Below are positions 1 to 64,000 of a stretch of DNA of 64,000 nt, piece by piece. A program made the translations under genes and the position numbers. Numbering within the stretch: the stretch's first letter is position 1; every line of letters begins with the position of its first letter. The stretch spans positions 1 through 64,000 of the forward strand of contig CALAMO010000035.1 in assembly GCA_937925855.1 (NCBI GenBank), read 5' to 3'. The notes beneath the pieces are model-generated. The model saw only the letters and a list, made by a program, of their open reading frames with translations. It was not told the DNA's origin and made no database searches. Source of the stretch: an uncultured Thiotrichaceae bacterium. Its GTDB lineage: Bacteria > Pseudomonadota > Gammaproteobacteria > Thiotrichales > Thiotrichaceae.

Positions 1-1
1 G

Positions 2-199
2 TACTGTGCGCTGGCTGCGAAAGACCGCAATCTGCTGAGTCACGCGATGGAACACTTCAAGCTTTCAGCACGGGCTTACCACCGTATCCTTAAAGTTTCG
101 CGCACGATTGCTGATCTGGCCGAGAGCGAGACGATTCAGACCAAGCATTTGTCTGAGGCATTGTCCTATCGGGCGATGGATCGGTTAGCGCTACTATAG
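2..199 (+). CDS. comM: ComM/YifB-type Mg-chelatase-like AAA ATPase, C-terminal end (partial)
   Basis: The window opens inside a gene; the last 65 codons before the TAG at 197-199 are readable. They contain the C-terminal helical segment typical of the ComM/YifB family: a [19 protein letters not shown] stretch followed by a segment ending in EALSYR. ComM is a hexameric helicase-like ATPase that promotes branch migration during natural transformation; YifB homologues occur widely in gammaproteobacteria. The start and the ATPase core lie upstream of the window, so nothing can be said about its integrity. Family assignment rests on this short but characteristic tail. Confidence 0.8.
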
Positions 200-234
200 A
201 AGTACGTTGCAAGTCAGGTTTAACGCCAAGCTTA

Positions 235-255
235 CCTCCCTAAAAAGAGGGGAGA
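235..255. terminator. C/G-rich hairpin between convergent genes
   Basis: A CTCCC / GGGGAG inverted repeat with an A-rich loop lies between the end of comM and the end of the DUF3581 gene, which converge here. It may act as a bidirectional transcription stop. There is no clear U-tract, so the call is tentative. Confidence 0.3.
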
Positions 256-268
256 GAACGAGCTAATC

Positions 269-985
269 TCAGCGCCCAGCACTCAAATATGCCGCCTTAA
301 TATCAAGGTAGCGCTGTACCAGTGCATCGGCCGAGGCCGCATCATAGGGTTTCAGTCCGCTAAGGATTAAGCGCTTAAAACCATGGCCTACCGGTGTTTC
401 ACCGGCCTGAATCACGAAATTCAGGTCAGCCTTGGCGCGTTTGCCTGTCACAGAAAAGTCAGCAGCAGCAACAACTAGCGTCAGTCCAGTAACATCAAAA
501 CGTTCCAGGGTAAACTCCATGCTTTCATAAATCACGATGGGCCGGTCTGGGTTAATCATCACCGCATTCGCTGTGAGCAGCGGCTGTAGGGTGTGCGGGA
601 AATTACGCCCAGAAAACGCCACATAGCTGCGGGTCAAGCGTTCGATCAAGGCCGCGTCATGCTGCTGTGAACCGGAGCGGGTGACTTCCAGGTAGGTTTT
701 GCCTTTGGCATCATTAATCGCGAACTGCGCGGCCGGGGTTGGGGTGAAATCCAGCGCGGTATTAGCCCCGACCATGTCCTTAAATACGAAGCGCATATGC
801 TGGCTGACACCGTATTTCGCTAGGACCAGGGCAAACAGCAGGTCGCCCGGTACGCAGAAACGTTTCGCATCAATATCATGCAGCGGATTAAAATCATCGG
901 CGATTTCTTTGGCAAAGCGGCTGGCCTGTGCGGCGCTGACGCTGACGTGGTGCTGTTGCTGCTGATGAAAGTCGTTCAGATACAT
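269..985 (-). CDS. DUF3581 family protein
   Basis: The 238-residue protein looks like the DUF3581 family, which is largely confined to gammaproteobacteria and has no established function. The segment around residues 28-60 (ADDFNPLHD followed by RFCVPGDLLFALVLAKYG) resembles the hydration-type hotdog fold of MaoC-like dehydratases, where N-P-H/L-D motifs form the active site, so an acyl-CoA-related role is possible but unproven. No signal peptide or membrane segment is seen, so it should be cytoplasmic. It is a single gene convergent with comM; thyA lies about 80 bases upstream on the same strand. The ATG start gives the expected family length. Confidence 0.7.
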   Translation of the reverse strand: MYLNDFHQQQQHHVSVSAAQASRFAKEIADDFNPLHDIDAKRFCVPGDLLFALVLAKYGVSQHMRFVFKDMVGANTALDFTPTPAAQFAINDAKGKTYLEVTRSGSQQHDAALIERLTRSYVAFSGRNFPHTLQPLLTANAVMINPDRPIVIYESMEFTLERFDVTGLTLVVAAADFSVTGKRAKADLNFVIQAGETPVGHGFKRLILSGLKPYDAASADALVQRYLDIKAAYLSAGR

Positions 986-1064
986 GCGGTTCTCTTTTAG
1001 CGGAAAATAATGCCGGGGCGATAATAACGAATGCGTGCGGTGGCGGCTAGCGTTTCATCGCGGA

Positions 1065-1871
1065 CTAGACTGCGACCGGGGCTTTAATATGGGGGTGGTA
1101 CTGATAGTCGTTCAGCTCAAAATCCGAGTAGCGAAAATCAAACAGTGAGCTTACGGCGGGATTAAGTGTCATCTGAGGCAGTGGGTGCGGCGTGCGCGCC
1201 AGCTGGAGCGCTACCTGCTCTAGGTGATTATTGTACAGATGCGCATCCCCTAAGGTATGGACGAAGTCACCAACCTCCAGCTCACAGACCTGGGCAATCA
1301 TCATAGTGAGCAGCGCATAGGAGGCGATATTAAACGGTACGCCTAGGAATATATCCGCACTGCGCTGATACAGCTGGCAGGACAGCTTACCTTCGGCGAC
1401 GTAGAACTGGAAAAACGCATGGCACGGCGGCAGCGCCATCTTGTCCAGTTCGGCAACATTCCAGGCGCTAACAATCAGGCGGCGTGAATCCGGTGTGGTT
1501 TTAAGGGCGCTGATAAGCTGGCTCAACTGGTCAATCGAAGCTCCGTCCGCTGTCGGCCACGAGCGCCATTGGTGGCCATAGATTGGACCAAGCTCGCCTG
1601 CGGCATCCGCCCACTCATCCCAAATACTCACGCCATTCTCTTGTAGATAAGCGATATTGGTCTCGCCGCGTAGAAACCAGAGCAACTCATAAATAATCGA
1701 ACGCAGGTGCAATTTTTTAGTGGTCACCAGCGGAAAGCCGGCGCTGAGGTCGAAGCGCATTTGATAGCCAAAGACCGAGCGCGTCCCCGTACCGGTACGG
1801 TCACCTTTGTTAGTACCGTGTTGCAGGACGTGACGCATTAGCCCCAGATATTGCTGCATGTTGTTTCTCAA
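1065..1871 (-). CDS. thyA: Thymidylate synthase ThyA
   Basis: This 268-residue protein is a classical folate-dependent thymidylate synthase, which converts dUMP to dTMP using 5,10-methylene-tetrahydrofolate. Visible signatures are the N-terminal DRTGTGT phosphate-loop region (residues 24-30), the catalytic cysteine in [12 protein letters not shown], the [17 protein letters not shown] dUMP-binding segment and the DAHLYNNH motif near the C-terminus. Length fits the usual 264-280 residues. The enzyme is cytoplasmic and dimeric in the family. It is transcribed away from the phosphoribulokinase homologue, with only 53 bases between the two starts, so the promoters must be compact. Confidence 0.97.
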
Positions 1872-1924
1872 CCGCCAAAAATGGTTATTATAACTGAATT
1901 ATAAATAATGTAAGCAGGAAACCC

Positions 1925-2860
1925 GTGTCCGCTGAGCATCCCATCGTCGCCATTACTGGAGCGTCTGATATTAGTTCAACTTCCATTACGGAGGCGCTGC
2001 AGCGCATCTTCAAACAAGAGCGCATTAAATCGGTTTATATTTCCGGCAGTGGCTTTCTGCGCTACGAGCGTAAGCAGATGCGGCTAGAAATCGCCAAGGC
2101 GCGCGCTGCGGGGCGTAACTTAAGCCACTTCAGCCCGGCGGCGGCGCATCTTGACAAGCTAGAAAGCATGTTTCATCAATACGCCCACACCGGCAGCGCC
2201 AAGTATCGCTATTACCTACATTCCGCCGCGTTTGCTCAGGCTATGGGCCAGGAAGAGGGCACGTTTACCCCGTGGGAAGCTATGGACGCTGATAACGACT
2301 TATTGCTGTATCGCGGGCTACACGGAGCGATGATTAGCGGTGATATTGATCTGGCCCAGTACCCAGACTTATTGGTGGGTGCCGCGCCGAGCGTCAACCT
2401 GGAATGGATGCGCCGGATTGCGCGTGATTTGCGCAATGGCAGCAGCATGGAAGAAATTCGCCTCCTGATGTTAGAGCGCATGGAGGATTATGCCCGTCAT
2501 CTAGCCCCGCAGTTTAGCCGCACCGACGTGAATTTCCAGCTCGTGCCGATCGTAGATACGTCCGACCCGTTTAATTTTGACCGTTTGCCGCTGGAGGCGG
2601 AGTGTATTCTGGTGATCCATCTGCGCACCGTGGCGGAGCAGCTCGATATTCCGGCATTGCTGGCGCGGATTCCCGGTGCGCATATGAGCCGTCAGGATAC
2701 CCTGGTGATTCCAGGCGCATTAATGCTATCGGCGGTGGAAATGGTCTTGATGCCGTTAATTCATGGCCTGATCGAGCGCAGCCGCACGCTGCGCGGCATT
2801 ACCGAGGTGGCGGCCAATCGTGGTGCAGGAATTTTGGGTTTAAAAGGCCAGTTTGACTGA
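1925..2860 (+). CDS. Phosphoribulokinase (PrkB-type) homologue with degenerate active site
   Basis: The 311-residue protein aligns along its length with class I proteobacterial phosphoribulokinases, including the short PrkB type of gammaproteobacteria: TFTPWEAM, GLHGAM, NLEWMRRIARD, APQFSRTDVNFQ and VDTSDPF are recognisable. The catalytic positions are changed. The P-loop, normally GSSGAGTT, reads GASDISSTS. The EGDSFHRY segment that carries the catalytic aspartate reads SGSGFLRY. The YEGLHG glutamate is arginine (YRGLHG). ATP-dependent phosphorylation of ribulose 5-phosphate therefore looks unlikely, and the protein may have a binding or regulatory role. The reading frame is intact and starts at GTG. 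No RuBisCO or other Calvin-cycle gene is in the window. Family membership is seen in the sequence; inactivity is inferred from residue loss. Confidence 0.85.
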   Translation: MSAEHPIVAITGASDISSTSITEALQRIFKQERIKSVYISGSGFLRYERKQMRLEIAKARAAGRNLSHFSPAAAHLDKLESMFHQYAHTGSAKYRYYLHSAAFAQAMGQEEGTFTPWEAMDADNDLLLYRGLHGAMISGDIDLAQYPDLLVGAAPSVNLEWMRRIARDLRNGSSMEEIRLLMLERMEDYARHLAPQFSRTDVNFQLVPIVDTSDPFNFDRLPLEAECILVIHLRTVAEQLDIPALLARIPGAHMSRQDTLVIPGALMLSAVEMVLMPLIHGLIERSRTLRGITEVAANRGAGILGLKGQFD

Positions 2861-2882
2861 GGCCTCTGGCAGATTTAGCCGG

Positions 2883-2911
2883 TTGAAACTGGTTCCCCGA
2901 AAAAATAAATT
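2883..2911 (+). promoter_or_regulatory. Candidate sigma70 promoter for the aminotransferase operon
   Basis: TTGAAA at 2883-2888 and TAAATT at 2906-2911 are separated by 17 bases, giving 5/6 and 4/6 matches to the -35 and -10 consensus. The site is about 105 bases upstream of the aminotransferase start. It is predicted from sequence only. Confidence 0.35.
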
Positions 2912-3014
2912 TGGTGCTATGGTTAAGGGGCTATTGAACTTAGTCTCATACTCATCCTAAAAGAATCAGCTATGGTTCTGAATCCGATTAACTCATTAAT
3001 TTTTGGTGAAAACA

Positions 3015-4394
3015 ATGACGCTTAACCCCGATTTTGACGCCCTGGAAGTTATCAGCCAAGACCGTAAGCATGTCTGGCATCATCTGACTCAGCACAAAGC
3101 CCATGAAAAATCTGATCCACTGGTGATTGTTAAGGGCGACGGCATGCGTGTCTGGGACGCGACGGGTAAGGAACACCTCGATGCGGTTTCCGGTGCCGTG
3201 TGGACGGTTAACGTCGGCTACGGTCGCACTGAAATTGCCGATGCGGTACGCGATCAACTGGTTGAAATGAACTATTTTGCCCAGGCCGTGGGTAATGTTC
3301 CGGCGGCTAAGTTTGCGGCGCGTCTGGTTGAGAAAATGCCGGGCATGAGCCGGGTCTACTTTTCTAACTCCGGTTCAGAAGCCAATGAAAAAGGTTTTAA
3401 AATCGTGCGCCAGATTGCACAGCGCAAATACGGCGGTGAAAAATATAAGATTCTGTTCCGTGAGCGTGATTATCACGGTACCACTATCACCACGCTGAGT
3501 GCCTCTGGCCAGGAAGAGCGTAAAGGTCAGTACGGGCCGTTTACCCCCGGTTTTGTCGAAGTGCCGCACTGTTTGGAATATCGCTCACAGTGGGGCGAGG
3601 TCGATGATTATGGACTGCGTGCCGCCAATGAAATTGAGCGCGTGATTCTGGAAGAAGGGCCAGAGACCATTGGAGCCTTATGCTTGGAACCCATTACCGC
3701 TGGCGGCGGCGTGATCGAACCGCCAGCAGGCTATTGGGAGCGCGTGCAAGAAATCTGCCAGCAGTACAACATTCTGCTGCACATTGATGAAGTCGTCTGT
3801 GGTGTGGGCCGTACCGGTAAGTGGTTTGGTTACCAGCATTACGGCATTAAGCCCGATATTGTGACCATGGCAAAAGGCGTGGCGTCGGGTTACGCGGCGA
3901 TTTCCTGTACGGTCACGACAGAAGCCGTGTTCAACGACTTTAAAGACGATCCGAACGACCCAATGTCCTACTTCCGCGATATTTCAACCTTTGGCGGCTG
4001 TACTGCTGGCCCAGCAGCGGCAATGGCAAATATGGACATTATCGAGCGTGAGAATCTGCTGGAAAATGTCACGGTGCAGGGCGAATACCTGAAAGGCCGC
4101 CTGCACGAGCTGATGGCTAAATATGCCATTATCGGCGATGTGCGTGGTAAAGGCTTATTCGTCGGCTTTGAGCTGGTGCTAGATCGGGAGACCAAGGAGC
4201 CTGCGCCAGAAAGTATGGCGGTGGCTATTGCAGCACACTGCATGAAAAATGGCGTGATTATTGGACGGACTAACCGTTCTATTCCGGGTCTGAATAATAC
4301 GATCTGTTTGAGCCCAGCGCTGATTGCGACCCAGGAAGATATTGATGCGATTGTTAGCGCGATTGATAATGCGCTGGCGGATGTGACGGCATAA
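3015..4394 (+). CDS. Class III (omega-amino acid/taurine-pyruvate type) aminotransferase
   Basis: This is a fold-type I, class III PLP-dependent aminotransferase that moves an amino group from an omega-amino acid or amine to a keto acid, often pyruvate. Signatures are NSGSEANE for phosphate binding, YHGTT, the HIDEVVCGVGRTGKWFG segment with the PLP-contacting aspartate, and the Schiff-base lysine in TMAKGVASGY. Overall it resembles taurine:pyruvate and beta-alanine:pyruvate aminotransferases, but the substrate cannot be fixed from sequence. I prefer ATG 3015 over upstream TTG 3003 or GTG 3006 because GGTGAA lies at Shine-Dalgarno distance. An aldehyde dehydrogenase and a peptidase-like gene follow on the same strand, suggesting transamination of an amine to an aldehyde that is then oxidised. 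Confidence 0.9.
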   Translation: MTLNPDFDALEVISQDRKHVWHHLTQHKAHEKSDPLVIVKGDGMRVWDATGKEHLDAVSGAVWTVNVGYGRTEIADAVRDQLVEMNYFAQAVGNVPAAKFAARLVEKMPGMSRVYFSNSGSEANEKGFKIVRQIAQRKYGGEKYKILFRERDYHGTTITTLSASGQEERKGQYGPFTPGFVEVPHCLEYRSQWGEVDDYGLRAANEIERVILEEGPETIGALCLEPITAGGGVIEPPAGYWERVQEICQQYNILLHIDEVVCGVGRTGKWFGYQHYGIKPDIVTMAKGVASGYAAISCTVTTEAVFNDFKDDPNDPMSYFRDISTFGGCTAGPAAAMANMDIIERENLLENVTVQGEYLKGRLHELMAKYAIIGDVRGKGLFVGFELVLDRETKEPAPESMAVAIAAHCMKNGVIIGRTNRSIPGLNNTICLSPALIATQEDIDAIVSAIDNALADVTA

Positions 4395-4411
4395 CAATAT
4401 GCACAATATTA

Positions 4412-4443
4412 GGCGGCGGCAGGTGTGTTTACATGCCGCCGCC
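4412..4443. terminator. Strong GC hairpin between aminotransferase and aldehyde dehydrogenase
   Basis: A perfect 10-bp stem (GGCGGCGGCA / TGCCGCCGCC) encloses a 12-base loop just after the aminotransferase stop. There is no T-run after it, so it may be an mRNA-stabilising or partial-termination hairpin that lowers expression of the downstream dehydrogenase rather than a full terminator. Confidence 0.5.
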
Positions 4444-4500
4444 AGCCGCAGATTAAGGTAGACTAGTACCCCTTAAATAATCTAGCGACTGGAAAAACTA

Positions 4501-5961
4501 ATGACACCAAACACACAGAATTACATCGCAGGCGAGTGGCTTGCGGGCGCCTCCGTCGTGGAGAATCGCAATCCCTCAGATCTCAGCGATGTGATCGGTT
4601 GTTATGCACAGGCCGACACGGCGCAGCTGGAACGCGCGTTAGATGCGGCGGAGCAGGCCCAGAAAATTTGGGCGAAGACCGGCCTGGAACAGCGCCAGTC
4701 AATATTGCAATCTATCGGTGAGGAACTGATGGCGCGTGCTGCTGAGCTGGGTGAGCTGTTGGCGCGGGAAGAGGGTAAGCCGCTGGCTGAAGGCAAGGGC
4801 GAAGTCTATCGTGCCGGGCAGTTCTTCACTTACTATGCGGCGGAAGTGCTGCGCCAAATCGGCGATATGGCGGATTCTGTGCGCCCGGATATTGAGGTCT
4901 ATGTGCAGCGTGAGCCGGTCGGCACCGTTGGAATTATCTCACCGTGGAATTTCCCAACGGCGACGGCGGTATGGAAGATTGCGCCCGCGCTGGCCTTTGG
5001 CAATGCGGTGATTTGGAAACCGGCAAATGCAGTACCCGCGTCAGCCGTGGCGGTGGCAGAGATTATTGATCGCCAGACCGCGAAGGGTTTACCAAAGGGC
5101 CTGTTTAATCTGGTGATGGGTTCGGGCCGTGAAATTGGTCAGCAGCTGGTGGAAAGCGCGCGCATTGATGCGCTTAGTTTTACCGGATCGGTCGAAGTGG
5201 GTAAAGGCATTGCGGCCGCAGCCGCGGCGAACCTGACCAAGCTTCAAATGGAGATGGGGTCTAAAAACGCGCTGGCGGTGTTGGATGATGCTGATCTGGA
5301 TACAGCGGTTGCCTGTGCGCTCGGTGGATCATTCGGGGGCACAGGCCAGAAATGCACGGCGTCTTCCCGTCTGATTGTGCATAGTGCAGTACACGATGAG
5401 TTCGTCGAGCGCTTGGTGGCGGGGGCGCAGGCCATGGTAGTAGATCACGCGCTCAAGGCCGGAACTCAAATTGGCCCGGTGGTGAGTAAAAGCCAGCTCC
5501 AGCAGAATATGGATTATATGATGCTAGCGCGCGATGAAGGCGCGGAGTTACTGTGCGGTGGTGAGCGGGTGGAGCGTGCGACCGAGGGTTATTATATGAC
5601 GCCAGCGGTGTTCGCGGGCACGTCTAACCATATGCGCATTAACCGTGAAGAGATGTTTGCCCCCATTACCTGCGTGATTAAAGTCGATTCTTATGAAGAA
5701 GCGCTGGCGACGGTGAATGATACCCACTTTGGTTTAACCTCGGGCATTATGACGCAGTCATTGGCGCGGGCCACGCATTTCCGCCGCAATGCGCAAACCG
5801 GCTGTGTGATGGTGAATCTAGCCACCGCCGGGACAGACTATCATGTGCCCTTTGGTGGGCGCGGTGATTCCAGCTACGGCCCGCGTGAACAGGGGCAGTA
5901 TGCGGCTGAGTTCTACACCACGGTGAAGACCAGCTATGTGCATAGCGGAGTATCGTTTTGA
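4501..5961 (+). CDS. NAD(P)-dependent aldehyde dehydrogenase (ALDH superfamily)
   Basis: The 486-residue enzyme belongs to the ALDH superfamily and should oxidise an aldehyde to its acid. It shows the SPWNFP segment, the cofactor-loop motif FTGSVEVGKGI, the general-base glutamate in LQMEMGSKNA, the catalytic cysteine in GGTGQKCTASSR and MFAPITCV near the C-terminus. It resembles the branch containing 2-oxoglutarate semialdehyde and sulfoacetaldehyde dehydrogenases, but the exact substrate is open. Placement directly after a class III aminotransferase suggests it removes the aldehyde made by that enzyme. Its stop overlaps the next gene's TTG start by 4 bases, indicating translational coupling. 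Confidence 0.92.
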   Translation: MTPNTQNYIAGEWLAGASVVENRNPSDLSDVIGCYAQADTAQLERALDAAEQAQKIWAKTGLEQRQSILQSIGEELMARAAELGELLAREEGKPLAEGKGEVYRAGQFFTYYAAEVLRQIGDMADSVRPDIEVYVQREPVGTVGIISPWNFPTATAVWKIAPALAFGNAVIWKPANAVPASAVAVAEIIDRQTAKGLPKGLFNLVMGSGREIGQQLVESARIDALSFTGSVEVGKGIAAAAAANLTKLQMEMGSKNALAVLDDADLDTAVACALGGSFGGTGQKCTASSRLIVHSAVHDEFVERLVAGAQAMVVDHALKAGTQIGPVVSKSQLQQNMDYMMLARDEGAELLCGGERVERATEGYYMTPAVFAGTSNHMRINREEMFAPITCVIKVDSYEEALATVNDTHFGLTSGIMTQSLARATHFRRNAQTGCVMVNLATAGTDYHVPFGGRGDSSYGPREQGQYAAEFYTTVKTSYVHSGVSF

Positions 5962-6935
5962 ATTTTGTGATTGACGGTTTGCAATACGCAAACTGGAGTG
6001 AAAAAATCTTCCGTGAGATGCGCGCTGGCGGTGTGGATGCGGTGCATGTGACTATTGCCTACCACGAAAATTTTCGAGAGATGGTCGCGCGGATCGAGGA
6101 GTGGAATCGGCTGTTTGAGCGTTTCCCCGAGCTGATTATGCAGGGTCGGACTGCCGAAGATGTGACGCTAGCGCAGGACAGTGGACGCACCGCGATCTTT
6201 TTCGGTTTCCAGAATCCGTCGCCGATTGAAGATGATATTGGTTTGGTGGAGATTGTACACACCTTGGGCGTGCGCTTTATGCAGCTCACCTATAACAATC
6301 AGTCACTGTTAGCCACGGGCTGCTATGAGACAGAAGACCCCGGTGTGACCCGCATGGGCAAGGAAGTCATCCGCGAGATGAATCGCGTTGGGCTGGTGGT
6401 GGATATGAGTCACTCTTCTGAGCGCTCCACGCTGGAAGCAGCCGAACTCAGCGCGCGTCCGATTGTGGTGACCCATGCGAATCCCGCGTCCTGGCATCCG
6501 GCGCTGCGTAATAAGTCGGATGATGTGCTGCATGCGCTGGCGGACTGTAATGGCATGCTAGGCTTTTCCATGTACCCCCACCATTTGCACGCTGGCAGTG
6601 CCTGCACCCTCCAGAGCTTCTGTGAAATGATCGCGCGCACGGCTGATGTCATGGGTGTGGAGCATATCGCACTGGGTTCCGATCTGTGTCAGGATCAGCC
6701 AGATTCGGTGGTCGAGTGGATGCGCGTTGGCCGCTGGACTAAGCAGATTGACTACGGCGAAGGCTCAGCCGATAACGCGGGTTTTCCGCAGATGCCGGAA
6801 TGGTTTGCCGGGAATGCAGATTTCCCCAATATTGCAGCGGGCCTGCGGCAGGTGGGCTTTGCCGAAGCCGATGTGCATGCCGTGATGGGGAATAACTGGC
6901 ATCGGTTTTTTGCGGAGAATTTTGCGGCAGCTTAA
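5958..6935 (+). CDS. Divergent M19 (membrane dipeptidase/renal dipeptidase) family protein
   Basis: The 325-residue protein has the M19 amidohydrolase fold signatures VDMSHSSERSTLEAA, VVTHANPAS, RNKSDDVL and LGSDLCQD. The N-terminal HxD pair that anchors the two zinc ions in canonical members is absent (VIDGLQYANW), and the usual bridging-glutamate segment reads GFQNPSP. Relatives of this divergent type are known beside glycine-betaine and dimethylglycine catabolic genes in pseudomonads. That context, together with the aminotransferase and dehydrogenase here, suggests hydrolysis of a small amide or modified amino acid rather than generic dipeptides. It starts with TTG overlapping the upstream stop. 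No signal peptide is visible, so it should be cytoplasmic despite the family name. Confidence 0.8.
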   Translation: MNFVIDGLQYANWSEKIFREMRAGGVDAVHVTIAYHENFREMVARIEEWNRLFERFPELIMQGRTAEDVTLAQDSGRTAIFFGFQNPSPIEDDIGLVEIVHTLGVRFMQLTYNNQSLLATGCYETEDPGVTRMGKEVIREMNRVGLVVDMSHSSERSTLEAAELSARPIVVTHANPASWHPALRNKSDDVLHALADCNGMLGFSMYPHHLHAGSACTLQSFCEMIARTADVMGVEHIALGSDLCQDQPDSVVEWMRVGRWTKQIDYGEGSADNAGFPQMPEWFAGNADFPNIAAGLRQVGFAEADVHAVMGNNWHRFFAENFAAA

Positions 6936-6946
6936 CATCACACCCT

Positions 6947-6967
6947 CCCCTCCCTCAGAGGGAGGGG
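6947..6967. terminator. Bidirectional terminator-like hairpin
   Basis: An 8-bp stem (CCCCTCCC / GGGAGGGG) with a five-base loop sits between two convergent genes, the M19 homologue and tmm. Position and stem strength suit a bidirectional stop, although no T-tract is present. Confidence 0.5.
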
Positions 6968-7006
6968 GGAAGTCAGCGGAGGGGGCTTGTAAGTTTCCCC
7001 CTAACC

Positions 7007-8347
7007 CTAACGCTCCGCCAGATAACTCTCCATCGAATCATCCATCGCGTCCAGCCATGGCGTGTGGTGCTTCGGCTGCATATTACCGGTCATCAGTGAC
7101 TTATAGGCATTATTACGGAAGCCCATAATGTCATCATGTTTATGGTGTTCCCAGGTGATGAAGGTCTGGTTAACACCGTCGACATCAAAGCTGGGGTAGT
7201 CGGTCTGATCGATTAGTTCCTGTACATAGTCACCCTGGAAGTAAATCATATCCTCATCGGTTTCCAGCGTGGCCTCACGTTCCAACCATTGGATGGAGTG
7301 CTGTCTCATCTCAGCCTGATTCGGGGTGGCGACCCGTCCCATAATCATATCGCGCGTCAGCCAAGCCTGGGCATCGAACATATTGAAGGTATAGAACTGA
7401 TCCTGCATGCCGAGGTAAAACACCCGTGGGTTAGCTTCCCAGGCAACGCCCTGGTATAAATCCGGTGTCCACATCCGGTTGGTGGTTTTCAGGCGCAGCG
7501 CATTTTCCATAAACGGGAAGTGATGCAGGTAGCCAGTACAAAGAATAATGGCATCGACATCTTTACTGCTGCCGTCCTTAAAATGGGCGGTATTGCCGTC
7601 GACGCGCGTCAGCAGCGGGACTTCTTGCCAGTTGTCTGGCCAGTGAAAGCCCATCGGGGCGGTGCGGTGACTGACGGTGATGGATTTTGCACCGTACTTA
7701 TAACACTGTGAGCCAATGTCTTCCGCCGAATAGCTGGTGCCGATGAGCAGCAGGTCTTTACCTTTAAATTCCATTGCATCGCGGAAATCATGGGCATGCA
7801 ATATGCGGCCTGCGAAGGTATCAAACCCTTCAAAGTGTGGCAGGTTCGGCGTCGAGAAATGGCCGGTGGCGACCACAACGTAGTCAAAAATTTCACTGCT
7901 GCTCACATTGTTTAACGTGTCACGTACCGTGACGGTGAACTGCTTGCTGGCCTCATCGTAGACCACATTCTGGGCGGAGTGATTGAATTTACACCACTTG
8001 CGCACATCGGCTTTCTCAACTCGGCCTTTAATATAATCTGCAAGGACGGCGCGCGGTGGGTAGGAAGCAATGGGACGCCCGAAATGCTCTTCAAAAGTAT
8101 AGTCCGCAAATTCCAGGCATTCCTTCGGGCCGTTTGACCAGAGGTAGCGGTACATGCTGCCGTGTACCGGTTCGCCGTTTTCATCCAGTCCGGTGCGCCA
8201 GGTATAATTCCACAGCCCACCCCAGTCGCTTTGTTTTTCAAAACACACAATTTCTGGGATGTCAGCGCCTTTAGCCTGTGCTGAGGCGAAGGCACGCAGC
8301 TGTGCTGTGCCGCACGGGCCTGCGCCGATGATTGCTACTCGGGTCAT
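7007..8347 (-). CDS. tmm: Trimethylamine monooxygenase (flavin-containing monooxygenase)
   Basis: The 446-residue enzyme closely resembles bacterial FMOs of the Tmm type, which oxidise trimethylamine to trimethylamine N-oxide with NADPH, O2 and FAD. Signatures are the FAD-binding GAGPCG near the N-terminus, the family-typical [19 protein letters not shown] region, the FMO fingerprint around [12 protein letters not shown], which also forms the NADPH-binding fold, and [11 protein letters not shown]. Tmm is common in marine bacteria that use methylated amines. A strong AGGAGG-type ribosome site precedes the ATG. No Tdm (TMAO demethylase) gene is in the window, but a GcvT-domain demethylating oxidase lies near 30.2 kb. 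Indole- or sulfide-oxidising side activities are known in this family. Confidence 0.92.
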
Positions 8348-8550
8348 AGTCTTCCTCCTGTAATTTCCAGTCTTATAATAACCGAAAATAAGAAAATTTC
8401 ATCCTGCGCACCAATAGCCTCTTAGCCTTATGTGTTGCAAGCCCAGCTAGGGTGCGCCCTCTAGGTTAAATTTTTGTAAGGGTCTATAGCTGTGATCGCT
8501 GGTTGTGTTAACATTTCGACCACTTTTAATAAATCTACAGGATAAAAAAA

Positions 8551-9243
8551 ATGAAATTTACGCCATCCGTCTTGGGGCTTGCACTTGCATTACAATTCTC
8601 AGCTGCCGTTGCGCAACCGTTGGAATCTCTGGAGCAGCGCCTCAGCTATATTTTGGGCCAAAGTGCCGCTAATCAGCTGAGTGACATTGGCTTAAAATTA
8701 GATGCAGCAGCGTTTAAGTTGGCGATCGAAGAAGCTAGCCTGGACGATGCCTCAAAGCGCAGCCTGTCCGACGCCGACATACAAAAGGCCATTGGTGAAG
8801 CACGTCAGTTGAGTGCGGAAAAAGCCAAAGCAGCGGCAGCGGCAGCGGCTGAGGTGAATGTCAAAGAAGGTGACGAATACCGCGCGATGAACGCCAAGAA
8901 AGAGGGCGTGGTGGTAACTGAAAGCGGCCTGCAATATAAAGAAATAACCGCTGGCGACGGTAAAAAGCCTAAGTCAACGAACCAGGTTAAGGTGCATTAT
9001 AAAGGCTCGCTGATTAACGGTAAGGTATTTGATAGCTCGTACGACCGGGGCGAACCGGCGACTTTCCCAGTGACCGGCGTTATCAAGGGTTGGGTTGAAG
9101 CGCTGCAGCTGATGAACGTTGGTGATAAATTTCAGCTGACTATTCCACCCGAGCTGGGCTACGGTGAGCGCGGTACGGGTGCAGATATTGGCCCGAATGC
9201 CACGCTGCTGTTTGACGTTGAACTGCTGGAAATTGTTGAGTAA
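8551..9243 (+). CDS. FKBP-type peptidyl-prolyl cis-trans isomerase, exported
   Basis: The 230-residue protein begins with a signal peptide (about residues 1-22, ending AVAQ), then an alpha-helical dimerisation region (23-105, Ala/Lys rich) and a C-terminal FKBP domain (about 120-228) with [21 protein letters not shown], the GVIKGW motif and [11 protein letters not shown]. This arrangement matches FkpA/Mip periplasmic chaperone-isomerases that assist folding of envelope proteins. A GGA ribosome site lies before the ATG. It is divergent from tmm and followed by a GC-rich hairpin, so it is probably monocistronic. Confidence 0.9.
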
Positions 9244-9284
9244 ATAACTTATAGGACACCTGTTCAGGTTGCCTGATCATTCTG

Positions 9285-9308
9285 GCCCCTCCTCAATTCA
9301 GGAGGGGC
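9285..9308. terminator. Terminator-like hairpin after the FKBP gene
   Basis: A perfect 9-bp stem (GCCCCTCCT / AGGAGGGGC) with a six-base loop lies 42 bases after the FKBP stop and before uvrC. Position supports a transcription stop; there is no clear U-run. Confidence 0.5.
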
Positions 9309-9356
9309 ACTTATCCTTCCATCGCCCTAAGCCGCGTCCTGTGGCAAAATAGCCGC

Positions 9357-11204
9357 ATGGCAGACAGCACCCAAAATACTCGGCCCGCGCCGGGTTTCGA
9401 CCCCAAAGACTTCCTAAAAACCGTGCCGCATCAGCCCGGCGTGTATCGCATGCTGAATGAACAGGGCCAGATCATCTATATCGGTAAAGCAAAAGACCTG
9501 CGCAATCGGGTCGGTAGTTATTTCCGCAGTACTATCGCGAACTCGCGCACTTATGCGCTGGTGAAGCAGATTTGCGGGGTGGAAATCACCGTGACGCACA
9601 CCGAGGCGGAAGCGCTGCTGCTAGAAAATAACCTGATTAAACGCTATAAGCCGCGCTACAATATTCTGCTGAAGGATGGCAAGGGCTATCCCTATATCTA
9701 CGTGTCCACCCAGCAGGACTACCCGCGCATCCAGTTTTATCGCGGCTCGCGCAAACAGCCCGGACAGTATTTTGGCCCCTATCCGAGCGTGGGGGCAGTG
9801 CGGCAAACGCTGCATCTGATGAAAAAATTATTTAAAGCACGGCAGTGCCAGGACAGCTACTTCGCGAACCGTTCGCGCCCCTGTCTGGAGTATCAGATTA
9901 AGCGCTGTTCCGCGCCCTGCGTGGGTTTTATCGACCAGGCCGACTACGCTAAGAGCATTGAGCATGCCGTGCAGTTTCTTCAGGGGCGTACCCAGGAGGT
10001 GATTGATGATCTGGTGGTGCAAATGGAAGCATCAGCTCAGGCCTTGAATTTCGAGAAAGCAGCGGAGCAGCGTGACCTAATCGAAAACCTGCGACAAATA
10101 TCACAACAGCAGTATGTCAGCGGCGGCAATAGCAATGTGGATGTGGTCGCGCTGGAGCTGGATTCTGGGCTGGCGAGTGTGCAGGTATTCAGCGTGCGCA
10201 ACGGTAATAACTTGGGCAATCGTAATTTCTTCCCAGATTTACCGGGGGGAGACGTTGCTGATACTGAGGTGATGGCGAGCTTTTTGGCGCAGTATTATCT
10301 GGGGCATGATATTCCGCCGGAGGTGCTGGTGTCGGTCATGCCCGATGAGGCGGAGGTGCTGGAAGAAATGCTGACGCTGAAGCAGCAGCGTAAAGTCAGT
10401 CTGCACCAGCCGAAGCGTGGTGAGCGGGCTAAATGGCTAGCACTCGCGCAAAAAAATGCGCAACAGGCGCTGACAATGCGACTATTATCCAAGGCAGGGA
10501 TGCAGGAGCGTCTGTTTGCGTTACAGGATGTACTGGAGTTGGCTGCGCCGCCGATGCGGATGGAGTGTTTTGATATTAGCCATACCATGGGCGAAGCGAC
10601 GGTGGCGTCCTGCGTGGTGTTTGATGCTAATGGCCCGCAGAAGTCTGAATACCGGCGGTTTAATATTGAGGGCATTACCGGGGGCGATGATTATGCCGCG
10701 ATGAAGCAGGCCTTAACCCGACGTTTTCGGCGCGGCACGGCGCAAGATGGTAAGCTGCCTGATATTCTGTTCATCGACGGCGGCAAAGGGCAAGTGGCGC
10801 AGGCGCTGGATGTGATTAATGAGCTACAGATTGTGGGCGTTGAGGTGATTGGCGTAGCGAAAGGTGAGGGGCGTAAGCCCGGCCTAGAAACGCTGATTAT
10901 CGAGCAAAATAGCGGGCGTTTATCCTTACCGGAGCATTCTAAGGCGCTGCATCTGGTGCAGCAGATTAGAGACGAAGCCCACCGCTTTGCGATTACCGGC
11001 CACCGCGCGCGCCGTCAGAAGGCGCGTACCCAGTCGCGCTTAGAAGATATTCACGGCCTCGGTGCCAAGCGGCGGCAGGTGTTATTAAAGCAGTTTGGCG
11101 GCATGCGCGCGATTGAGCGGGCGAGTGTTGAAGAATTGGCGAAAGCGCCCGGTATTGGCAGTGATCTGGCGCAGAAAATTTATGATAAATTCAATGGAGA
11201 ATAA
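9357..11204 (+). CDS. uvrC: Excinuclease ABC subunit C (UvrC)
   Basis: The 615-residue protein is a complete UvrC nuclease, which makes both incisions in nucleotide excision repair with UvrB. Domains in order: GIY-YIG 3'-incision nuclease (about residues 22-105, with GVYRML and IIYIGKAKDLRNRV), Cys-rich segment (about 160-190), UvrB-binding UVR motif (about 205-240), RNase H-like 5'-incision domain (ECFDIS and LFIDGGKGQ, about 395-480), and tandem helix-hairpin-helix motifs at the C-terminus (IHGLGAKRR and APGIGSDLAQKIY). pgsA follows after 3 bases, the classical gammaproteobacterial uvrC-pgsA pair. Confidence 0.97.
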   Translation: MADSTQNTRPAPGFDPKDFLKTVPHQPGVYRMLNEQGQIIYIGKAKDLRNRVGSYFRSTIANSRTYALVKQICGVEITVTHTEAEALLLENNLIKRYKPRYNILLKDGKGYPYIYVSTQQDYPRIQFYRGSRKQPGQYFGPYPSVGAVRQTLHLMKKLFKARQCQDSYFANRSRPCLEYQIKRCSAPCVGFIDQADYAKSIEHAVQFLQGRTQEVIDDLVVQMEASAQALNFEKAAEQRDLIENLRQISQQQYVSGGNSNVDVVALELDSGLASVQVFSVRNGNNLGNRNFFPDLPGGDVADTEVMASFLAQYYLGHDIPPEVLVSVMPDEAEVLEEMLTLKQQRKVSLHQPKRGERAKWLALAQKNAQQALTMRLLSKAGMQERLFALQDVLELAAPPMRMECFDISHTMGEATVASCVVFDANGPQKSEYRRFNIEGITGGDDYAAMKQALTRRFRRGTAQDGKLPDILFIDGGKGQVAQALDVINELQIVGVEVIGVAKGEGRKPGLETLIIEQNSGRLSLPEHSKALHLVQQIRDEAHRFAITGHRARRQKARTQSRLEDIHGLGAKRRQVLLKQFGGMRAIERASVEELAKAPGIGSDLAQKIYDKFNGE

Positions 11205-11207
11205 ACG

Positions 11208-11771
11208 ATGCCAATGAACCTACCGATTATGCTCACCTGGCTGCGCATTCTGTTTATTCCGCTGATGGTGTTTTTCTTTTATCTCGATGCGTGGTGGGCA
11301 CCGTTTATGACGGCCTTTACCTTCGGCATCGCCGGCTTGACCGATTGGGCCGACGGTTATTTCGCGCGTAAAATGCAGCTGGAGTCGCGTTTTGGTGCGT
11401 TTCTTGATCCGGTGGCGGATAAGCTGATTGTGGCGGTGGCGCTGCTGCTGATCGTAGAGCGTGAGGGCGCGTTCTGGTTTACGCTGGCGGGCACGCTGAT
11501 TATTGGGCGCGAAATTATTATTTCAGCGCTGCGTGAATGGATGGCGCAAATCGGCGCGAAAGGTTCGATGGCGGTGTCGTATATCGCAAAAGTTAAAACC
11601 ACCGCCCAGATTATTGCGCTGATCTTCCTGCTGTATAACCAGAACCTGTTTGTTATCCTGCCGATTCGCGAGATGGGGATTATTGCGCTGGTGCTAGCGA
11701 CTGCTTTGACCGTGATATCGATGTTGCAGTATCTGCAGAGTGCGTTTACGGCAGTGCGGGCCTTGGATTAA
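11208..11771 (+). CDS. pgsA: CDP-diacylglycerol-glycerol-3-phosphate 3-phosphatidyltransferase
   Basis: The 187-residue inner-membrane enzyme makes phosphatidylglycerolphosphate from CDP-diacylglycerol and glycerol 3-phosphate, the committed step to phosphatidylglycerol. The CDP-alcohol phosphatidyltransferase motif D-x2-D-G-x2-A-R-x8-G-x3-D-x3-D is complete around residues 46-68 (TDWADGYFAR then GAFLDPVADK). Several hydrophobic helices are visible. It is coupled to uvrC. Confidence 0.95.
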   Translation: MPMNLPIMLTWLRILFIPLMVFFFYLDAWWAPFMTAFTFGIAGLTDWADGYFARKMQLESRFGAFLDPVADKLIVAVALLLIVEREGAFWFTLAGTLIIGREIIISALREWMAQIGAKGSMAVSYIAKVKTTAQIIALIFLLYNQNLFVILPIREMGIIALVLATALTVISMLQYLQSAFTAVRALD

Positions 11772-11778
11772 GGAGTAC

Positions 11779-12222
11779 TTAGTGCTGGAAGTTCTCCAAA
11801 ACCTCCGGCAGTATCCCAATCGCCAGCTCATATCCCGCCACGCCTAAGCCCGCCACAACCGCATCAGAGGCGGGCGACACATAGGAAAGGTGCCGAAAAG
11901 GTTCGCGCAGGTGCGGGTTTGAGATGTGCAGCTCAATCTTATAGCCGGTGTAAGCGCGCAGCGCATCGTGAATCGCCACCGAGGTATGGGTATAGGCGCC
12001 CGCATTCAGCACAATCGCCGCGACAGAACCCATCGCCTGTTGAATCCAATCCACCAGCGTGCCTTCGTGGTTGGATTGCAGGAACGCTACGTCCAGCCCG
12101 TGCTTGCGCCCCAGTGCCTGACAGCGCTTTTCAATATCCGCCAGCGTATCATAGCCATAAATTTCCGGTTCGCGCGTGCCTAATAGATTAAGATTAGGCC
12201 CATTAATCACATACACGTTCAT
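11779..12222 (-). CDS. aroQ: Type II 3-dehydroquinate dehydratase
   Basis: The 147-residue protein is a small dodecameric type II dehydroquinase, which dehydrates 3-dehydroquinate to 3-dehydroshikimate in aromatic biosynthesis. All family active-site motifs are present: [16 protein letters not shown] with the catalytic Arg and Tyr, [19 protein letters not shown] and REPFRH. Its ATG overlaps the stop of an upstream degenerate paralogue by 4 bases, so both are translated from one mRNA. A catabolic quinate role is possible in principle, but no quinate genes are near. Confidence 0.94.
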
Positions 12223-12695
12223 GACGTGGCTCCCTGCGCCAGCTGCTGCTGGATTGCGTTCAGCGCCAGCAGGTAGCTGTGCGCACCGAGACCGGCGATA
12301 AAGGCGATATGACTATCGACGGCTAGCAGCGGGTGTTTAATGGTGGAATCTGGCAGGAAGGTATTACGCAGATGCACTTCAATCACTGGCTGGTCGACGG
12401 CGGCACTTAACTGTAAGGCCTGCACCAACAGCCCAGTGTCGGTAGTGGGCGCGTCGGCATAGCTGACCGGGTTAATAATCAGGGCACTGTGCTGGCTGCG
12501 CTCATGCACAATGAGACGCGCCAATTCAGTGATCTCATCACTTTGCCGAAAATCGATGGCGAGGCCAAGCTGCTCACCTTTGGCAAGGCACTGCTGTTCA
12601 ATGTCCGCCAGCGACGGGCCGCCACTGGGGTCGCGACGCTCGCGCAGGCCCGGCCCGTTGAGTATGAGGATAGATGAGTTTGGCATAGTGTTCAC
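12219..12695 (-). CDS. Degenerate tandem paralogue of type II dehydroquinase
   Basis: The 158-residue protein keeps the fold signature of AroQ ([39 protein letters not shown]). It has lost most active-site positions. The motif GPNLN is GPGLR, the YG segment with the catalytic tyrosine is replaced by DPSGGPS, NPGAYTHTS becomes NPVSYADAP, and the REPFR arginine region is DSTIKH. Only the E-V-H strand is kept. The frame is intact and overlaps aroQ by 4 bases, so it is probably expressed with it, perhaps as a non-catalytic partner in a mixed oligomer. Start is GTG 12695 or ATG 12686. Confidence 0.8.
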
Positions 12696-12772
12696 ACGTT
12701 TATGAGTTGCGCATCAAATCATAGCACTGCCTGCGGCGGGCGCGCTAACTTTTCGTCGTATTATTCCGTGCG

Positions 12773-14344
12773 TTAGACTTCCTCAAACGTCGCGCTCAGG
12801 GTGGCGAAATCAAAACAGCAGCGCAGCGTTTGCTGAGGTGCAATGCGCTCAAAGATGATTTGTGTTGCCCCTCCGCGCAGCGCGCTCATTTGGTTGGCCT
12901 GCATCAGGGCGGGCTGCTGCTTGCGCCACCGTAAGAACGCGGCGAAGGCGTTATAAATCGAGTCGGGCCGTTCCGCCTCATCGAGCGCAGCCCGCGCTAG
13001 ATGTGCCTTGGCCACGGGTAGCCAAGTGCTGGTGGCGTCTGAAAAACCACCGTTAGGGGCATCACCCCGCCACACCATCGGCGTGCGGCAGGTATCACGC
13101 CCCATAAAGGTTGGCGCAAACTCAATACCCCAGGGGTCTTGCATGTGTTCGTTCGGAATATCGCGCACATCTTGCAGCGCTAATTCTTCGCCTTGGTAAA
13201 TACAGCTGGAACCAATCAGACAGGTCTCTAGCTGGAGCAGCAGCAGCTGCATCGCCTGCTGCTGTTCCGTGGCGAGGCCCAGCGCCTTCAGCTGGCGGGT
13301 CGCGCAGCGCGGCACGTCATGATTAGAAAAGGCGAAACTCAGTCGCCCCGTACCGTTAAAGGCGGCAATCGCCTGGGAAATCGCGTCTTTAATACCGTCA
13401 ATATCTAGGCCATCCCAGGCCAGCAGATTGAAGTTATAGGTGGCATGCAGCCGTCCCGGCGCGGTGAAGGCTTGACTGGCGGCGACCGGATCATCACCAT
13501 GCAGCTCGCCCATTAAGAAGCGATCGCTATAGCGGTCGGCGACGGCTCTGAACGCGGTGCTGAACTGCTGGATATTAGGCTGATTGAGCTGGGCGCTGTC
13601 GTGCAGCTGGCGAAAAAACGGTTGCTGCTGCTGCGGGAGCACACCCGGTACAAAATCGGGATTAGCGCGGTTATCCTGGTACGGCGCGCGGTCAGCGTTG
13701 ATGGTATGCACCGCATCGAGCCGAAAGCCATCGACTCCGCGCTCAAACCAAAACGCTGCCACATCGGCCAGTGCTTGCAGCACGGCGGGATTAGCATGAT
13801 TCAGATTGGGCTGGCTGCTGAGGAAGTTATGCAGATAATACTGCTGGCGGCGCGGCTCCCATGACCAGGCGGGCCCGCCAAAAAATGACAGCCAGTTCGT
13901 CGGCGGCGTGCCGTCGGGCTGGGGGTCAACCCAATGAAACCAGTCTGCCTTTGGGTTATCGCGTGACTGGCGGCTTTCTTGAAACCAGGCATGCTGATCT
14001 GAGCAATGGGCCGGTACAATATCGATCATCACCTTTAAACCGAGCGCATGCGCCCGGGCTAAGAGGGCGTCAAAATCCGCCAACGAGCCGTATTCTGGTT
14101 GAATATCGCGGTAATCCGCTACATCGTAGCCAAAATCTTTTTGCGGGCTTTTAAAAAACGGGCTGATCCAAATAGCATCGACCCCCAACCCAGCGATATA
14201 GTCGAGCCGAGCGGTAATGCCCGGTAGGTCGCCGATACCGTCGCCGTTGCTGTCCTGATAGGAACGTGGATAAATCTGATAAATAACGGCGGTTTCCCAC
14301 CATTTGAGTGCTGCTGCTGTGGTATTAGACGTGATATTAGGCAT
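12773..14344 (-). CDS. aglA: GH13 alpha-glucosidase (AglA-type)
   Basis: The 523-residue enzyme is a glycoside hydrolase family 13 oligosaccharide alpha-glucosidase. It has the TIM-barrel start ([21 protein letters not shown]), conserved region I (DIVPAHCSD), the nucleophile aspartate in GFRLDAVHT, the acid/base glutamate in FLMGELHGD and FSNHDVPR with the transition-state aspartate. No signal peptide is seen, so it hydrolyses imported alpha-glucosides in the cytoplasm. It is the last gene of the agl-type operon and overlaps the ATPase gene by 8 bases. The gene set matches the alpha-glucoside (trehalose, sucrose, maltose) uptake operon first described in Sinorhizobium. Confidence 0.92.
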
Positions 14345-15458
14345 GGTCTTTGTAGGTTAATAAGGATTGTCCTGCTAGGAAGATATGGACTTTGGCCGGG
14401 TCAGCGTACAGTGCAATGTTCTGACCGCGTAAGCCCTGATGAATACCCGGCAGTTTGACGATAATGCGGCCATTTTCAGCGGGTAAATACAGCAGAGTGA
14501 CTTCACCCAGCGCTTCTGTAATGTCAACCTGACCAGAAAATAGGGCGGCGGCTGAGCCGGAATCAGCTATGGCGTTGGCGTCGCCCAGACTGAAGTCCTC
14601 GGGGCGAACGCCGACGTTGACCGCTGCGCCCTGCATGGCGGCGCTTGAGGGCACATTAGAGCGTGCCGTGCCGCCGCTGTCGAGGCGTATTGTCGTTTGC
14701 GGGCCGGTGGCGCTAATCGTGCCACTGAGTAAATTCATCGCCGGTGAGCCGATAAACTGAGCGACAAATTCATTATTAGGTCGCTCGTAAAGCGCTAACG
14801 GCGCACCAACCTGGGCGATGCTTTGATCGGCTAGCACGACAATGCGGTCTGCCAGCGTCATTGCCTCGACCTGATCATGAGTCACGTAGACCATGGTGGA
14901 ATCTGGCATCTGCTCTTTTAGCTGTGCGATTTCTAAGCGAGTCGCAACCCGCAGCGCCGCATCAAGGTTTGACAGCGGTTCGTCGAACAGATAAACCTTC
15001 GGGTCGCGCACAATGGAACGCCCGATAGCAACGCGCTGGCGCTGGCCGCCGGAGAGGGCTTTGGGCAAGCGGTCAAGATACGGCTCCAGTTGTAAAATAC
15101 GCGCTACATTATCGATCGCTTCTTTAATTTCAGCTTTGGATTTTTTGGCAATTTTGAGTGCAAATGCCATATTCTCGCGCACCGTCATATGCGGGTAGAG
15201 TGCATACGACTGGAACACCATGGCGATACCGCGCAGACTGGGGGGGAAGTCGTTTACCCTGACGCCATCAATCTCCAGGGTGCCACCGGAAATTTTCTCC
15301 AGCCCGGCAATCATGCGCAGTAAGGTCGATTTGCCGCAGCCGGATGGGCCGACAAACACCACCAGCTCGCCCTGATTAATCTCCAAATTAATATCACGCA
15401 GCACCTCGACATTATTGCCATAGCGCTTGGACACATTCGTCAATTTTAACTCGGTCAT
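14337..15458 (-). CDS. aglK: Alpha-glucoside ABC transporter ATPase (AglK/MalK type)
   Basis: The 373-residue protein is a carbohydrate-importer ATPase of the MalK/UgpC class. It has Walker [10 protein letters not shown], signature [15 protein letters not shown], Walker B VYLFDEP, the switch histidine in [14 protein letters not shown], and a C-terminal OB-fold regulatory domain (about 235-373). It energises the AglF/AglG permease pair. It lies about 60 bases downstream of the aglG stop within the same transcription unit. Confidence 0.93.
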
Positions 15459-15519
15459 TGGCTAATCCCCCGCAAAGATCTCATTACACTGCTTAACAGC
15501 TGTCTCAGCACGCTCCACC

Positions 15520-16662
15520 TCATTTGACTGACCCGGCTAATAGCCCGCGCACTAGGTATTTCTGCATGACAAAAAACACCAGAAGCGGCACCACAATCGA
15601 CACAAACGCCGCTGTGGCTAGAATCTCCCAGTTGCCGCCGCGAGTGCCCAATAGTTCGACGATTTGATTAGTCATCACTGTGGTTTGGCCGGAGGCATCT
15701 ATGAGAAAGACCCGCGCGACCAGTAAATCATTCCACACCCACAGAAATTGGAAGATCGCAAATGAAGCCAGCGCGGGAAAACTAAGCGGGAGAATAATAC
15801 GGGTGAAAATCTGGAAATCAGTCGCACCATCGACCCGCGCATTTTCGATAATGTCTCTAGGTAGGCTGACCATATAATTGCGCAATAAATAAATTGCCAG
15901 GGGCAAACCAAAGCCGGTATGGGCTAGCCACACGCCCAGGTAGCCTTTACCGATGCCAATCTCATTATGAAATTTAAGCAGGGGTATTAAGGCCAGCTGT
16001 AGCGGCACAACCAGCAGCGCGACCACCGCAGCAATCAAAATGGAGCGCCCCGGAAATTCCATCCAGGCCAGCGCGTAAGCTGCAAAGGCGGCAAATAAGA
16101 TAGGAATAATCGTCGCTGGGATAGTGACGGTGAAGGTGTTTAAAAAAGCCTTTGCCATGCTGTCGCTATTATCGCCTTGAAACAGGATGTAGTCATAGTT
16201 TCTAAACGTAAATTCCGGCGGCGATGAGGCCGTCGTGAATACCCGGGGCAGGCGTTTACCGGCCTGACTCTGTTGGGCGGTGAAGCGGTAGCGGCCATCC
16301 GCATCGATAGTGAGGCTTCGACCCCGCTTTAATTGGGCGGTCGCACCGGGCTGATATTCATTGGGGCGTTTGGATGAGGTGCCCCAGGCGCGTAACACCA
16401 CCGCCTCTGAGCTAAAGAGCTTGCCCACTACGACATATAAACCCTTATCCTGAGTTTCTGTACCGGTAATACGGATGGGCGAACGTTGCTGTTCCTGCGT
16501 GCTGAGGGATGACCACCAGCCGGAACTGCTGATTTGGTCAGCGGTGCGAAAGGATGAGATAAACAGGCCGACGGTCGGAAACAGCCAAAGGAAAACAATA
16601 AACAACATGCTGAGGTGGACGGCCCAGCTGAGTGCGGGGCGCTGGCCTACGAATGATCCCAT
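15520..16662 (-). CDS. aglG: Alpha-glucoside ABC transporter permease AglG
   Basis: This is a MalG-type inner-membrane permease with the EAA loop (ENARVDGATDFQIFTRIILPLSFPA) that docks the ATPase. A large extracytoplasmic insertion between the first and second membrane segments (about residues 35-165) makes it longer than standard MalG; such a long form is known for AglG-type permeases. I prefer the ATG at 16662: it leaves a short gap to the aglF stop, with AGGAG upstream, while the alternative start at 16689 would overlap aglF by 23 bases. Confidence 0.88.
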   Translation of the reverse strand: MGSFVGQRPALSWAVHLSMLFIVFLWLFPTVGLFISSFRTADQISSSGWWSSLSTQEQQRSPIRITGTETQDKGLYVVVGKLFSSEAVVLRAWGTSSKRPNEYQPGATAQLKRGRSLTIDADGRYRFTAQQSQAGKRLPRVFTTASSPPEFTFRNYDYILFQGDNSDSMAKAFLNTFTVTIPATIIPILFAAFAAYALAWMEFPGRSILIAAVVALLVVPLQLALIPLLKFHNEIGIGKGYLGVWLAHTGFGLPLAIYLLRNYMVSLPRDIIENARVDGATDFQIFTRIILPLSFPALASFAIFQFLWVWNDLLVARVFLIDASGQTTVMTNQIVELLGTRGGNWEILATAAFVSIVVPLLVFFVMQKYLVRGLLAGSVK

Positions 16663-16666
16663 GGCC

Positions 16667-17674
16667 TTATTTGAGCTCCTTACGCGCATTGATGACGTTC
16701 CAGATTAATAGAGGGGTGACCAGCAGCATAATAATCATGGCGGCAGCAGAGCCTACTCCCCAATCGTTGGCCCGAAATAATTTATCAAACATATAGTTAG
16801 CCAGTACCTGTGTTTCCCATTGACCGTTAGTCATGGCAAAAACAATATCAAACACCTTCAACACGGTGATGGTGATCGTTGTCCAAACCACCACGATGGT
16901 GCTGGTAATCTGTGGGACTTTAATGCGGAAAAAAATCTGCAGTGGATTGGCACCGTCTACCACGGCGGCCTCGATAGTTTCTTCTGGAATGCCGCGCAGG
17001 GCAGCGGATAAAATCACCATGGCAAAACCGGTCTGAATCCAAATTAATACCACCATGAGGAAAAAGTTATTCCAAAAGGGCAGGGTTAACCAGACCTGTG
17101 GCTCCGCTCCGCTAAAAAAGGTATAGAGCGCGTTCAGCACGCCAATTTGTTCAGTGCCTGCGGGCCGCGCATCGTATACCAACTTCCAAATCACTGCGGC
17201 ACCAACGAAGCTGATCGCCATCGGCATGAAAATAAGCGATTTGGCGATATTGCCCCACCAGAGCCGGTCAGTCAGCTGCGCAATCAGCAGGCCAAACACG
17301 GTCGACAGCGCGGGCACCACTAGGAGCCACAACAAATTATTGGTGAGGGCCTCCCAGAATTTCGGCTCGGAGAACATTTGCTGGTAGTTGGCCAAGCCAA
17401 TGAAAGCATTACCCTGATCACGATCAAACAACGACAAACGTAGGGTCTCAAACACCGGGTAAGCTAGATAAACCGCGAGTGCGATAACGGCGGGTAATAA
17501 AAATAACCAGGGTCGAATGGCATTGGCGCGGTTAATATTCCGGTCAATGTGCTGCCCGCGCGCGGGCAGAAACACCCGATCTAACAACCAGTTAGAAAGA
17601 AAAAAATAACTCACACATAGACCAACACCGACCACAATAATGGTCACACCCTGCATCAAAGGTGACATGCTCAT
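16667..17674 (-). CDS. aglF: Alpha-glucoside ABC transporter permease AglF
   Basis: The 335-residue protein is a MalF-type inner-membrane permease with about eight predicted helices. The EAA motif reads EAAVVDGANPLQIFFRIKVPQ. Two N-terminal helices (about 8-28 and 55-75) precede the core. It pairs with AglG to form the translocation pore. A strong hairpin separates it from the binding-protein gene upstream, consistent with lower expression of the permeases. Confidence 0.9.
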   Translation of the reverse strand: MSMSPLMQGVTIIVVGVGLCVSYFFLSNWLLDRVFLPARGQHIDRNINRANAIRPWLFLLPAVIALAVYLAYPVFETLRLSLFDRDQGNAFIGLANYQQMFSEPKFWEALTNNLLWLLVVPALSTVFGLLIAQLTDRLWWGNIAKSLIFMPMAISFVGAAVIWKLVYDARPAGTEQIGVLNALYTFFSGAEPQVWLTLPFWNNFFLMVVLIWIQTGFAMVILSAALRGIPEETIEAAVVDGANPLQIFFRIKVPQITSTIVVVWTTITITVLKVFDIVFAMTNGQWETQVLANYMFDKLFRANDWGVGSAAAMIIMLLVTPLLIWNVINARKELK

Positions 17675-17748
17675 ACCTCATAAGTGTGAATCAGCAGGTA
17701 GACTCTGCAATCTGTGCTGGTTTATGCGGAGGAGAGGATTGTGCTTTT

Positions 17749-17781
17749 ACGACACCCGCACTCAAAGCACGCGGGTGTCGT
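17749..17781. promoter_or_regulatory. Strong intercistronic hairpin between aglE and aglF
   Basis: A perfect 11-bp inverted repeat (ACGACACCCGC / GCGGGTGTCGT) with an 11-base loop lies just after the aglE stop. No U-tract follows in the operon direction. Such hairpins after binding-protein genes typically stabilise the upstream mRNA or partly terminate, giving an excess of binding protein over permease. Confidence 0.6.
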
Positions 17782-17794
17782 GGCGAAGCATCAC

Positions 17795-19153
17795 TTACTT
17801 TTTCAAGTCGGCCCAGCTCTTTTGGATTTCAGCGGCGACCGTCGTAGCCTCTTTACCGCCGGAATAATCCACCATGCCCGTCCAGAACGTGCCTGCACCT
17901 ACGCCACCCGGCATTAAGTCAGAACCATCAAAGCGGAAGGTTGTTGCGCCAAGCAGTACATCACCCAGGTTACGCTGGGTCTGATCTTTGTAGGCTTCAG
18001 TCTGCACGCCTTTGTGCGGCGTTAAGAAGCCAGTTTGTGCCATTAAGACTTCATGCGCCAGCGGCAGCTTGAAAAATTCCATTAGCGCCGTAGTGGCATC
18101 GGAGGGCTTGGTTACCGCCATCAGCGTACCGCCGCCGAGCACAGGGTTGCCGAGATCTTTATCGGCGTAGCTAGGGAAGTAGAAGAAGTTGGTGTCGACC
18201 CCAAATTCAACATCTTCCGGGAAGAAGGCCGGTACGAATGACGCCTGACGGTGCATATAGCACTGTGGTGGCGAGCTGAACAGACCTTTTGGACTGTCGC
18301 GGAAATCCGTTGAAGCCACAGCACCCGCACCACCGGCGACTTTCTTATCATCCCGGCTGAACCAGCCAAATTCTTCAATCGCGGCCACCACTCTTGGGTC
18401 GTCGAATGGGATTTCATTCTTAGTCCACTGGTCATAAACTTCTGGCGACTGCGTACGCAGCATCAAATCTTCCACCCAGTCCGTCGCAGGCCAGCCAGTG
18501 GCGGCACCGGAACCCAAGCCAATACACCAGGGTGTCACACCATCAGCGACCATTTTTTCGGTCAGTGCTTTCAGGTCTTCCATGGTTTCTGGCACTTCAT
18601 AATCGGCGTCTTCAAAATTCTCTGGGCTGTACCATACCAGTGATTTTACGTTGACGTTATAGAAGAAACCATACATCTGGTCTTTACCATCGCTATCGGC
18701 ATAGGTGCCCAAATCCACCCAGGATTGGCCTGCGGCGTAGTTATCCTTTACCCAGCTGGCCATGTCATCACCCAACGGGTGCAACTGACCTTTGGCGGCC
18801 ATCACGGCAGCTAAGCCAGGCTGTGGGAATACGGCAATATTGGGGGCTGAACCGGCTTCGGCGTCAATCACAATCTGCTGCTCAAAGCTGTCAGAGCCGG
18901 TGTAAATGACATCTGCGCCAGTCGCTGCCTCAAAATAAGCCAGTGCGCTGTTAAAGAAGCCATCTTCGGGGCTGAGCCACGGGCCAAACACGGTGACTGT
19001 CTGACCGTCGAGTTTAGGGGCGCTTTCTGACCATTTATTATAGCTGTCCCAGCTGAACGGCCCTTCACCCGGTTTAAACTTCAGGTGATCATCCGCCTGC
19101 GCGGTGCCGGTAGCCAACGCGGCGACCATGAGTGCTTTTAAGAGATTCTTCAC
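17795..19153 (-). CDS. aglE: Alpha-glucoside ABC transporter substrate-binding protein AglE
   Basis: The 452-residue protein has a Sec signal peptide (about residues 1-20, ending TAQA) and is a family 1 periplasmic sugar-binding protein. The SPEDGFFNSALAYFEAATG and EQQIVIDAEAGSAPNIAVFPQPG regions resemble AglE proteins binding trehalose, maltose or sucrose. It is the first gene of the operon, 241 bases from the divergent lacI-type regulator, with a candidate operator shortly upstream of its start. Confidence 0.9.
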   Translation of the reverse strand: MKNLLKALMVAALATGTAQADDHLKFKPGEGPFSWDSYNKWSESAPKLDGQTVTVFGPWLSPEDGFFNSALAYFEAATGADVIYTGSDSFEQQIVIDAEAGSAPNIAVFPQPGLAAVMAAKGQLHPLGDDMASWVKDNYAAGQSWVDLGTYADSDGKDQMYGFFYNVNVKSLVWYSPENFEDADYEVPETMEDLKALTEKMVADGVTPWCIGLGSGAATGWPATDWVEDLMLRTQSPEVYDQWTKNEIPFDDPRVVAAIEEFGWFSRDDKKVAGGAGAVASTDFRDSPKGLFSSPPQCYMHRQASFVPAFFPEDVEFGVDTNFFYFPSYADKDLGNPVLGGGTLMAVTKPSDATTALMEFFKLPLAHEVLMAQTGFLTPHKGVQTEAYKDQTQRNLGDVLLGATTFRFDGSDLMPGGVGAGTFWTGMVDYSGGKEATTVAAEIQKSWADLKK

Positions 19154-19187
19154 GTTAATTCCTCCAGAATTGATGGGTGAGCATGCG

Positions 19188-19201
19188 CCAAAGCGCCTTG
19201 G
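19188..19201. promoter_or_regulatory. Candidate LacI-family operator, aglE side
   Basis: CCAAAGCGCCTTGG is a 14-base near-palindrome 35 bases upstream of the aglE start. It shares CCAAAGCGCYTT with a second site just before the regulator gene. The central CG and AAAGCGC half-site are typical of LacI/GalR operators. The binding itself is inferred. Confidence 0.5.
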
Positions 19202-19364
19202 TAAATGAATTATTGTCCAATTGTTTAGGCGGTGTCAACGTCATAAAGGCTAGGGGCTTTCAACGCTTGAGAACCTTGCTTAGTTGTTAATTAGCTGCAA
19301 TTTCAAGCACATTTAGGGGTTTATAAACTTTGTAAAGCGAAGGGCAAAACGCTAATATAGCCAA

Positions 19365-19377
19365 CCAAAGCGCTTTT
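19365..19377. promoter_or_regulatory. Candidate LacI-family operator, regulator side
   Basis: CCAAAGCGCTTTT contains the perfect palindrome AAAGCGCTTT (19367-19376) and lies 18 bases before the regulator start, where binding would repress the regulator itself. It matches the aglE-side site, allowing looping or coordinated control. Confidence 0.5.
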
Positions 19378-19394
19378 AAAATGATGAATCTGTT

Positions 19395-20426
19395 ATGCCA
19401 ATCAACCTGAAACAACTCTCAGAATACTTGGGGCTTTCACAAACCACGGTGAGTCGTGCACTCAATAATTATCCAGAGGTCAGTGAGGAGACGCGCCAGC
19501 GCGTCAAACAGGCCGCCGCTGCGCATCATTACCGCCCCAACGCGCGGGCCAGCGCTTTGGCAACGGGACGGGCACGGGCGATCGGTCATATTATTCCAGT
19601 CGATTCTTCGGACTGGTTTAATCCCATCTTTGCCGAGTTTATTGCGGGGGCCAGCGCCACTTATTCTCGTCATGGCTATGAATTACTGCTGCGCATGGCG
19701 CGTGCCGATGAAGAGGCTGCGACCTATACCGAAATTGCTGCTAGAAAATCGGTCGATGGCGTGATTGTGCATGCCCCACGCATTAATGATCCGCGGATTC
19801 CTCTGCTGCGCCAGCTGCGGCTGCCTTTTGTCATACACGGACGCGATACCGCCGACCAGGGCGACTATGCCTGGATTGACATTAATAATCGGCGCGCTTT
19901 TTTCCGTGCGACTAAACTATTGCTGGATTTGGGGCATGTGGATATTGCCCTGATTAACGGCGGTGAAGCCTTCACCTTTGCAGCGCGGCGGCGCAGTGGC
20001 TATCTCGATGCCTTACAGGAGGCTGGCATTACTGCTGATAAGCAGCTGATGTTTGCTGGTGACCTGACGGAGGGTAATGGCTATCAGGCTGCGACCGCCT
20101 TATTGCAGCGCTCGCAGCGACCCAGTGCATTTCTGGTGTCGTCCTATATGGGCGCGTTGGGGGTGCGGCGCGCTATTCATAATGCCGGTCTCACCATGGG
20201 TAAGGACATCTCGGTGATTATTCACGATGACGATTTAGCCTACTTCCACAATAGCGGGGACGTGCCGCAATTTACCGCGACTCGTTCATCAGTCAAAGAA
20301 GCCGGTACCTTAGCAGCTGAGATGCTGCTGGCGATGATTGACCAGCCGACGGCGGCTGTGCCAACCCGTCTGCTGGAAGCGAACCTCATTCTGGGCGCAT
20401 CCACCGGGCCTTGGGTGCGTCCCTGA
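19395..20426 (+). CDS. aglR: LacI-family regulator of the alpha-glucoside operon
   Basis: The 343-residue protein has an N-terminal helix-turn-helix (LKQLSEYLGLSQTTVSRALN, residues 5-24), a hinge helix (about 46-56) and a periplasmic-binding-protein-like effector domain (about 60-335). It is divergent from the agl operon, which is the usual place for AglR. It probably represses the operon until an alpha-glucoside binds. Both candidate operators lie in the 241-base intergenic region. Confidence 0.87.
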   Translation: MPINLKQLSEYLGLSQTTVSRALNNYPEVSEETRQRVKQAAAAHHYRPNARASALATGRARAIGHIIPVDSSDWFNPIFAEFIAGASATYSRHGYELLLRMARADEEAATYTEIAARKSVDGVIVHAPRINDPRIPLLRQLRLPFVIHGRDTADQGDYAWIDINNRRAFFRATKLLLDLGHVDIALINGGEAFTFAARRRSGYLDALQEAGITADKQLMFAGDLTEGNGYQAATALLQRSQRPSAFLVSSYMGALGVRRAIHNAGLTMGKDISVIIHDDDLAYFHNSGDVPQFTATRSSVKEAGTLAAEMLLAMIDQPTAAVPTRLLEANLILGASTGPWVRP

Positions 20427-20452
20427 GTGTGTGCCTCTCGGTGTGACGTGCT

Positions 20453-21907
20453 TTATGCGTCCGGTAATACCTTGCCGGGGTTCATCAGATTCAGCGGGTC
20501 GAGGGCCTGTTTGATGCTACGCATCACGCTCAGCGCTACCGGGTCTTTGCGCCGTGCCATGCTGTCTTTCTTGTAGACGCCAATGCCATGTTCAGCGCTA
20601 AAGCTGCCGCCCAGCGCCTGCGCGGTCGCTTCAACCACGGTGATCAGCTCATCTTTCAGCTGCTTATTCTGCGCGGCGCTGCGAATGCCATTGGGGTCAA
20701 GCCAGACGGTATAATGCACATTACCATCGCCGAGGTGAGCCACATTCACCGTTTCCGCTTCGGGCACAATATTCGGTAGATGCACCTGCATTTGTTCCAG
20801 AAAGCTTTGCACGCAATCCAACGGCACCGACACATCGGCTAGCAACCGGGGTTCACGCATGACGGCGATTTCATAGGCGGCTTCGCGCTGTTCCCACATG
20901 GCGCGGCGCTGCGTTTCATTCTTGGCAATCACCGCATCCAGCACTAAACCCGATGCTAAATACTCACCCAGCGCCTGCTCCAGCGTATTCATAATAGTGA
21001 TGCTACCATCAGCGTTGACGGTGGCATCACGCGCGGAAGTTGCGCCAATTTCTAGCAGCACGCTGACCTCGACCGGTTCACCAAATGGCGCCTGCATTGC
21101 CGGGAAGCGTTCTAGTAAGCGGCGGGTGTAGTTATGCGGCATATATTCAAAGGCTTCCACCGCATTATTGCTGAGTTCCTGTAGGTGGTTTAACAGGTGT
21201 AGCGCGCTATTAACATCGGGGAGCGATACCATCGCAGTGGCATAAGCCTGGGGCTTAGGGTGTAATTTCATCACTGCCGCCGTAATAATGCCGAGGGTGC
21301 CTTCCGCCCCAATAAATAAATCCTTCAGCGCGTAGCCGGTATTATCTTTACGCAGCTCAGACATTAAATTCATAATTTGTCCGTCGGCAAGCACCACTTC
21401 AAGGCCAAGGCACAGCTCGCGCGTATTGCCGTAGCGCACTACATTAGAGCCACCGGCATTGGTGGATAGATTACCACCGAGCATACAGCTGCCGCGCGCG
21501 CCAAAAATGAGTGGGAAAATGAGATCATGCGCGGCAGCGGCCTGATGCAGCGTATCGAGCACAACGCCCGCTTCGGCGATAATCATTCGTGAATCGGTTT
21601 TTATGGCGCGAATCTGATTCATGCGTTCCAGTGACAGCATGATTTGCTGGCCTGAACTCCCGGCCCAGGTGCCGCCGCTTAAGCCGGTATTCCCGCCCAC
21701 CGGCACGATGGGCACTTTGGCGGCGTGTGCGAGCTTAACCACCGTAGCAACTTCTGCCGTTGACGCCGGACGCACCACTGCTAATGCCGTGCTCTGGTAT
21801 TGGTGGGTGGCATCCTCTTCATAGCGTTGCCGCGCCTCTGCGTGAGTAAGCACGTGCTTTGCGCCGATAAGATCGCTGATGTGTTGCAGGAGCTGTGCTG
21901 TATGCAT
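20453..21907 (-). CDS. FAD-linked oxidase of the GlcD/D-2-hydroxyacid dehydrogenase family
   Basis: The 484-residue flavoprotein belongs to the VAO/PCMH-fold family containing GlcD, D-lactate and D-2-hydroxyglutarate dehydrogenases. The FAD pyrophosphate-binding segment PVGGNTGLSGG and ARGSCMLGGNLSTNAGG are clear, followed by the C-terminal cap with VAHLGDGNVHY and a final SAEHGIGVYK helix with the family metal/substrate residues. It oxidises a D-2-hydroxyacid; which one cannot be read. No GlcE/GlcF partner is adjacent, favouring a stand-alone enzyme. It converges with aglR. Confidence 0.88.
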   Translation of the reverse strand: MHTAQLLQHISDLIGAKHVLTHAEARQRYEEDATHQYQSTALAVVRPASTAEVATVVKLAHAAKVPIVPVGGNTGLSGGTWAGSSGQQIMLSLERMNQIRAIKTDSRMIIAEAGVVLDTLHQAAAAHDLIFPLIFGARGSCMLGGNLSTNAGGSNVVRYGNTRELCLGLEVVLADGQIMNLMSELRKDNTGYALKDLFIGAEGTLGIITAAVMKLHPKPQAYATAMVSLPDVNSALHLLNHLQELSNNAVEAFEYMPHNYTRRLLERFPAMQAPFGEPVEVSVLLEIGATSARDATVNADGSITIMNTLEQALGEYLASGLVLDAVIAKNETQRRAMWEQREAAYEIAVMREPRLLADVSVPLDCVQSFLEQMQVHLPNIVPEAETVNVAHLGDGNVHYTVWLDPNGIRSAAQNKQLKDELITVVEATAQALGGSFSAEHGIGVYKKDSMARRKDPVALSVMRSIKQALDPLNLMNPGKVLPDA

Positions 21908-21997
21908 GTTGAACTCGCTTTGGGTTAGACTGGAGTGGCTCTCTGTGCGCCTGTTGGCTTGGGCTTACTGTGTATTTATGGGATATATGGGATGACA

Positions 21998-22603
21998 TTA
22001 TGCCTGCAAGCGGGCCAGTAAGCTAAGGGTCATACGCGCTGTTGCCCCCCATAATAACTCACCGTCATATTCATTAAAGTAGGCGATCTGAATTTTTTCA
22101 CGCTGGCCTGCCACAGACCAGGGACGTAATTCATGATGATTAGGATCAGCCAGCCAGTTCAGTGGCAGGGTAAAGGTGCGTTCTACCTCGCTACTTTGTA
22201 ACGTAAGGGGATAGGGCCAGGGGATACGGCCGATAACAGGGGTGATACGAAAATGACTGACGCTGTGGTGATCGTCTAACTGACCGAGCACCCTTACATC
22301 ACTGGGATGAATGCCGACTTCCTCATGCGCTTCACGCAGCGCAGTGCTGCGTAGGTCGTGATCTTCGGCTTCGTATTTACCGCCGGGAAAAGCCACCTGC
22401 CCGCTGTGTCGATCACTGTCTCGCTGGGCGCGGCGGATATACAGCAGATGCCACTGGCGGTCATACCACAGTAGTGGCAGCAAGACAGCGGCGTCACGGA
22501 ATGCTTCGGACAGTGGCGGAGCGGGAAGTGTGTCAGGGTTAGGGGAGCCGTTAACGAGTCTGCGGGCAATCGTTTGTTCACTCAGCAGATTAAGATCATG
22601 CAT
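21998..22603 (-). CDS. Nudix hydrolase, CoA pyrophosphatase type
   Basis: The 201-residue protein carries the Nudix box from GGKYEAED to REAHEEVG. It is preceded by the CoAse-specific pattern RRAQRDSDRHSGQVAFPGG, which marks the NudL/CoA pyrophosphatase group that splits CoA or acyl-CoA into 3',5'-ADP and (acyl)phosphopantetheine. It is probably cytoplasmic. A single gene after the FAD oxidase on the same strand; a functional link is not evident. Confidence 0.88.
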   Translation of the reverse strand: MHDLNLLSEQTIARRLVNGSPNPDTLPAPPLSEAFRDAAVLLPLLWYDRQWHLLYIRRAQRDSDRHSGQVAFPGGKYEAEDHDLRSTALREAHEEVGIHPSDVRVLGQLDDHHSVSHFRITPVIGRIPWPYPLTLQSSEVERTFTLPLNWLADPNHHELRPWSVAGQREKIQIAYFNEYDGELLWGATARMTLSLLARLQA

Positions 22604-22755
22604 GCCAGGCCAGTCCTATACAATCCCATTTAAGCGCGACCCCATTTACTCAACCCATCGGAAGTAGCGACTAAATCCGTAGATTTATTCTAAAGGATAC
22701 CCACCTATTCTGACAAAGTTAGCCACACTTGTCGCAGACTCGAACAATTATTTTT

Positions 22756-23265
22756 TTATTCCTGGTCAGCGGCGGCTTTTTGATCTAAGACTTTATCATT
22801 ACACATTTCTTTAACATTACCGGTAAATTCATCGATTTTACTCTTGCGTTCTGCGGCGGTCAGGATGCGTTCTTCACCATCAGATTTCCAGCGAATAATA
22901 GGATTCGCGAGTAGCTGCTTGAGCGCGGCTTTTTGCTGGTCACAAAAAGTTTTGTGTTTGACGTTGTTCTTTTCACCCTCTTCACGCGCGTCAGCCAATT
23001 CATCTTTTTCATCGGTTGCAGCAGCGTTGTCGAGTTTCTCTTTCGCAAAGGCAGTGCCCAGTTTTCCGGTGACCATTTCAATGTCGTCTACGATGTTTTT
23101 TACGTCTTCTTTTTTAACTTCCTTCGCAGGCGGTGGCGTTTGGGTGTAATGCGTGCGGCCTTGAGTATCAATCCATTTGTAGATCTCAGCCGAAGCGGTG
23201 TGCGTGAAAATAAGCGTTACCGTCAGCGCGGTGGCGACACGTAAAACGGGGATAAACAGATTCAT
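22756..23265 (-). CDS. DUF4124-domain envelope protein
   Basis: The 169-residue protein has a signal peptide (about 1-26, ending ASA) followed by the short DUF4124 motif EIYKWIDTQGRTHYTQTPP. The rest is charged and helical, with two cysteines (one in KTFCDQQK, one in EMCNDK). DUF4124 proteins are common, poorly understood periplasmic proteins of proteobacteria. No neighbouring gene suggests a role. Confidence 0.82.
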   Translation of the reverse strand: MNLFIPVLRVATALTVTLIFTHTASAEIYKWIDTQGRTHYTQTPPPAKEVKKEDVKNIVDDIEMVTGKLGTAFAKEKLDNAAATDEKDELADAREEGEKNNVKHKTFCDQQKAALKQLLANPIIRWKSDGEERILTAAERKSKIDEFTGNVKEMCNDKVLDQKAAADQE

Positions 23266-23472
23266 AGGGCTATCCTTATTATCATTGTTACTGAGTTGTT
23301 TATTTGGTTGTTTGTGCAGTATCTAGCTATAAAATAATTCTATTACAATTATGCCATAATCGATTCGCCTGAATACTACAGGCCGTCGGGTTAAGTTATG
23401 CTGTTATCCAGATAAAGCTTAAACAATCTACCATTCGTCAGAATTTCGGGGTTTTGCATAGGGAGCACAACT

Positions 23473-24420
23473 TTGCACCAACTTACTATTATTTCAGCGG
23501 AAGCTGAACACTATGCTGAGCTGATCAAACAGGCCAATTTGCCTGACTTATCGGTTCATGCGTTTACTGAACCAGCGCAGGCGCGTACACAGGTCAGTCA
23601 GTCTGACATACTGCTAGGACTGCCCGCCTATATGGCGCAGGCTATCCGCGAAGCACCGGCCCTTAAATGGCTGCAATCAACGTCTGCAGGGGTTGAGGAA
23701 CTGTGTGCGGCAGGGTTGCGGCGTGACTATACATTGACCAATGCACGCGACGTATTCGGCCCTATTATGAGTGAATACGTGTTGGGCTATGTGCTGGCTT
23801 TGGAGCGTAATGTGCTAGCGTTTTACCAACACCAGCAGCGCAACGAGTGGGTGTCTTGGGATCATTATCCCTATCGCCGCCTGTCAGATTTAACCCTCGG
23901 TTTGCTTGGCGTTGGTTCGATTGGGAAACACATTGCGGCCACGGCGCAACATTTTGGGATGCGGGTGCTGGGGATGAAGCGCAGCGCTGATCCTGTCGAG
24001 GGTGTCGATGAGATGTATACGTTGGAACAGCGAGCGGCTTTTCTGCCACAGGTTGATTATCTGGTGGCCGTATTGCCTGCCACGCCGCAGACAGAGGATT
24101 TTGTCGATGCAGAGTTTCTGGCCTTGATGAGACAGGATGCGGTGTTCATCAATGTGGGGCGCGGATCGACGGTGGATGAAACCGCCTTATTGCAGGCCTT
24201 GCAACAGGGCAAGATTAAACAGGCCGTATTAGATGTGTTTGCTGCCGAACCCTTAGCGACAGACAGTCCCTTATGGCAGCAGCCTAATGTCTTAATCACA
24301 CCGCATAATTCCGCGCTGTCTTTCCCGGAACATATCGCGGCTATTTTTGTGCGTAATTATCAGCGCTACCGTCGGCATGAGCCGCTGCAATATGTCGTCG
24401 ACTTTAAGCAGGGCTATTGA
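23473..24420 (+). CDS. D-isomer-specific 2-hydroxyacid dehydrogenase
   Basis: The 315-residue NAD(P)-dependent enzyme has a Rossmann motif GLLGVGSIGKHIA and the catalytic arginine (VNVGRGSTVDE), glutamate (DVFAAEPL) and histidine (TPHNSAL). It resembles the glyoxylate/hydroxypyruvate reductase GhrA branch. Translation starts at TTG 23473, chosen because GGGAGC lies at the right distance and no ATG is near. It is upstream of proS but probably independent. Confidence 0.88.
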   Translation: MHQLTIISAEAEHYAELIKQANLPDLSVHAFTEPAQARTQVSQSDILLGLPAYMAQAIREAPALKWLQSTSAGVEELCAAGLRRDYTLTNARDVFGPIMSEYVLGYVLALERNVLAFYQHQQRNEWVSWDHYPYRRLSDLTLGLLGVGSIGKHIAATAQHFGMRVLGMKRSADPVEGVDEMYTLEQRAAFLPQVDYLVAVLPATPQTEDFVDAEFLALMRQDAVFINVGRGSTVDETALLQALQQGKIKQAVLDVFAAEPLATDSPLWQQPNVLITPHNSALSFPEHIAAIFVRNYQRYRRHEPLQYVVDFKQGY

Positions 24421-24495
24421 AACAGCCCGGCACACGAGTATCATTAACAGCTTTCCAAAGCCGTACTCCCATTTTAATATTGGAACTAATAGACA

Positions 24496-26208
24496 ATGCG
24501 CGTATCCAGATTTCCTATTACCACCCTGCGTGAAATGCCTGCTGATGCTGAAATCGTCAGCCATCAGCTTATGCTGCGCGCGGGCCTTATTCGGCGTGAA
24601 GCCTCCGGCCTGTATTCCTGGCTGCCATTCGGCTTAAGGGTACTGCGCAAGGTTGAAGCGGTGATCCGCGAAGAAATGAATAACGCTGGGGCAGTTGAGC
24701 TCTTGTTACCGACCCTGCAACCTGCTGAACTCTGGCGCGAATCTGGGCGCTGGGAGCAGTTTGGCCCGGAGCTATTACGCATGAAAGACCGGCACCAGCG
24801 GGATTTTTGCTATGGCCCGACTCATGAAGAAGTCATTACCGATATTGTGCGGCGCGATTTGAATAGCTATAAGCAGCTGCCGGTGAACTACTACCAGATC
24901 CAGCTCAAATTCCGTGATGAAGTCCGGCCACGCTTTGGTGTGATGCGTTCGCGCGAATTTATTATGAAAGATGCCTACTCCTTTAGCCTGTCGCAGGAAT
25001 CATTGCAGCAGTGCTATGACGAGATGTACACGGCCTATGTGCGCGTATTTACTCGGCTGGGCTTGGATTTTCGCGCGGTAGAAGCCGATAACGGTTCCAT
25101 CGGCGGCAAAGGCTCTCACGAATTTCACGTTCTGGCCGAGTCTGGCGAAGATGATATTGTCTTTTCTGACAGCAGCGCTTATGCCGCTAATATCGAAAAG
25201 GCAGAAGCGCTGGCTCCGGCACATGAGCGCGCTGCACCGACCGAGGCGATGCGGCTGGTGGACACCCCGGACACCCGCACGATTCAGGCCCTGGTCGAGC
25301 GTTTTGCGCTGCCGGTAGAAAAAACCATTAAGACGCTGATTGTGCATGCTTCTGATGCGATAGAGGCTGATTTTGTCGCGCTATTAGTGCGCGGTGACCA
25401 TGAGTTGAATGCGGTGAAGGCGGAAAATCTGGCTGCGATTAAAGCGCCGTTGGAATTTGCGGATGAGGCCGATATTCGGGCAGTGATCGGTGCTGGGCCA
25501 GGGTCGTTGGGGCCAGTAAATTTACCGATACCCTGCATCGTGGATCGGACAGTTGCGGCCATGAGTGATTTTGGGGCCGGTGCTAATATCGAAGCTAAAC
25601 ACTACTTTGGTATTAACTGGGAGCGTGATTTGCCGTTGCCACCGGTGGAAGACCTGCGCAATGTTAAAGCCGGTGACCCGAGCCCCGATGGTCAGGGCTT
25701 ACTCGAAATCGTGCGTGGGATTGAAGTCGGCCATGTGTTTCAGCTCGGCACTAAATACTCCGATTCGATGGGGGCGACCGTACTGAATGAAAACGGTAAG
25801 GCCCAGCCGATGATGATGGGCTGTTATGGCATTGGGGTGACCCGCGTGGTGGCCGCTGCTATTGAACAGAACAATGATGAGCACGGTATCTTATGGCCGA
25901 AGGCAATGGCGCCGTTTCAGGTGGTATTAGCTCCGTTGAATATGAAGAAGTCGGCCCGCGTGCAGGAAACGGCAGAAAATCTGTATCAGCAGCTGCTGAT
26001 ACAGGGTATTGAGGTGCTGTTTGATGACCGTGATATGCGCCCCGGTGCTATGTTCGCCGACCAGGAACTGCTCGGCATCCCTCACCGTATCGTCATATCA
26101 GAACGCGGCTTGAACAATAACGAACTAGAATATAAGGCGCGTGGTGGTGCAACAGAACAGGTCGCGCCCGAAGCGGTACTGCCCTTTATTCAGGAGAAAC
26201 TGGCCTAA
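24496..26208 (+). CDS. proS: Prolyl-tRNA synthetase (bacterial type with editing domain)
   Basis: The 570-residue class II synthetase charges tRNA-Pro. Motif 2 is in the [22 protein letters not shown] region and motif 3 in [11 protein letters not shown]. The editing (INS) domain, which removes mischarged alanine, fills about residues 220-400, and the anticodon-binding domain the C-terminus. Its stop codon shares one base with the purH start (TAATG), so purH is translationally coupled. Confidence 0.97.
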
Positions 26209-27821
26209 TGTCGGACGCACAAACACAAACAGAACTACCGTCTGCTTTAGCGACTGACGTGACGATGCCCCAGCCGGTGCGCCGTGCCTTAATTAGCGTT
26301 TCCGATAAAAGTGGCGTGCTGGCCTTTGCGCAGCAGCTCAGTCAGCGCGGCGTGGACATTTTATCGACCGGTGGCACGGCTAAGCTGCTGGCGGATAATG
26401 GTGTGGCGGTGACGGAGGTATCGGAACACACCGGTTTTCCAGAGATGATGGCGGGGCGGGTGAAAACGCTGCACCCCAAAATTCACGGCGGTATTTTGGG
26501 ACGCCAGGGTGAAGATGATGCGGTGATGGCCGCCCATGCGATTCCACCAATTGATCTGGTGGTGGTGAATCTGTACCCCTTTGCACAGACCGTTGCCCGA
26601 CCGGACTGTCGTTTTGCCGATGCGATTGAGAATATTGATATTGGTGGCCCAGCGATGGTGCGCTCCAGCGCAAAAAATCATGCGCGGGTGACGGTGGTGG
26701 TTGATCCGCAGGATTACGCGGTGGTTTTGGCTGATATGGCTGCCCATAACGGTGCCGTAACGGCACCCACCCGGCTCAAGCTGGCGACCAATGCCTTCGC
26801 GCATACCGCGCGTTATGACGGCATGATCGCGAACTACCTCAGCAGCTTGCATGAGGGTCAGCCCCAAGCCTTTCCAGAGACGTTAAGCATGCAGTTCACT
26901 AAAGTGCAGGACATGCGCTACGGGGAAAACCCACATCAGGGCGCAGCGTTTTATCGTGAGCATGAAGCAACAGCGGCTTGCATCGCGACCGCACAGCAGC
27001 AGCAGGGTAAAGCGCTGTCTTATAATAACATTGCAGATACCGATGCAGCATTGGAATGCGTACGTACCTTTACTGAGGCGGCCTGCGTTATTGTCAAGCA
27101 TGCTAATCCTTGCGGCGTGGCCGTGGCGGCCGATGTGCTGACAGCCTATGAGCGCGCCTACCAAACGGATCCAGAGTCGGCGTTCGGCGGAATTATTGCT
27201 TTTAATCGGGTGCTGGATGCTGCCACCGCCTCAGCGATTATTGAGCGCCAGTTTGTTGAAGTGATTATTGCGCCAACGCTAACTGAATCAGCCCAACAGG
27301 TGTTGGCGACTAAACCCAATGTGCGGGTATTGACCTGCGGTGATTTACCCGCGACTCCGCACCAGTTGGATTATAAGCGGGTCAACGGTGGCCTGCTGGT
27401 GCAAGATAATGATGCGCTGTTGCAGCACGAGTTGCAGGTCGTGACAGCGCGTGAGCCGAGCGCCGCCGAGTGGGAAGATTTAAGGTTTGCTTGGCAAGTG
27501 GCGAAGTTTGTCAAATCAAACGCGATTATCTATGCCCAAGGCCAAATGACGATTGGCGTTGGAGCTGGACAGATGAGCCGGGTTAATTCAGCGCGTATCG
27601 CCGCGATTAAAGCCGAGCAGGCCGGTTTGGCCGTTGCGGGCGCAGTGATGGCGTCCGATGCCTTTTTCCCTTTCCGCGATGGCATTGACAATGCGGCGGC
27701 CGCTGGGATAAAAGCGGTAATACAACCCGGTGGTTCGATGCGGGACGAGGCGGTTATAGCCGCAGCGAATGCACACGGTATGAGTATGGTGTTTACCGGC
27801 ATGCGTCATTTCCGGCATTAA
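26208..27821 (+). CDS. purH: Bifunctional AICAR transformylase/IMP cyclohydrolase
   Basis: The 537-residue protein performs the last two steps of IMP synthesis. The N-terminal cyclohydrolase domain shows [18 protein letters not shown] and [12 protein letters not shown]; the transformylase domain shows [14 protein letters not shown], the KHANPCG catalytic segment and [12 protein letters not shown] roughly 20-residue N-terminal extension precedes the family core, so the true start may be internal. Coupling to proS is unusual compared with the common purH-purD order. Confidence 0.97.
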
Positions 27822-27846
27822 CGGCTAATTTTATGCGACCCGCGCT

Positions 27847-28200
27847 TTAGTCGAGGTCGACAATGAGTGTTTGCTTGCTGCTTTCTTTGATGATGACTTG
27901 GTAAGTGTGTGTCTTACTTCCCATCGAGACACTGACTTGGTAACTGCCAGGCGCTAGGTCAAGTGTGGCAGCATGTTTACGAATGCGGATCGGGCTGACA
28001 TCGTTGGTGCTGAAGCGCGGGGTTAACTTCCAGAGTACGGAGCGGAAGGCAGGCTTACCCTCAAGGGTAGCCATCAGACTGAGCTGGCCCGTAACCGCTT
28101 TGACCGTCGCTCCAGTGGCACTGTTAACGGCAAGTAGTGTTAACAAACTGAGGCAAGCTAAGGTCTGTTTCAATGCTGGTTTTTTAATAAATGGGTACAT
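27847..28200 (-). CDS. Small exported protein of unknown function
   Basis: The 117-residue protein begins with a signal peptide (MYPFIKKP then a hydrophobic core ending around ATGA) and continues as a beta-rich domain with a repeated S-V-S and T-Y-Q-V strand pattern. I do not recognise a family. The ATG at 28200 is preferred over a TTG 18 bases upstream because AGGA precedes it at proper spacing. It converges with purH; location is probably periplasmic or outer membrane associated. Confidence 0.55.
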   Translation of the reverse strand: MYPFIKKPALKQTLACLSLLTLLAVNSATGATVKAVTGQLSLMATLEGKPAFRSVLWKLTPRFSTNDVSPIRIRKHAATLDLAPGSYQVSVSMGSKTHTYQVIIKESSKQTLIVDLD

Positions 28201-28448
28201 TATTTTTCCTGGAAGCAATTGGGTTGAGCTTAATTATAATTTATGCAGGCTAATTATTGCCCAGCTTGCTGCTTTTGGCAAATGGCGCTGTAAACAACTG
28301 ACGCTGCCAGGGGGTTGTGCGTTATTAAAAGCTAATACGCACGGTCGTTTTTTTCGATAAGCGCACATTTAACGCTTATTAAGGTAGCTTATTAGCATGA
28401 CCTAACGGGTATTTTAGAAAAGCTTCAGCGGAGTGATACGCTAACATT

Positions 28449-28862
28449 ATGACCTGGACTGAACTGACTCAACATGTATATTTTCCCTTCGGGCTATTGC
28501 TTGCTGGTGTATTACTAGCGGCGTTAGCTTTGGGATTGTTAATTTGGAAAATCATTTTTTTTCGTCGTAGTCGAGTCACCTTGGCGCAGGGTGTCGCGTT
28601 TGAGAAGCGTTCTGCGTTGGAAGGCAATGTATGGCATTCCACCGTCACTTTCAGCGATCATCAGGCGCAGCAACATCAGTTGGAATACATCGGCTCCGGC
28701 CCTTATCCGCCGTTTGCCAAGATGGCTAAGCTTAGGGTTTATTATGATCCAGAAAATCCTAAAAAAGCCCGTGCCTATAGTTTCTGGAAGGTGTGGACGA
28801 CTGAATTAGCCTTGGTGAGTATGGCCCTGTTGTTGATTGTACTCGGGGCAGGCAATTTATAG
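28449..28862 (+). CDS. DUF3592-like membrane protein
   Basis: The 137-residue protein has two membrane helices (about 12-34 and 115-134) flanking a soluble domain with LEYIGSGPYPPFAKMAKLRVYYDPENPKKARAYSFW, the pattern of DUF3592 proteins: a conserved V-x-Y-D/N-P segment before a second helix. Function is unknown in the family. It stands alone between purH and pobA. Confidence 0.6.
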   Translation: MTWTELTQHVYFPFGLLLAGVLLAALALGLLIWKIIFFRRSRVTLAQGVAFEKRSALEGNVWHSTVTFSDHQAQQHQLEYIGSGPYPPFAKMAKLRVYYDPENPKKARAYSFWKVWTTELALVSMALLLIVLGAGNL

Positions 28863-28986
28863 GGCTAGCAGAAATCGGCGCATTATTAATGCACAGCGAT
28901 TGCGTTAATTTTAAGCTAATCTGTGCGTTCAGCAAACCAGAATTTAATGAATAAACCCGCAAAATTATTCAAAAGAGATTTTTTAA

Positions 28987-32633
<3,647 letters not shown>

Positions 32634-32718
32634 CCTTGTCCCTGCCCAAAAAACCATATCGCCGTCATTACTGAACCCATCGGTCGTTATCGATCGGATA
32701 CTATTAATCGAGGAAATC

Positions 32719-33534
32719 ATGTCCACCACCCCATTAAGTCACGATGCGCTGCGCCAACTGTCCGCTACCTTAGTTTCTGCCCGCCGCACAGGTCAAACGC
32801 TCGACCAATACCCCGGCCCAGTGCCAACGACATTAGCAGAGGGCTATGCCATACAGGATTTATCGCTCGCCGCGGTGACGGAAGACATTGTAGGTTGGAA
32901 AATTGGCATGGTGCCGCCCGAACTGCGCGCGGTCATGCAGGTAGAGCGTCTCATGGGACCAGTTTTCGATAGCCTGAGTCACGTTGTTGGTCATGCTCAT
33001 CACGATGATGAAAAAATCACTATACCGGTGTTCGACGGTGGCTTTATCGCGATTGAAGCCGAGTTGATTTTAGAGCTGGCCGTAGACATTGCGCCCGGTA
33101 GCGTCGATACGACTAAGGGGGTGGCACAATACGTTAAAGCGGCCTATGCGGGTATTGAAATTGCCAGTAGCCCAGTGCCGGATCTTAATGACTATGGCCC
33201 TGCGGCTATCGCCAGCGACTTTGGTAATAATCACGGTATGGTTGTGGGCGCGCCGCTTGCAGACTGGCAGTCAAGCTTGGCTGAGATAGAAACCAAGGTG
33301 TTGATCAATGGCAAGCTCATCAATGCTGCCCCTGCGAATAACGTGCTGAATGGTCAACTGGCCGCCTTGGCTTACCTGATTGACTGTGCGGCGCAGCGTG
33401 AGATTACACTCCGGGCCGGGGCACTCATCTGTTCTGGCGCGATTACCGGTGTGCATGAAACGGTGGTGGGTGCGAGCGCCAGTGTAAGCTTTGGGACAGC
33501 GAATCAACTTAACGTGGAGTTTGTTGCATTATAG
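32719..33534 (+). CDS. 2-keto-4-pentenoate hydratase / oxalocrotonate decarboxylase family enzyme
   Basis: The 271-residue protein belongs to the MhpD/XylJ/DmpH family within the FAH superfamily. It shows GYAIQDL, GWKIGM, the metal-binding IEAELILEL segment and ALICSGAITG. These enzymes hydrate 2-hydroxypenta-2,4-dienoate or decarboxylate oxalocrotonate after extradiol (meta) ring cleavage. No extradiol dioxygenase is in the window, so the upstream step is missing here. A GAGGAAATC ribosome site precedes the ATG. Confidence 0.85.
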   Translation: MSTTPLSHDALRQLSATLVSARRTGQTLDQYPGPVPTTLAEGYAIQDLSLAAVTEDIVGWKIGMVPPELRAVMQVERLMGPVFDSLSHVVGHAHHDDEKITIPVFDGGFIAIEAELILELAVDIAPGSVDTTKGVAQYVKAAYAGIEIASSPVPDLNDYGPAAIASDFGNNHGMVVGAPLADWQSSLAEIETKVLINGKLINAAPANNVLNGQLAALAYLIDCAAQREITLRAGALICSGAITGVHETVVGASASVSFGTANQLNVEFVAL

Positions 33535-33581
33535 GCGCGCCTATCCCAACGACCCGAGAAATCTTCGCGCTGTCCTGGCCG

Positions 33582-34877
33582 ATGGCGCTGCGCGCGGTGA
33601 TGATGTTCTCGATAGCGATTATCGATCTTTATCTGGTGTCATTTCTAGGCGAGGCCGCCGTGGCTGCGATTGGTCTTGCGACGGTGATCACGGGTTTGGT
33701 CATGGGCTGTACGTTTGCGTTTGCCAATGCCATGCAAATCCGAGTGGCACAAGCCTATGGTAGCGCCGATCCGCTGGAGCTGAAAACAGCATTTTATAGC
33801 GGGCTAGTGATTAACGTTCTGATTGTGCTTGGCGGTATCCTACTAATTCTGGTGTTTGGCTATCCGCTGCTAGCGCTGATGGCGCATACGCCACTAATTG
33901 CGGCTGGGGCGGCGGGGTACCTGAGCGTCTTTCTGCTGGTGTTACTGGCTGAAGCGGTTAGCAGCGTCCTGACGAGTCATTTCAACGGCTGTAGACGCAC
34001 CAAGCTGGCTTTCTACAGCTTTTTGATTTCAGCTCCGGTGAATATCGGATCGAGCATCCTCCTCATCTTCGGGTTATATGGCTTCCCGCAAATGGGGCTG
34101 GTAGGGGCGGCATGGGGCTCATTCTTGGGGGCATTGCTGCGTTTACTTTATTTGGCGGTGATGTTTTATCGTGCGCACGGTTTGTTTACTGAGGTGGCCG
34201 GTTGGCTGCATGGCAGCTTAAGCCGCGCTGCTGGCAAGCAGTTCAGTTTTTCCTGGCCGATTGCGGCAACCTTCGTCAGCATGACCTTTGCTAACCAAGT
34301 CTGCATGGCGATTTACGCGAACCTCAACGTTTATCAGTTTGCGGCGATGACATTGATCGCCCCTTGGGTGAGGATTGCAGGACAGCTAAGCTATACCTGG
34401 GCACAGGCCACTGGGATATTAGTGGCACAGTTACTCGGTCAAGCCTTATCTGCGGCGGCGCTTGATACGTTTTTGAGCCGTGCCTGGCGCGGGGCTTTTG
34501 TGGCTGCGATGCTGGTTGCGCTGGCCTACGCCTTGATTATCTTTGCAAGTCGCTGGATTTATGCTGATTTGGCGGAGGAAACTCGCATGGCCCTGCTAAG
34601 TTTGTTGCCCGTTTTATTACTGGTAGCGTTTCCACGCACCTCAAATTCGGTTTGTGGTAATGTGCTTCGTGCTTCTGGCGATACTCAGTCGTCGATGAAT
34701 ATTCATCTGGCAGCCAACTGGCTATTTATGGTGCCGATGACGGCGTTTTTTGTGCTGGTGTTGGACTTGTCGGTGCTTTGGGTGTTTGCGCTTACGCTGC
34801 TGGAGGAACTGGTGAAGTTTCCGTTTTTCCATCGCCGTATCTGGAGCAAGGAATGGCATAACTTAAAGAAGGCATGA
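33582..34877 (+). CDS. MATE-family multidrug/metabolite efflux protein
   Basis: This 431-residue product has about twelve hydrophobic segments in the two-bundle MATE pattern and should be a cation-coupled exporter in the inner membrane. Starting at ATG 33582 cuts into the first membrane helix: open, family-like sequence (PTTREIFALSWP) continues upstream to about 33513 without any ATG, GTG or TTG in frame. The real start may be a rare ATT at 33528, overlapping the hydratase stop, or the N-terminus is naturally short. Position after the hydratase suggests export of an aromatic or related compound. Confidence 0.8.
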   Translation: MALRAVMMFSIAIIDLYLVSFLGEAAVAAIGLATVITGLVMGCTFAFANAMQIRVAQAYGSADPLELKTAFYSGLVINVLIVLGGILLILVFGYPLLALMAHTPLIAAGAAGYLSVFLLVLLAEAVSSVLTSHFNGCRRTKLAFYSFLISAPVNIGSSILLIFGLYGFPQMGLVGAAWGSFLGALLRLLYLAVMFYRAHGLFTEVAGWLHGSLSRAAGKQFSFSWPIAATFVSMTFANQVCMAIYANLNVYQFAAMTLIAPWVRIAGQLSYTWAQATGILVAQLLGQALSAAALDTFLSRAWRGAFVAAMLVALAYALIIFASRWIYADLAEETRMALLSLLPVLLLVAFPRTSNSVCGNVLRASGDTQSSMNIHLAANWLFMVPMTAFFVLVLDLSVLWVFALTLLEELVKFPFFHRRIWSKEWHNLKKA

Positions 34878-34984
34878 GGGTGTTGCTTGGGGGGTTGGCT
34901 AAAGCGTGGTGAATTTGGATCGGGTGGGATAACAACCTGGGTTGGTCAGCCCCAATGAAAGCAAACAGCATTGCGCAACAGCCG

Positions 34985-35166
34985 AACACTGCGCGCAGCA
35001 GATTCAGCTCGGACTGCTGGTGACGCTTGGCTTAGGCCTAGTGGGTGATGAGCATGGTGCGATTTTAGACTATGTACTCAATGGTGATACAGCGCGCGCG
35101 GTTGGTGAATTGCGCTCACATTACCACAAGACCGGGAAATTATTATCAATAATGCTTACAAAGTGA
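34985..35166 (+). pseudogene. Remnant of a GntR/FCD-type regulator, C-terminal piece
   Basis: A short frame ends with GDEHGAILDYVLNGDTARAV and LRSHYHKTG, which resembles the last two helices of FCD effector domains in GntR regulators. No DNA-binding domain or effector core is found upstream, so only the tail remains. The likely original role was control of the surrounding aromatic-degradation genes. The match is short, so the family call is moderate. The rest of the 34878-35225 gap holds nothing I can recognise. Confidence 0.4.
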
Positions 35167-35225
35167 AACACCATTAGCTTAGCTACCCCAAATTTATCTA
35201 TATAATCAGAACTTATAGGATCACC

Positions 35226-36092
35226 ATGAGATTTGTATCATTTTCACGCGCTGGCGATAACCGCATGGGTTGCCCACGCGACGGCCAGATTGTTGATTTA
35301 TCGATAGCGGCCCCCGAACTGGCGACGGATTTACTGAGTTTATTACAACAGGGGCCAGCCGCGATGCAGCAGGCCGCTGCTGCCGCTAAAAACGCACCGA
35401 GCGCTGCTTTAATAGCAGCCGATTCGATTAGCTATTTGCCGCTTATTCCGCGTCCGCCAAAAATTATTTGTATTGGGCGTAATTACGCGGCCCACGCGAA
35501 AGAGGGCGGTGCGGAACCGCCGACATACCCAGAAATCTTCTATCGCGGTGCCACCTCGCTACTCGCGCATAATGCGCCGATTATACGCCCGCGGTGTTCA
35601 GACAAACTCGACTACGAGGCCGAGTTAGTTGCTATTGTGGGCAAGACGGCTCGCCATGTCACCAGAGAGAACGGATTGGACTATATCGCAGGCTACTCGC
35701 TGTTTAATGACGCTACATTGCGTGATTACCAGCGCAAAAGCACGCAGTGGACGATTGGTAAGAATTTCGATCATACCGGCGCATTTGGCCCTGAATTTGT
35801 CTCGGCAGATGAGCTACCGGCGGGCGCGCATGGCCTGCGCATCCAATCCCGTTTAAATGGCACGGTGATGCAGGACGCTAATACGCAGGATTTTATTTTC
35901 CCCATCGATGATTTGGTGGCCAAGCTGAGCGAGTGTATGACCTTAGAGCCAGGCGATGTCATTGTCACCGGCACCCCCGCAGGTGTGGGCTATGCGCGGC
36001 AGCCGCCGGTTTATATGCAACAGGGCGATGTGTGTGAAATAGAAATCGAAGGGATTGGCACGCTCAGCAATCCTGTCGTGGATGAGGCTTGA
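35226..36092 (+). CDS. Fumarylacetoacetate hydrolase (FAH) family protein
   Basis: The 288-residue protein contains the FAH core: ICIGRNYAAHAKEGG, the metal-binding glutamates in DYEAELVAIVG, an aspartate in LFNDATLRDYQ, and VTGTPAGVGYAR. Members hydrolyse or decarboxylate oxo-acids from aromatic catabolism, such as acylpyruvates or the homoprotocatechuate intermediate OPET. The exact substrate is open. AGGATCACC directly precedes the ATG. The dioxygenase relic follows after 24 bases on the same strand. Confidence 0.85.
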   Translation: MRFVSFSRAGDNRMGCPRDGQIVDLSIAAPELATDLLSLLQQGPAAMQQAAAAAKNAPSAALIAADSISYLPLIPRPPKIICIGRNYAAHAKEGGAEPPTYPEIFYRGATSLLAHNAPIIRPRCSDKLDYEAELVAIVGKTARHVTRENGLDYIAGYSLFNDATLRDYQRKSTQWTIGKNFDHTGAFGPEFVSADELPAGAHGLRIQSRLNGTVMQDANTQDFIFPIDDLVAKLSECMTLEPGDVIVTGTPAGVGYARQPPVYMQQGDVCEIEIEGIGTLSNPVVDEA

Positions 36093-36116
36093 GGCTATAG
36101 ACCAAGGAGCAACACT

Positions 36117-36488
36117 ATGCGCGATGTAACCGCCGACAACCTCAGCACAGTCTTTAATAGCTACATGGGGCCGGATATTAATCCGCGGCTGCGGGAGGTG
36201 ATGAGTTCATTGGTACATCATCTACACGCCTTTGCGAAAGATGTGAACCTAACCCACACCGAGTGGGAAGTCAAAGCACCGGGCTATCGTAATTTGGTGA
36301 CGGAAGTTTTTCCTGAGGATGACCCTTATCTGGATCAGGATACCGTGTTTGGGGTGCGTGAGGATTTGGTGATGCGTTATCAGGAGATGCCTGCTGCTAG
36401 CTTTCCAGCGGGTTTTGAGCTATCGGGCAGCGTTGATCAGCCTTATTTGCAGGTAGATTTTGATCTTACGCTGGTGGCAGATGAGTGA
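36117..36488 (+). pseudogene. Intradiol (hydroxyquinol/catechol 1,2-type) dioxygenase with in-frame internal deletion
   Basis: The 123-residue open frame joins two recognisable ends of an intradiol dioxygenase. Residues 1-50 match the N-terminal helical dimerisation domain (PRLREVMSSLVHHLHAF then LTHTEWE). Residues 51-123 match the C-terminal tail (KAPGYRNLVTEVF, DDPYLDQDTVFGVREDLV). Everything between is absent: about 165 residues expected from the roughly 290-residue family, including both tyrosine and both histidine iron ligands. The frame stays open across the junction. It cannot be a ring-cleaving enzyme; whether a small protein is still made is unknown. It belongs to the eroded aromatic locus. 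Confidence 0.75.
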
Positions 36489-36616
36489 AATTACAAGCTG
36501 CCCTGACCGTGTGAGTATTCTCCCAGTCCTGAATGCCAACAAAATCTAACATACCAGCTGTTTTTTTAGTATATTAGTTTGTAAACGGTTAATAGGCTAA
36601 TCTGCCCGAGGATGCT

Positions 36617-39409
36617 ATGAATTATCTAAACGTCACCTCCTTACTCGTGCTGCTTGCCCTGAGCAATGTCGCTTATGCAAACACCGCTTGTGATGCGAAC
36701 GGTAATCTAACGATCGTTTCCGCCACGGATGATGGTCTGTACGAGGAAACCCACGGCCCGGAAAACTCGATTGATGGTGATTTTGATCCCGATTCACGCT
36801 GGTCGAATCAATCGCAGGGTAAACCTAAAAATCTATTGCTTGATCTGGGTGCGCAGCAGACGCTCAAATCCCTCAGTATTGCCTGGTATAAAGGCGATAG
36901 TCGCAAGGCATCATTTGCCGTAGCGGCATCAGCCGACGGGGTCGATTATCAAACTATCATCGCGGAGCGTCAGTCGGGTGGTACCACGTTAGCATTCGAA
37001 GCTTACGATTTTGACGACGTCAAGGCGCAGTTTGTCCGTATCGCCAGCAATGGTAATGAAAGCAATGACTGGAACAGTATTGTAGAAGTTGCTGCTTACG
37101 GCTGTGGGGTTGCCGTACAAAAACCAGAAAAGCCGGTACTGACTGAGCGCAAAGGCGCGGGTTTGTTTGGGCTTGATCCGCAAAAAACACCGGGTGAGAA
37201 TTTCGATCTGAGCGGCTGGTATGTGACTACGCCTGCTGATGATGACGGTGACGGTAAATCTGACAGCGTTTACGAAAACGAGCTGGCCGCTGGCTGGACT
37301 GATCCACGTTATTTCTACACTGATCCGGCTACCGGCGGTATGGTGTTTCGGGTGACACCGGCGGGCGCGAAGACCTCCAAGAATACCAGCTACACCCGCA
37401 CTGAGCTGCGCGGTATGCTGCGTAAGGGGGATTACAGTATCGAAACCCGGAACGACAATGGCTATCCGAACAAGAACAATTGGGTTTTCTCCTCTGCGCC
37501 TTTAGCAGCAAAGGCAGCAGCAGCGGGCGTAGACGGTAAATTGACCGCCACCCTGGCGGTGAATCAGGTGACTCGTCAGGGTAAACGTTATCAGGTTGGC
37601 CGCGTCGTTATCGGGCAGATCCACGCCAAAAATGATGAGCCCATCCGGCTGTATTACCGCAAGTTACCACAGAATAAATACGGCTCGATCTACTTCGCAC
37701 ACGACCCGGAAATCGGTAAAGAAACCTGGGTTGATGTGATTGGCGGGCGCGGCGACCGGATTGCTAATCCTGATGATGGCATTGCCCTGGATGAAGTCTT
37801 CAGCTATGAGATCGAAGTTAAAGGTGAGCCAGAAAAGGGTAAAACCATTCCAATGCTGTACCTGAAAATTATTCGTGATGATGGCACTGAAGTGGTCGCT
37901 AAACCTTTCGACATGCGTGCCAGCGGCTTTAGTGCCGAAGACGAGTTCATGTTTTTCAAGGCCGGGGCCTATACCGGCAACAATTCCAGCCCGGAACCCG
38001 AAACTGATTTCGACCGGGTGATCTTCTACAAACTTGATTATTCCCATGACATAGCGCCTTCTGGCCCCTGGATTAAAAAGATCATTGCCCGCGAGAAGGA
38101 AAAAGCATTGGCTTTGCTGACTGAAGTCACGCCGCCACACCCCGCCGTCGCAGGCGTCATTATTGATGACAGCTTTACCGATGGCGACCGTGAAGGCGGA
38201 GCCGACCCGCAGGGCGGTATCTGGTGGACAACCAGTTCAAAGCAGGCAATTGAAATAGCACCGGGCAAGCTGGGACTGGTGGCTGGAACCGCCGGACGTG
38301 GTATTCGCACCACCTTTACCCCACAAACCCTGTCTGTGGGGCAAACCATCAAAGCCTCGTTCACTTTTACGACCCCCGAAACCGTTGGTGTTGACCGGCA
38401 GGATGCGCTGCGAGTCGGCCTGCATGACCGGCTGGAGCGTGCCGAACTGGAAGCTGACCAGAGTGCGTCGTCCGGCAGCCCGAACGCGCTTTATAATGCC
38501 TTACCCGGCTATATGGTGACCTTCGATGTGAACCGTGAGGATCCATCATTGAACAATGTTGAGGTGCGTAAGCATGACCGCACCCGTGAGATTGGTCGCC
38601 TGATGGGGACTTACAAAGCTTACCCATTGCTGGGAGAGGGGGGGGATAGTTTCACCTTTGAAGCCAATAAAACCTATAACGGCAACATGACGCTTGAGAA
38701 GACGGATAAAGGACTCGTTATTTCAGGATCATTGAGCAATGAGAGCGGCCCGATGACTTCCTTCAGTTATGTTGATGAAGGCAGCGCAGTGAATAATATC
38801 GGTATGCTTTCATTCCATGTCAACAGCAAAACATTCGGCTCCTCCGGGTCGCCGGACAAGCCCGACAATGGCATTGATTTTAATAATGTGAAGGTAGAGG
38901 TGCTGGGTGGAACACAGGAGGCTGCGGTTCAGGGTGCTGCTAACCCACCTAAGCTGAAAACGCCTGCGCCGGTAATTTATCTCACCGATAATCTGGATGA
39001 AGCCGATCAACTGGGCTGGTGTATTGATACCGTGGGCCGGGGATTTGCTGACAAGCTACACGCACATTCCTGTAAACCTAGAGGTGGTGATGTGCAGTTT
39101 GCTTACAATCAGGATAGCTTGCAAATCGCCTCCGCGACTTATGAGAACAAGTGCGCTAGTTTGGAAGGGGCCGCTCAGGCTGGGACTAAATTGGGTCTGC
39201 TTGATTGCAATGCAGATGAGGTGGCGCAGCAGTTTGTTTACGCTGCTCAAACCGGACGTTTTCATCCCAAAGCCGATGATTCACTCTGTTTGGCCGTTGG
39301 GGAAGGTAGTCGCTCTGCTGGCCCGTTTATGTCGCGTGCTTTAGCGCTAGCATCGTGTGCAGCAACAGAGCCGAAGTTTATGCATTGGACAATAGTAGTT
39401 GGTAATTAG
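36617..39409 (+). CDS. Secreted multidomain alginate lyase (PL7)
   Basis: The 930-residue protein starts with a signal peptide (1-21, ending AYA). Residues 25-163 form an F5/8 type C (discoidin-like) carbohydrate-binding domain. Residues 184-476 are a polysaccharide lyase family 7 catalytic domain, with a DDDGDGKSDS calcium-type loop (208-217) and the three PL7 motifs SYTRTELR (258-265), QIH (334-336) and FFKAGAYTG (446-454). A further beta-sandwich-like region (about 510-770) precedes a C-terminal ricin-type lectin-like segment with paired cysteines (about 785-930). It should depolymerise alginate by beta-elimination outside the cell or at its surface. No other alginate genes are adjacent. 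Confidence 0.87.
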   Translation: MNYLNVTSLLVLLALSNVAYANTACDANGNLTIVSATDDGLYEETHGPENSIDGDFDPDSRWSNQSQGKPKNLLLDLGAQQTLKSLSIAWYKGDSRKASFAVAASADGVDYQTIIAERQSGGTTLAFEAYDFDDVKAQFVRIASNGNESNDWNSIVEVAAYGCGVAVQKPEKPVLTERKGAGLFGLDPQKTPGENFDLSGWYVTTPADDDGDGKSDSVYENELAAGWTDPRYFYTDPATGGMVFRVTPAGAKTSKNTSYTRTELRGMLRKGDYSIETRNDNGYPNKNNWVFSSAPLAAKAAAAGVDGKLTATLAVNQVTRQGKRYQVGRVVIGQIHAKNDEPIRLYYRKLPQNKYGSIYFAHDPEIGKETWVDVIGGRGDRIANPDDGIALDEVFSYEIEVKGEPEKGKTIPMLYLKIIRDDGTEVVAKPFDMRASGFSAEDEFMFFKAGAYTGNNSSPEPETDFDRVIFYKLDYSHDIAPSGPWIKKIIAREKEKALALLTEVTPPHPAVAGVIIDDSFTDGDREGGADPQGGIWWTTSSKQAIEIAPGKLGLVAGTAGRGIRTTFTPQTLSVGQTIKASFTFTTPETVGVDRQDALRVGLHDRLERAELEADQSASSGSPNALYNALPGYMVTFDVNREDPSLNNVEVRKHDRTREIGRLMGTYKAYPLLGEGGDSFTFEANKTYNGNMTLEKTDKGLVISGSLSNESGPMTSFSYVDEGSAVNNIGMLSFHVNSKTFGSSGSPDKPDNGIDFNNVKVEVLGGTQEAAVQGAANPPKLKTPAPVIYLTDNLDEADQLGWCIDTVGRGFADKLHAHSCKPRGGDVQFAYNQDSLQIASATYENKCASLEGAAQAGTKLGLLDCNADEVAQQFVYAAQTGRFHPKADDSLCLAVGEGSRSAGPFMSRALALASCAATEPKFMHWTIVVGN

Positions 39410-39418
39410 GGACTGGCC

Positions 39419-39510
39419 TTATCCAATATCATAGCGGTAGACATTGGTTTCTCTGAGCTGAAAACCGACTTTCTTATACAGCTCATTAGCAGCAATAACC
39501 ACAAACTGAT
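39419..39510 (-). pseudogene. C-terminal fragment of a GNAT acetyltransferase
   Basis: Read on the minus strand, about 30 codons ending at TAA 39421-39419 give AANELYKKVGF then LRETNVYRYDIG, the typical C-terminus of GCN5-related N-acetyltransferases. The acetyl-CoA-binding core upstream is missing; the sequence changes at about 39510 into the GST fragment. It is a gene relic. Confidence 0.6.
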
Positions 39511-39513
39511 GAC

Positions 39514-39921
39514 GTGCTGCAGCAGCAAAAACAGATCGCGGATCTCGCGTTCCTTGCGGCCACGGTACATCCCTTAGTGACCCGGATCGCTATGCCAATG
39601 TTCTTCATGGATGAAGGCGACCCCTTCCAGACGATTCGTCCTAAAGGCATCGCGGGCATGAACCCTGTGATGACGATAATTAATGACCGGCTAAAGCCGG
39701 GCAGCTGGTGGTATGGTGATGAGTGGTCGATTTTTGATGGTTATTTGTTCTGGGCCTGGTGGCGGATTACGGGTGTTGGATTTCCGCAGGATGCTTTTCC
39801 GAATATTATTGATCACGCCGCAAGGATTATCGAACGCCCTTCAGTCGCGCGGGCGATGGCGCATGAGGCGGCGAATATCGAGATACTGAAAGCTGAAGGT
39901 TTGTATAAGGCCCTCAAATGA
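39514..39921 (+). pseudogene. Glutathione S-transferase, C-terminal domain only
   Basis: The 135-residue frame corresponds to the all-helical C-terminal domain of a GST (GSWWYGDEWSIFDGYLFWAWWR and RPSVARAMAHE). The thioredoxin-like N-terminal half that binds glutathione is missing, and a stop lies six codons upstream in frame. It abuts an inverted GNAT fragment, which marks a recombination junction. An active enzyme is unlikely. Confidence 0.7.
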
Positions 39922-39970
39922 GCCGGTCTGAGGTTCGTTCTGTGGATTGCCTATTAATTTTGTTTAGCAT

Positions 39971-40168
39971 TTAGTACAAATCCGGGTGCTCTTGATCATA
40001 AGCACGTTGGAACGCTAAGGCCGTATCCCGCTGATTCCAGACCAGAGCGATGTAAGCGCCGGGCTTCAGGATGCGTTTGAATTCTGTTTTTGTCGCCGTA
40101 GGCTCGAACTAGTGAAAGGCCTGTGCGGCCACAATCAGATCTACCGATTCATCTTCCAGGTCTGTCGT
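39971..40168 (-). pseudogene. Methyltransferase fragment with internal stop
   Basis: The minus strand encodes DLEDESVDLIVAAQAFH, then a TAG at 40111-40109, then FEP, EFKRILKPGAYIALVWNQR and a tail. This is the middle-to-end of a type 11 SAM-dependent methyltransferase; the stop replaces the tryptophan of the usual AFHWF motif. The SAM-binding N-terminus is missing, and the fragment overlaps the end of a broken HD-domain gene. Confidence 0.7.
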
Positions 40169-40403
40169 CTTAGAGTATCGCCAGCGCCAATTTCACCAAG
40201 GTCATGGATGAGTGCGAGCTGGATCAGTTTGGGAATATCGTAATCTTCACTCAGATACTCGGCAAACGCCCAGCAGGCCATTGCAAGGTGCCAGGAATGT
40301 TCAGCGGAATTTTCGAGGCGATGACCGCCGTTGATGTAGCTGCGCCGCTCCACTGTTTTTAGTGCGTCGAGCTTTAGCAGGAAGTCAGTGATTTTTTAGT
40401 CAT
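40141..40403 (-). pseudogene. Truncated, frameshifted HD-domain phosphohydrolase (YfbR/HDDC2-like)
   Basis: The frame encodes FLLKLDALKTVERRSYINGG, AEHSWHLAMACWAF and LIQLALIHDLGEIGAGDT, the N-terminal half of an HD-domain nucleotidase with the HD metal motif. It then runs into unrelated codons where it meets the methyltransferase fragment. The ATG at 40403 is out of frame with the body; adding one base to the run of six T (40392-40397) would join them. The start lies 2 bases after the PIN toxin stop. A shorter product could start at an internal GTG at 40353. Confidence 0.65.
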
Positions 40404-40405
40404 GA

Positions 40406-40891
40406 TTAGGCCTTTAACTGTCCCCGAACCTGCTTAACTAAGGCATCTGACAAACGCATTCCCCCAGCCAGCGCCCGATCAAGCAAATCCAAAGCCTGTT
40501 TATTGCTCATCACTTGCTGGCGTACAGCCAGAATCAATAGCCCAGCAAAACCCGTTATTTTAACGCCCATTTGGTGAGCAATTTGCCGTCCCTTGCGCTC
40601 ATCAATGATGAGAGGTAACTGCCAGCTAACCGCTAATTCAATCGCATTGGCTTCACCTGCATCAAGCAGCAAAGATAGCGTATCGAGACGACTTGAAGGA
40701 TTTACGATTACCTGTTCAAAACAACCGAGCTGATCTAATGTTTTGGCAATATCAGGTGATCCGGCCTGGATTTCACTAAGGACAACCTCGGGTATTAATA
40801 CGCGCTCAAACAGTTCGCCTAATAAATCCAGCGACTCAAGCTTTTCCAGCACAATTAAACTGCTGGTATCGCTTACAATGATGACACTCAT
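40406..40891 (-). CDS. PIN-like DUF3368 toxin of a type II toxin-antitoxin pair
   Basis: The 161-residue protein matches the DUF3368 branch of PIN-domain ribonucleases: the first acidic residue in VSDTSSLIVLEKL (D8), a glutamate in VVLSEI, DAGEANAIELA and the acidic IIDERKGR. PIN toxins cleave RNA when not bound by antitoxin. Its ATG overlaps the upstream antitoxin stop by 4 bases, standard for these pairs. The location beside gene fragments fits a mobile or stabilising module. Confidence 0.85.
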   Translation of the reverse strand: MSVIIVSDTSSLIVLEKLESLDLLGELFERVLIPEVVLSEIQAGSPDIAKTLDQLGCFEQVIVNPSSRLDTLSLLLDAGEANAIELAVSWQLPLIIDERKGRQIAHQMGVKITGFAGLLILAVRQQVMSNKQALDLLDRALAGGMRLSDALVKQVRGQLKA

Positions 40892-41217
40892 GCCGGAAAC
40901 AGCTGTTCAAGTGTCTGTAAATCCTGCTCCAAATCATAATCAGCAAACGGAATATTGAGTTCGCCCAGTAGTTTTAAGGTCTGGTGTTTGTTTTTGTCTA
41001 AGGCTTCCGCAAGCTGACCGAGGCTAATATCACCGGCTTGAAAGGCTTTAATCACCATCCAGTGCCGAAAGCCATTTTCCATTAGACCATCACTAAACGG
41101 TAGCGCAAGGCCCAGTGGCTTGCCACGCCGCGTTATCAATGTGTATTCATCACTACCTAGCGACTTGCTCAGTTTGCCGGGGTTAGTCTGTAATTCTTTG
41201 ATGCCGATGGTGTTCAT
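40888..41217 (-). CDS. Chimeric Phd-like / UPF0175 antitoxin
   Basis: The 109-residue protein has two parts. Residues 1-45 resemble the Phd/YefM DNA-binding fold (IGIKELQTNPGKLSKSL and YTLITRRGKPLGLALP). Residues 50-109 resemble UPF0175 antitoxins (ISLGQLAEALDKNKHQTLKLLGELNIPFADYDLEQDL). UPF0175 proteins commonly pair with DUF3368 toxins; the Phd-like front could autoregulate the operon. The fusion is read directly from one uninterrupted frame. Domain identities are pattern-based. Confidence 0.75.
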   Translation of the reverse strand: MNTIGIKELQTNPGKLSKSLGSDEYTLITRRGKPLGLALPFSDGLMENGFRHWMVIKAFQAGDISLGQLAEALDKNKHQTLKLLGELNIPFADYDLEQDLQTLEQLFPA

Positions 41218-41318
41218 GTCTTCAGGTACTGCGTTAAGGGAGTACTTTAATTATAGGCGCACCTTTTTCTTAGTGCTACAACAATCGAACAGAAACAGCC
41301 GAATCAAGTGTAGGTGAA

Positions 41319-43166
41319 TTACTCCGTATCAATAAACCCACCAGACTGCCGATTCCAGAAGCTAGCATACAGCCCACCTTTTTCTTTCAGCTCCTCATGC
41401 GTACCCTGCTCGACAATCTTCCCCTGATCCAGCACCACAATCCGATCCATCTGGGCTATAGTCGATAGCCGGTGCGCCACAGCAATCACCGTTTTATTGT
41501 GCATCACGCTAATCAGGGATTGCTGAATTTCTGCTTCGACTTCGCTGTCCAGCGCACTGGTGGCTTCATCGAGAATCAGGATGGGCGCATCTTTCAAAAT
41601 GACCCGCGCCAGCGCAACCCGTTGCCGCTGGCCGCCGGATAATTTAACGCCACGTTCGCCCACATGTGCCTCATAGCCTTCACGACCTTTGCTATCGCGT
41701 AGCTCTTCAATAAAGCTATGCGCAGCGGCCAGTTTGGTGGCTGCAATCAGCTGTTCATCGCTGACATCCGTATGGCCTAACAGAATGTTATCTTTGACCG
41801 AGCGATTCAGTAGCGCCGCCTGTTGGGCAACCATGCCAATAGCCGCACGCAAGCTGTCCTGATCCACGTCGCGAATATCCTGGCCGTTTACCGAAATTGA
41901 GCCTTGTTCGGCCTCAAAGAAGCGCAGGATTAAATTAACCAGCGTAGATTTACCCGAACCGGAACGTCCGACCAGTCCGATCTTTTCGCCCGGCTTAATC
42001 GACAGTGAAATACCATCCAGACCCCCTTGCTTTTGACCATAGTGGTGTCTCAGGTCTTTGATCTCGATACCACCAGCGCCAACATCCAGCTCAGGTGTGT
42101 CATCTTCCTGTGGAATGGCAATCGGTTGCCCAATAGTGGTCAGGGCTTCGCGCAGTGAGCCGACTTGCCTGAAGACCCACCACACAGAATCCAAAATCCA
42201 GTCGGCCATGGTCGTGATACGCAGCGACAGTGCAATCATTGCCGATACTAAGCCGATGGTTGCAGCGTCAGTTGACCAGAGCCAGATGCCGTAGCCAATG
42301 AAACCGACCATGACCACGGCTTCCAGCATGATTAGGGTTGTCCATAGCGCGACACTAATCTGGCGTGTCTCAAACAGGCGTTGGCGTGTGTCCTCCAGAC
42401 GGGTATGCAGATCAGCGGCGATCTGGTTTCTGGGGGCAAACAGCTTCAGCGTATCGAAATTAGAAAATCCATCCACTACAGTCCCCACCAGCGCAGATTT
42501 TGCAGCTTGAAAGCGCCGCTGTGCATTAACCATGCGCGGAATCACCCAGGTCAGTATACTGATATAGAGACCGAGCCACAGCAACAGGGGCAGCGCTAAC
42601 CAGATGTCTGTGCCTGCCATTAACACCACGACGCCGATCATATAAACCAGACCAAAGCCAACCGCATTGATTGCCTTATACATAATGTCGGTGACGTGAT
42701 TACCAATATCGACCAGGCGACTTGAGGTTCTGCCCGACAAGTCCTCCTGAAACCACCCCACAGACTGTCGAATCAGATGGTCATAAGCCCGCCACCTGAC
42801 CAGGTTGGCGGCGTTACATTGCAATGAGATGTCGTTGACCGCGAGACGTAAAAACTGGGCAAGTGGCCGGAATAAAAACACGACTAGCGCGGCACCCAGC
42901 AAACCCCAGCCCTCGGTTTCCCAGAAATTCTCCAGCGAGCTGGCGGCGAGCGTGTCAATCACCTGCCCGGCATACTGAATTAACCAAACCTCAACCGCTG
43001 CCGCCAGTGCTGTCACTATTACGCTCGCAATTAAAATGCGACGTAGCGGTTTAAAGTGGGATTTTAGATAAGGCCATACGGTTGAATGTGGCGCAGCGCC
43101 CGATAAGTCGTAAGGATCTGTGGCGTTTAGAAAGAAGCGGGTAATGCGCTCGTATAAGCCTTTCAT
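41319..43166 (-). CDS. ABC exporter, fused permease-ATPase (MsbA/ATM-like)
   Basis: The protein (615 residues from ATG 43166, chosen for the AGGAAAG ribosome site) is a half-size ABC exporter. Six membrane helices lie in residues 40-320. The ATPase domain has Walker A GRSGSGKST, signature [14 protein letters not shown], Walker B ILILDEATSALD and the switch histidine in AVAHRLS. Homodimers export lipids, peptides or drugs. The substrate is unknown. It is divergent from the AGE-family gene by about 140 bases. Confidence 0.9.
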   Translation of the reverse strand: MKGLYERITRFFLNATDPYDLSGAAPHSTVWPYLKSHFKPLRRILIASVIVTALAAAVEVWLIQYAGQVIDTLAASSLENFWETEGWGLLGAALVVFLFRPLAQFLRLAVNDISLQCNAANLVRWRAYDHLIRQSVGWFQEDLSGRTSSRLVDIGNHVTDIMYKAINAVGFGLVYMIGVVVLMAGTDIWLALPLLLWLGLYISILTWVIPRMVNAQRRFQAAKSALVGTVVDGFSNFDTLKLFAPRNQIAADLHTRLEDTRQRLFETRQISVALWTTLIMLEAVVMVGFIGYGIWLWSTDAATIGLVSAMIALSLRITTMADWILDSVWWVFRQVGSLREALTTIGQPIAIPQEDDTPELDVGAGGIEIKDLRHHYGQKQGGLDGISLSIKPGEKIGLVGRSGSGKSTLVNLILRFFEAEQGSISVNGQDIRDVDQDSLRAAIGMVAQQAALLNRSVKDNILLGHTDVSDEQLIAATKLAAAHSFIEELRDSKGREGYEAHVGERGVKLSGGQRQRVALARVILKDAPILILDEATSALDSEVEAEIQQSLISVMHNKTVIAVAHRLSTIAQMDRIVVLDQGKIVEQGTHEELKEKGGLYASFWNRQSGGFIDTE

Positions 43167-43309
43167 TTCTGCTTTCCTGTGGCGGGAAATGTGTAAATTA
43201 TGATGCCCTCTGTAAACAATAATCAATCTACATCATCCAATGCACCTATTGCAGACGGCATCAAACTGACATACTACCATGCAAATTCACACGCACAGGA
43301 ACATTAGCT

Positions 43310-44530
43310 TTGAAAACGGCACGCACTGAACAAATGATAGTTAGTCACCAACCTGAGGCTGATGCGCCGATAGAGGATTGGGTCAACTGGTTCTGGGATT
43401 TTTTCCTGCCCAATTGGATTGAGCGTGCGCGTGATCCGGCTGGTTTCGGTTTTTTCGACCTGTTAGATGAACAGGCTCAACCCGCTCAAACGGATAGAAG
43501 AACGGTATTGGCACAGGCGAGGCTGTTGTTTACCTTTTCGCACCTTGCCCTGATTTCAAAGCAGCCGGTTTACCATGATGCTGCCCGCATTGCCTATGAG
43601 TCGTTATCAAAATTCCGCAAAGCGGCGGGTGCCTATTGTCGCGCACGCTCAGGACAGGGCGAAGCTAGCGGTGATGCGAATGATGACCTCGCCTACAGTT
43701 ATGATCAAAGCTTTGTGATTCTTGGTTTGGTCACCTGGGGATGTCTGCATCCCGATGCAGACGTTGAAGCAGAACTTGAAGCCTGTTGGTTTAATCTTAG
43801 CAGTCGGCTGACTGATGCTGCGACCGGTCTTTTGCTGGAACACGATGGCCTAACTAAACCGGCGGCGGCAGATGCCCCTTACCGCGCCCAAAATCCGCAT
43901 ATGCACCTGTATGAAGCGGCGCTCCAGGCTTATGAAATGACCGGGAATCCGGTTTGGCTGGCGCGGGCCAAACACATGCGTGCTAAAGGGCTGGAATATT
44001 TCTTTGATGCGGAGAGCGGCACCATTATGGAATTTCTGGCACCTGACCTAAGCCTCTTACCGGACTATCCCGGTCAGCGCCGTGAAATCGGTCATCAGTG
44101 TGAATGGGCGTGGTTACTGCTGCGTGAAGTGGCGCTGGGTGGGGATCAATCTCTGCAAACGGTTGCCGCGCAGCTGCTGGCGTTTGCGGATCAGTATGGC
44201 TTTGCGCCTGAGGGTGTTATGCGGGGGGCGGCATTTGATGCGGTGGCGGCTGATGTTAACCAGCGTGAAGAGCGCTTTTTGCTGTGGCCACAGACTGAGG
44301 CGATTAAGACCTATGCTATTCGTACAGCTGATGCTGACTATGCACAGCAGGGAAGGGCGCTGGCGTTATTGCTGTTCCGCCGTTATTTTAAGCGGCGGGC
44401 AGCATTTGTTAATCAGCTGGATGCTGAGGGTGTGCCGCTATGGCCGGATGCGCTGAGTCGCTTGCATTATCATCTGGTGCTGGCGTTTACCGAAGGCGCA
44501 CGGGCGGGGCTTTGGGGATATCCTGATTGA
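43310..44530 (+). CDS. AGE-family (N-acylglucosamine 2-epimerase-like) sugar epimerase/isomerase
   Basis: The 406-residue protein has the alpha/alpha-barrel pattern of the AGE family, with WVNWFWDFFLPNW, NPHMHLYEAALQAYEMTGNP and the catalytic-type histidine segment IGHQCEWAWLLLR. Members interconvert mannose/fructose, cellobiose/glucosyl-mannose, N-acylglucosamine/N-acylmannosamine or sulfoquinovose. The substrate cannot be chosen. It starts with TTG (43310). It lies at the edge of the AT-rich region. Confidence 0.85.
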   Translation: MKTARTEQMIVSHQPEADAPIEDWVNWFWDFFLPNWIERARDPAGFGFFDLLDEQAQPAQTDRRTVLAQARLLFTFSHLALISKQPVYHDAARIAYESLSKFRKAAGAYCRARSGQGEASGDANDDLAYSYDQSFVILGLVTWGCLHPDADVEAELEACWFNLSSRLTDAATGLLLEHDGLTKPAAADAPYRAQNPHMHLYEAALQAYEMTGNPVWLARAKHMRAKGLEYFFDAESGTIMEFLAPDLSLLPDYPGQRREIGHQCEWAWLLLREVALGGDQSLQTVAAQLLAFADQYGFAPEGVMRGAAFDAVAADVNQREERFLLWPQTEAIKTYAIRTADADYAQQGRALALLLFRRYFKRRAAFVNQLDAEGVPLWPDALSRLHYHLVLAFTEGARAGLWGYPD

Positions 44531-44972
44531 TTTACAAATGAGTTCATGACAAATAAACGGATCTTGACATATAACCCTAAATTGTCAGCATAACGTTGAT
44601 GATTGCGGGTTTTAATTTGCAATTTTGGAATAACGCTCCATAGATAAAATAAAAAAACAAGAGTAGTTACATAATTTCTTACAAAAAAGTTTGCCTGTAG
44701 ATCTATTTTGCTCTATCTTGGTGATCGAAATATAAAGCTACATCAGATGGGTACGGGCAAAGTACTCTATCAAGAGTGAAAGTTACTATCTGAAAGTATT
44801 TCTTTATTCAGTGGAATTGCTCCATCCAAGCATATTCCCAGTAAGAAAATCCCTACGCAGCTTACTTCTATCTACTGTTAAATCTTAAATAGAGCGCTGC
44901 ATTGTTTAACTCATATCAAATTCCATATCTGTTAGCTGACAAAGCTGCCAGGCAAGATTCGGGTGTCAATTT
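44531..44972. other. AT-rich intergenic region upstream of the giant NTPase gene
   Basis: This 442-base stretch holds no open frame of note. Composition becomes AT-rich compared with the gene before it and stays so through the next gene. A promoter candidate lies in it. I see no direct repeats or integrase remnant that would mark an insertion boundary. Confidence 0.6.
44708..44736 (+). promoter_or_regulatory. Candidate promoter of the giant NTPase gene
   Basis: TTGCTC (44708-44713) and TATAAA (44731-44736) are separated by 17 bases, matching 4/6 and 5/6 of the sigma70 consensus. The site would leave a leader of about 230 bases. In AT-rich DNA such matches can arise by chance. Confidence 0.3.
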
Positions 44973-47900
44973 ATGGCTGAAGAAAAACCAAACAATGCTG
45001 AAAATAAGAACTATAAATTTTCTGATTATCGCTTCCTGATCCCTTTTGGGCGTTATCGTTTAGATAATGAGCGTAATGTGGATAATGCTTCTGTTTATAT
45101 AGGCAGGGAAGGGCACAGAGCATTTTTAACAGAAGCCTTGAATGGTGGTGGCCGCCGTGGTGCCTTTCTAATTACTGGGCGGCGTGGCGTGGGTAAAACA
45201 ACGTTTGTTGAAAGTTGTATTGATGAATATGAAAATGCTACTTTTCGGCGATTTTTGCGCAGTAACTATGGACGTTCCGGTATAGACTTATTTATGATGT
45301 TAGGTCTTGCTGTTTTGAGTGTCATAATCCTTATTGTTTGCAGTAATTCGATTGAGATTTTGGCAGTTGCTCAAAAAGAAAACCCAATACTGTGGATACC
45401 TTTGTTGGCCTTGATTGCGATTGTATTGATTCCACTTATATATGGTTTTTTTATATTAAACACAGTTGTTGAACATTATAGAGTAAGTTTCCAACAAAAT
45501 CAACATATTGGTGCAGAAGAGAAGTTGGTTAAACGCTTTTATGATCACTTAGGTGTCGTTGCCGCAAATGTTCCAAGTATTGTTGTAACAATTTTAGTAT
45601 CTATTGGTTTCTTTTATCTAATCTATTGGTATGAGCCATTTGGTGCACCTACCGAAAGCATGAGTAGGTTATTGTTAATGCTCAGTTTTGTTGGCATTTT
45701 CTCTTTGTTTTTTCACAGAAAAAAACCTAAACACCCAGTAAAAAACTTCACTTATAATTTTTTTGTTTTATTATTATCTTTTGGAGTCGCTCTTGGTTTT
45801 TTTGGTGAAAATGAATATGCAGATGATAATTTAAAATTGGTTTCAGATATATTATTACGCTCAATTTTTATTGGTTTTTTGGTTATCTTATTAACTTTTT
45901 TGATAAATTTTATAAAAATGTCTGGCTCCGAAGAAAAAGTTATTCCTGAGAAAGAACTATTTAGAATGGGATTTGTTAATTCTTTCGGCGCATTAATTTT
46001 TTTTCTAGTCATAGTGTATATGCTTTTCCCACTATTTTTAGGTGGCAGCCTGCTTGAAGGCATTCTGCTTTATTACTATCTTCCATTAGCTTCAATTGCA
46101 ATTATTTTAGCGGTAGCTCTTTCTTATTTCATTATTTTAAAGGTTGATATTTTTTCTGATTTTAGGAAAAAATTAAAATTTAGATATTATGTTCCTCCAA
46201 TAGAAGCTGTAATCATCACTAAGGTTTTTTTGTTATTTTTAATTAGCTGTCAATTAATATATCCTATATTAGGCGCATTGAAACCCACTGAATGCGATTC
46301 TGCAATTAATAATAAAAATATTTTTATTTTTGAAAGTGGACTATGTCTCAATAAAAATGAATTATACAATGGATATATTCATTATGAGGCTTTTAAGAGT
46401 GGGAGGCCTAAAAATCTATGGATTAAAAATTCAAGTTCAATGAGTTATTTTTCACTTGAAAGCGATTCTGATAGATATAATACGAACAAGCCTCTTTACT
46501 ATACATTGTTTCCATCTGATTCATTGGAGGAAATATATTGGTTGTTTTTAGTCGTTTTTATTTCAATAGTCCTTTATTATATAGAATATGAGTGGATATG
46601 TCGGCCTTATATTGCTCAAAGGCAAACAAATGTATTGGATAATGGGCCAAGACTTAGAATACAAACGCAGCATGATTTTGATCCTGTTTGGCAAGAAACA
46701 GAATATATTGATGGGAGTGACAAAGCAAATTCTGTTTTTAATGAAAAACAAAATTTAGCGTCAGAAGGCTTTCGTAAGCTCGAACGCACTACTTATGTTT
46801 ATCTGCTTTGTTCTTTTTGGATGCCATCTATTGTTGCCAAAATCAACCTTGGTTTTGATGCGCTTGATCATCGTGGTGTTATTCATTCGATGCTTTATAG
46901 TTTAAGGCAGGAGTATAATAATAAATTGCTTAGTTGGAGATCTCCCTACTATTTATTGATAAAGTTGATTTGGGTATGTATGCTGATCTTTATCTGCTCT
47001 TTAATAGGTAGAAATGCATTAGATTTTCCAGAAATAAATAAAAATACAATTAACAAGAAAGATGGGATCTATGTTACATCTGACGATCTGACATTGGATT
47101 ACTGCCAGTTAATTATCAACCATAAAATTCCAGTCCAATATAGCGAAAATATGTTAGTTGAAGGTGCATGCTCTTCATTTCCAAGTTTGACTAACACTTT
47201 GGTTCCTGCTTTTTACTATACTTTGTTAGAGATTCCGGTTTGGGAGGGATCAAATATAACAGAACACTTTATAGAGTATTTTTTGCACTATAATCATGGC
47301 TTGCCAATTATGGAAAGAAGTTATAAAAGTAATTATAAAAAATTTGAAATTAAACAAAATCAATCTCTTAATTTGAGGGTATATCATATCTTGACTTTCA
47401 TTCTATTAATTTGGTTTGGAAAAAAATTATCAACTTGGATTAACTTCTTTCCATACAAAAAAACTTTTGATGAAATCAACGAAATTATTGATGATCTCAA
47501 CATGAGAAAAAAAGAGAGCAGGAGGACTGGTCGCTGGTCTCCAGTCCATTTTTCGAACAAGGCATTCGGTAAAGAAGTTGAGGCGGAATTTTCAAGAGAC
47601 GAACGTGACCCAAGAGCGATTGAGCTGAATTTCCTTAACTTGTTAGAAAGAATGCAGAACAATACCATTAAAATTCCTTTTGTACTTTCTGGCAGAATCA
47701 GCGTCCCCACACCTGAAGTGCATTTCATTTTTGATGAGTTAGATAAAATTACTGGGATGGTGGGCACCAATACTATCTCACCAGAAACAAATGAAGCAGA
47801 ACGCAGCTTGATTCAAGATGAGCGCCGCCGAGCGTTTGCTTTACATAGCTTATTGTCTGATATGAAAAGAGTGATCTCATCAGCACCTGCTCGGTTTATG

Positions 47901-50900
47901 TTCGTTGGAAGCCGCATGCTGCATGATGAATGGATGGCAGATCAGGGTAGGCGCCAACCTTTACTTTCTAGTATATTCGATGCAGAAATTTACTTACCCT
48001 CCTTAATGTTAGATCTACCGCGTTCCGCTACAACAAAAGCAAATAAACCCAGAACTGATTATAAACTTACTTTCCGTATAGAAGAGTATTTACTGCGAAC
48101 GCACAATAGCTCAAGGAAGCTATATCAACAAATGGTACGCACACGATTTTCGCCGTTTTATGCATTGCCTAGCCGAGATAATTCTAAAGCGCAATTCTAT
48201 GAATCCAGATACGATGAAACGTTAAGAGACAAGCTCCGCAAAGAGATGTTTATTACTATTTCCTGTCCAAATTTTTATCTAGAAGTGGATAAGGGAGAGA
48301 AGTTCAATGGCTTTATTGATGAATTTATAAATTTTCTTACCTATCGCAGTGCAGGAACACCTAAAAAAATAGATGAGATTCTGTCTAGTTTTATGCGACA
48401 GTCTGCACACTTTACAAAGCCTGATACGAAACATCGTTATACTAAACTTCCTTGTCGGGATGTATTAGCACTAAATGATCGAGAGATATACCGCATCCAA
48501 TTTATCAATGATTTATTTAAACATTTGTTAGATAAATTTGAAACGGTATTAGTTGATCGTGATGATAAGGTCTCTGTTAATATTATTTATCTGTTTGATT
48601 TCTTGATGAAATTTCATCAAAGAGCATTTAGCTGGAGCAGCTTAGATCGAATTGATGAATTATCTCATATGCACAGGGCACCTGATATACGCACGATGTT
48701 TGAGGAGGTGGTTGAAGAAAGCGCAGAGAAAATGCTACATAAGATTTTTCATGGCCTATATGCCTACAGATTCAGAAGTGATTTTTCCGCCGAAGTTAAG
48801 TACTTATCGCGACGTTCTAAACCCGAAATGGCTGCTTTTAATTTCACATTAGACGAGTCCCAGGAATTAAAAGCTATTTATACTTCTTTATTGGATATAC
48901 AGGGTACTTCTAACGTTGAGGTTATTGAGGCACTGGGTGAGCTACACGAGTATGATCAGGCCTATGAAACAGCGCGCGGATATTATGAAAAAGCGCTTAT
49001 GCTCCATGATGAGAAATTTGGGCGCTATATGGGGAATAGCGTTGATATAGAAGATGTTATTACCGAAGGTTACAAGGGTGCAGCAGAAGGGTTCAAAAAT
49101 CAGCGGAGCTTAGATAATATCAATACCTCTGACTTAGGTAACCTTGCGCAGTTAATGACTAATGTGCCGCCGCCAGATCGTGTGCCATTTATTAAAGCTA
49201 TTATGATGCATGACAAAGAGGCAATTAAGGATACTACATTTTTTGTGCCTTGGATTGTGCGCCGTGTCAGACTAATGTTGCAAATTGGGCTGACCTTTGA
49301 GCTTGAGTTAGATTTTGAACGTGCTCAAGCGCATTATCATGCAGCTAACTGGTTGACTAGGGCCGCTACTGAAGCTGCCTTCCCTATGCAGCAAGATAAT
49401 GCGGATGGACTAAGTGAAGATAATAGGTTTTGGGCACAGAGTTACTTCAAGCATATTGCGACGCTACTACTACAGCCGATTTTTTCTGAGGCTTGGATTG
49501 CTGAAAAGGTTGAGGCCGCTGTTGATACCAGTGCGGGTATGGTTGAGTCTTACCTTATTGATGTACGCAAACGTTTCCCCTTCTTAAATGAGACAGATGC
49601 AACTCAAGACCTTAGTCTGAAAAAATATATTATGAATGATGGTTCTGCCACTAATAAAGGAGCCATCGGCGGTTCCAATTTTGCTTTGCTAGGCGCCGAT
49701 TTGCATAATAAAGCAGGTGATCTTTATTTCTTTAAAGGTAGAGATTCACTTTCAAAAGATGTTGATTCAATTTTCGCAGCTGAAAAATCAGATTCTGGCT
49801 TGTATGTTCGTAGAGCGGGTTATCTGTTGCGTGCGCAGTATCATTATGCTGTCTCATTACATGAATTAAGGCGTTTTTCTTGCTATCGTACCAGTACGTC
49901 TGGTTTGAAATTCAACACTTTGAATGGTTTAAGCACCTTTGAAAAGGGTTCGCATACTACCTACGAAATGCAATCATTTGCCGATAAGTTTTTTGATTTT
50001 AATGAAGCACATGTTTCGAGGATATCTATTGATCATTTAATCAGCCATTCTAGTTATACTCAAGCTGAAGTAATTAAGCCTTTGTTATCAGATGAATCTA
50101 TTGATAAATTCTATGAAACCATGAAGGCTTGGTTATCACTACCTGATGAGGAAACTGTGCTTGCTAAGTACTTGTCTGATAATGTGGAAGACCTTAACCT
50201 TGTTGAAAGAAATTTATATGAGCGTTTAGGTTACTGGTCTTTATCTCCTGAAGACTATGGTCTTACAACTAACATAGAAAATAGCCTGTCGGACAACTAT
50301 TTCTCTATAGTAAAGTTTACAGAAAACGTTAGTTCTGTCGATACACTGATCAGTTCGTTACTATCATCATTGTGTGCGGCTAGGCTTTTAAGTGAGGCGG
50401 GTTTCTATGTTTCAGCGACTAACGAGATACAAATTGTTCTTCAACATGTATTATGTTACTTGAAATGGTTGAGAATAAAAATATTGCTTGAGTGTGAATC
50501 AAACGAACAGAAAGCAAGACATATTGTGAATATTGGCTTGTTATTGGCTAAGATTGCAGTAAAAGCTTTTGCTGAGCACGACAGTTATTTCTTGCTCTCA
50601 AATAATGAAAATGTGGGTAGAAAAGTATATCCAGTTAAAATTTCTAGCTTGGCTTTAAGTCTGTGCGAATTTTTAAATGCCTTTTATATAAATGCTGAAG
50701 CTCTTGATTGTATAGATGCTGCTGCCGAAACCAAATACTATCTTGAAGAGGTTTTTGCTAATTACTTAATTAAATACCAAGGTGATTTTTCTTTTGGTGA
50801 TGCTGTTTGTTTTTCAGAAATTGACTTTTCCAATCAAGAAAATATTTCGGATTTCATGATAAAGCGCTATAAGTACCCCGCTTTGGAAAACATGATTATG

Positions 50901-51338
50901 TTGAAGAATAAAATCGATAATTGCATTCTTTGTTCAATGGAGCAAGGGACAAGGAGTACTATTGGCCCAGACATGGATAACTTGAAAGCAAAGCTAAAGA
51001 GCTGGTTTGAAGAGCTGCGGGATGTAGAAAAACGCTTTGATGCCGCTATGTTATTTTCTCCTTCGATGCTAGCTGAAACGGCCTTCTTGATGTGGAGATA
51101 CCATGAAAATGACGCTGAACAGGAGCGCTATAGAAAAATTGCGCTAGTGCAAGTTCGGCGGGCTATCCAAATGTTTACCCAGGGGCGGGAATACTATAAA
51201 ACTATATCAAAGATGTATTATCTGTTTGATGAATTTAATGACCGCACTATCCATGCAAACCATGCGATACAGATGGCGGGTGCTGATATGCTAATGATGT
51301 TTGAACAGGACTTGACTAAGAAAAAAACATCATCATAG
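44973..51338 (+). CDS. Giant membrane-integrated split P-loop NTPase with TPR-like C-terminal region
   Basis: The 2121-residue protein has Walker A GRRGVGKT at residues 69-76. A huge insertion follows (about 100-830) with roughly twelve hydrophobic helices (near 104-124, 139-161, 201-219, 232-247, 262-277, 293-312, 335-356, 362-388, 411-433, 521-537, 658-677, 801-815). The NTPase then resumes: Walker B FIFDELD at 918-924, a sensor-1-like ARFMFVGSR at 973-981 and a Cdc6/STAND-like lid motif AGTPKKID at 1127-1134. Two long non-membrane loops carry cysteine pairs (441/458 and 711/733), which would suit disulfides if periplasmic. Residues 1300-2121 are alpha-helical with a TPR-like unit near 1316-1346. 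Membrane helices inside the P-loop domain recall KAP NTPases, but size and helix number are far larger. I cannot name a family. A signalling or defence role is inference. Confidence 0.85.
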   Translation: MAEEKPNNAENKNYKFSDYRFLIPFGRYRLDNERNVDNASVYIGREGHRAFLTEALNGGGRRGAFLITGRRGVGKTTFVESCIDEYENATFRRFLRSNYGRSGIDLFMMLGLAVLSVIILIVCSNSIEILAVAQKENPILWIPLLALIAIVLIPLIYGFFILNTVVEHYRVSFQQNQHIGAEEKLVKRFYDHLGVVAANVPSIVVTILVSIGFFYLIYWYEPFGAPTESMSRLLLMLSFVGIFSLFFHRKKPKHPVKNFTYNFFVLLLSFGVALGFFGENEYADDNLKLVSDILLRSIFIGFLVILLTFLINFIKMSGSEEKVIPEKELFRMGFVNSFGALIFFLVIVYMLFPLFLGGSLLEGILLYYYLPLASIAIILAVALSYFIILKVDIFSDFRKKLKFRYYVPPIEAVIITKVFLLFLISCQLIYPILGALKPTECDSAINNKNIFIFESGLCLNKNELYNGYIHYEAFKSGRPKNLWIKNSSSMSYFSLESDSDRYNTNKPLYYTLFPSDSLEEIYWLFLVVFISIVLYYIEYEWICRPYIAQRQTNVLDNGPRLRIQTQHDFDPVWQETEYIDGSDKANSVFNEKQNLASEGFRKLERTTYVYLLCSFWMPSIVAKINLGFDALDHRGVIHSMLYSLRQEYNNKLLSWRSPYYLLIKLIWVCMLIFICSLIGRNALDFPEINKNTINKKDGIYVTSDDLTLDYCQLIINHKIPVQYSENMLVEGACSSFPSLTNTLVPAFYYTLLEIPVWEGSNITEHFIEYFLHYNHGLPIMERSYKSNYKKFEIKQNQSLNLRVYHILTFILLIWFGKKLSTWINFFPYKKTFDEINEIIDDLNMRKKESRRTGRWSPVHFSNKAFGKEVEAEFSRDERDPRAIELNFLNLLERMQNNTIKIPFVLSGRISVPTPEVHFIFDELDKITGMVGTNTISPETNEAERSLIQDERRRAFALHSLLSDMKRVISSAPARFMFVGSRMLHDEWMADQGRRQPLLSSIFDAEIYLPSLMLDLPRSATTKANKPRTDYKLTFRIEEYLLRTHNSSRKLYQQMVRTRFSPFYALPSRDNSKAQFYESRYDETLRDKLRKEMFITISCPNFYLEVDKGEKFNGFIDEFINFLTYRSAGTPKKIDEILSSFMRQSAHFTKPDTKHRYTKLPCRDVLALNDREIYRIQFINDLFKHLLDKFETVLVDRDDKVSVNIIYLFDFLMKFHQRAFSWSSLDRIDELSHMHRAPDIRTMFEEVVEESAEKMLHKIFHGLYAYRFRSDFSAEVKYLSRRSKPEMAAFNFTLDESQELKAIYTSLLDIQGTSNVEVIEALGELHEYDQAYETARGYYEKALMLHDEKFGRYMGNSVDIEDVITEGYKGAAEGFKNQRSLDNINTSDLGNLAQLMTNVPPPDRVPFIKAIMMHDKEAIKDTTFFVPWIVRRVRLMLQIGLTFELELDFERAQAHYHAANWLTRAATEAAFPMQQDNADGLSEDNRFWAQSYFKHIATLLLQPIFSEAWIAEKVEAAVDTSAGMVESYLIDVRKRFPFLNETDATQDLSLKKYIMNDGSATNKGAIGGSNFALLGADLHNKAGDLYFFKGRDSLSKDVDSIFAAEKSDSGLYVRRAGYLLRAQYHYAVSLHELRRFSCYRTSTSGLKFNTLNGLSTFEKGSHTTYEMQSFADKFFDFNEAHVSRISIDHLISHSSYTQAEVIKPLLSDESIDKFYETMKAWLSLPDEETVLAKYLSDNVEDLNLVERNLYERLGYWSLSPEDYGLTTNIENSLSDNYFSIVKFTENVSSVDTLISSLLSSLCAARLLSEAGFYVSATNEIQIVLQHVLCYLKWLRIKILLECESNEQKARHIVNIGLLLAKIAVKAFAEHDSYFLLSNNENVGRKVYPVKISSLALSLCEFLNAFYINAEALDCIDAAAETKYYLEEVFANYLIKYQGDFSFGDAVCFSEIDFSNQENISDFMIKRYKYPALENMIMLKNKIDNCILCSMEQGTRSTIGPDMDNLKAKLKSWFEELRDVEKRFDAAMLFSPSMLAETAFLMWRYHENDAEQERYRKIALVQVRRAIQMFTQGREYYKTISKMYYLFDEFNDRTIHANHAIQMAGADMLMMFEQDLTKKKTSS

Positions 51339-51343
51339 ATGAT

Positions 51344-51380
51344 ACCACAGCCGCATCGATCCTATCGATGCAGCTGTGGT
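51344..51380. terminator. Long hairpin terminator between giant gene and DUF1501 gene
   Basis: A 17-bp stem with one mismatch (ACCACAGC.GCATCGAT / ATCGATGC.GCTGTGGT) and a three-base loop lies between two convergent genes. Position and stability suit a bidirectional terminator. Confidence 0.7.
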
Positions 51381-51394
51381 AAAATTCACTGAAA

Positions 51395-52609
51395 TCAGCT
51401 GATACCCAAATAAGAAGGTGCGGTATAATCTGGAAAAATTTGCGGTAGCAAATGAGCTTTACCCACACGGTTAGCGATAATCTCAGACAGCACCTGCCGG
51501 TAGTCTGTTGTGGTTTTCAAATCACCGTATTCTAATCTTCTGAGGCCCGGCCAAGTGCCATAGATAGTACCACCGTTAATGCCTTGTCCCATCACCATTA
51601 ACGCACCGCCGGTACCGTGTTCGGTGCCACCACTATGATTTTGCTCAACCCGCCGTCCAAATTCGCTCATGACTACCAGCGTGACATTTCTGTTACTGCG
51701 CATGGCTTCTTGGTGGAAGGCGGCTAGTGAAGTGCCTAGCATGCTAAATAAATTATGGACATTACCCGCATCCCAGGTGCCCATGTCATCGTGTGTGTCC
51801 CAATGTTCCATGGTGACGTGAGCCACTTCGAGGCCAATATCCGCATGGATCAACTCCGCCACCTGATGCAGCTTATTGCCGATCAGGCTATCACCGTAAG
51901 CGGCTGGTTTTGGTGTAGAACCAAGCGCTCGTGCAGCGGCAAATTCTAGTGCCGCTGTGGCCTGGCGGGCCTGCACGGCTAGCATAGGATGGTCTGTGCT
52001 GCCTGCATACATCTTTGTGATTGCATCATTACTGCCTGGCGTCGCATTTAGGCGAAATTCGGCTAGATTTCTGATGCCGGGGACATTGTCATAGCCATTA
52101 AATATGCGCGATAAATTGCCCATGCTAACGCCTCGGAATATGGCGTTATTGGCAGAGGGCACATTTAAATAGCGGCCCAGCCAGCCGTCGGTGCGGGCGT
52201 GATCGTCGCTGCCAGACTGGAGGCGAATTTGCCCGTCGAAGTGGCTGCGGGTTACTGACCGCTCACCCAAGCCTGCTGCGACGACAAAAGCCAGATCACC
52301 GAGTTGATAGATTTCATGCAGTGGGCTTAATGCTTTGTGCAGCGCAAATTGGCCGTTCAGATCAATTCGGCCTCTAGCCGGAATAGCAATGTTGGGACGT
52401 TTATCGAAATAAACGGCTTCATGGTAGGGAACTAGTGCACTTAGGCTATCCATTCCTCCCAATAAATTGACGACAACCAGCGTGTGATTGCTACTGCTCG
52501 GTGATGCTGCATACACGTTATGGCTTAAACTACTCAGCGCCGGAAGCGCTACACCGGCTGCTGCCATGCCTTTGAGGAAATGGCGGCGTGATGAATGATT
52601 GTTATTCAT
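51395..52609 (-). CDS. DUF1501 protein, Tat-exported
   Basis: The 404-residue protein starts with a Tat signal (SRRHFLKGMAAAG) and belongs to DUF1501, a sulfatase/alkaline-phosphatase-like fold group. Metal-ligand-type segments are visible: NLLGGMDSLS near the start, and HWDTHDDMG and EFGRRVEQN further on. The function is unknown. It is preceded by a DUF1800 gene, its usual partner, with 16 bases between them; both would be co-exported in folded form. Confidence 0.87.
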   Translation of the reverse strand: MNNNHSSRRHFLKGMAAAGVALPALSSLSHNVYAASPSSSNHTLVVVNLLGGMDSLSALVPYHEAVYFDKRPNIAIPARGRIDLNGQFALHKALSPLHEIYQLGDLAFVVAAGLGERSVTRSHFDGQIRLQSGSDDHARTDGWLGRYLNVPSANNAIFRGVSMGNLSRIFNGYDNVPGIRNLAEFRLNATPGSNDAITKMYAGSTDHPMLAVQARQATAALEFAAARALGSTPKPAAYGDSLIGNKLHQVAELIHADIGLEVAHVTMEHWDTHDDMGTWDAGNVHNLFSMLGTSLAAFHQEAMRSNRNVTLVVMSEFGRRVEQNHSGGTEHGTGGALMVMGQGINGGTIYGTWPGLRRLEYGDLKTTTDYRQVLSEIIANRVGKAHLLPQIFPDYTAPSYLGIS

Positions 52610-52625
52610 ATTTGATGACTCCCGA

Positions 52626-54197
52626 CTAACGAAGCTGAAATGAAGGTGTAGCCAGAATTAAACCGGCTACAATCGGAAGTTCATCCCGATGTTTTGCTTT
52701 TACCTGATCATTGGCTTGCTTACCCAGGTAGCTATAAATTGCCTGACGTTCTACTGAGGATAGACGGTGCCCTAACAAGCGGATGGAAAGCTGATTAATT
52801 AAATCTTTAAATTTTGCTGGGCGTGGGCCGATCAGTTGATTGATATCAACTCTAAAACGTTTTGTCCAGGTATTTGCCATCAGTGCAAAACCAAAGTTCC
52901 AACGATTACTCATTGCATTGGTATCTAAATACTCCGCTGCAATCAGTGGATAACCGTTGGGTTGGGGGTATTCAAATAGCCTATGATTCAACTTACCCAG
53001 TTGAGTGACAAGATCTTTACTGGTTAAGAATAAGTTGCGATCTAAATCTATACTGGTATTAGTAGCACGCAGCATAGAATAAAATATTTCATTACCGCGT
53101 TTTACTTTTTGCCCTTTGGCTTGATTAAAACGATTCGAGTAAAGAATGGTGCGCAATACAGGCGCAATCGCTGTATCGTGCTTAAGGAATGTTCTTGCGG
53201 CGCTTTTGACCAGCGGATCATTGGCTGTAATCGTGTCATCAACAAAGTAGCGGCATAACTTCCAGCATATGAAACGAGCCGTACTGCGATGGCGTGCTAA
53301 AAATCTAACCAATGACTCGCCGTTCCGAATGCTGCCTCCGCGTGCAACAGGTCGCCAACCTAATATGTTAGCACCTTTAACCAGTTTAGGCCCCAAGCTA
53401 TTATGATGTCTATTAAATTTGAAAGTGAAGGTTTCGTGGCTAGATGACCAACCACTCATTACATAAGCAACGTTTAATATATCTTCTTCTTTATAACCAC
53501 CATCGACACCGAGAGTGTGCAACTCCATAAACTCCCGTGCGTAATTTTCATTGGGAATAGTACCGTAGCTGGCTTGGCTTTTATCATTGTCCAGGTATTC
53601 CATCATAGAACCGCTTTTAGCTGAAGCCATGAGTAGGTCACTGAATTTTCCCAGTGCGAAGCGGCGAAACTGTGCATCTTGTTCTATCTTCTGAAAGCAC
53701 ACCCAGTCTTTTGTCATGTCAATGTTAAAATGATTGCTCCAAAAATCGACCATAACTTCCTGTAGTTGGCGATGGCTGTGCAAGGCGCGTAAGACCGTCA
53801 CAGCCGGAATATCAAGCAGTATTACCTCCTGGGTTCTGGTGTCAAAACGTTCTCTGGGGGACTGCTTTAGCGTTGGGTAATACCGGTCAAGTATGTTTTC
53901 CAGTTCTGAATCATCGATTGCAGCAGGGTTGAGCTGCCGTTCAATAAACGCTTCATTACCTATTGCTTTAATCTCAGTAACTAATTCAGGGGTAACCCCT
54001 AAGGTGGTACGCCGTAAAATATGCAGGTGTTTGCCAATTTGTGGATTGTTAGATTCGTCGGCCTGAGCATTGCCAGCAGCCAATGCACTGCTGCTTGTAC
54101 CTATTCCTACCGCCACCTTATTAAAAAAATTACGACGCGAAGGGGAGGCAGGCGCAGCTTCTAAATTTGGCCGCTCCTCATGTGTATAACTAACCAT
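52626..54197 (-). CDS. DUF1800 protein, Tat-exported
   Basis: The 523-residue protein carries a Tat-like signal with a longer N-region (SPSRRNFFNKVAVGIG, residues 19-34) and the DUF1800 body: HILRRTTLGVTPE, VMVDFWSNHFNID, NENYAREFMELHTLGVDGGY and SNRWNFGFAL. DUF1800/DUF1501 pairs are widespread in bacteria, but their job is not established; secretion or a surface-polymer role has been suggested. It heads the two-gene operon; its leader lies in AT-rich DNA. Confidence 0.85.
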   Translation of the reverse strand: MVSYTHEERPNLEAAPASPSRRNFFNKVAVGIGTSSSALAAGNAQADESNNPQIGKHLHILRRTTLGVTPELVTEIKAIGNEAFIERQLNPAAIDDSELENILDRYYPTLKQSPRERFDTRTQEVILLDIPAVTVLRALHSHRQLQEVMVDFWSNHFNIDMTKDWVCFQKIEQDAQFRRFALGKFSDLLMASAKSGSMMEYLDNDKSQASYGTIPNENYAREFMELHTLGVDGGYKEEDILNVAYVMSGWSSSHETFTFKFNRHHNSLGPKLVKGANILGWRPVARGGSIRNGESLVRFLARHRSTARFICWKLCRYFVDDTITANDPLVKSAARTFLKHDTAIAPVLRTILYSNRFNQAKGQKVKRGNEIFYSMLRATNTSIDLDRNLFLTSKDLVTQLGKLNHRLFEYPQPNGYPLIAAEYLDTNAMSNRWNFGFALMANTWTKRFRVDINQLIGPRPAKFKDLINQLSIRLLGHRLSSVERQAIYSYLGKQANDQVKAKHRDELPIVAGLILATPSFQLR

Positions 54198-54600
54198 ACA
54201 GTTATTCCTTTGTATTAAAGGTGATAGGAAAAATATGAATAAGTACCTACATAAAGCTAATTTATATTTATTTCTATTACATTATTTTTATCTTAGGTAA
54301 TCTAAGGAAGATACTAAGAAAACAGCATTATCAAAGCAGCGGGACTTATTTGCTAATTAAAAATATTAATAGCGTAAATTAAAATTTATATTCCTCTTTG
54401 TTGATTTTAAACTGTGCATTTATTAGTCTATTTCCAATATAAAAATGACCGAATGTCGGGAATAAAATAGTTTTTATCGGAATTTTTTATATTTAAAAAA
54501 AGCTGGTCGATAAAAATAAGCCGTTTATCAATTGAAAACCAATCTGTATTATAAACGAGCCAAGTCTGAACAATAGTCATTTTATGTACCGTACCCATAT
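54198..54600. other. AT-rich non-coding region upstream of the DUF1800 gene
   Basis: About 400 bases without a convincing gene. It contains a nested inverted repeat at 54471-54516 and presumably the promoter of the DUF1800-DUF1501 operon. Its AT content matches the preceding island rather than the later genes. Confidence 0.55.
54471..54516. repeat. Nested AT-rich inverted repeat
   Basis: TTTTTATCG (54471-54479) is mirrored by CGATAAAAA (54508-54516), enclosing a second T-run/A-run pair. It could form a cruciform, bind a dimeric regulator or terminate transcription. Confidence 0.45.
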
Positions 54601-54639
54601 GGTTTGTGTGGCTGTTCTAGAGTGCTGCTGGCCGCTATG

Positions 54640-54991
54640 CGGTTACTCGTCAGCGGGCAATGACTGCCGCTGCTGGTGATGTGCCTGCTGGTATGCCGCT
54701 ACTTTATCCGCTGTTTATACTATCGCTGCGGACGACTACGGCGCAGAACCCAGTTTGATTAGGCTGTTGGAATCGATTCTGGGCTCACTTTGGGTCGGGG
54801 CTGTGCTGGCAGAAGCACCTACGCTACAAACTCTGTTTGCTGGTTTGCTGATTGTGGGGACGCTGGCGGTCTATGGGGTATTGCTGGTGCGCGCTAAAAA
54901 TTGGGGCGTCAGTTTGCGCCATGCTGAACAAAAAACAGTGTTAAACGGGCGCAGAAGTCACTCCGCGCCCGTAACAAACCTCCTCTCCTGA
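54640..54991 (+). pseudogene. Frameshifted C-terminal remnant of an EamA/DMT transporter
   Basis: One frame gives PLLYPLFILSLRTTTA; after a frame change near 54745, another gives EPSLIRLLESILGSLWVGAVLAEAPTLQTLFAGLLIVGTLAVYG. Together they read as the last three helices of an EamA-family exporter (the usual pattern is A-A-E-x-S-L-I-x-L-L-E). The N-terminal helices are missing. A complete EamA gene is found at 58.2 kb, but this remnant is not obviously a copy of it. Confidence 0.6.
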
Positions 54992-55000
54992 GGTATTTTT

Positions 55001-57973
55001 CTACGCAAACGGCCCCTTAGCCCCATAAGCCTCCATATTGCGCGCATAACAATTACTGCTCTTCACCAACTCAGCACCATAACGCTCAATCAACACCTGG
55101 CGTCGTACCGGATCTTTTGTCGCTGCCACCGCACCCCAAAACGCTGCCATTGCTTCCGCCAGCGCACGCATTTCAGCCAGGGTATCGTCACAGCCCGCGA
55201 TATTCGCTAAGTCCTGCCCGGTCACTTTACCGACGCCATTAACCGTTTTAGCGCCTGCCGCCGTGTAACCCTTCGGCAGATCGCCTTTCAGGTTGGTCAC
55301 CGACTTATACTGAATCACATCAAACAGCTGATCCACCGCCTGCTTCGCGCCTTCCACGCGGGAAACATGTTCGGTATCCGCCGCCGCATGGGGCAGCAGT
55401 TCCATCTTGCCGCGATGACGCTCTTCCATCGCACGGTACGGTACCATCGGCCCGGACAGCTCACCGTTCTCAGGATTCACAAACAAATCCGCATCAATAC
55501 AGGCATAGCGCACCTTGCCGCTACTTAGTGCGTTATCCAGTGCATCCGGTTCAATAATTTCACCCCGATCATAGTTCACCACCACCGCGCCATCATTTAA
55601 CGCGCTCAGGACTTCACCATTCACCAGATTAGCATTAGCAAACACGCCGGTATCCGCGTTCAACGCACCCAGACCGGTATGCGGGCTAATCACATCCGCG
55701 CCGCGTGCTGCGTCCACCGGTGTGGCGGCGTAGGTAAAGCCTTCCGACTCAATCCAGGCCTGATGCTGTGGGCGGGCGTAGATACTGACCTGCATGCCAA
55801 ACGCCTGCGCCAGCTTGGCGAACTCGCGCCCGATATTACCATAGCCAATCACCGCCACGCGCTTGCCTTCCAGCTTCTCGGTTGGGTATTCACACAGGTT
55901 CTTGCCGGTATCAAACTCACCCTCAACCACCCGGTCATGTAAGGCTTGCACCGGTAGGTCGGGCATTACTTTCAGCAGCGCTTTCATCGCCATTTGTGCG
56001 GTGGCACGCGAGTTAAAGCTCGGCGTGTTCATCAGTGGCGCAATACCACCGTCGCCGTTACCGCCACCCCAGCTGGCGCTGCCCATATTGCCGGTACCGG
56101 CACCAATGCGCACGCCGCCGAGGTCAAACCGTGCGGCTGAGGGCAGGAAAGTCGCCGCCACAATCGTGGCGTCATACTGACCGTCCGCTGTGTGTTGCAG
56201 CAGCTCATCTTCCCGACTCAGGTTCGGCTCATAGAAGAAGTGAATCTTGCCGCTTTCCAAATCCTGTCCGGCGGTCATGGCACTTTCGTGGAACACGCCG
56301 CCTTTCGCCTGCACATGCGCCCGTACTGCGCTGTGATCCGGTTTGCCATCGGCATCAAACTTCAGGCCAACCAGGTCGGCGACCAATACTTTATAAGCGC
56401 GGTTTGGATCATCCTGGCGCTGTGGCCTGCTGCCGGTATTTGCTGCCGCTTCAAAACTCACGCCCTGTTGCGCCAGCATTTCTTCCAGCTTGACAATTTT
56501 GGCGCGGTGATAGGCGTATTCCAGATTATTCAGCAGCGCGATAATGTCACTGTCAGGACGCACCCCGCCGATCCAGGCGCGGTAATCACCCGGCGTGCCG
56601 GGAAAGGCATTCACATAACGCGCCACATCCAGCCCCGGCTCGTATTCACCATTGGGGTGCGTCAGGCCTTCATAAGCCAGCAGTTGCTTGGATTTAGCGA
56701 TAATGTCCGCATGCACCGCCGGATCCGTAATATCCGGGTCGTTGACTTTCAGCAAGGTAACTGCCGCGCCGCGACTGGCACTATCCACGACACCCGGCTC
56801 CAGCAACTCACTGCTTGCCAGCCAGTCATTAATCGTCTGGCGATTCAGCGCGGAACGCCGATTGACTTCCTGCACGCCGCCAATGTTCTTTTCGACCCGC
56901 AGCAGGCCAAAGGTGGTTTCCGCAAAGGCCAGCGTGCTGAAGGTGTTAATAATGCCACCCTGCATGCTGTCGGTTTCCGGGTTGTAGATTGGGCCGAGGT
57001 CAGTGGTGTTTTCGCTCGAAAGCGGACGCTTTGCATCGGTTGGTACCGCGATTTTAAGCTGACGTGCAATGGCCCAGGACGGGTCTTGCATATTGCGATT
57101 AATGAGCGCCAGCGCCTGTGGGGTGAAGGCGCTGATCCAGTAGCCGGAAATGCCGCCAATCGCTTTCTGGAACGGGGTGAAGAGGCAGCATTTGTCCATC
57201 ACTTGATCCACCGTTGCCTGCGTCCACGGCATGGCGCCCAGCATCGAGGTGCTGTCGATAACGGCGTGATGATGCTCCGGGTCGGCATCAATCCAGCTCA
57301 GCAGATTAAGCATGTCTGCTTCGGTGTAAGTGGTCGCGCCAGTGGTTTCATGACCCACACCAAGGAAGAGAGTGATGCCCATGGCCTGTAGTTCGGCTGC
57401 CGCCGGTATATGGCCTTCGCTATCGCTAAAATGGATGCGGCTTTCGTCGCCGTTTTTGGCGTAGCGCTGCATTTCCAACAGCTGCGCGCCCCAGGACTGG
57501 CGGAAGAAGCCACCGGCCTGGGCGGCTGCGCTTTCGGGGCGCGGTGTATCGACGAAGACCTGCTGACTGCCATTAACCGTCATTAGATGCTGCGCACACA
57601 CGGTGAAACCGCTGTGGCCGCCACCCAGACCGACCGCCATTTTATTCTTCTTAGCGAAGCCGAAATAGCGGTGAATCTCACGCATCATATCGACCAGCAC
57701 TTTATCCGCCGGGTAACCCCGGTGCATACCGCGCCCAAACTCAGCGGTGGTGAAACTGCCGACGCGATTGCCTTTGTCATCCAGCTTGGGATAGTTTTCC
57801 TCTAGCCAGCGATCAAATTCCAGCCGCAGCTGACGTGCATCCCTTTCATCCCGCGTCATATCGGTAATCGGGCCAACGCCAAAAAACGGGTTGATGGTTC
57901 TTGCCGGTGGGCCATTGCGGGTTTTATCGAGTGAGGCCTGACGCTGCGCCTGGAGCGCACTGATGGAAGACAT
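55001..57973 (-). CDS. Fused SerC-like aminotransferase and SerA-like dehydrogenase
   Basis: The 990-residue protein has three parts. Residues 25-500 are a fold-type I, class V aminotransferase resembling phosphoserine aminotransferase, with GHETTGAT (208-215), the PLP aspartate in AVIDSTS (D240) and the Schiff-base lysine in FQKAIGG (K270). Residues 525-890 are a D-2-hydroxyacid dehydrogenase of the phosphoglycerate-dehydrogenase type, with GYGNIG (710-715), catalytic arginine R803 and histidine H862, and an acidic residue likely in DADLFVNPE. A helical tail follows. Such a fusion would catalyse consecutive oxidation of a 2-hydroxyacid and transamination of the keto acid, as in serine synthesis. 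Whether 3-phosphoglycerate is the substrate is not certain. It has a 220-base leader with hairpins. Confidence 0.82.
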   Translation of the reverse strand: MSSISALQAQRQASLDKTRNGPPARTINPFFGVGPITDMTRDERDARQLRLEFDRWLEENYPKLDDKGNRVGSFTTAEFGRGMHRGYPADKVLVDMMREIHRYFGFAKKNKMAVGLGGGHSGFTVCAQHLMTVNGSQQVFVDTPRPESAAAQAGGFFRQSWGAQLLEMQRYAKNGDESRIHFSDSEGHIPAAAELQAMGITLFLGVGHETTGATTYTEADMLNLLSWIDADPEHHHAVIDSTSMLGAMPWTQATVDQVMDKCCLFTPFQKAIGGISGYWISAFTPQALALINRNMQDPSWAIARQLKIAVPTDAKRPLSSENTTDLGPIYNPETDSMQGGIINTFSTLAFAETTFGLLRVEKNIGGVQEVNRRSALNRQTINDWLASSELLEPGVVDSASRGAAVTLLKVNDPDITDPAVHADIIAKSKQLLAYEGLTHPNGEYEPGLDVARYVNAFPGTPGDYRAWIGGVRPDSDIIALLNNLEYAYHRAKIVKLEEMLAQQGVSFEAAANTGSRPQRQDDPNRAYKVLVADLVGLKFDADGKPDHSAVRAHVQAKGGVFHESAMTAGQDLESGKIHFFYEPNLSREDELLQHTADGQYDATIVAATFLPSAARFDLGGVRIGAGTGNMGSASWGGGNGDGGIAPLMNTPSFNSRATAQMAMKALLKVMPDLPVQALHDRVVEGEFDTGKNLCEYPTEKLEGKRVAVIGYGNIGREFAKLAQAFGMQVSIYARPQHQAWIESEGFTYAATPVDAARGADVISPHTGLGALNADTGVFANANLVNGEVLSALNDGAVVVNYDRGEIIEPDALDNALSSGKVRYACIDADLFVNPENGELSGPMVPYRAMEERHRGKMELLPHAAADTEHVSRVEGAKQAVDQLFDVIQYKSVTNLKGDLPKGYTAAGAKTVNGVGKVTGQDLANIAGCDDTLAEMRALAEAMAAFWGAVAATKDPVRRQVLIERYGAELVKSSNCYARNMEAYGAKGPFA

Positions 57974-58008
57974 AGGGCTATTCCTCTGAATAATCTAACT
58001 ATTTACCG

Positions 58009-58086
58009 TTGAAGCGGTAGACTTCAATGCTTGCAGGGTGTTCGCCTTACAGGCACGTTAGGAAACCACTGTTTCGGCTGTGGTTT
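58009..58086 (-). ncRNA. Possible structured 5' leader of the SerC-SerA fusion gene
   Basis: Upstream of the fusion gene the leader contains at least two clear hairpins: TTGAAG/CTTCAA (58009-58027) and AAACCAC/GTGGTTT (58063-58086). The latter is enclosed by a possible GGCA/TGCC pair (58052-58096). It does not match the glycine riboswitch consensus I know. A regulatory RNA or attenuator is possible but unproven. Confidence 0.25.
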
Positions 58087-58193
58087 TTGGGCTGCCCAGA
58101 TGCTGTCAAAAATATTTCTTTCAGGCAATCTTTTTCACTCAAAAGAAAGTCTGTCAGAAGAGATAGCTAATTTTTCTTATCTCTGTTGGGGTA

Positions 58194-59072
58194 TCAGTTT
58201 TTTACTGCCAAACGCCGCTCGCGCACCCAGATATAAATCCCCGCCATAATCGTTACCAACGAACCGATAATGGTGTAACTATCAATCACCTCACCAAACA
58301 CCAGAATCCCCAGCGCCATCCCATAGAGCAGACGTACATAGCGAAATGGACTGACCACGGAAATTTCGGCGATGCGAACTGACTGTGTTACGGCAATCAG
58401 GCCAAAAGAGGCAGCGGTGACTAAGCCCAATAGATACAAACTGACGGTCAGGTCAGGGGTTTTAGCGCCGCCGGAAAGTAGCAGCATAACGAGGCCAGTG
58501 AGCAGCAACGTGAGCGCGGAATAAAAAGAGAGTAGGAGTGTGGAAATGCCAGGGCGCGCCAGCCGTGCGCCAATATCACGCATCGCCATACCGAAGACTG
58601 CGGCCAGCGCGAACAGTGAATACTGATCGAAACCGTCTAGGCCAGGCCGTATCACAATAAGCACACCGATAAAGCCGATAATGACCGCGCTGAAGCGGTG
58701 CAGGCCAACTTTTTCTCGCAGGAACAGCGCGGCGGCCAGCGTCATAATTAAGGGCGCGGTTTGGATGATGGCGGTTACGGTCGACAGCGTGGTTAAAGCC
58801 AGTGCCGCAAACATAAAGGTCGCACCAATAATCTCGCCCGCATTGCGCAGCAGCACAGGCTTTTCAAAGAATGCCGCCCATAGCAGTGTCTCACCTTTAA
58901 GTCGCATCATGCCCCAGAAAACCAATGCACAGCCTAAGCCGAGTGCCATCATCACCTGACCGGGGGGTAAGGACTGGCAGGCCAGTTTTACGAAGGTATC
59001 CCCAAGAGTGAAACAGGCCATGCCGATAACCATGTAGAGAATGCCGCGCAGATTGGGGTTGGGTTTTGCCAT
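58194..59072 (-). CDS. EamA/DMT-family transporter
   Basis: From ATG 59072 (AGGAAG upstream; the longer frame to 59144 overlaps the next gene and lacks family sequence) the protein has 292 residues and about ten hydrophobic helices in two EamA repeats. It has FTLGDTFVKLACQSLPPGQVM at the front and PFRYVRLLYGMALGILVFGEVID in the second half. It should export or import a small metabolite at the inner membrane. Spacing of 11 bases to the upstream GT-C-like gene suggests an operon. Confidence 0.85.
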   Translation of the reverse strand: MAKPNPNLRGILYMVIGMACFTLGDTFVKLACQSLPPGQVMMALGLGCALVFWGMMRLKGETLLWAAFFEKPVLLRNAGEIIGATFMFAALALTTLSTVTAIIQTAPLIMTLAAALFLREKVGLHRFSAVIIGFIGVLIVIRPGLDGFDQYSLFALAAVFGMAMRDIGARLARPGISTLLLSFYSALTLLLTGLVMLLLSGGAKTPDLTVSLYLLGLVTAASFGLIAVTQSVRIAEISVVSPFRYVRLLYGMALGILVFGEVIDSYTIIGSLVTIMAGIYIWVRERRLAVKN

Positions 59073-59083
59073 GGCCTTGCTTC

Positions 59084-60880
59084 CTATAAACGTATCAATG
59101 TCACCATAAATACGATGCAGCTCACAAACAGCAGGCCGAGCCAAACCTCAATGAGGCGGCGTAACCCTGCTCGGCGCGCCGTCAGCGTATCCACACCACA
59201 GGCGAAGAAGTAGGCAAAGCAGAAAAATACCGGGGCGTAATAACGGAAATCGGTATTGGAGACTGAGGGGTAGTGGGTAACAAAGCGCAGCACCAGTGCA
59301 ACGGCAATGAGCGTTATTCCGATTAACAGCCAGTCCAGCAGGCTTTTCTGTCGAAAACCGTAGGCAATCCAGGCCAGCGGCACAATCAGGCCGAGCGCTA
59401 AGATCAGCTGCATATTCAGCAGCAAGCCGTCGCTGCGGTCACGCCAGTAGCGGTAATCAAATTCACCAAAGAACAGGGTACCATACTGATAAGTCGGCAA
59501 GGAACGGGTGATGGCGTGATTATCGCTTGCTAGGATGCTGGATTGAGCCTGATTAAGTAGCTCCGTGATATTAAAAGAGAAAAAGTAAGACAGCGTGAGC
59601 GGACGCAAATCCTGCCCCGGCCAGATGCCGCTGTTTACCAAGTGCAGCGTGCCCGCTGCCGGATAATAAGCCCGAAATAAGGTATAAGCTAACAGCAGCG
59701 CGCCGACCAAGCAGAATTTAATCAGGGCGCTGCGGGTCTGTGCGGGGGCTTGGGCATAGCTCACCAGCAGCAGGCTAAAAAACAGCACTTCTAGCGTCAG
59801 CGTCGAGACCTTGGTCATAAAGGCGAGGCTGGTAAACAGCAGCGCCGCAATAAAGTGTTTCTGCCAGCGGGCGTGATAGCTGCTGATTAGATAAAACAGC
59901 GCAATACTGGCCAGCCCAAAGGCCCAGGGGTCATTATTAATGCGGCTTGAGAGGTAAATCAGCGACGGGATAAAGCACAGAAAGGCCAGCGTAAGCGCGC
60001 GAATCAAAATGCGGTCAGTCAATAATTTAAGCAGTCGGTAACTGTAGACCAGCCCGACGCAGCTCAACAAGGCGGTGGTGAAGCTAATCACGCGCAGAAT
60101 CAGTGCCTCGGTGAATTGCAGTTGCTCCAACACCGCGTACAGCAGGCCATTGACTAGGTAGTACAGGGGCTGCTGCGGAAATTCCCAAGCTTTATGCGGC
60201 AGCGGGATAAAAAACTCATGGGCGATGAATTTTATGTATTCGATATGGCCGTGATAGTCGTGCTGAAACTGAATATAGCCCATGTCGAGCGCATACCACA
60301 GGCGCAGGCTAATACCACTGAGCAGAATCAGCAGGGGGAGGGCATGACGGTTGAGGTGTGGGATAAGGTTATTTTGGGGTCGCCTGAAATGACTGAGCAG
60401 ACGATCAAAGCCAAGGGTGGCGAGCACACACAGCAGCCATAACATTGGCAGCAGGGTGAGAAAGCCAATCAGAAAATCGCGCGTGCTGTACTGCTGGCCT
60501 AATTGTACGCGCGGTGCTGGCTGACCGGCAAACCGCAGGCTGAGTAGGTTATTGCCACGCTGTAATTTAAGGGAGTAAACATCGCCCAGTTGTGCATCGC
60601 GATGGCTAGTGCGAGTCTTGGGGTAGGGATAAGACGGCTGTAGCGGCTGGCCATTCAGCAGTAGGGCATCGGGTGTTTGTTGGCCGGAGACAATGTTAAG
60701 CGCCGCGCTCATACTCAGCCGGGCCTGTAGCGTGAAGTTTAGGATCGTCGTGTCTTGGCGGCTGTCGGCCTGAGTATACGGTGCGCTGATGCTAAAGGAG
60801 ATCAGAACAAAATAGAGCATGCCTGCTAAGACGCCGAGCGTGCTGAACAGAACTGTCTTGTTGCGCAACTCAAACCCCAT
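59084..60880 (-). CDS. Polytopic membrane protein, GT-C (ArnT/PMT-like) glycosyltransferase type
   Basis: The 598-residue protein has an N-terminal membrane anchor (about 9-30), a periplasmic beta-rich part (35-130) and about eleven further helices. HDYHGHIEYI (about 208-217) and EFPQQPLYYLVNG (232-244) resemble the first-loop acidic motif and Q-P-L-Y-Y segment of GT39-like lipid-linked sugar transferases. It could modify a lipid or protein on the periplasmic side. The family call is moderate. Confidence 0.6.
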   Translation of the reverse strand: MGFELRNKTVLFSTLGVLAGMLYFVLISFSISAPYTQADSRQDTTILNFTLQARLSMSAALNIVSGQQTPDALLLNGQPLQPSYPYPKTRTSHRDAQLGDVYSLKLQRGNNLLSLRFAGQPAPRVQLGQQYSTRDFLIGFLTLLPMLWLLCVLATLGFDRLLSHFRRPQNNLIPHLNRHALPLLILLSGISLRLWYALDMGYIQFQHDYHGHIEYIKFIAHEFFIPLPHKAWEFPQQPLYYLVNGLLYAVLEQLQFTEALILRVISFTTALLSCVGLVYSYRLLKLLTDRILIRALTLAFLCFIPSLIYLSSRINNDPWAFGLASIALFYLISSYHARWQKHFIAALLFTSLAFMTKVSTLTLEVLFFSLLLVSYAQAPAQTRSALIKFCLVGALLLAYTLFRAYYPAAGTLHLVNSGIWPGQDLRPLTLSYFFSFNITELLNQAQSSILASDNHAITRSLPTYQYGTLFFGEFDYRYWRDRSDGLLLNMQLILALGLIVPLAWIAYGFRQKSLLDWLLIGITLIAVALVLRFVTHYPSVSNTDFRYYAPVFFCFAYFFACGVDTLTARRAGLRRLIEVWLGLLFVSCIVFMVTLIRL

Positions 60881-60982
60881 AGCTCGCGTAAGCCCCCTCG
60901 TTTTAATCTAGTGCCGTAGTTTCACTCTGTCGAAGCTGCACTATACTGTCCCAGTTGCCTACTTGCGATGAAATTTTATTGC

Positions 60983-61597
60983 TCACTCACCGACTACGCT
61001 TGTAGGCGGTGCGAACAGCGGCATGCTGTTGTCTAGGGGGGTCAGCACCTGCTTATGCTGCAGCGCATTGGCGTTATCGGTAGCGGTGAGAGTGAGACTG
61101 CGCGCAGGCGTGTCAGTCTGGGCGCTAAACAGACTGACCTCAAAGCGTAGATCCATTAAATCTGCTGCTGCCGTATCGGCTGCCAGCACAAATCGCCCCA
61201 TCACCACCAGCTGTTCTGCTGGAGCGTTGGGCTGGTCGTGTGGCGTTACCGGTGATAGCAGCAAGCCGTCTAGCGGGCGCGGCCCACTGCGGTCGAGCAG
61301 GCGAATATGCGCATGCACCGCTGCACTCAGCGCTTGGCGGTGCTGGGCAAATTCAGCCGCAGATAGGCGGCCATCGCCGTCGTCATCCGTTGCGCTAAAA
61401 GCGGCCACCGGCAGCGATAGCACCATAAACACGCCATCAGCAACGCGATTCAAGGTGCCATGCTGCGCCACCATCAGGTGGGCTGCTGCCGGTGTGGCCA
61501 GGCTCAGCAGCAGCCCACCAAGCGCCAATAAACCATAGACTTGACTCAGCGACTGGCTAAGCTGTTGCCTGAGTCCTCTAGCCGTGACGGTGGCCAT
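60983..61597 (-). CDS. EF-hand-containing membrane/secreted protein
   Basis: The 204-residue protein has a hydrophobic helix (about 20-40, ending in ATPAAAH, possibly a cleaved signal), then a canonical EF-hand loop (DDDGDGRLSAAE, about 72-83) expected to bind calcium. The remaining sequence is beta-rich with no family I recognise. It lies 10 bases downstream of the YHYH lipoprotein gene, so the two are probably co-expressed and both act in the envelope. Confidence 0.7.
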   Translation of the reverse strand: MATVTARGLRQQLSQSLSQVYGLLALGGLLLSLATPAAAHLMVAQHGTLNRVADGVFMVLSLPVAAFSATDDDGDGRLSAAEFAQHRQALSAAVHAHIRLLDRSGPRPLDGLLLSPVTPHDQPNAPAEQLVVMGRFVLAADTAAADLMDLRFEVSLFSAQTDTPARSLTLTATDNANALQHKQVLTPLDNSMPLFAPPTSVVGE

Positions 61598-61606
61598 GAT
61601 CTACGC

Positions 61607-63058
61607 TTAGCCCCCGATCCTTCTAGGGGGGGTATTACCTGAACTCGGTGCGGTGCCTTGCCCAGTACCGGTGCCGCCGCCAGTTTCGACTACGCCTTTG
61701 ACACAGCGCTGAAAATAAGGGTAGTTGTCGGTGGCAAAGTAGTGATAGATACCATTTGGAAACTCTGGAGTGACGCCAGTGCGACCATTACACTCATCCA
61801 AGTCACCAGAGCCAGCAACATATTCCCAGTCCTGACTGAAGGTGCCGAGGGCGTAGGTGCGGATTGAGGGTCTGCTGCTGCTGACGGGGTCGACTAGCTG
61901 GTAGCTGCCCAGCATCTGCTTCAGCGCCGAGCTGGCATCGTCGGGATCCGAGTAGCCGTAACGGGCGTAAATCGGGAAGCCGTCCGCCGCCCAGCCGATG
62001 AGGGTCATTTTGGTGCTATTCCCCCCGCGTTTAGTGATGAAACCCTCCGGCATGCCGTGATAATGGTAGGCCCCGCTAGGCTGGACATGGGCATTATTCG
62101 TATCGGTGCCAAAGTTAAAATGTGTCTGGCCCAGCGCTTCAATACTCCAGTTGCCGGTATTGCCGGTCAAACTGCAGGCGTTGCCAGAATCATCACAGCT
62201 ACCGGCGGTACCCGCATCAATTTTAACGCCGTTGAGCACATAGCCGGTGACGCCGCGTGGGCCACCTAGTGTAGTTGCGGTGTCTGCGGTTTCTGGGTTG
62301 AGCGTAAAGCTGTCAGAGACAGTTTGCTGGCTGATGGTATTGGGGTTGTTGGCATTTGGGAAAGTGCCGACGGCATGATCGGGTAAGCCATTCGCTGTCA
62401 GATTACGCTGTGTGGCAGTACAGCTCCAGTTGGCGGTACTGGTGGCATTGACTGAGGCCGACTCATTAAACGTGCTGTCATTATAATCGCACAATACGCC
62501 TTTAGTTGAACCGGTGGTGGTTGAACCGCCGCCAATACCGGTGGGTGCTGCACTGGCAGTGACGCTGAGTTGATCACTGGTGGAGGTTGTGGCATCACTG
62601 ACCACGACTTGAAAGGTGTAGACCCCAGCACGGTCAGGCGTAAACGTGGGCATGGCGATGTTCGATGCGCTGAGTGCAACGTTACTGCCAGTGGGAAAGG
62701 ACACCAGGCTCCATCGAAACGTCAGGCTATCACCGTTTGCATCAGAACTGGCGCTGGCATCCAACCGCACTAACACGCCAATGACAGCACTTTTATCGAC
62801 GCCAGCATTAGCGACGGGGGCCGTATTGGCGGTCGGTGCGGCGGTCGGTGCGGCGGTCGGTGCGGTGGTCGGTGCGGCGGTCGGTGCGGCGGTTGGTGCG
62901 GTTGTCGGTGCGGCGGTCGGCATTGCAGTCGGTGTCGGCGTTGACGCCGGTGTGTAGGTCACGGAGCCACTGCTCCCACCGCATGCACTTAGCCCCAGCG
63001 CAGCGGTTAGCAGAATACCCCGGCAATAAAGCCGGTAAGGTGAAGGCAAAGTAGGCAT
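61607..63058 (-). CDS. YHYH-domain lipoprotein with PKD-like domain
   Basis: From ATG 63058 the 483-residue product has a lipoprotein signal (LGLSAC, cysteine near residue 25), a Thr-Ala-Pro repeat linker, a PKD/cadherin-like beta domain (ANAGVDKSAVIGVLVRLDASASSDANGDSLTFRW, shown here only as its position, about residues 79-165) and a YHYH domain with AYHYHGMPEG and IGWAADGFPIYARYGY. YHYH proteins are secreted proteins of unknown function in marine bacteria. The linker is encoded by a 12-bp tandem repeat. The start at 63058 is preferred because it places the lipobox at normal distance. Confidence 0.8.
   Translation of the reverse strand: MPTLPSPYRLYCRGILLTAALGLSACGGSSGSVTYTPASTPTPTAMPTAAPTTAPTAAPTAAPTTAPTAAPTAAPTANTAPVANAGVDKSAVIGVLVRLDASASSDANGDSLTFRWSLVSFPTGSNVALSASNIAMPTFTPDRAGVYTFQVVVSDATTSTSDQLSVTASAAPTGIGGGSTTTGSTKGVLCDYNDSTFNESASVNATSTANWSCTATQRNLTANGLPDHAVGTFPNANNPNTISQQTVSDSFTLNPETADTATTLGGPRGVTGYVLNGVKIDAGTAGSCDDSGNACSLTGNTGNWSIEALGQTHFNFGTDTNNAHVQPSGAYHYHGMPEGFITKRGGNSTKMTLIGWAADGFPIYARYGYSDPDDASSALKQMLGSYQLVDPVSSSRPSIRTYALGTFSQDWEYVAGSGDLDECNGRTGVTPEFPNGIYHYFATDNYPYFQRCVKGVVETGGGTGTGQGTAPSSGNTPPRRIGG
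62828..62923. repeat. 12-bp tandem repeat (minisatellite) inside the lipoprotein gene
   Basis: Seven near-identical copies of GGCGGTCGGTGC plus one diverged copy run in tandem. On the coding strand they give an A-P-T-A/T type linker with a four-residue period. Being a multiple of three, copy changes would alter linker length without breaking the frame. Confidence 0.9.
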
Positions 63059-63205
63059 AAGTACGGTTCTCGATTGTGTAGTTATAATTAATATGCATAT
63101 AGGATTCCTAGCCGAGAAGACTAGCAAAAAAAACATGCTGAGAAAACTAACAGTGCACTGTACGGTCATTAGCGCGTGCGTGCCTAGTCGCGCGAGGGGT
63201 GTTGC

Positions 63206-63934
63206 TTAGAGATCAAACTGACTGGGCAGCATAACGATATCGCGGATGGTGACATGGCGTGGCCGCGTCAGCATAAACAAAATCGCCTGTGCGACCTCGC
63301 TGGCCTCAATCAGCGTGCCTGCGGCCTGCGCCTCTGCTAACTTCTCCTCTGGCCAGTCTGCTAATAGCGCTGTAATCACTGGCCCTGGTGAGACTGAGCC
63401 GATACGAATCCCGTGCTTAAATACCTGGCGACGGGTGGTTTGTACGAAGCAGTTGATCGCCCATTTGGAGGCGGCATATACCGGTTCCCACGGCGTCGGA
63501 TAGTGGGCCGCCAACGAGCTGGTGACAATAATATCACCGCTGCCACGCGCTATCATATGGGTTAACACGGCGCGCACGTTTTTCATCACCACGTTAACGT
63601 TCAGGTTGAGCATGCGGTCAATATCATCCGCCGCCGCCTCGACCAAATCACCACCGATATAGGTTCCGGCGTTGCTGTGGAAGATGTCGATATGATCGAC
63701 AGCGGCCAATAAACGCGGTAGCAGCGTCTCACATTGGGCGGGGTCGAGCAGATCAATAATCAGCGGAGTGAGGGCGCTACCGTGCTTGGCACAGAGGCCC
63801 TCAACGGCGGCTGCATCGCGATCAATGACGACAACGTGAGCACCCGCCGCCAGCATCGCCTCCGTGCTCGCTAAGCCAATACCGGATGCGCCGCCAGTGA
63901 CGGCAGCAATTTTAGCGTGTAGTGATGCGCTCAT
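63206..63934 (-). CDS. Short-chain dehydrogenase/reductase
   Basis: The 242-residue NAD(P)-dependent oxidoreductase has the classical SDR motifs: TGGASGIG (residues 14-21), the catalytic serine in VTSSLA and YAASK with the tyrosine and lysine. VSPGPV follows. An aspartate in VIDRD at the end of strand 2 favours NAD(H). It resembles ribitol/acetoin-type reductases; the substrate cannot be told. It is transcribed alone toward the lipoprotein gene. Confidence 0.87.
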   Translation of the reverse strand: MSASLHAKIAAVTGGASGIGLASTEAMLAAGAHVVVIDRDAAAVEGLCAKHGSALTPLIIDLLDPAQCETLLPRLLAAVDHIDIFHSNAGTYIGGDLVEAAADDIDRMLNLNVNVVMKNVRAVLTHMIARGSGDIIVTSSLAAHYPTPWEPVYAASKWAINCFVQTTRRQVFKHGIRIGSVSPGPVITALLADWPEEKLAEAQAAGTLIEASEVAQAILFMLTRPRHVTIRDIVMLPSQFDL

Positions 63935-63961
63935 TGAGGCTAGGTTCCTTTAAGTTGCTCA

Positions 63962-63989
63962 GGTGTGTCTGCGCGCGTGCAGACACACC
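63962..63989. terminator. Perfect hairpin near the window end
   Basis: An 11-bp perfect stem (GGTGTGTCTGC / GCAGACACACC) with a six-base loop lies upstream of the SDR gene, probably ending a transcript from the right-hand neighbour outside the window. No strong T-run follows on either strand. Confidence 0.4.
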
Positions 63990-64000
63990 GTTTAAGGGTC

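What the first reader, a model, noticed from the sequence alone, without database searches (positions are those of the whole stretch)
44973..51338. A 2121-residue P-loop NTPase split by a twelve-helix membrane insertion, alone in an AT-rich island
Walker A (69-76) and Walker B (918-924) are about 840 residues apart, with about twelve membrane helices between them. The sensor-1-like motif (973-981) and the lid-like AGTPKKID (1127-1134) then follow in the order expected for one Orc/STAND-like ATPase core. A helical, partly TPR-like tail of about 800 residues completes it. Membrane helices inside a P-loop domain are known in KAP NTPases, some of which are linked to phage defence, but with only a few helices. 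The paired cysteines in two loops suggest external sensing. A membrane-spanning sensor with a cytosolic NTPase switch is my inference.
Basis: partly seen in the sequence, partly recalled or inferred. Interest (0 to 1): 0.85.

Follow-up and report, generated by a model that had tools for sequence, protein, structure and literature searches.

The report
Giant ATPase threaded through a membrane
A rare bacterial protein has its ATP-using domain cut in two places by blocks of membrane-crossing helices (about ten at one cut and two at the other); cousins with two or no helices show how it may have been built, and it looks like a switch that joins the cell's interior to its membrane, possibly for defence, which is untested.

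Summary
ORF 44973-51338 (2121 aa) carries Walker A (69-76), Walker B (918-925), sensor-like and lid motifs and about twelve membrane helices as stated. It is a real gene: homologues of the same build occur in a Cohaesibacter MAG (2527 aa) and in G506, a genome of another class (2336 aa). One correction: there are two insertions, not one. About ten helices lie between Walker A and a conserved beta2 block (NLG, 625-627); two more lie between that block and Walker B. Three shorter homologues support one domain: one has no predicted helix between its motifs, which lie within about 330 residues; two have only the two-helix insert. Pfam AAA_16 fits best. The plan is KAP-like, but sequence tests do not make it a KAP member. 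PADLOC has no match for it. It is patchy: its own genome alone of 57 relatives, 4 of 369 of its class, and low in GC3. The neighbours examined are mostly ordinary. A membrane-wired NTPase switch is likely; defence is plausible but unproved. AlphaFold models failed.

The parts
44973..51338 (+). whole gene, 2121 aa membrane-inserted P-loop NTPase
   Evidence: single ORF; full-length homologues in L002 and L019
44973..45284 (+). N-terminal block and Walker A half of the NTPase (residues 1-104; Walker A GRRGVGKT 69-76 = 45177-45200)
   Evidence: AAA_16 match at 43-96, E 6.1e-5, below the curated cut-off; profile match of long to short members E 1.3e-11 over 73 columns
45285..46607 (+). insertion 1: about ten membrane helices between alpha1 and beta2 (residues 105-545)
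   Evidence: hydropathy and charge pattern; helices at this site in 3 of 3 long members (10 here, 9 in G506, 12 plus a weak one in L002) and in 0 of 3 short members
46281..46532 (+). first large outer loop (residues 437-520)
   Evidence: topology by hydropathy and loop charge; its cysteine pair is not conserved
46827..46943 (+). beta2-alpha2 block of the NTPase (residues 619-657, with INLGFDALDHRG at 624-635), a cytosolic piece between the two insertions
   Evidence: best place for the short members' beta2 profile among 319 windows of the long alignment: the top seven (20.1-20.6) all hold residues 625-627; the eighth (12.6) starts inside the block; median 7.3
46944..47450 (+). insertion 2: two membrane helices with a 123-aa outer loop (residues 658-826)
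   Evidence: same site as the two-helix insert of the G109 and G111 members
47010..47378 (+). second large outer loop (residues 680-802) with C711 and C733
   Evidence: two cysteines here, four in the corresponding stretch of each of the other two long members
47703..48422 (+). second half of the NTPase (residues 911-1150): Walker B FIFDELDK 918-925, sensor-1-like ARFMFVGSR 973-981, FDAEIYLPSL 1002-1011, lid SAGTPKK 1126-1132
   Evidence: these motifs recur in 6 of 6 members; long against short profile E 2e-34 over 543 columns, residues 829-1512
48423..48902 (+). conserved domain after the lid, probably a winged helix (residues 1151-1310)
   Evidence: 57 of 160 columns invariant in the three long members; the name winged helix is inference from position and pattern
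48903..51335 (+). tail starting with a TPR-like unit (residues 1311-2121); residues 1641-1960 vary fastest
   Evidence: family profile matches designed TPR proteins, E 8.9e-5 for the whole chain, no single repeat significant on its own; 18-22% identity in the variable stretch against 36-51% from Walker B to lid
51343..51381 (.). hairpin between this gene and the convergent DUF1501 gene, possibly a shared terminator
   Evidence: fold of 51336-51400 -29.3 kcal/mol, z -7.9; not among the three terminator-like sites

Best explanation
A single ATP-binding switch protein of the ASCE P-loop class (AAA_16/Orc/STAND/KAP-like), in which the NTPase domain is assembled on the inner face of the membrane from three cytosolic pieces: Walker A half, beta2-alpha2 unit, and Walker B-sensor-lid half. 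Between the pieces the chain crosses the membrane about ten times and then twice. Both membrane blocks leave and re-enter the NTPase core, so a change from the resting to the activated nucleotide state would pull directly on the membrane domain. The TPR-like tail would be the input side: it binds a cytosolic trigger and releases the switch, probably with oligomerisation. The membrane part would be the output, a gated channel or membrane disruption, in the manner of membrane-linked STAND or KAP defence proteins. Shown by computation: one family, one NTPase split at two sites, predicted cytosolic placement of its pieces, common descent with forms that have no or two helices there, patchy spread. 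Inferred: ATP hydrolysis, direction of signalling, defence as the purpose.
For: Contiguous form: the G162 homologue (1258 aa) has no predicted helix between its motifs, with Walker A at 64, NLG at 108, Walker B at 221 and GNPKR at 390, and matches AAA_16 over residues 37-232, 34.4 bits against a cut-off of 32.6. Intermediate forms: the G109 and G111 members have two helices at site 2 only. Long forms: 3 of 3, in three lineages, have helices at both sites and all motifs. Topology. Tail: TPR-like start and fastest divergence in residues 1641-1960, as expected for a recognition region. Spread: own genome alone of 57 relatives and of 63 of the order; 4 of 369 of the class, own included; one each, the source genome itself, of 289 of the class of Cohaesibacter and 48 of the class of G506; low GC3; a tRNA-Val 0.5 kb upstream of the Cohaesibacter member. 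Precedent: Tmn, a KAP NTPase with two membrane domains, inhibits several phages by an unexplored mechanism (PMC11846954, passages seen).
Against: PADLOC has no match for the window protein or for the L002, L009 and L011 members, and one weak match, E 7e-4, for L010. Of seven ORFs near the relatives that I scanned, most are ordinary (an acyltransferase, enolase, SpoU methylase, MTTB, two regulators) and one is PIN-like; none marks a defence island. A member without helices between its motifs exists (G162), so a membrane effector cannot be the function shared by the whole family. No relative was found in the plasmid or phage collections or by five pattern scans of viral contigs. The same hydropathy measure gives G506 nine, not ten, helices at site 1; an odd number would put its beta2 block outside, so a tenth must have been missed there for the model to hold. 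AlphaFold gave no usable model. I found no experiment on it.
Confidence: 0.45

Rival explanations
1. An envelope sensor: the two outer loops (84 and 123 residues, the second with recurring cysteines) read a periplasmic signal, and the NTPase and tail pass it inwards to an unknown partner. The membrane part is input, not output.
For: Two large outer loops and cysteines in the second loop in 3 of 3 long members. The member without helices shows that the shared function is cytosolic, so added helices may serve input or anchoring.
Against: The first loop's cysteines are not conserved; insertions 1 and 2 are only 19-29% identical between long members against 36-57% from Walker B to the end of the winged-helix-like domain; ten helices with mostly short loops are many for an anchor (inference).
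Confidence: 0.25
2. An ATP-driven transporter or channel of the cell itself, with the split NTPase as its motor and the tail as a regulator; not a defence protein.
For: Ten closely spaced helices tied to an NTPase at two seams; mostly ordinary surroundings among the genes scanned.
Against: Patchy spread, low GC3, relatives with no or two helices, no Pfam transporter match for the window protein at E up to 1.
Confidence: 0.15
3. A true, extreme member of the KAP NTPase family.
For: Collinear profile alignment with seven KAP proteins over 222 columns (E 6e-9, six members) and 306 columns (E 7.6e-9, short members). An HMM of those seven scores G109, G162, G111 and G506 over its inclusion threshold (14.1, 11.0, 7.4, 5.8 bits in a six-sequence search), not the window protein or L002. 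Pfam KAP_NTPase passes its cut-off for G109, 31.2 bits. Kidins220/ARMS, with four membrane fragments between Walker A and B, is a precedent (PMC10707181, passages seen).
Against: DnaX-like proteins reach a similar E, 5.3e-9, through the P-loop alone, 43 columns. Without the Walker A half only 15 columns at Walker B align, probability 4.8% (score 27.5 against 9.7-18.2 in 30 shuffled-column controls). PifA is found by the KAP profile at 7.7e-29 over 323 columns but by this family only at the P-loop, probability 5.6-7.0%. No KAP match at E up to 1 by hmmscan for the window protein or for L002, L009, L010, L011, and none in genomes G000 and G111.
Confidence: 0.2
4. Assembly or fusion artefact: two genes joined by error.
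Against: The same composite in three genomes of three lineages, one uninterrupted ORF in each.
Confidence: 0.01

Closest known systems
KAP NTPases (Pfam PF07693: PifA, Tmn, Kidins220/ARMS)
   Same: P-loop domain with membrane helices between Walker A and Walker B in some members, an acidic Walker B (DDLDR or DELDR against DELDK), and a similar run of motifs to the FD..P and GNP[RK] stretches; Tmn inhibits phages (passage seen), PifA excludes T7 (recalled)
   Different: Two (Tmn) or four (Kidins220) helices against about ten plus two at two sites; that KAP helices sit at one site is recalled. No tryptophan in Walker A (GRRGVGKT or GYRGVGKT) where all seven KAP sequences used here read WG.GK. 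A long TPR-like tail. No significant similarity outside the Walker motifs.
AAA_16 / Orc-Cdc6 / STAND NTPases (Pfam PF13191 and neighbours)
   Same: Best Pfam match; above the cut-off in three of the six members (L009, L010, L011), below it in the three long ones. NTPase, probable winged helix, then TPR-like tail, an order recalled from STAND switches.
   Different: I recall no STAND or Orc protein with membrane insertions in the NTPase domain; MalT, a single sequence, aligns only around the P-loop, 32 or 56 columns.
Tmn anti-phage system
   Same: Membrane NTPase described as KAP family with two unusual transmembrane domains (PMC11846954, passage seen).
   Different: Two membrane domains; no Tmn sequence was fetched, so no comparison by sequence was made.

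Membership tests
ASCE P-loop NTPase | Walker A and acidic Walker B with an additional glutamate, sensor and lid in order | tested here: met
   motifs in 6 of 6 members; contiguous in the G162 member
KAP NTPase (PF07693) | match to the Pfam model over its cut-off | tested here: inconclusive
   G109 member 31.2 bits, cut-off 20, across its helices; none in genomes G000 and G111; G162 and G506 were not in that search. hmmscan lists no KAP match for window protein, L002, L009, L010, L011 or L019 at E 0.001
KAP NTPase (PF07693) | similarity to KAP proteins beyond the Walker motifs | tested here: not met
   positive control PifA found at 7.7e-29 by the KAP profile
KAP NTPase (PF07693) | membrane helices inserted in the P-loop domain between Walker A and Walker B | tested here: met
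   both insertions, and the two-helix inserts of G109 and G111; the exact KAP site is recalled, as 0 of 7 KAP sequences here has a window of 1.5 or more between Walker A and B
STAND / AAA_16 | match to AAA_16 over its cut-off | tested here: inconclusive
   met by L009, L010, L011 (34.4, 33.3, 32.7 against 32.6 bits); not met by the window protein, L002, L019
STAND / AAA_16 | superstructure-forming repeats after a winged helix | tested here: inconclusive
   TPR-like unit by profile; model too poor to confirm
known anti-phage system | match to a curated defence model | tested here: not met
   0 PADLOC families for the window protein; 0 for L002, L009, L011, one weak for L010; L019 not scanned
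known anti-phage system | protection against phage | not testable with these tools
   needs an experiment

The most novel reading that the evidence does not exclude
A new family of NTPase switches in which membrane domains were acquired stepwise at two separate points of one P-loop domain (none, then 2, then about 10 + 2 helices), so that the nucleotide site is wired straight into a channel-like membrane domain; the giant form is a self-contained, single-gene membrane executioner of phage defence.
Probability: 0.3. Interest if true: 0.85.

Novelty: new variant of a known kind. Interest (0 to 1): 0.62.

Why it matters
Membrane helices inside a P-loop domain are rare (recalled), and how such proteins couple ATP state to the membrane is open even for the KAP protein Tmn, whose mechanism is called unexplored (PMC11846954). 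Here one family offers a natural series with none, two and about twelve helices on the same NTPase. This makes it possible to test which part is the shared machine and what the helices add, and suggests that an NTPase fold can tolerate two large membrane insertions around one strand-helix unit.

Tried and rejected
Tried without result: AlphaFold2 on residues 1-1200 and 1290-1660 with two-row alignments gave mean pLDDT 31.7 and 34.0, so no fold search was run. Five pattern scans of viral contigs, and plasmid and phage tblastn, found no relative. The upstream epimerase has no close counterpart in 8 genus mates (five have weak partial matches of 29-36% identity, three none), so no empty site could be shown. 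Flanking repeats gave no convincing mobile-element ends. Promoter-like sites are at chance level: 24 found, 26.1 expected. Weak phylum-wide matches in G686, G724 and G730 were dropped: they lie in ORFs whose start and P-loop look like DnaX (the name is my reading). PDB matches of the window protein at E 0.03-0.04 were taken as chance. The A3 profile against the PDB gave nothing below E 0.46. A plain HMM of the beta2 block gave only scores of 0.9 bits or less, so the windowed profile comparison was made.

Considered and rejected: assembly fusion (same composite in three lineages); a plain KAP member; a chance Walker B-like motif (it recurs in 6 of 6 members, and is contiguous with the rest in one).
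Full report
What is there. Ten predicted membrane helices lie at 106-539 and two more at 661-679 and 798-816, the last one weak. Loop charges follow the positive-inside rule for an N-terminus inside: the short inner loops have 4, 5, 4 and 7 positive residues, the short outer ones 1, 0, 1 and 0. This puts Walker A, residues 546-657 and everything from about 822 on in the cytosol, with two large outer loops, 437-520 and 680-802.

It is a real gene and not a joint of two. A pattern-based scan of genome contigs, a collection of one genome per species, confirmed one relative among 13 candidate stretches, in a MAG of Cohaesibacter (Alphaproteobacteria): 2527 aa, matched from residue 15 to 2111 of the window protein, 38% identity in the full alignment. 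Such a scan sees only close relatives. A profile search of 398 genomes of the phylum listed five with matches: the window's own, G506, and three weak ones that I dropped. In G506, of another class, the 2336-aa gene almost fills its 7.6-kb contig. Both long homologues carry the same motifs and helices at both sites. The helix count at site 1 differs by the same measure: ten here, twelve plus a weak one in Cohaesibacter, nine in G506. Nine would be odd and would put the next block outside, so I assume that one was missed.

Two insertions, not one. A search of 369 genomes of the class listed four with matches: the window's own, G162, G109 and G111. The three relatives are shorter proteins; the G109 one is cut by a contig end. 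The profile of the long members aligns with that of the short ones from residue 829 to 1512, Walker B through the TPR start (E 2e-34, 543 columns), and again at Walker A (E 1.1e-7, 62 columns). In G162 there is no predicted helix between the motifs: Walker A at 64, an NLG block at 108, Walker B at 221, GNPKR at 390. G109 and G111 have two helices between NLG and Walker B and none between Walker A and NLG. In the window protein NLG is at 625-627, between helix ten and helix eleven. I tested this placement by sliding 60-column windows of the long alignment against a profile of the short block: of 319 windows the best seven, 20.1-20.6, all hold NLG; the eighth, 12.6, starts inside the block; the median is 7.3 (scores below the eighth were not printed). 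A plain HMM of the same short block is weak: NLG is its best place in the window protein and G506 and its second place in Cohaesibacter, all with negative scores, and the reverse search found NLG in one of three short members. So the NTPase is cut on both sides of its beta2-alpha2 unit. The two-helix site is shared with two short relatives; the ten-helix site is so far seen only in the three giants.

What kind of NTPase. Pfam's best match is AAA_16: over the cut-off in the three short members, below it in the three long ones. KAP NTPases are the closest in plan. A profile of seven KAP proteins aligns collinearly over 222 or 306 columns, an HMM of the seven scores four of the six members over its inclusion threshold, and G109 passes the Pfam KAP cut-off in a genome search, though hmmscan does not list it. 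Against this, DnaX-like proteins reach E 5.3e-9 through the P-loop alone, the KAP alignment shrinks to 15 columns without the Walker A half (27.5 against 9.7-18.2 in 30 shuffled-column controls), and PifA, which the KAP profile finds at 7.7e-29, is matched by this family only at the P-loop. I therefore say that it is built like a KAP protein but do not file it as one. MalT, a STAND protein, also matches only around the P-loop; as a single sequence it is a weaker control.

Tail. After a well-conserved domain that is probably a winged helix, the family profile matches designed TPR proteins (E 8.9e-5 for the chain, no single repeat significant). Residues 1641-1960 are the most variable stretch, 18-22% identity, against 36-51% for Walker B to lid; the end is conserved again, 33-38%.

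Distribution and surroundings. The gene is rare: its own genome alone of 57 relatives and of 63 of the order; 4 of 369 of the class; and only the source genome itself of 48 in the class of G506, 289 in the class of the Cohaesibacter genome, 11 and 4 in the orders of G162 and G111. The draws overlap. Its GC3 is 0.21-0.47 by region against 0.40-0.65 in seven neighbours. Neighbours in the window are ordinary: a GlcNAc-epimerase-like gene, a DUF1501/DUF1800 pair, an ABC transporter, a PIN/UPF0175 pair, of which the PIN protein matches PADLOC candidate models. Seven ORFs near the relatives were scanned: a 2-oxoacid dehydrogenase acyltransferase, a PIN-like protein, a SpoU methylase, enolase, a response regulator, a LysR regulator and MTTB. 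A tRNA-Val lies 0.5 kb upstream of the Cohaesibacter gene. This is the pattern of a single gene that moves, not of a defence island.

How it may work. Shown by computation: one NTPase in three pieces that are predicted cytosolic, membrane blocks at two seams, a long tail, and relatives with fewer helices. Inferred: ATP drives a switch; because both membrane blocks begin and end at the NTPase core, its state is passed on mechanically; the variable tail recognises something in the cytosol; the membrane part is the output. The G162 member limits this: the function common to all must be cytosolic, and the membrane part is an added module. A periplasmic sensor is the main rival, a transporter the second.

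Literature. Tmn is described as a KAP-family NTPase with two unusual transmembrane domains that inhibits several phages by an unexplored mechanism (PMC11846954, three passages seen). Kidins220/ARMS has Walker A and B flanking four membrane fragments (PMC10707181, passages seen). [quoted passage not shown] The founding KAP paper (2004) is not held; what I say of it is recalled. Nine searches of the library (two of them empty) listed no paper whose title or start of abstract describes a ten- or twelve-helix insertion in a P-loop domain; beyond the four papers named, only these listings were seen.

Noticed in passing
window 40406-41217, - strand: Overlapping PIN-domain and UPF0175/Phd-like genes, a probable toxin-antitoxin pair; the PIN protein matches PADLOC candidate models PDC-S70.
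   Followed up: partly
window 55001-57973, - strand: One 990-aa ORF joins a phosphoserine-transaminase-like part (226-492) and a D-3-phosphoglycerate-dehydrogenase-like part (647-892), two steps of serine synthesis.
   Followed up: no
window 51395-54197, - strand: DUF1501 and DUF1800 gene pair, the DUF1501 protein with a Tat signal, in the stretch where GC climbs back.
   Followed up: no
window 51343-51381: Strong hairpin, z -7.9 for 51336-51400, between two convergent genes.
   Followed up: partly
L002 9434-9508: tRNA-Val gene 0.5 kb upstream of the Cohaesibacter homologue; tRNA genes are common landing sites of islands (recalled).
   Followed up: no
L011 6306-6788: PIN-like gene 0.25 kb upstream of the G111 homologue, below the Pfam cut-off.
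   Followed up: no
G039, G067, G103 (places): Open frames of about 1690-1910 codons with weak KAP_NTPase matches, possibly other giant P-loop proteins.
   Followed up: no
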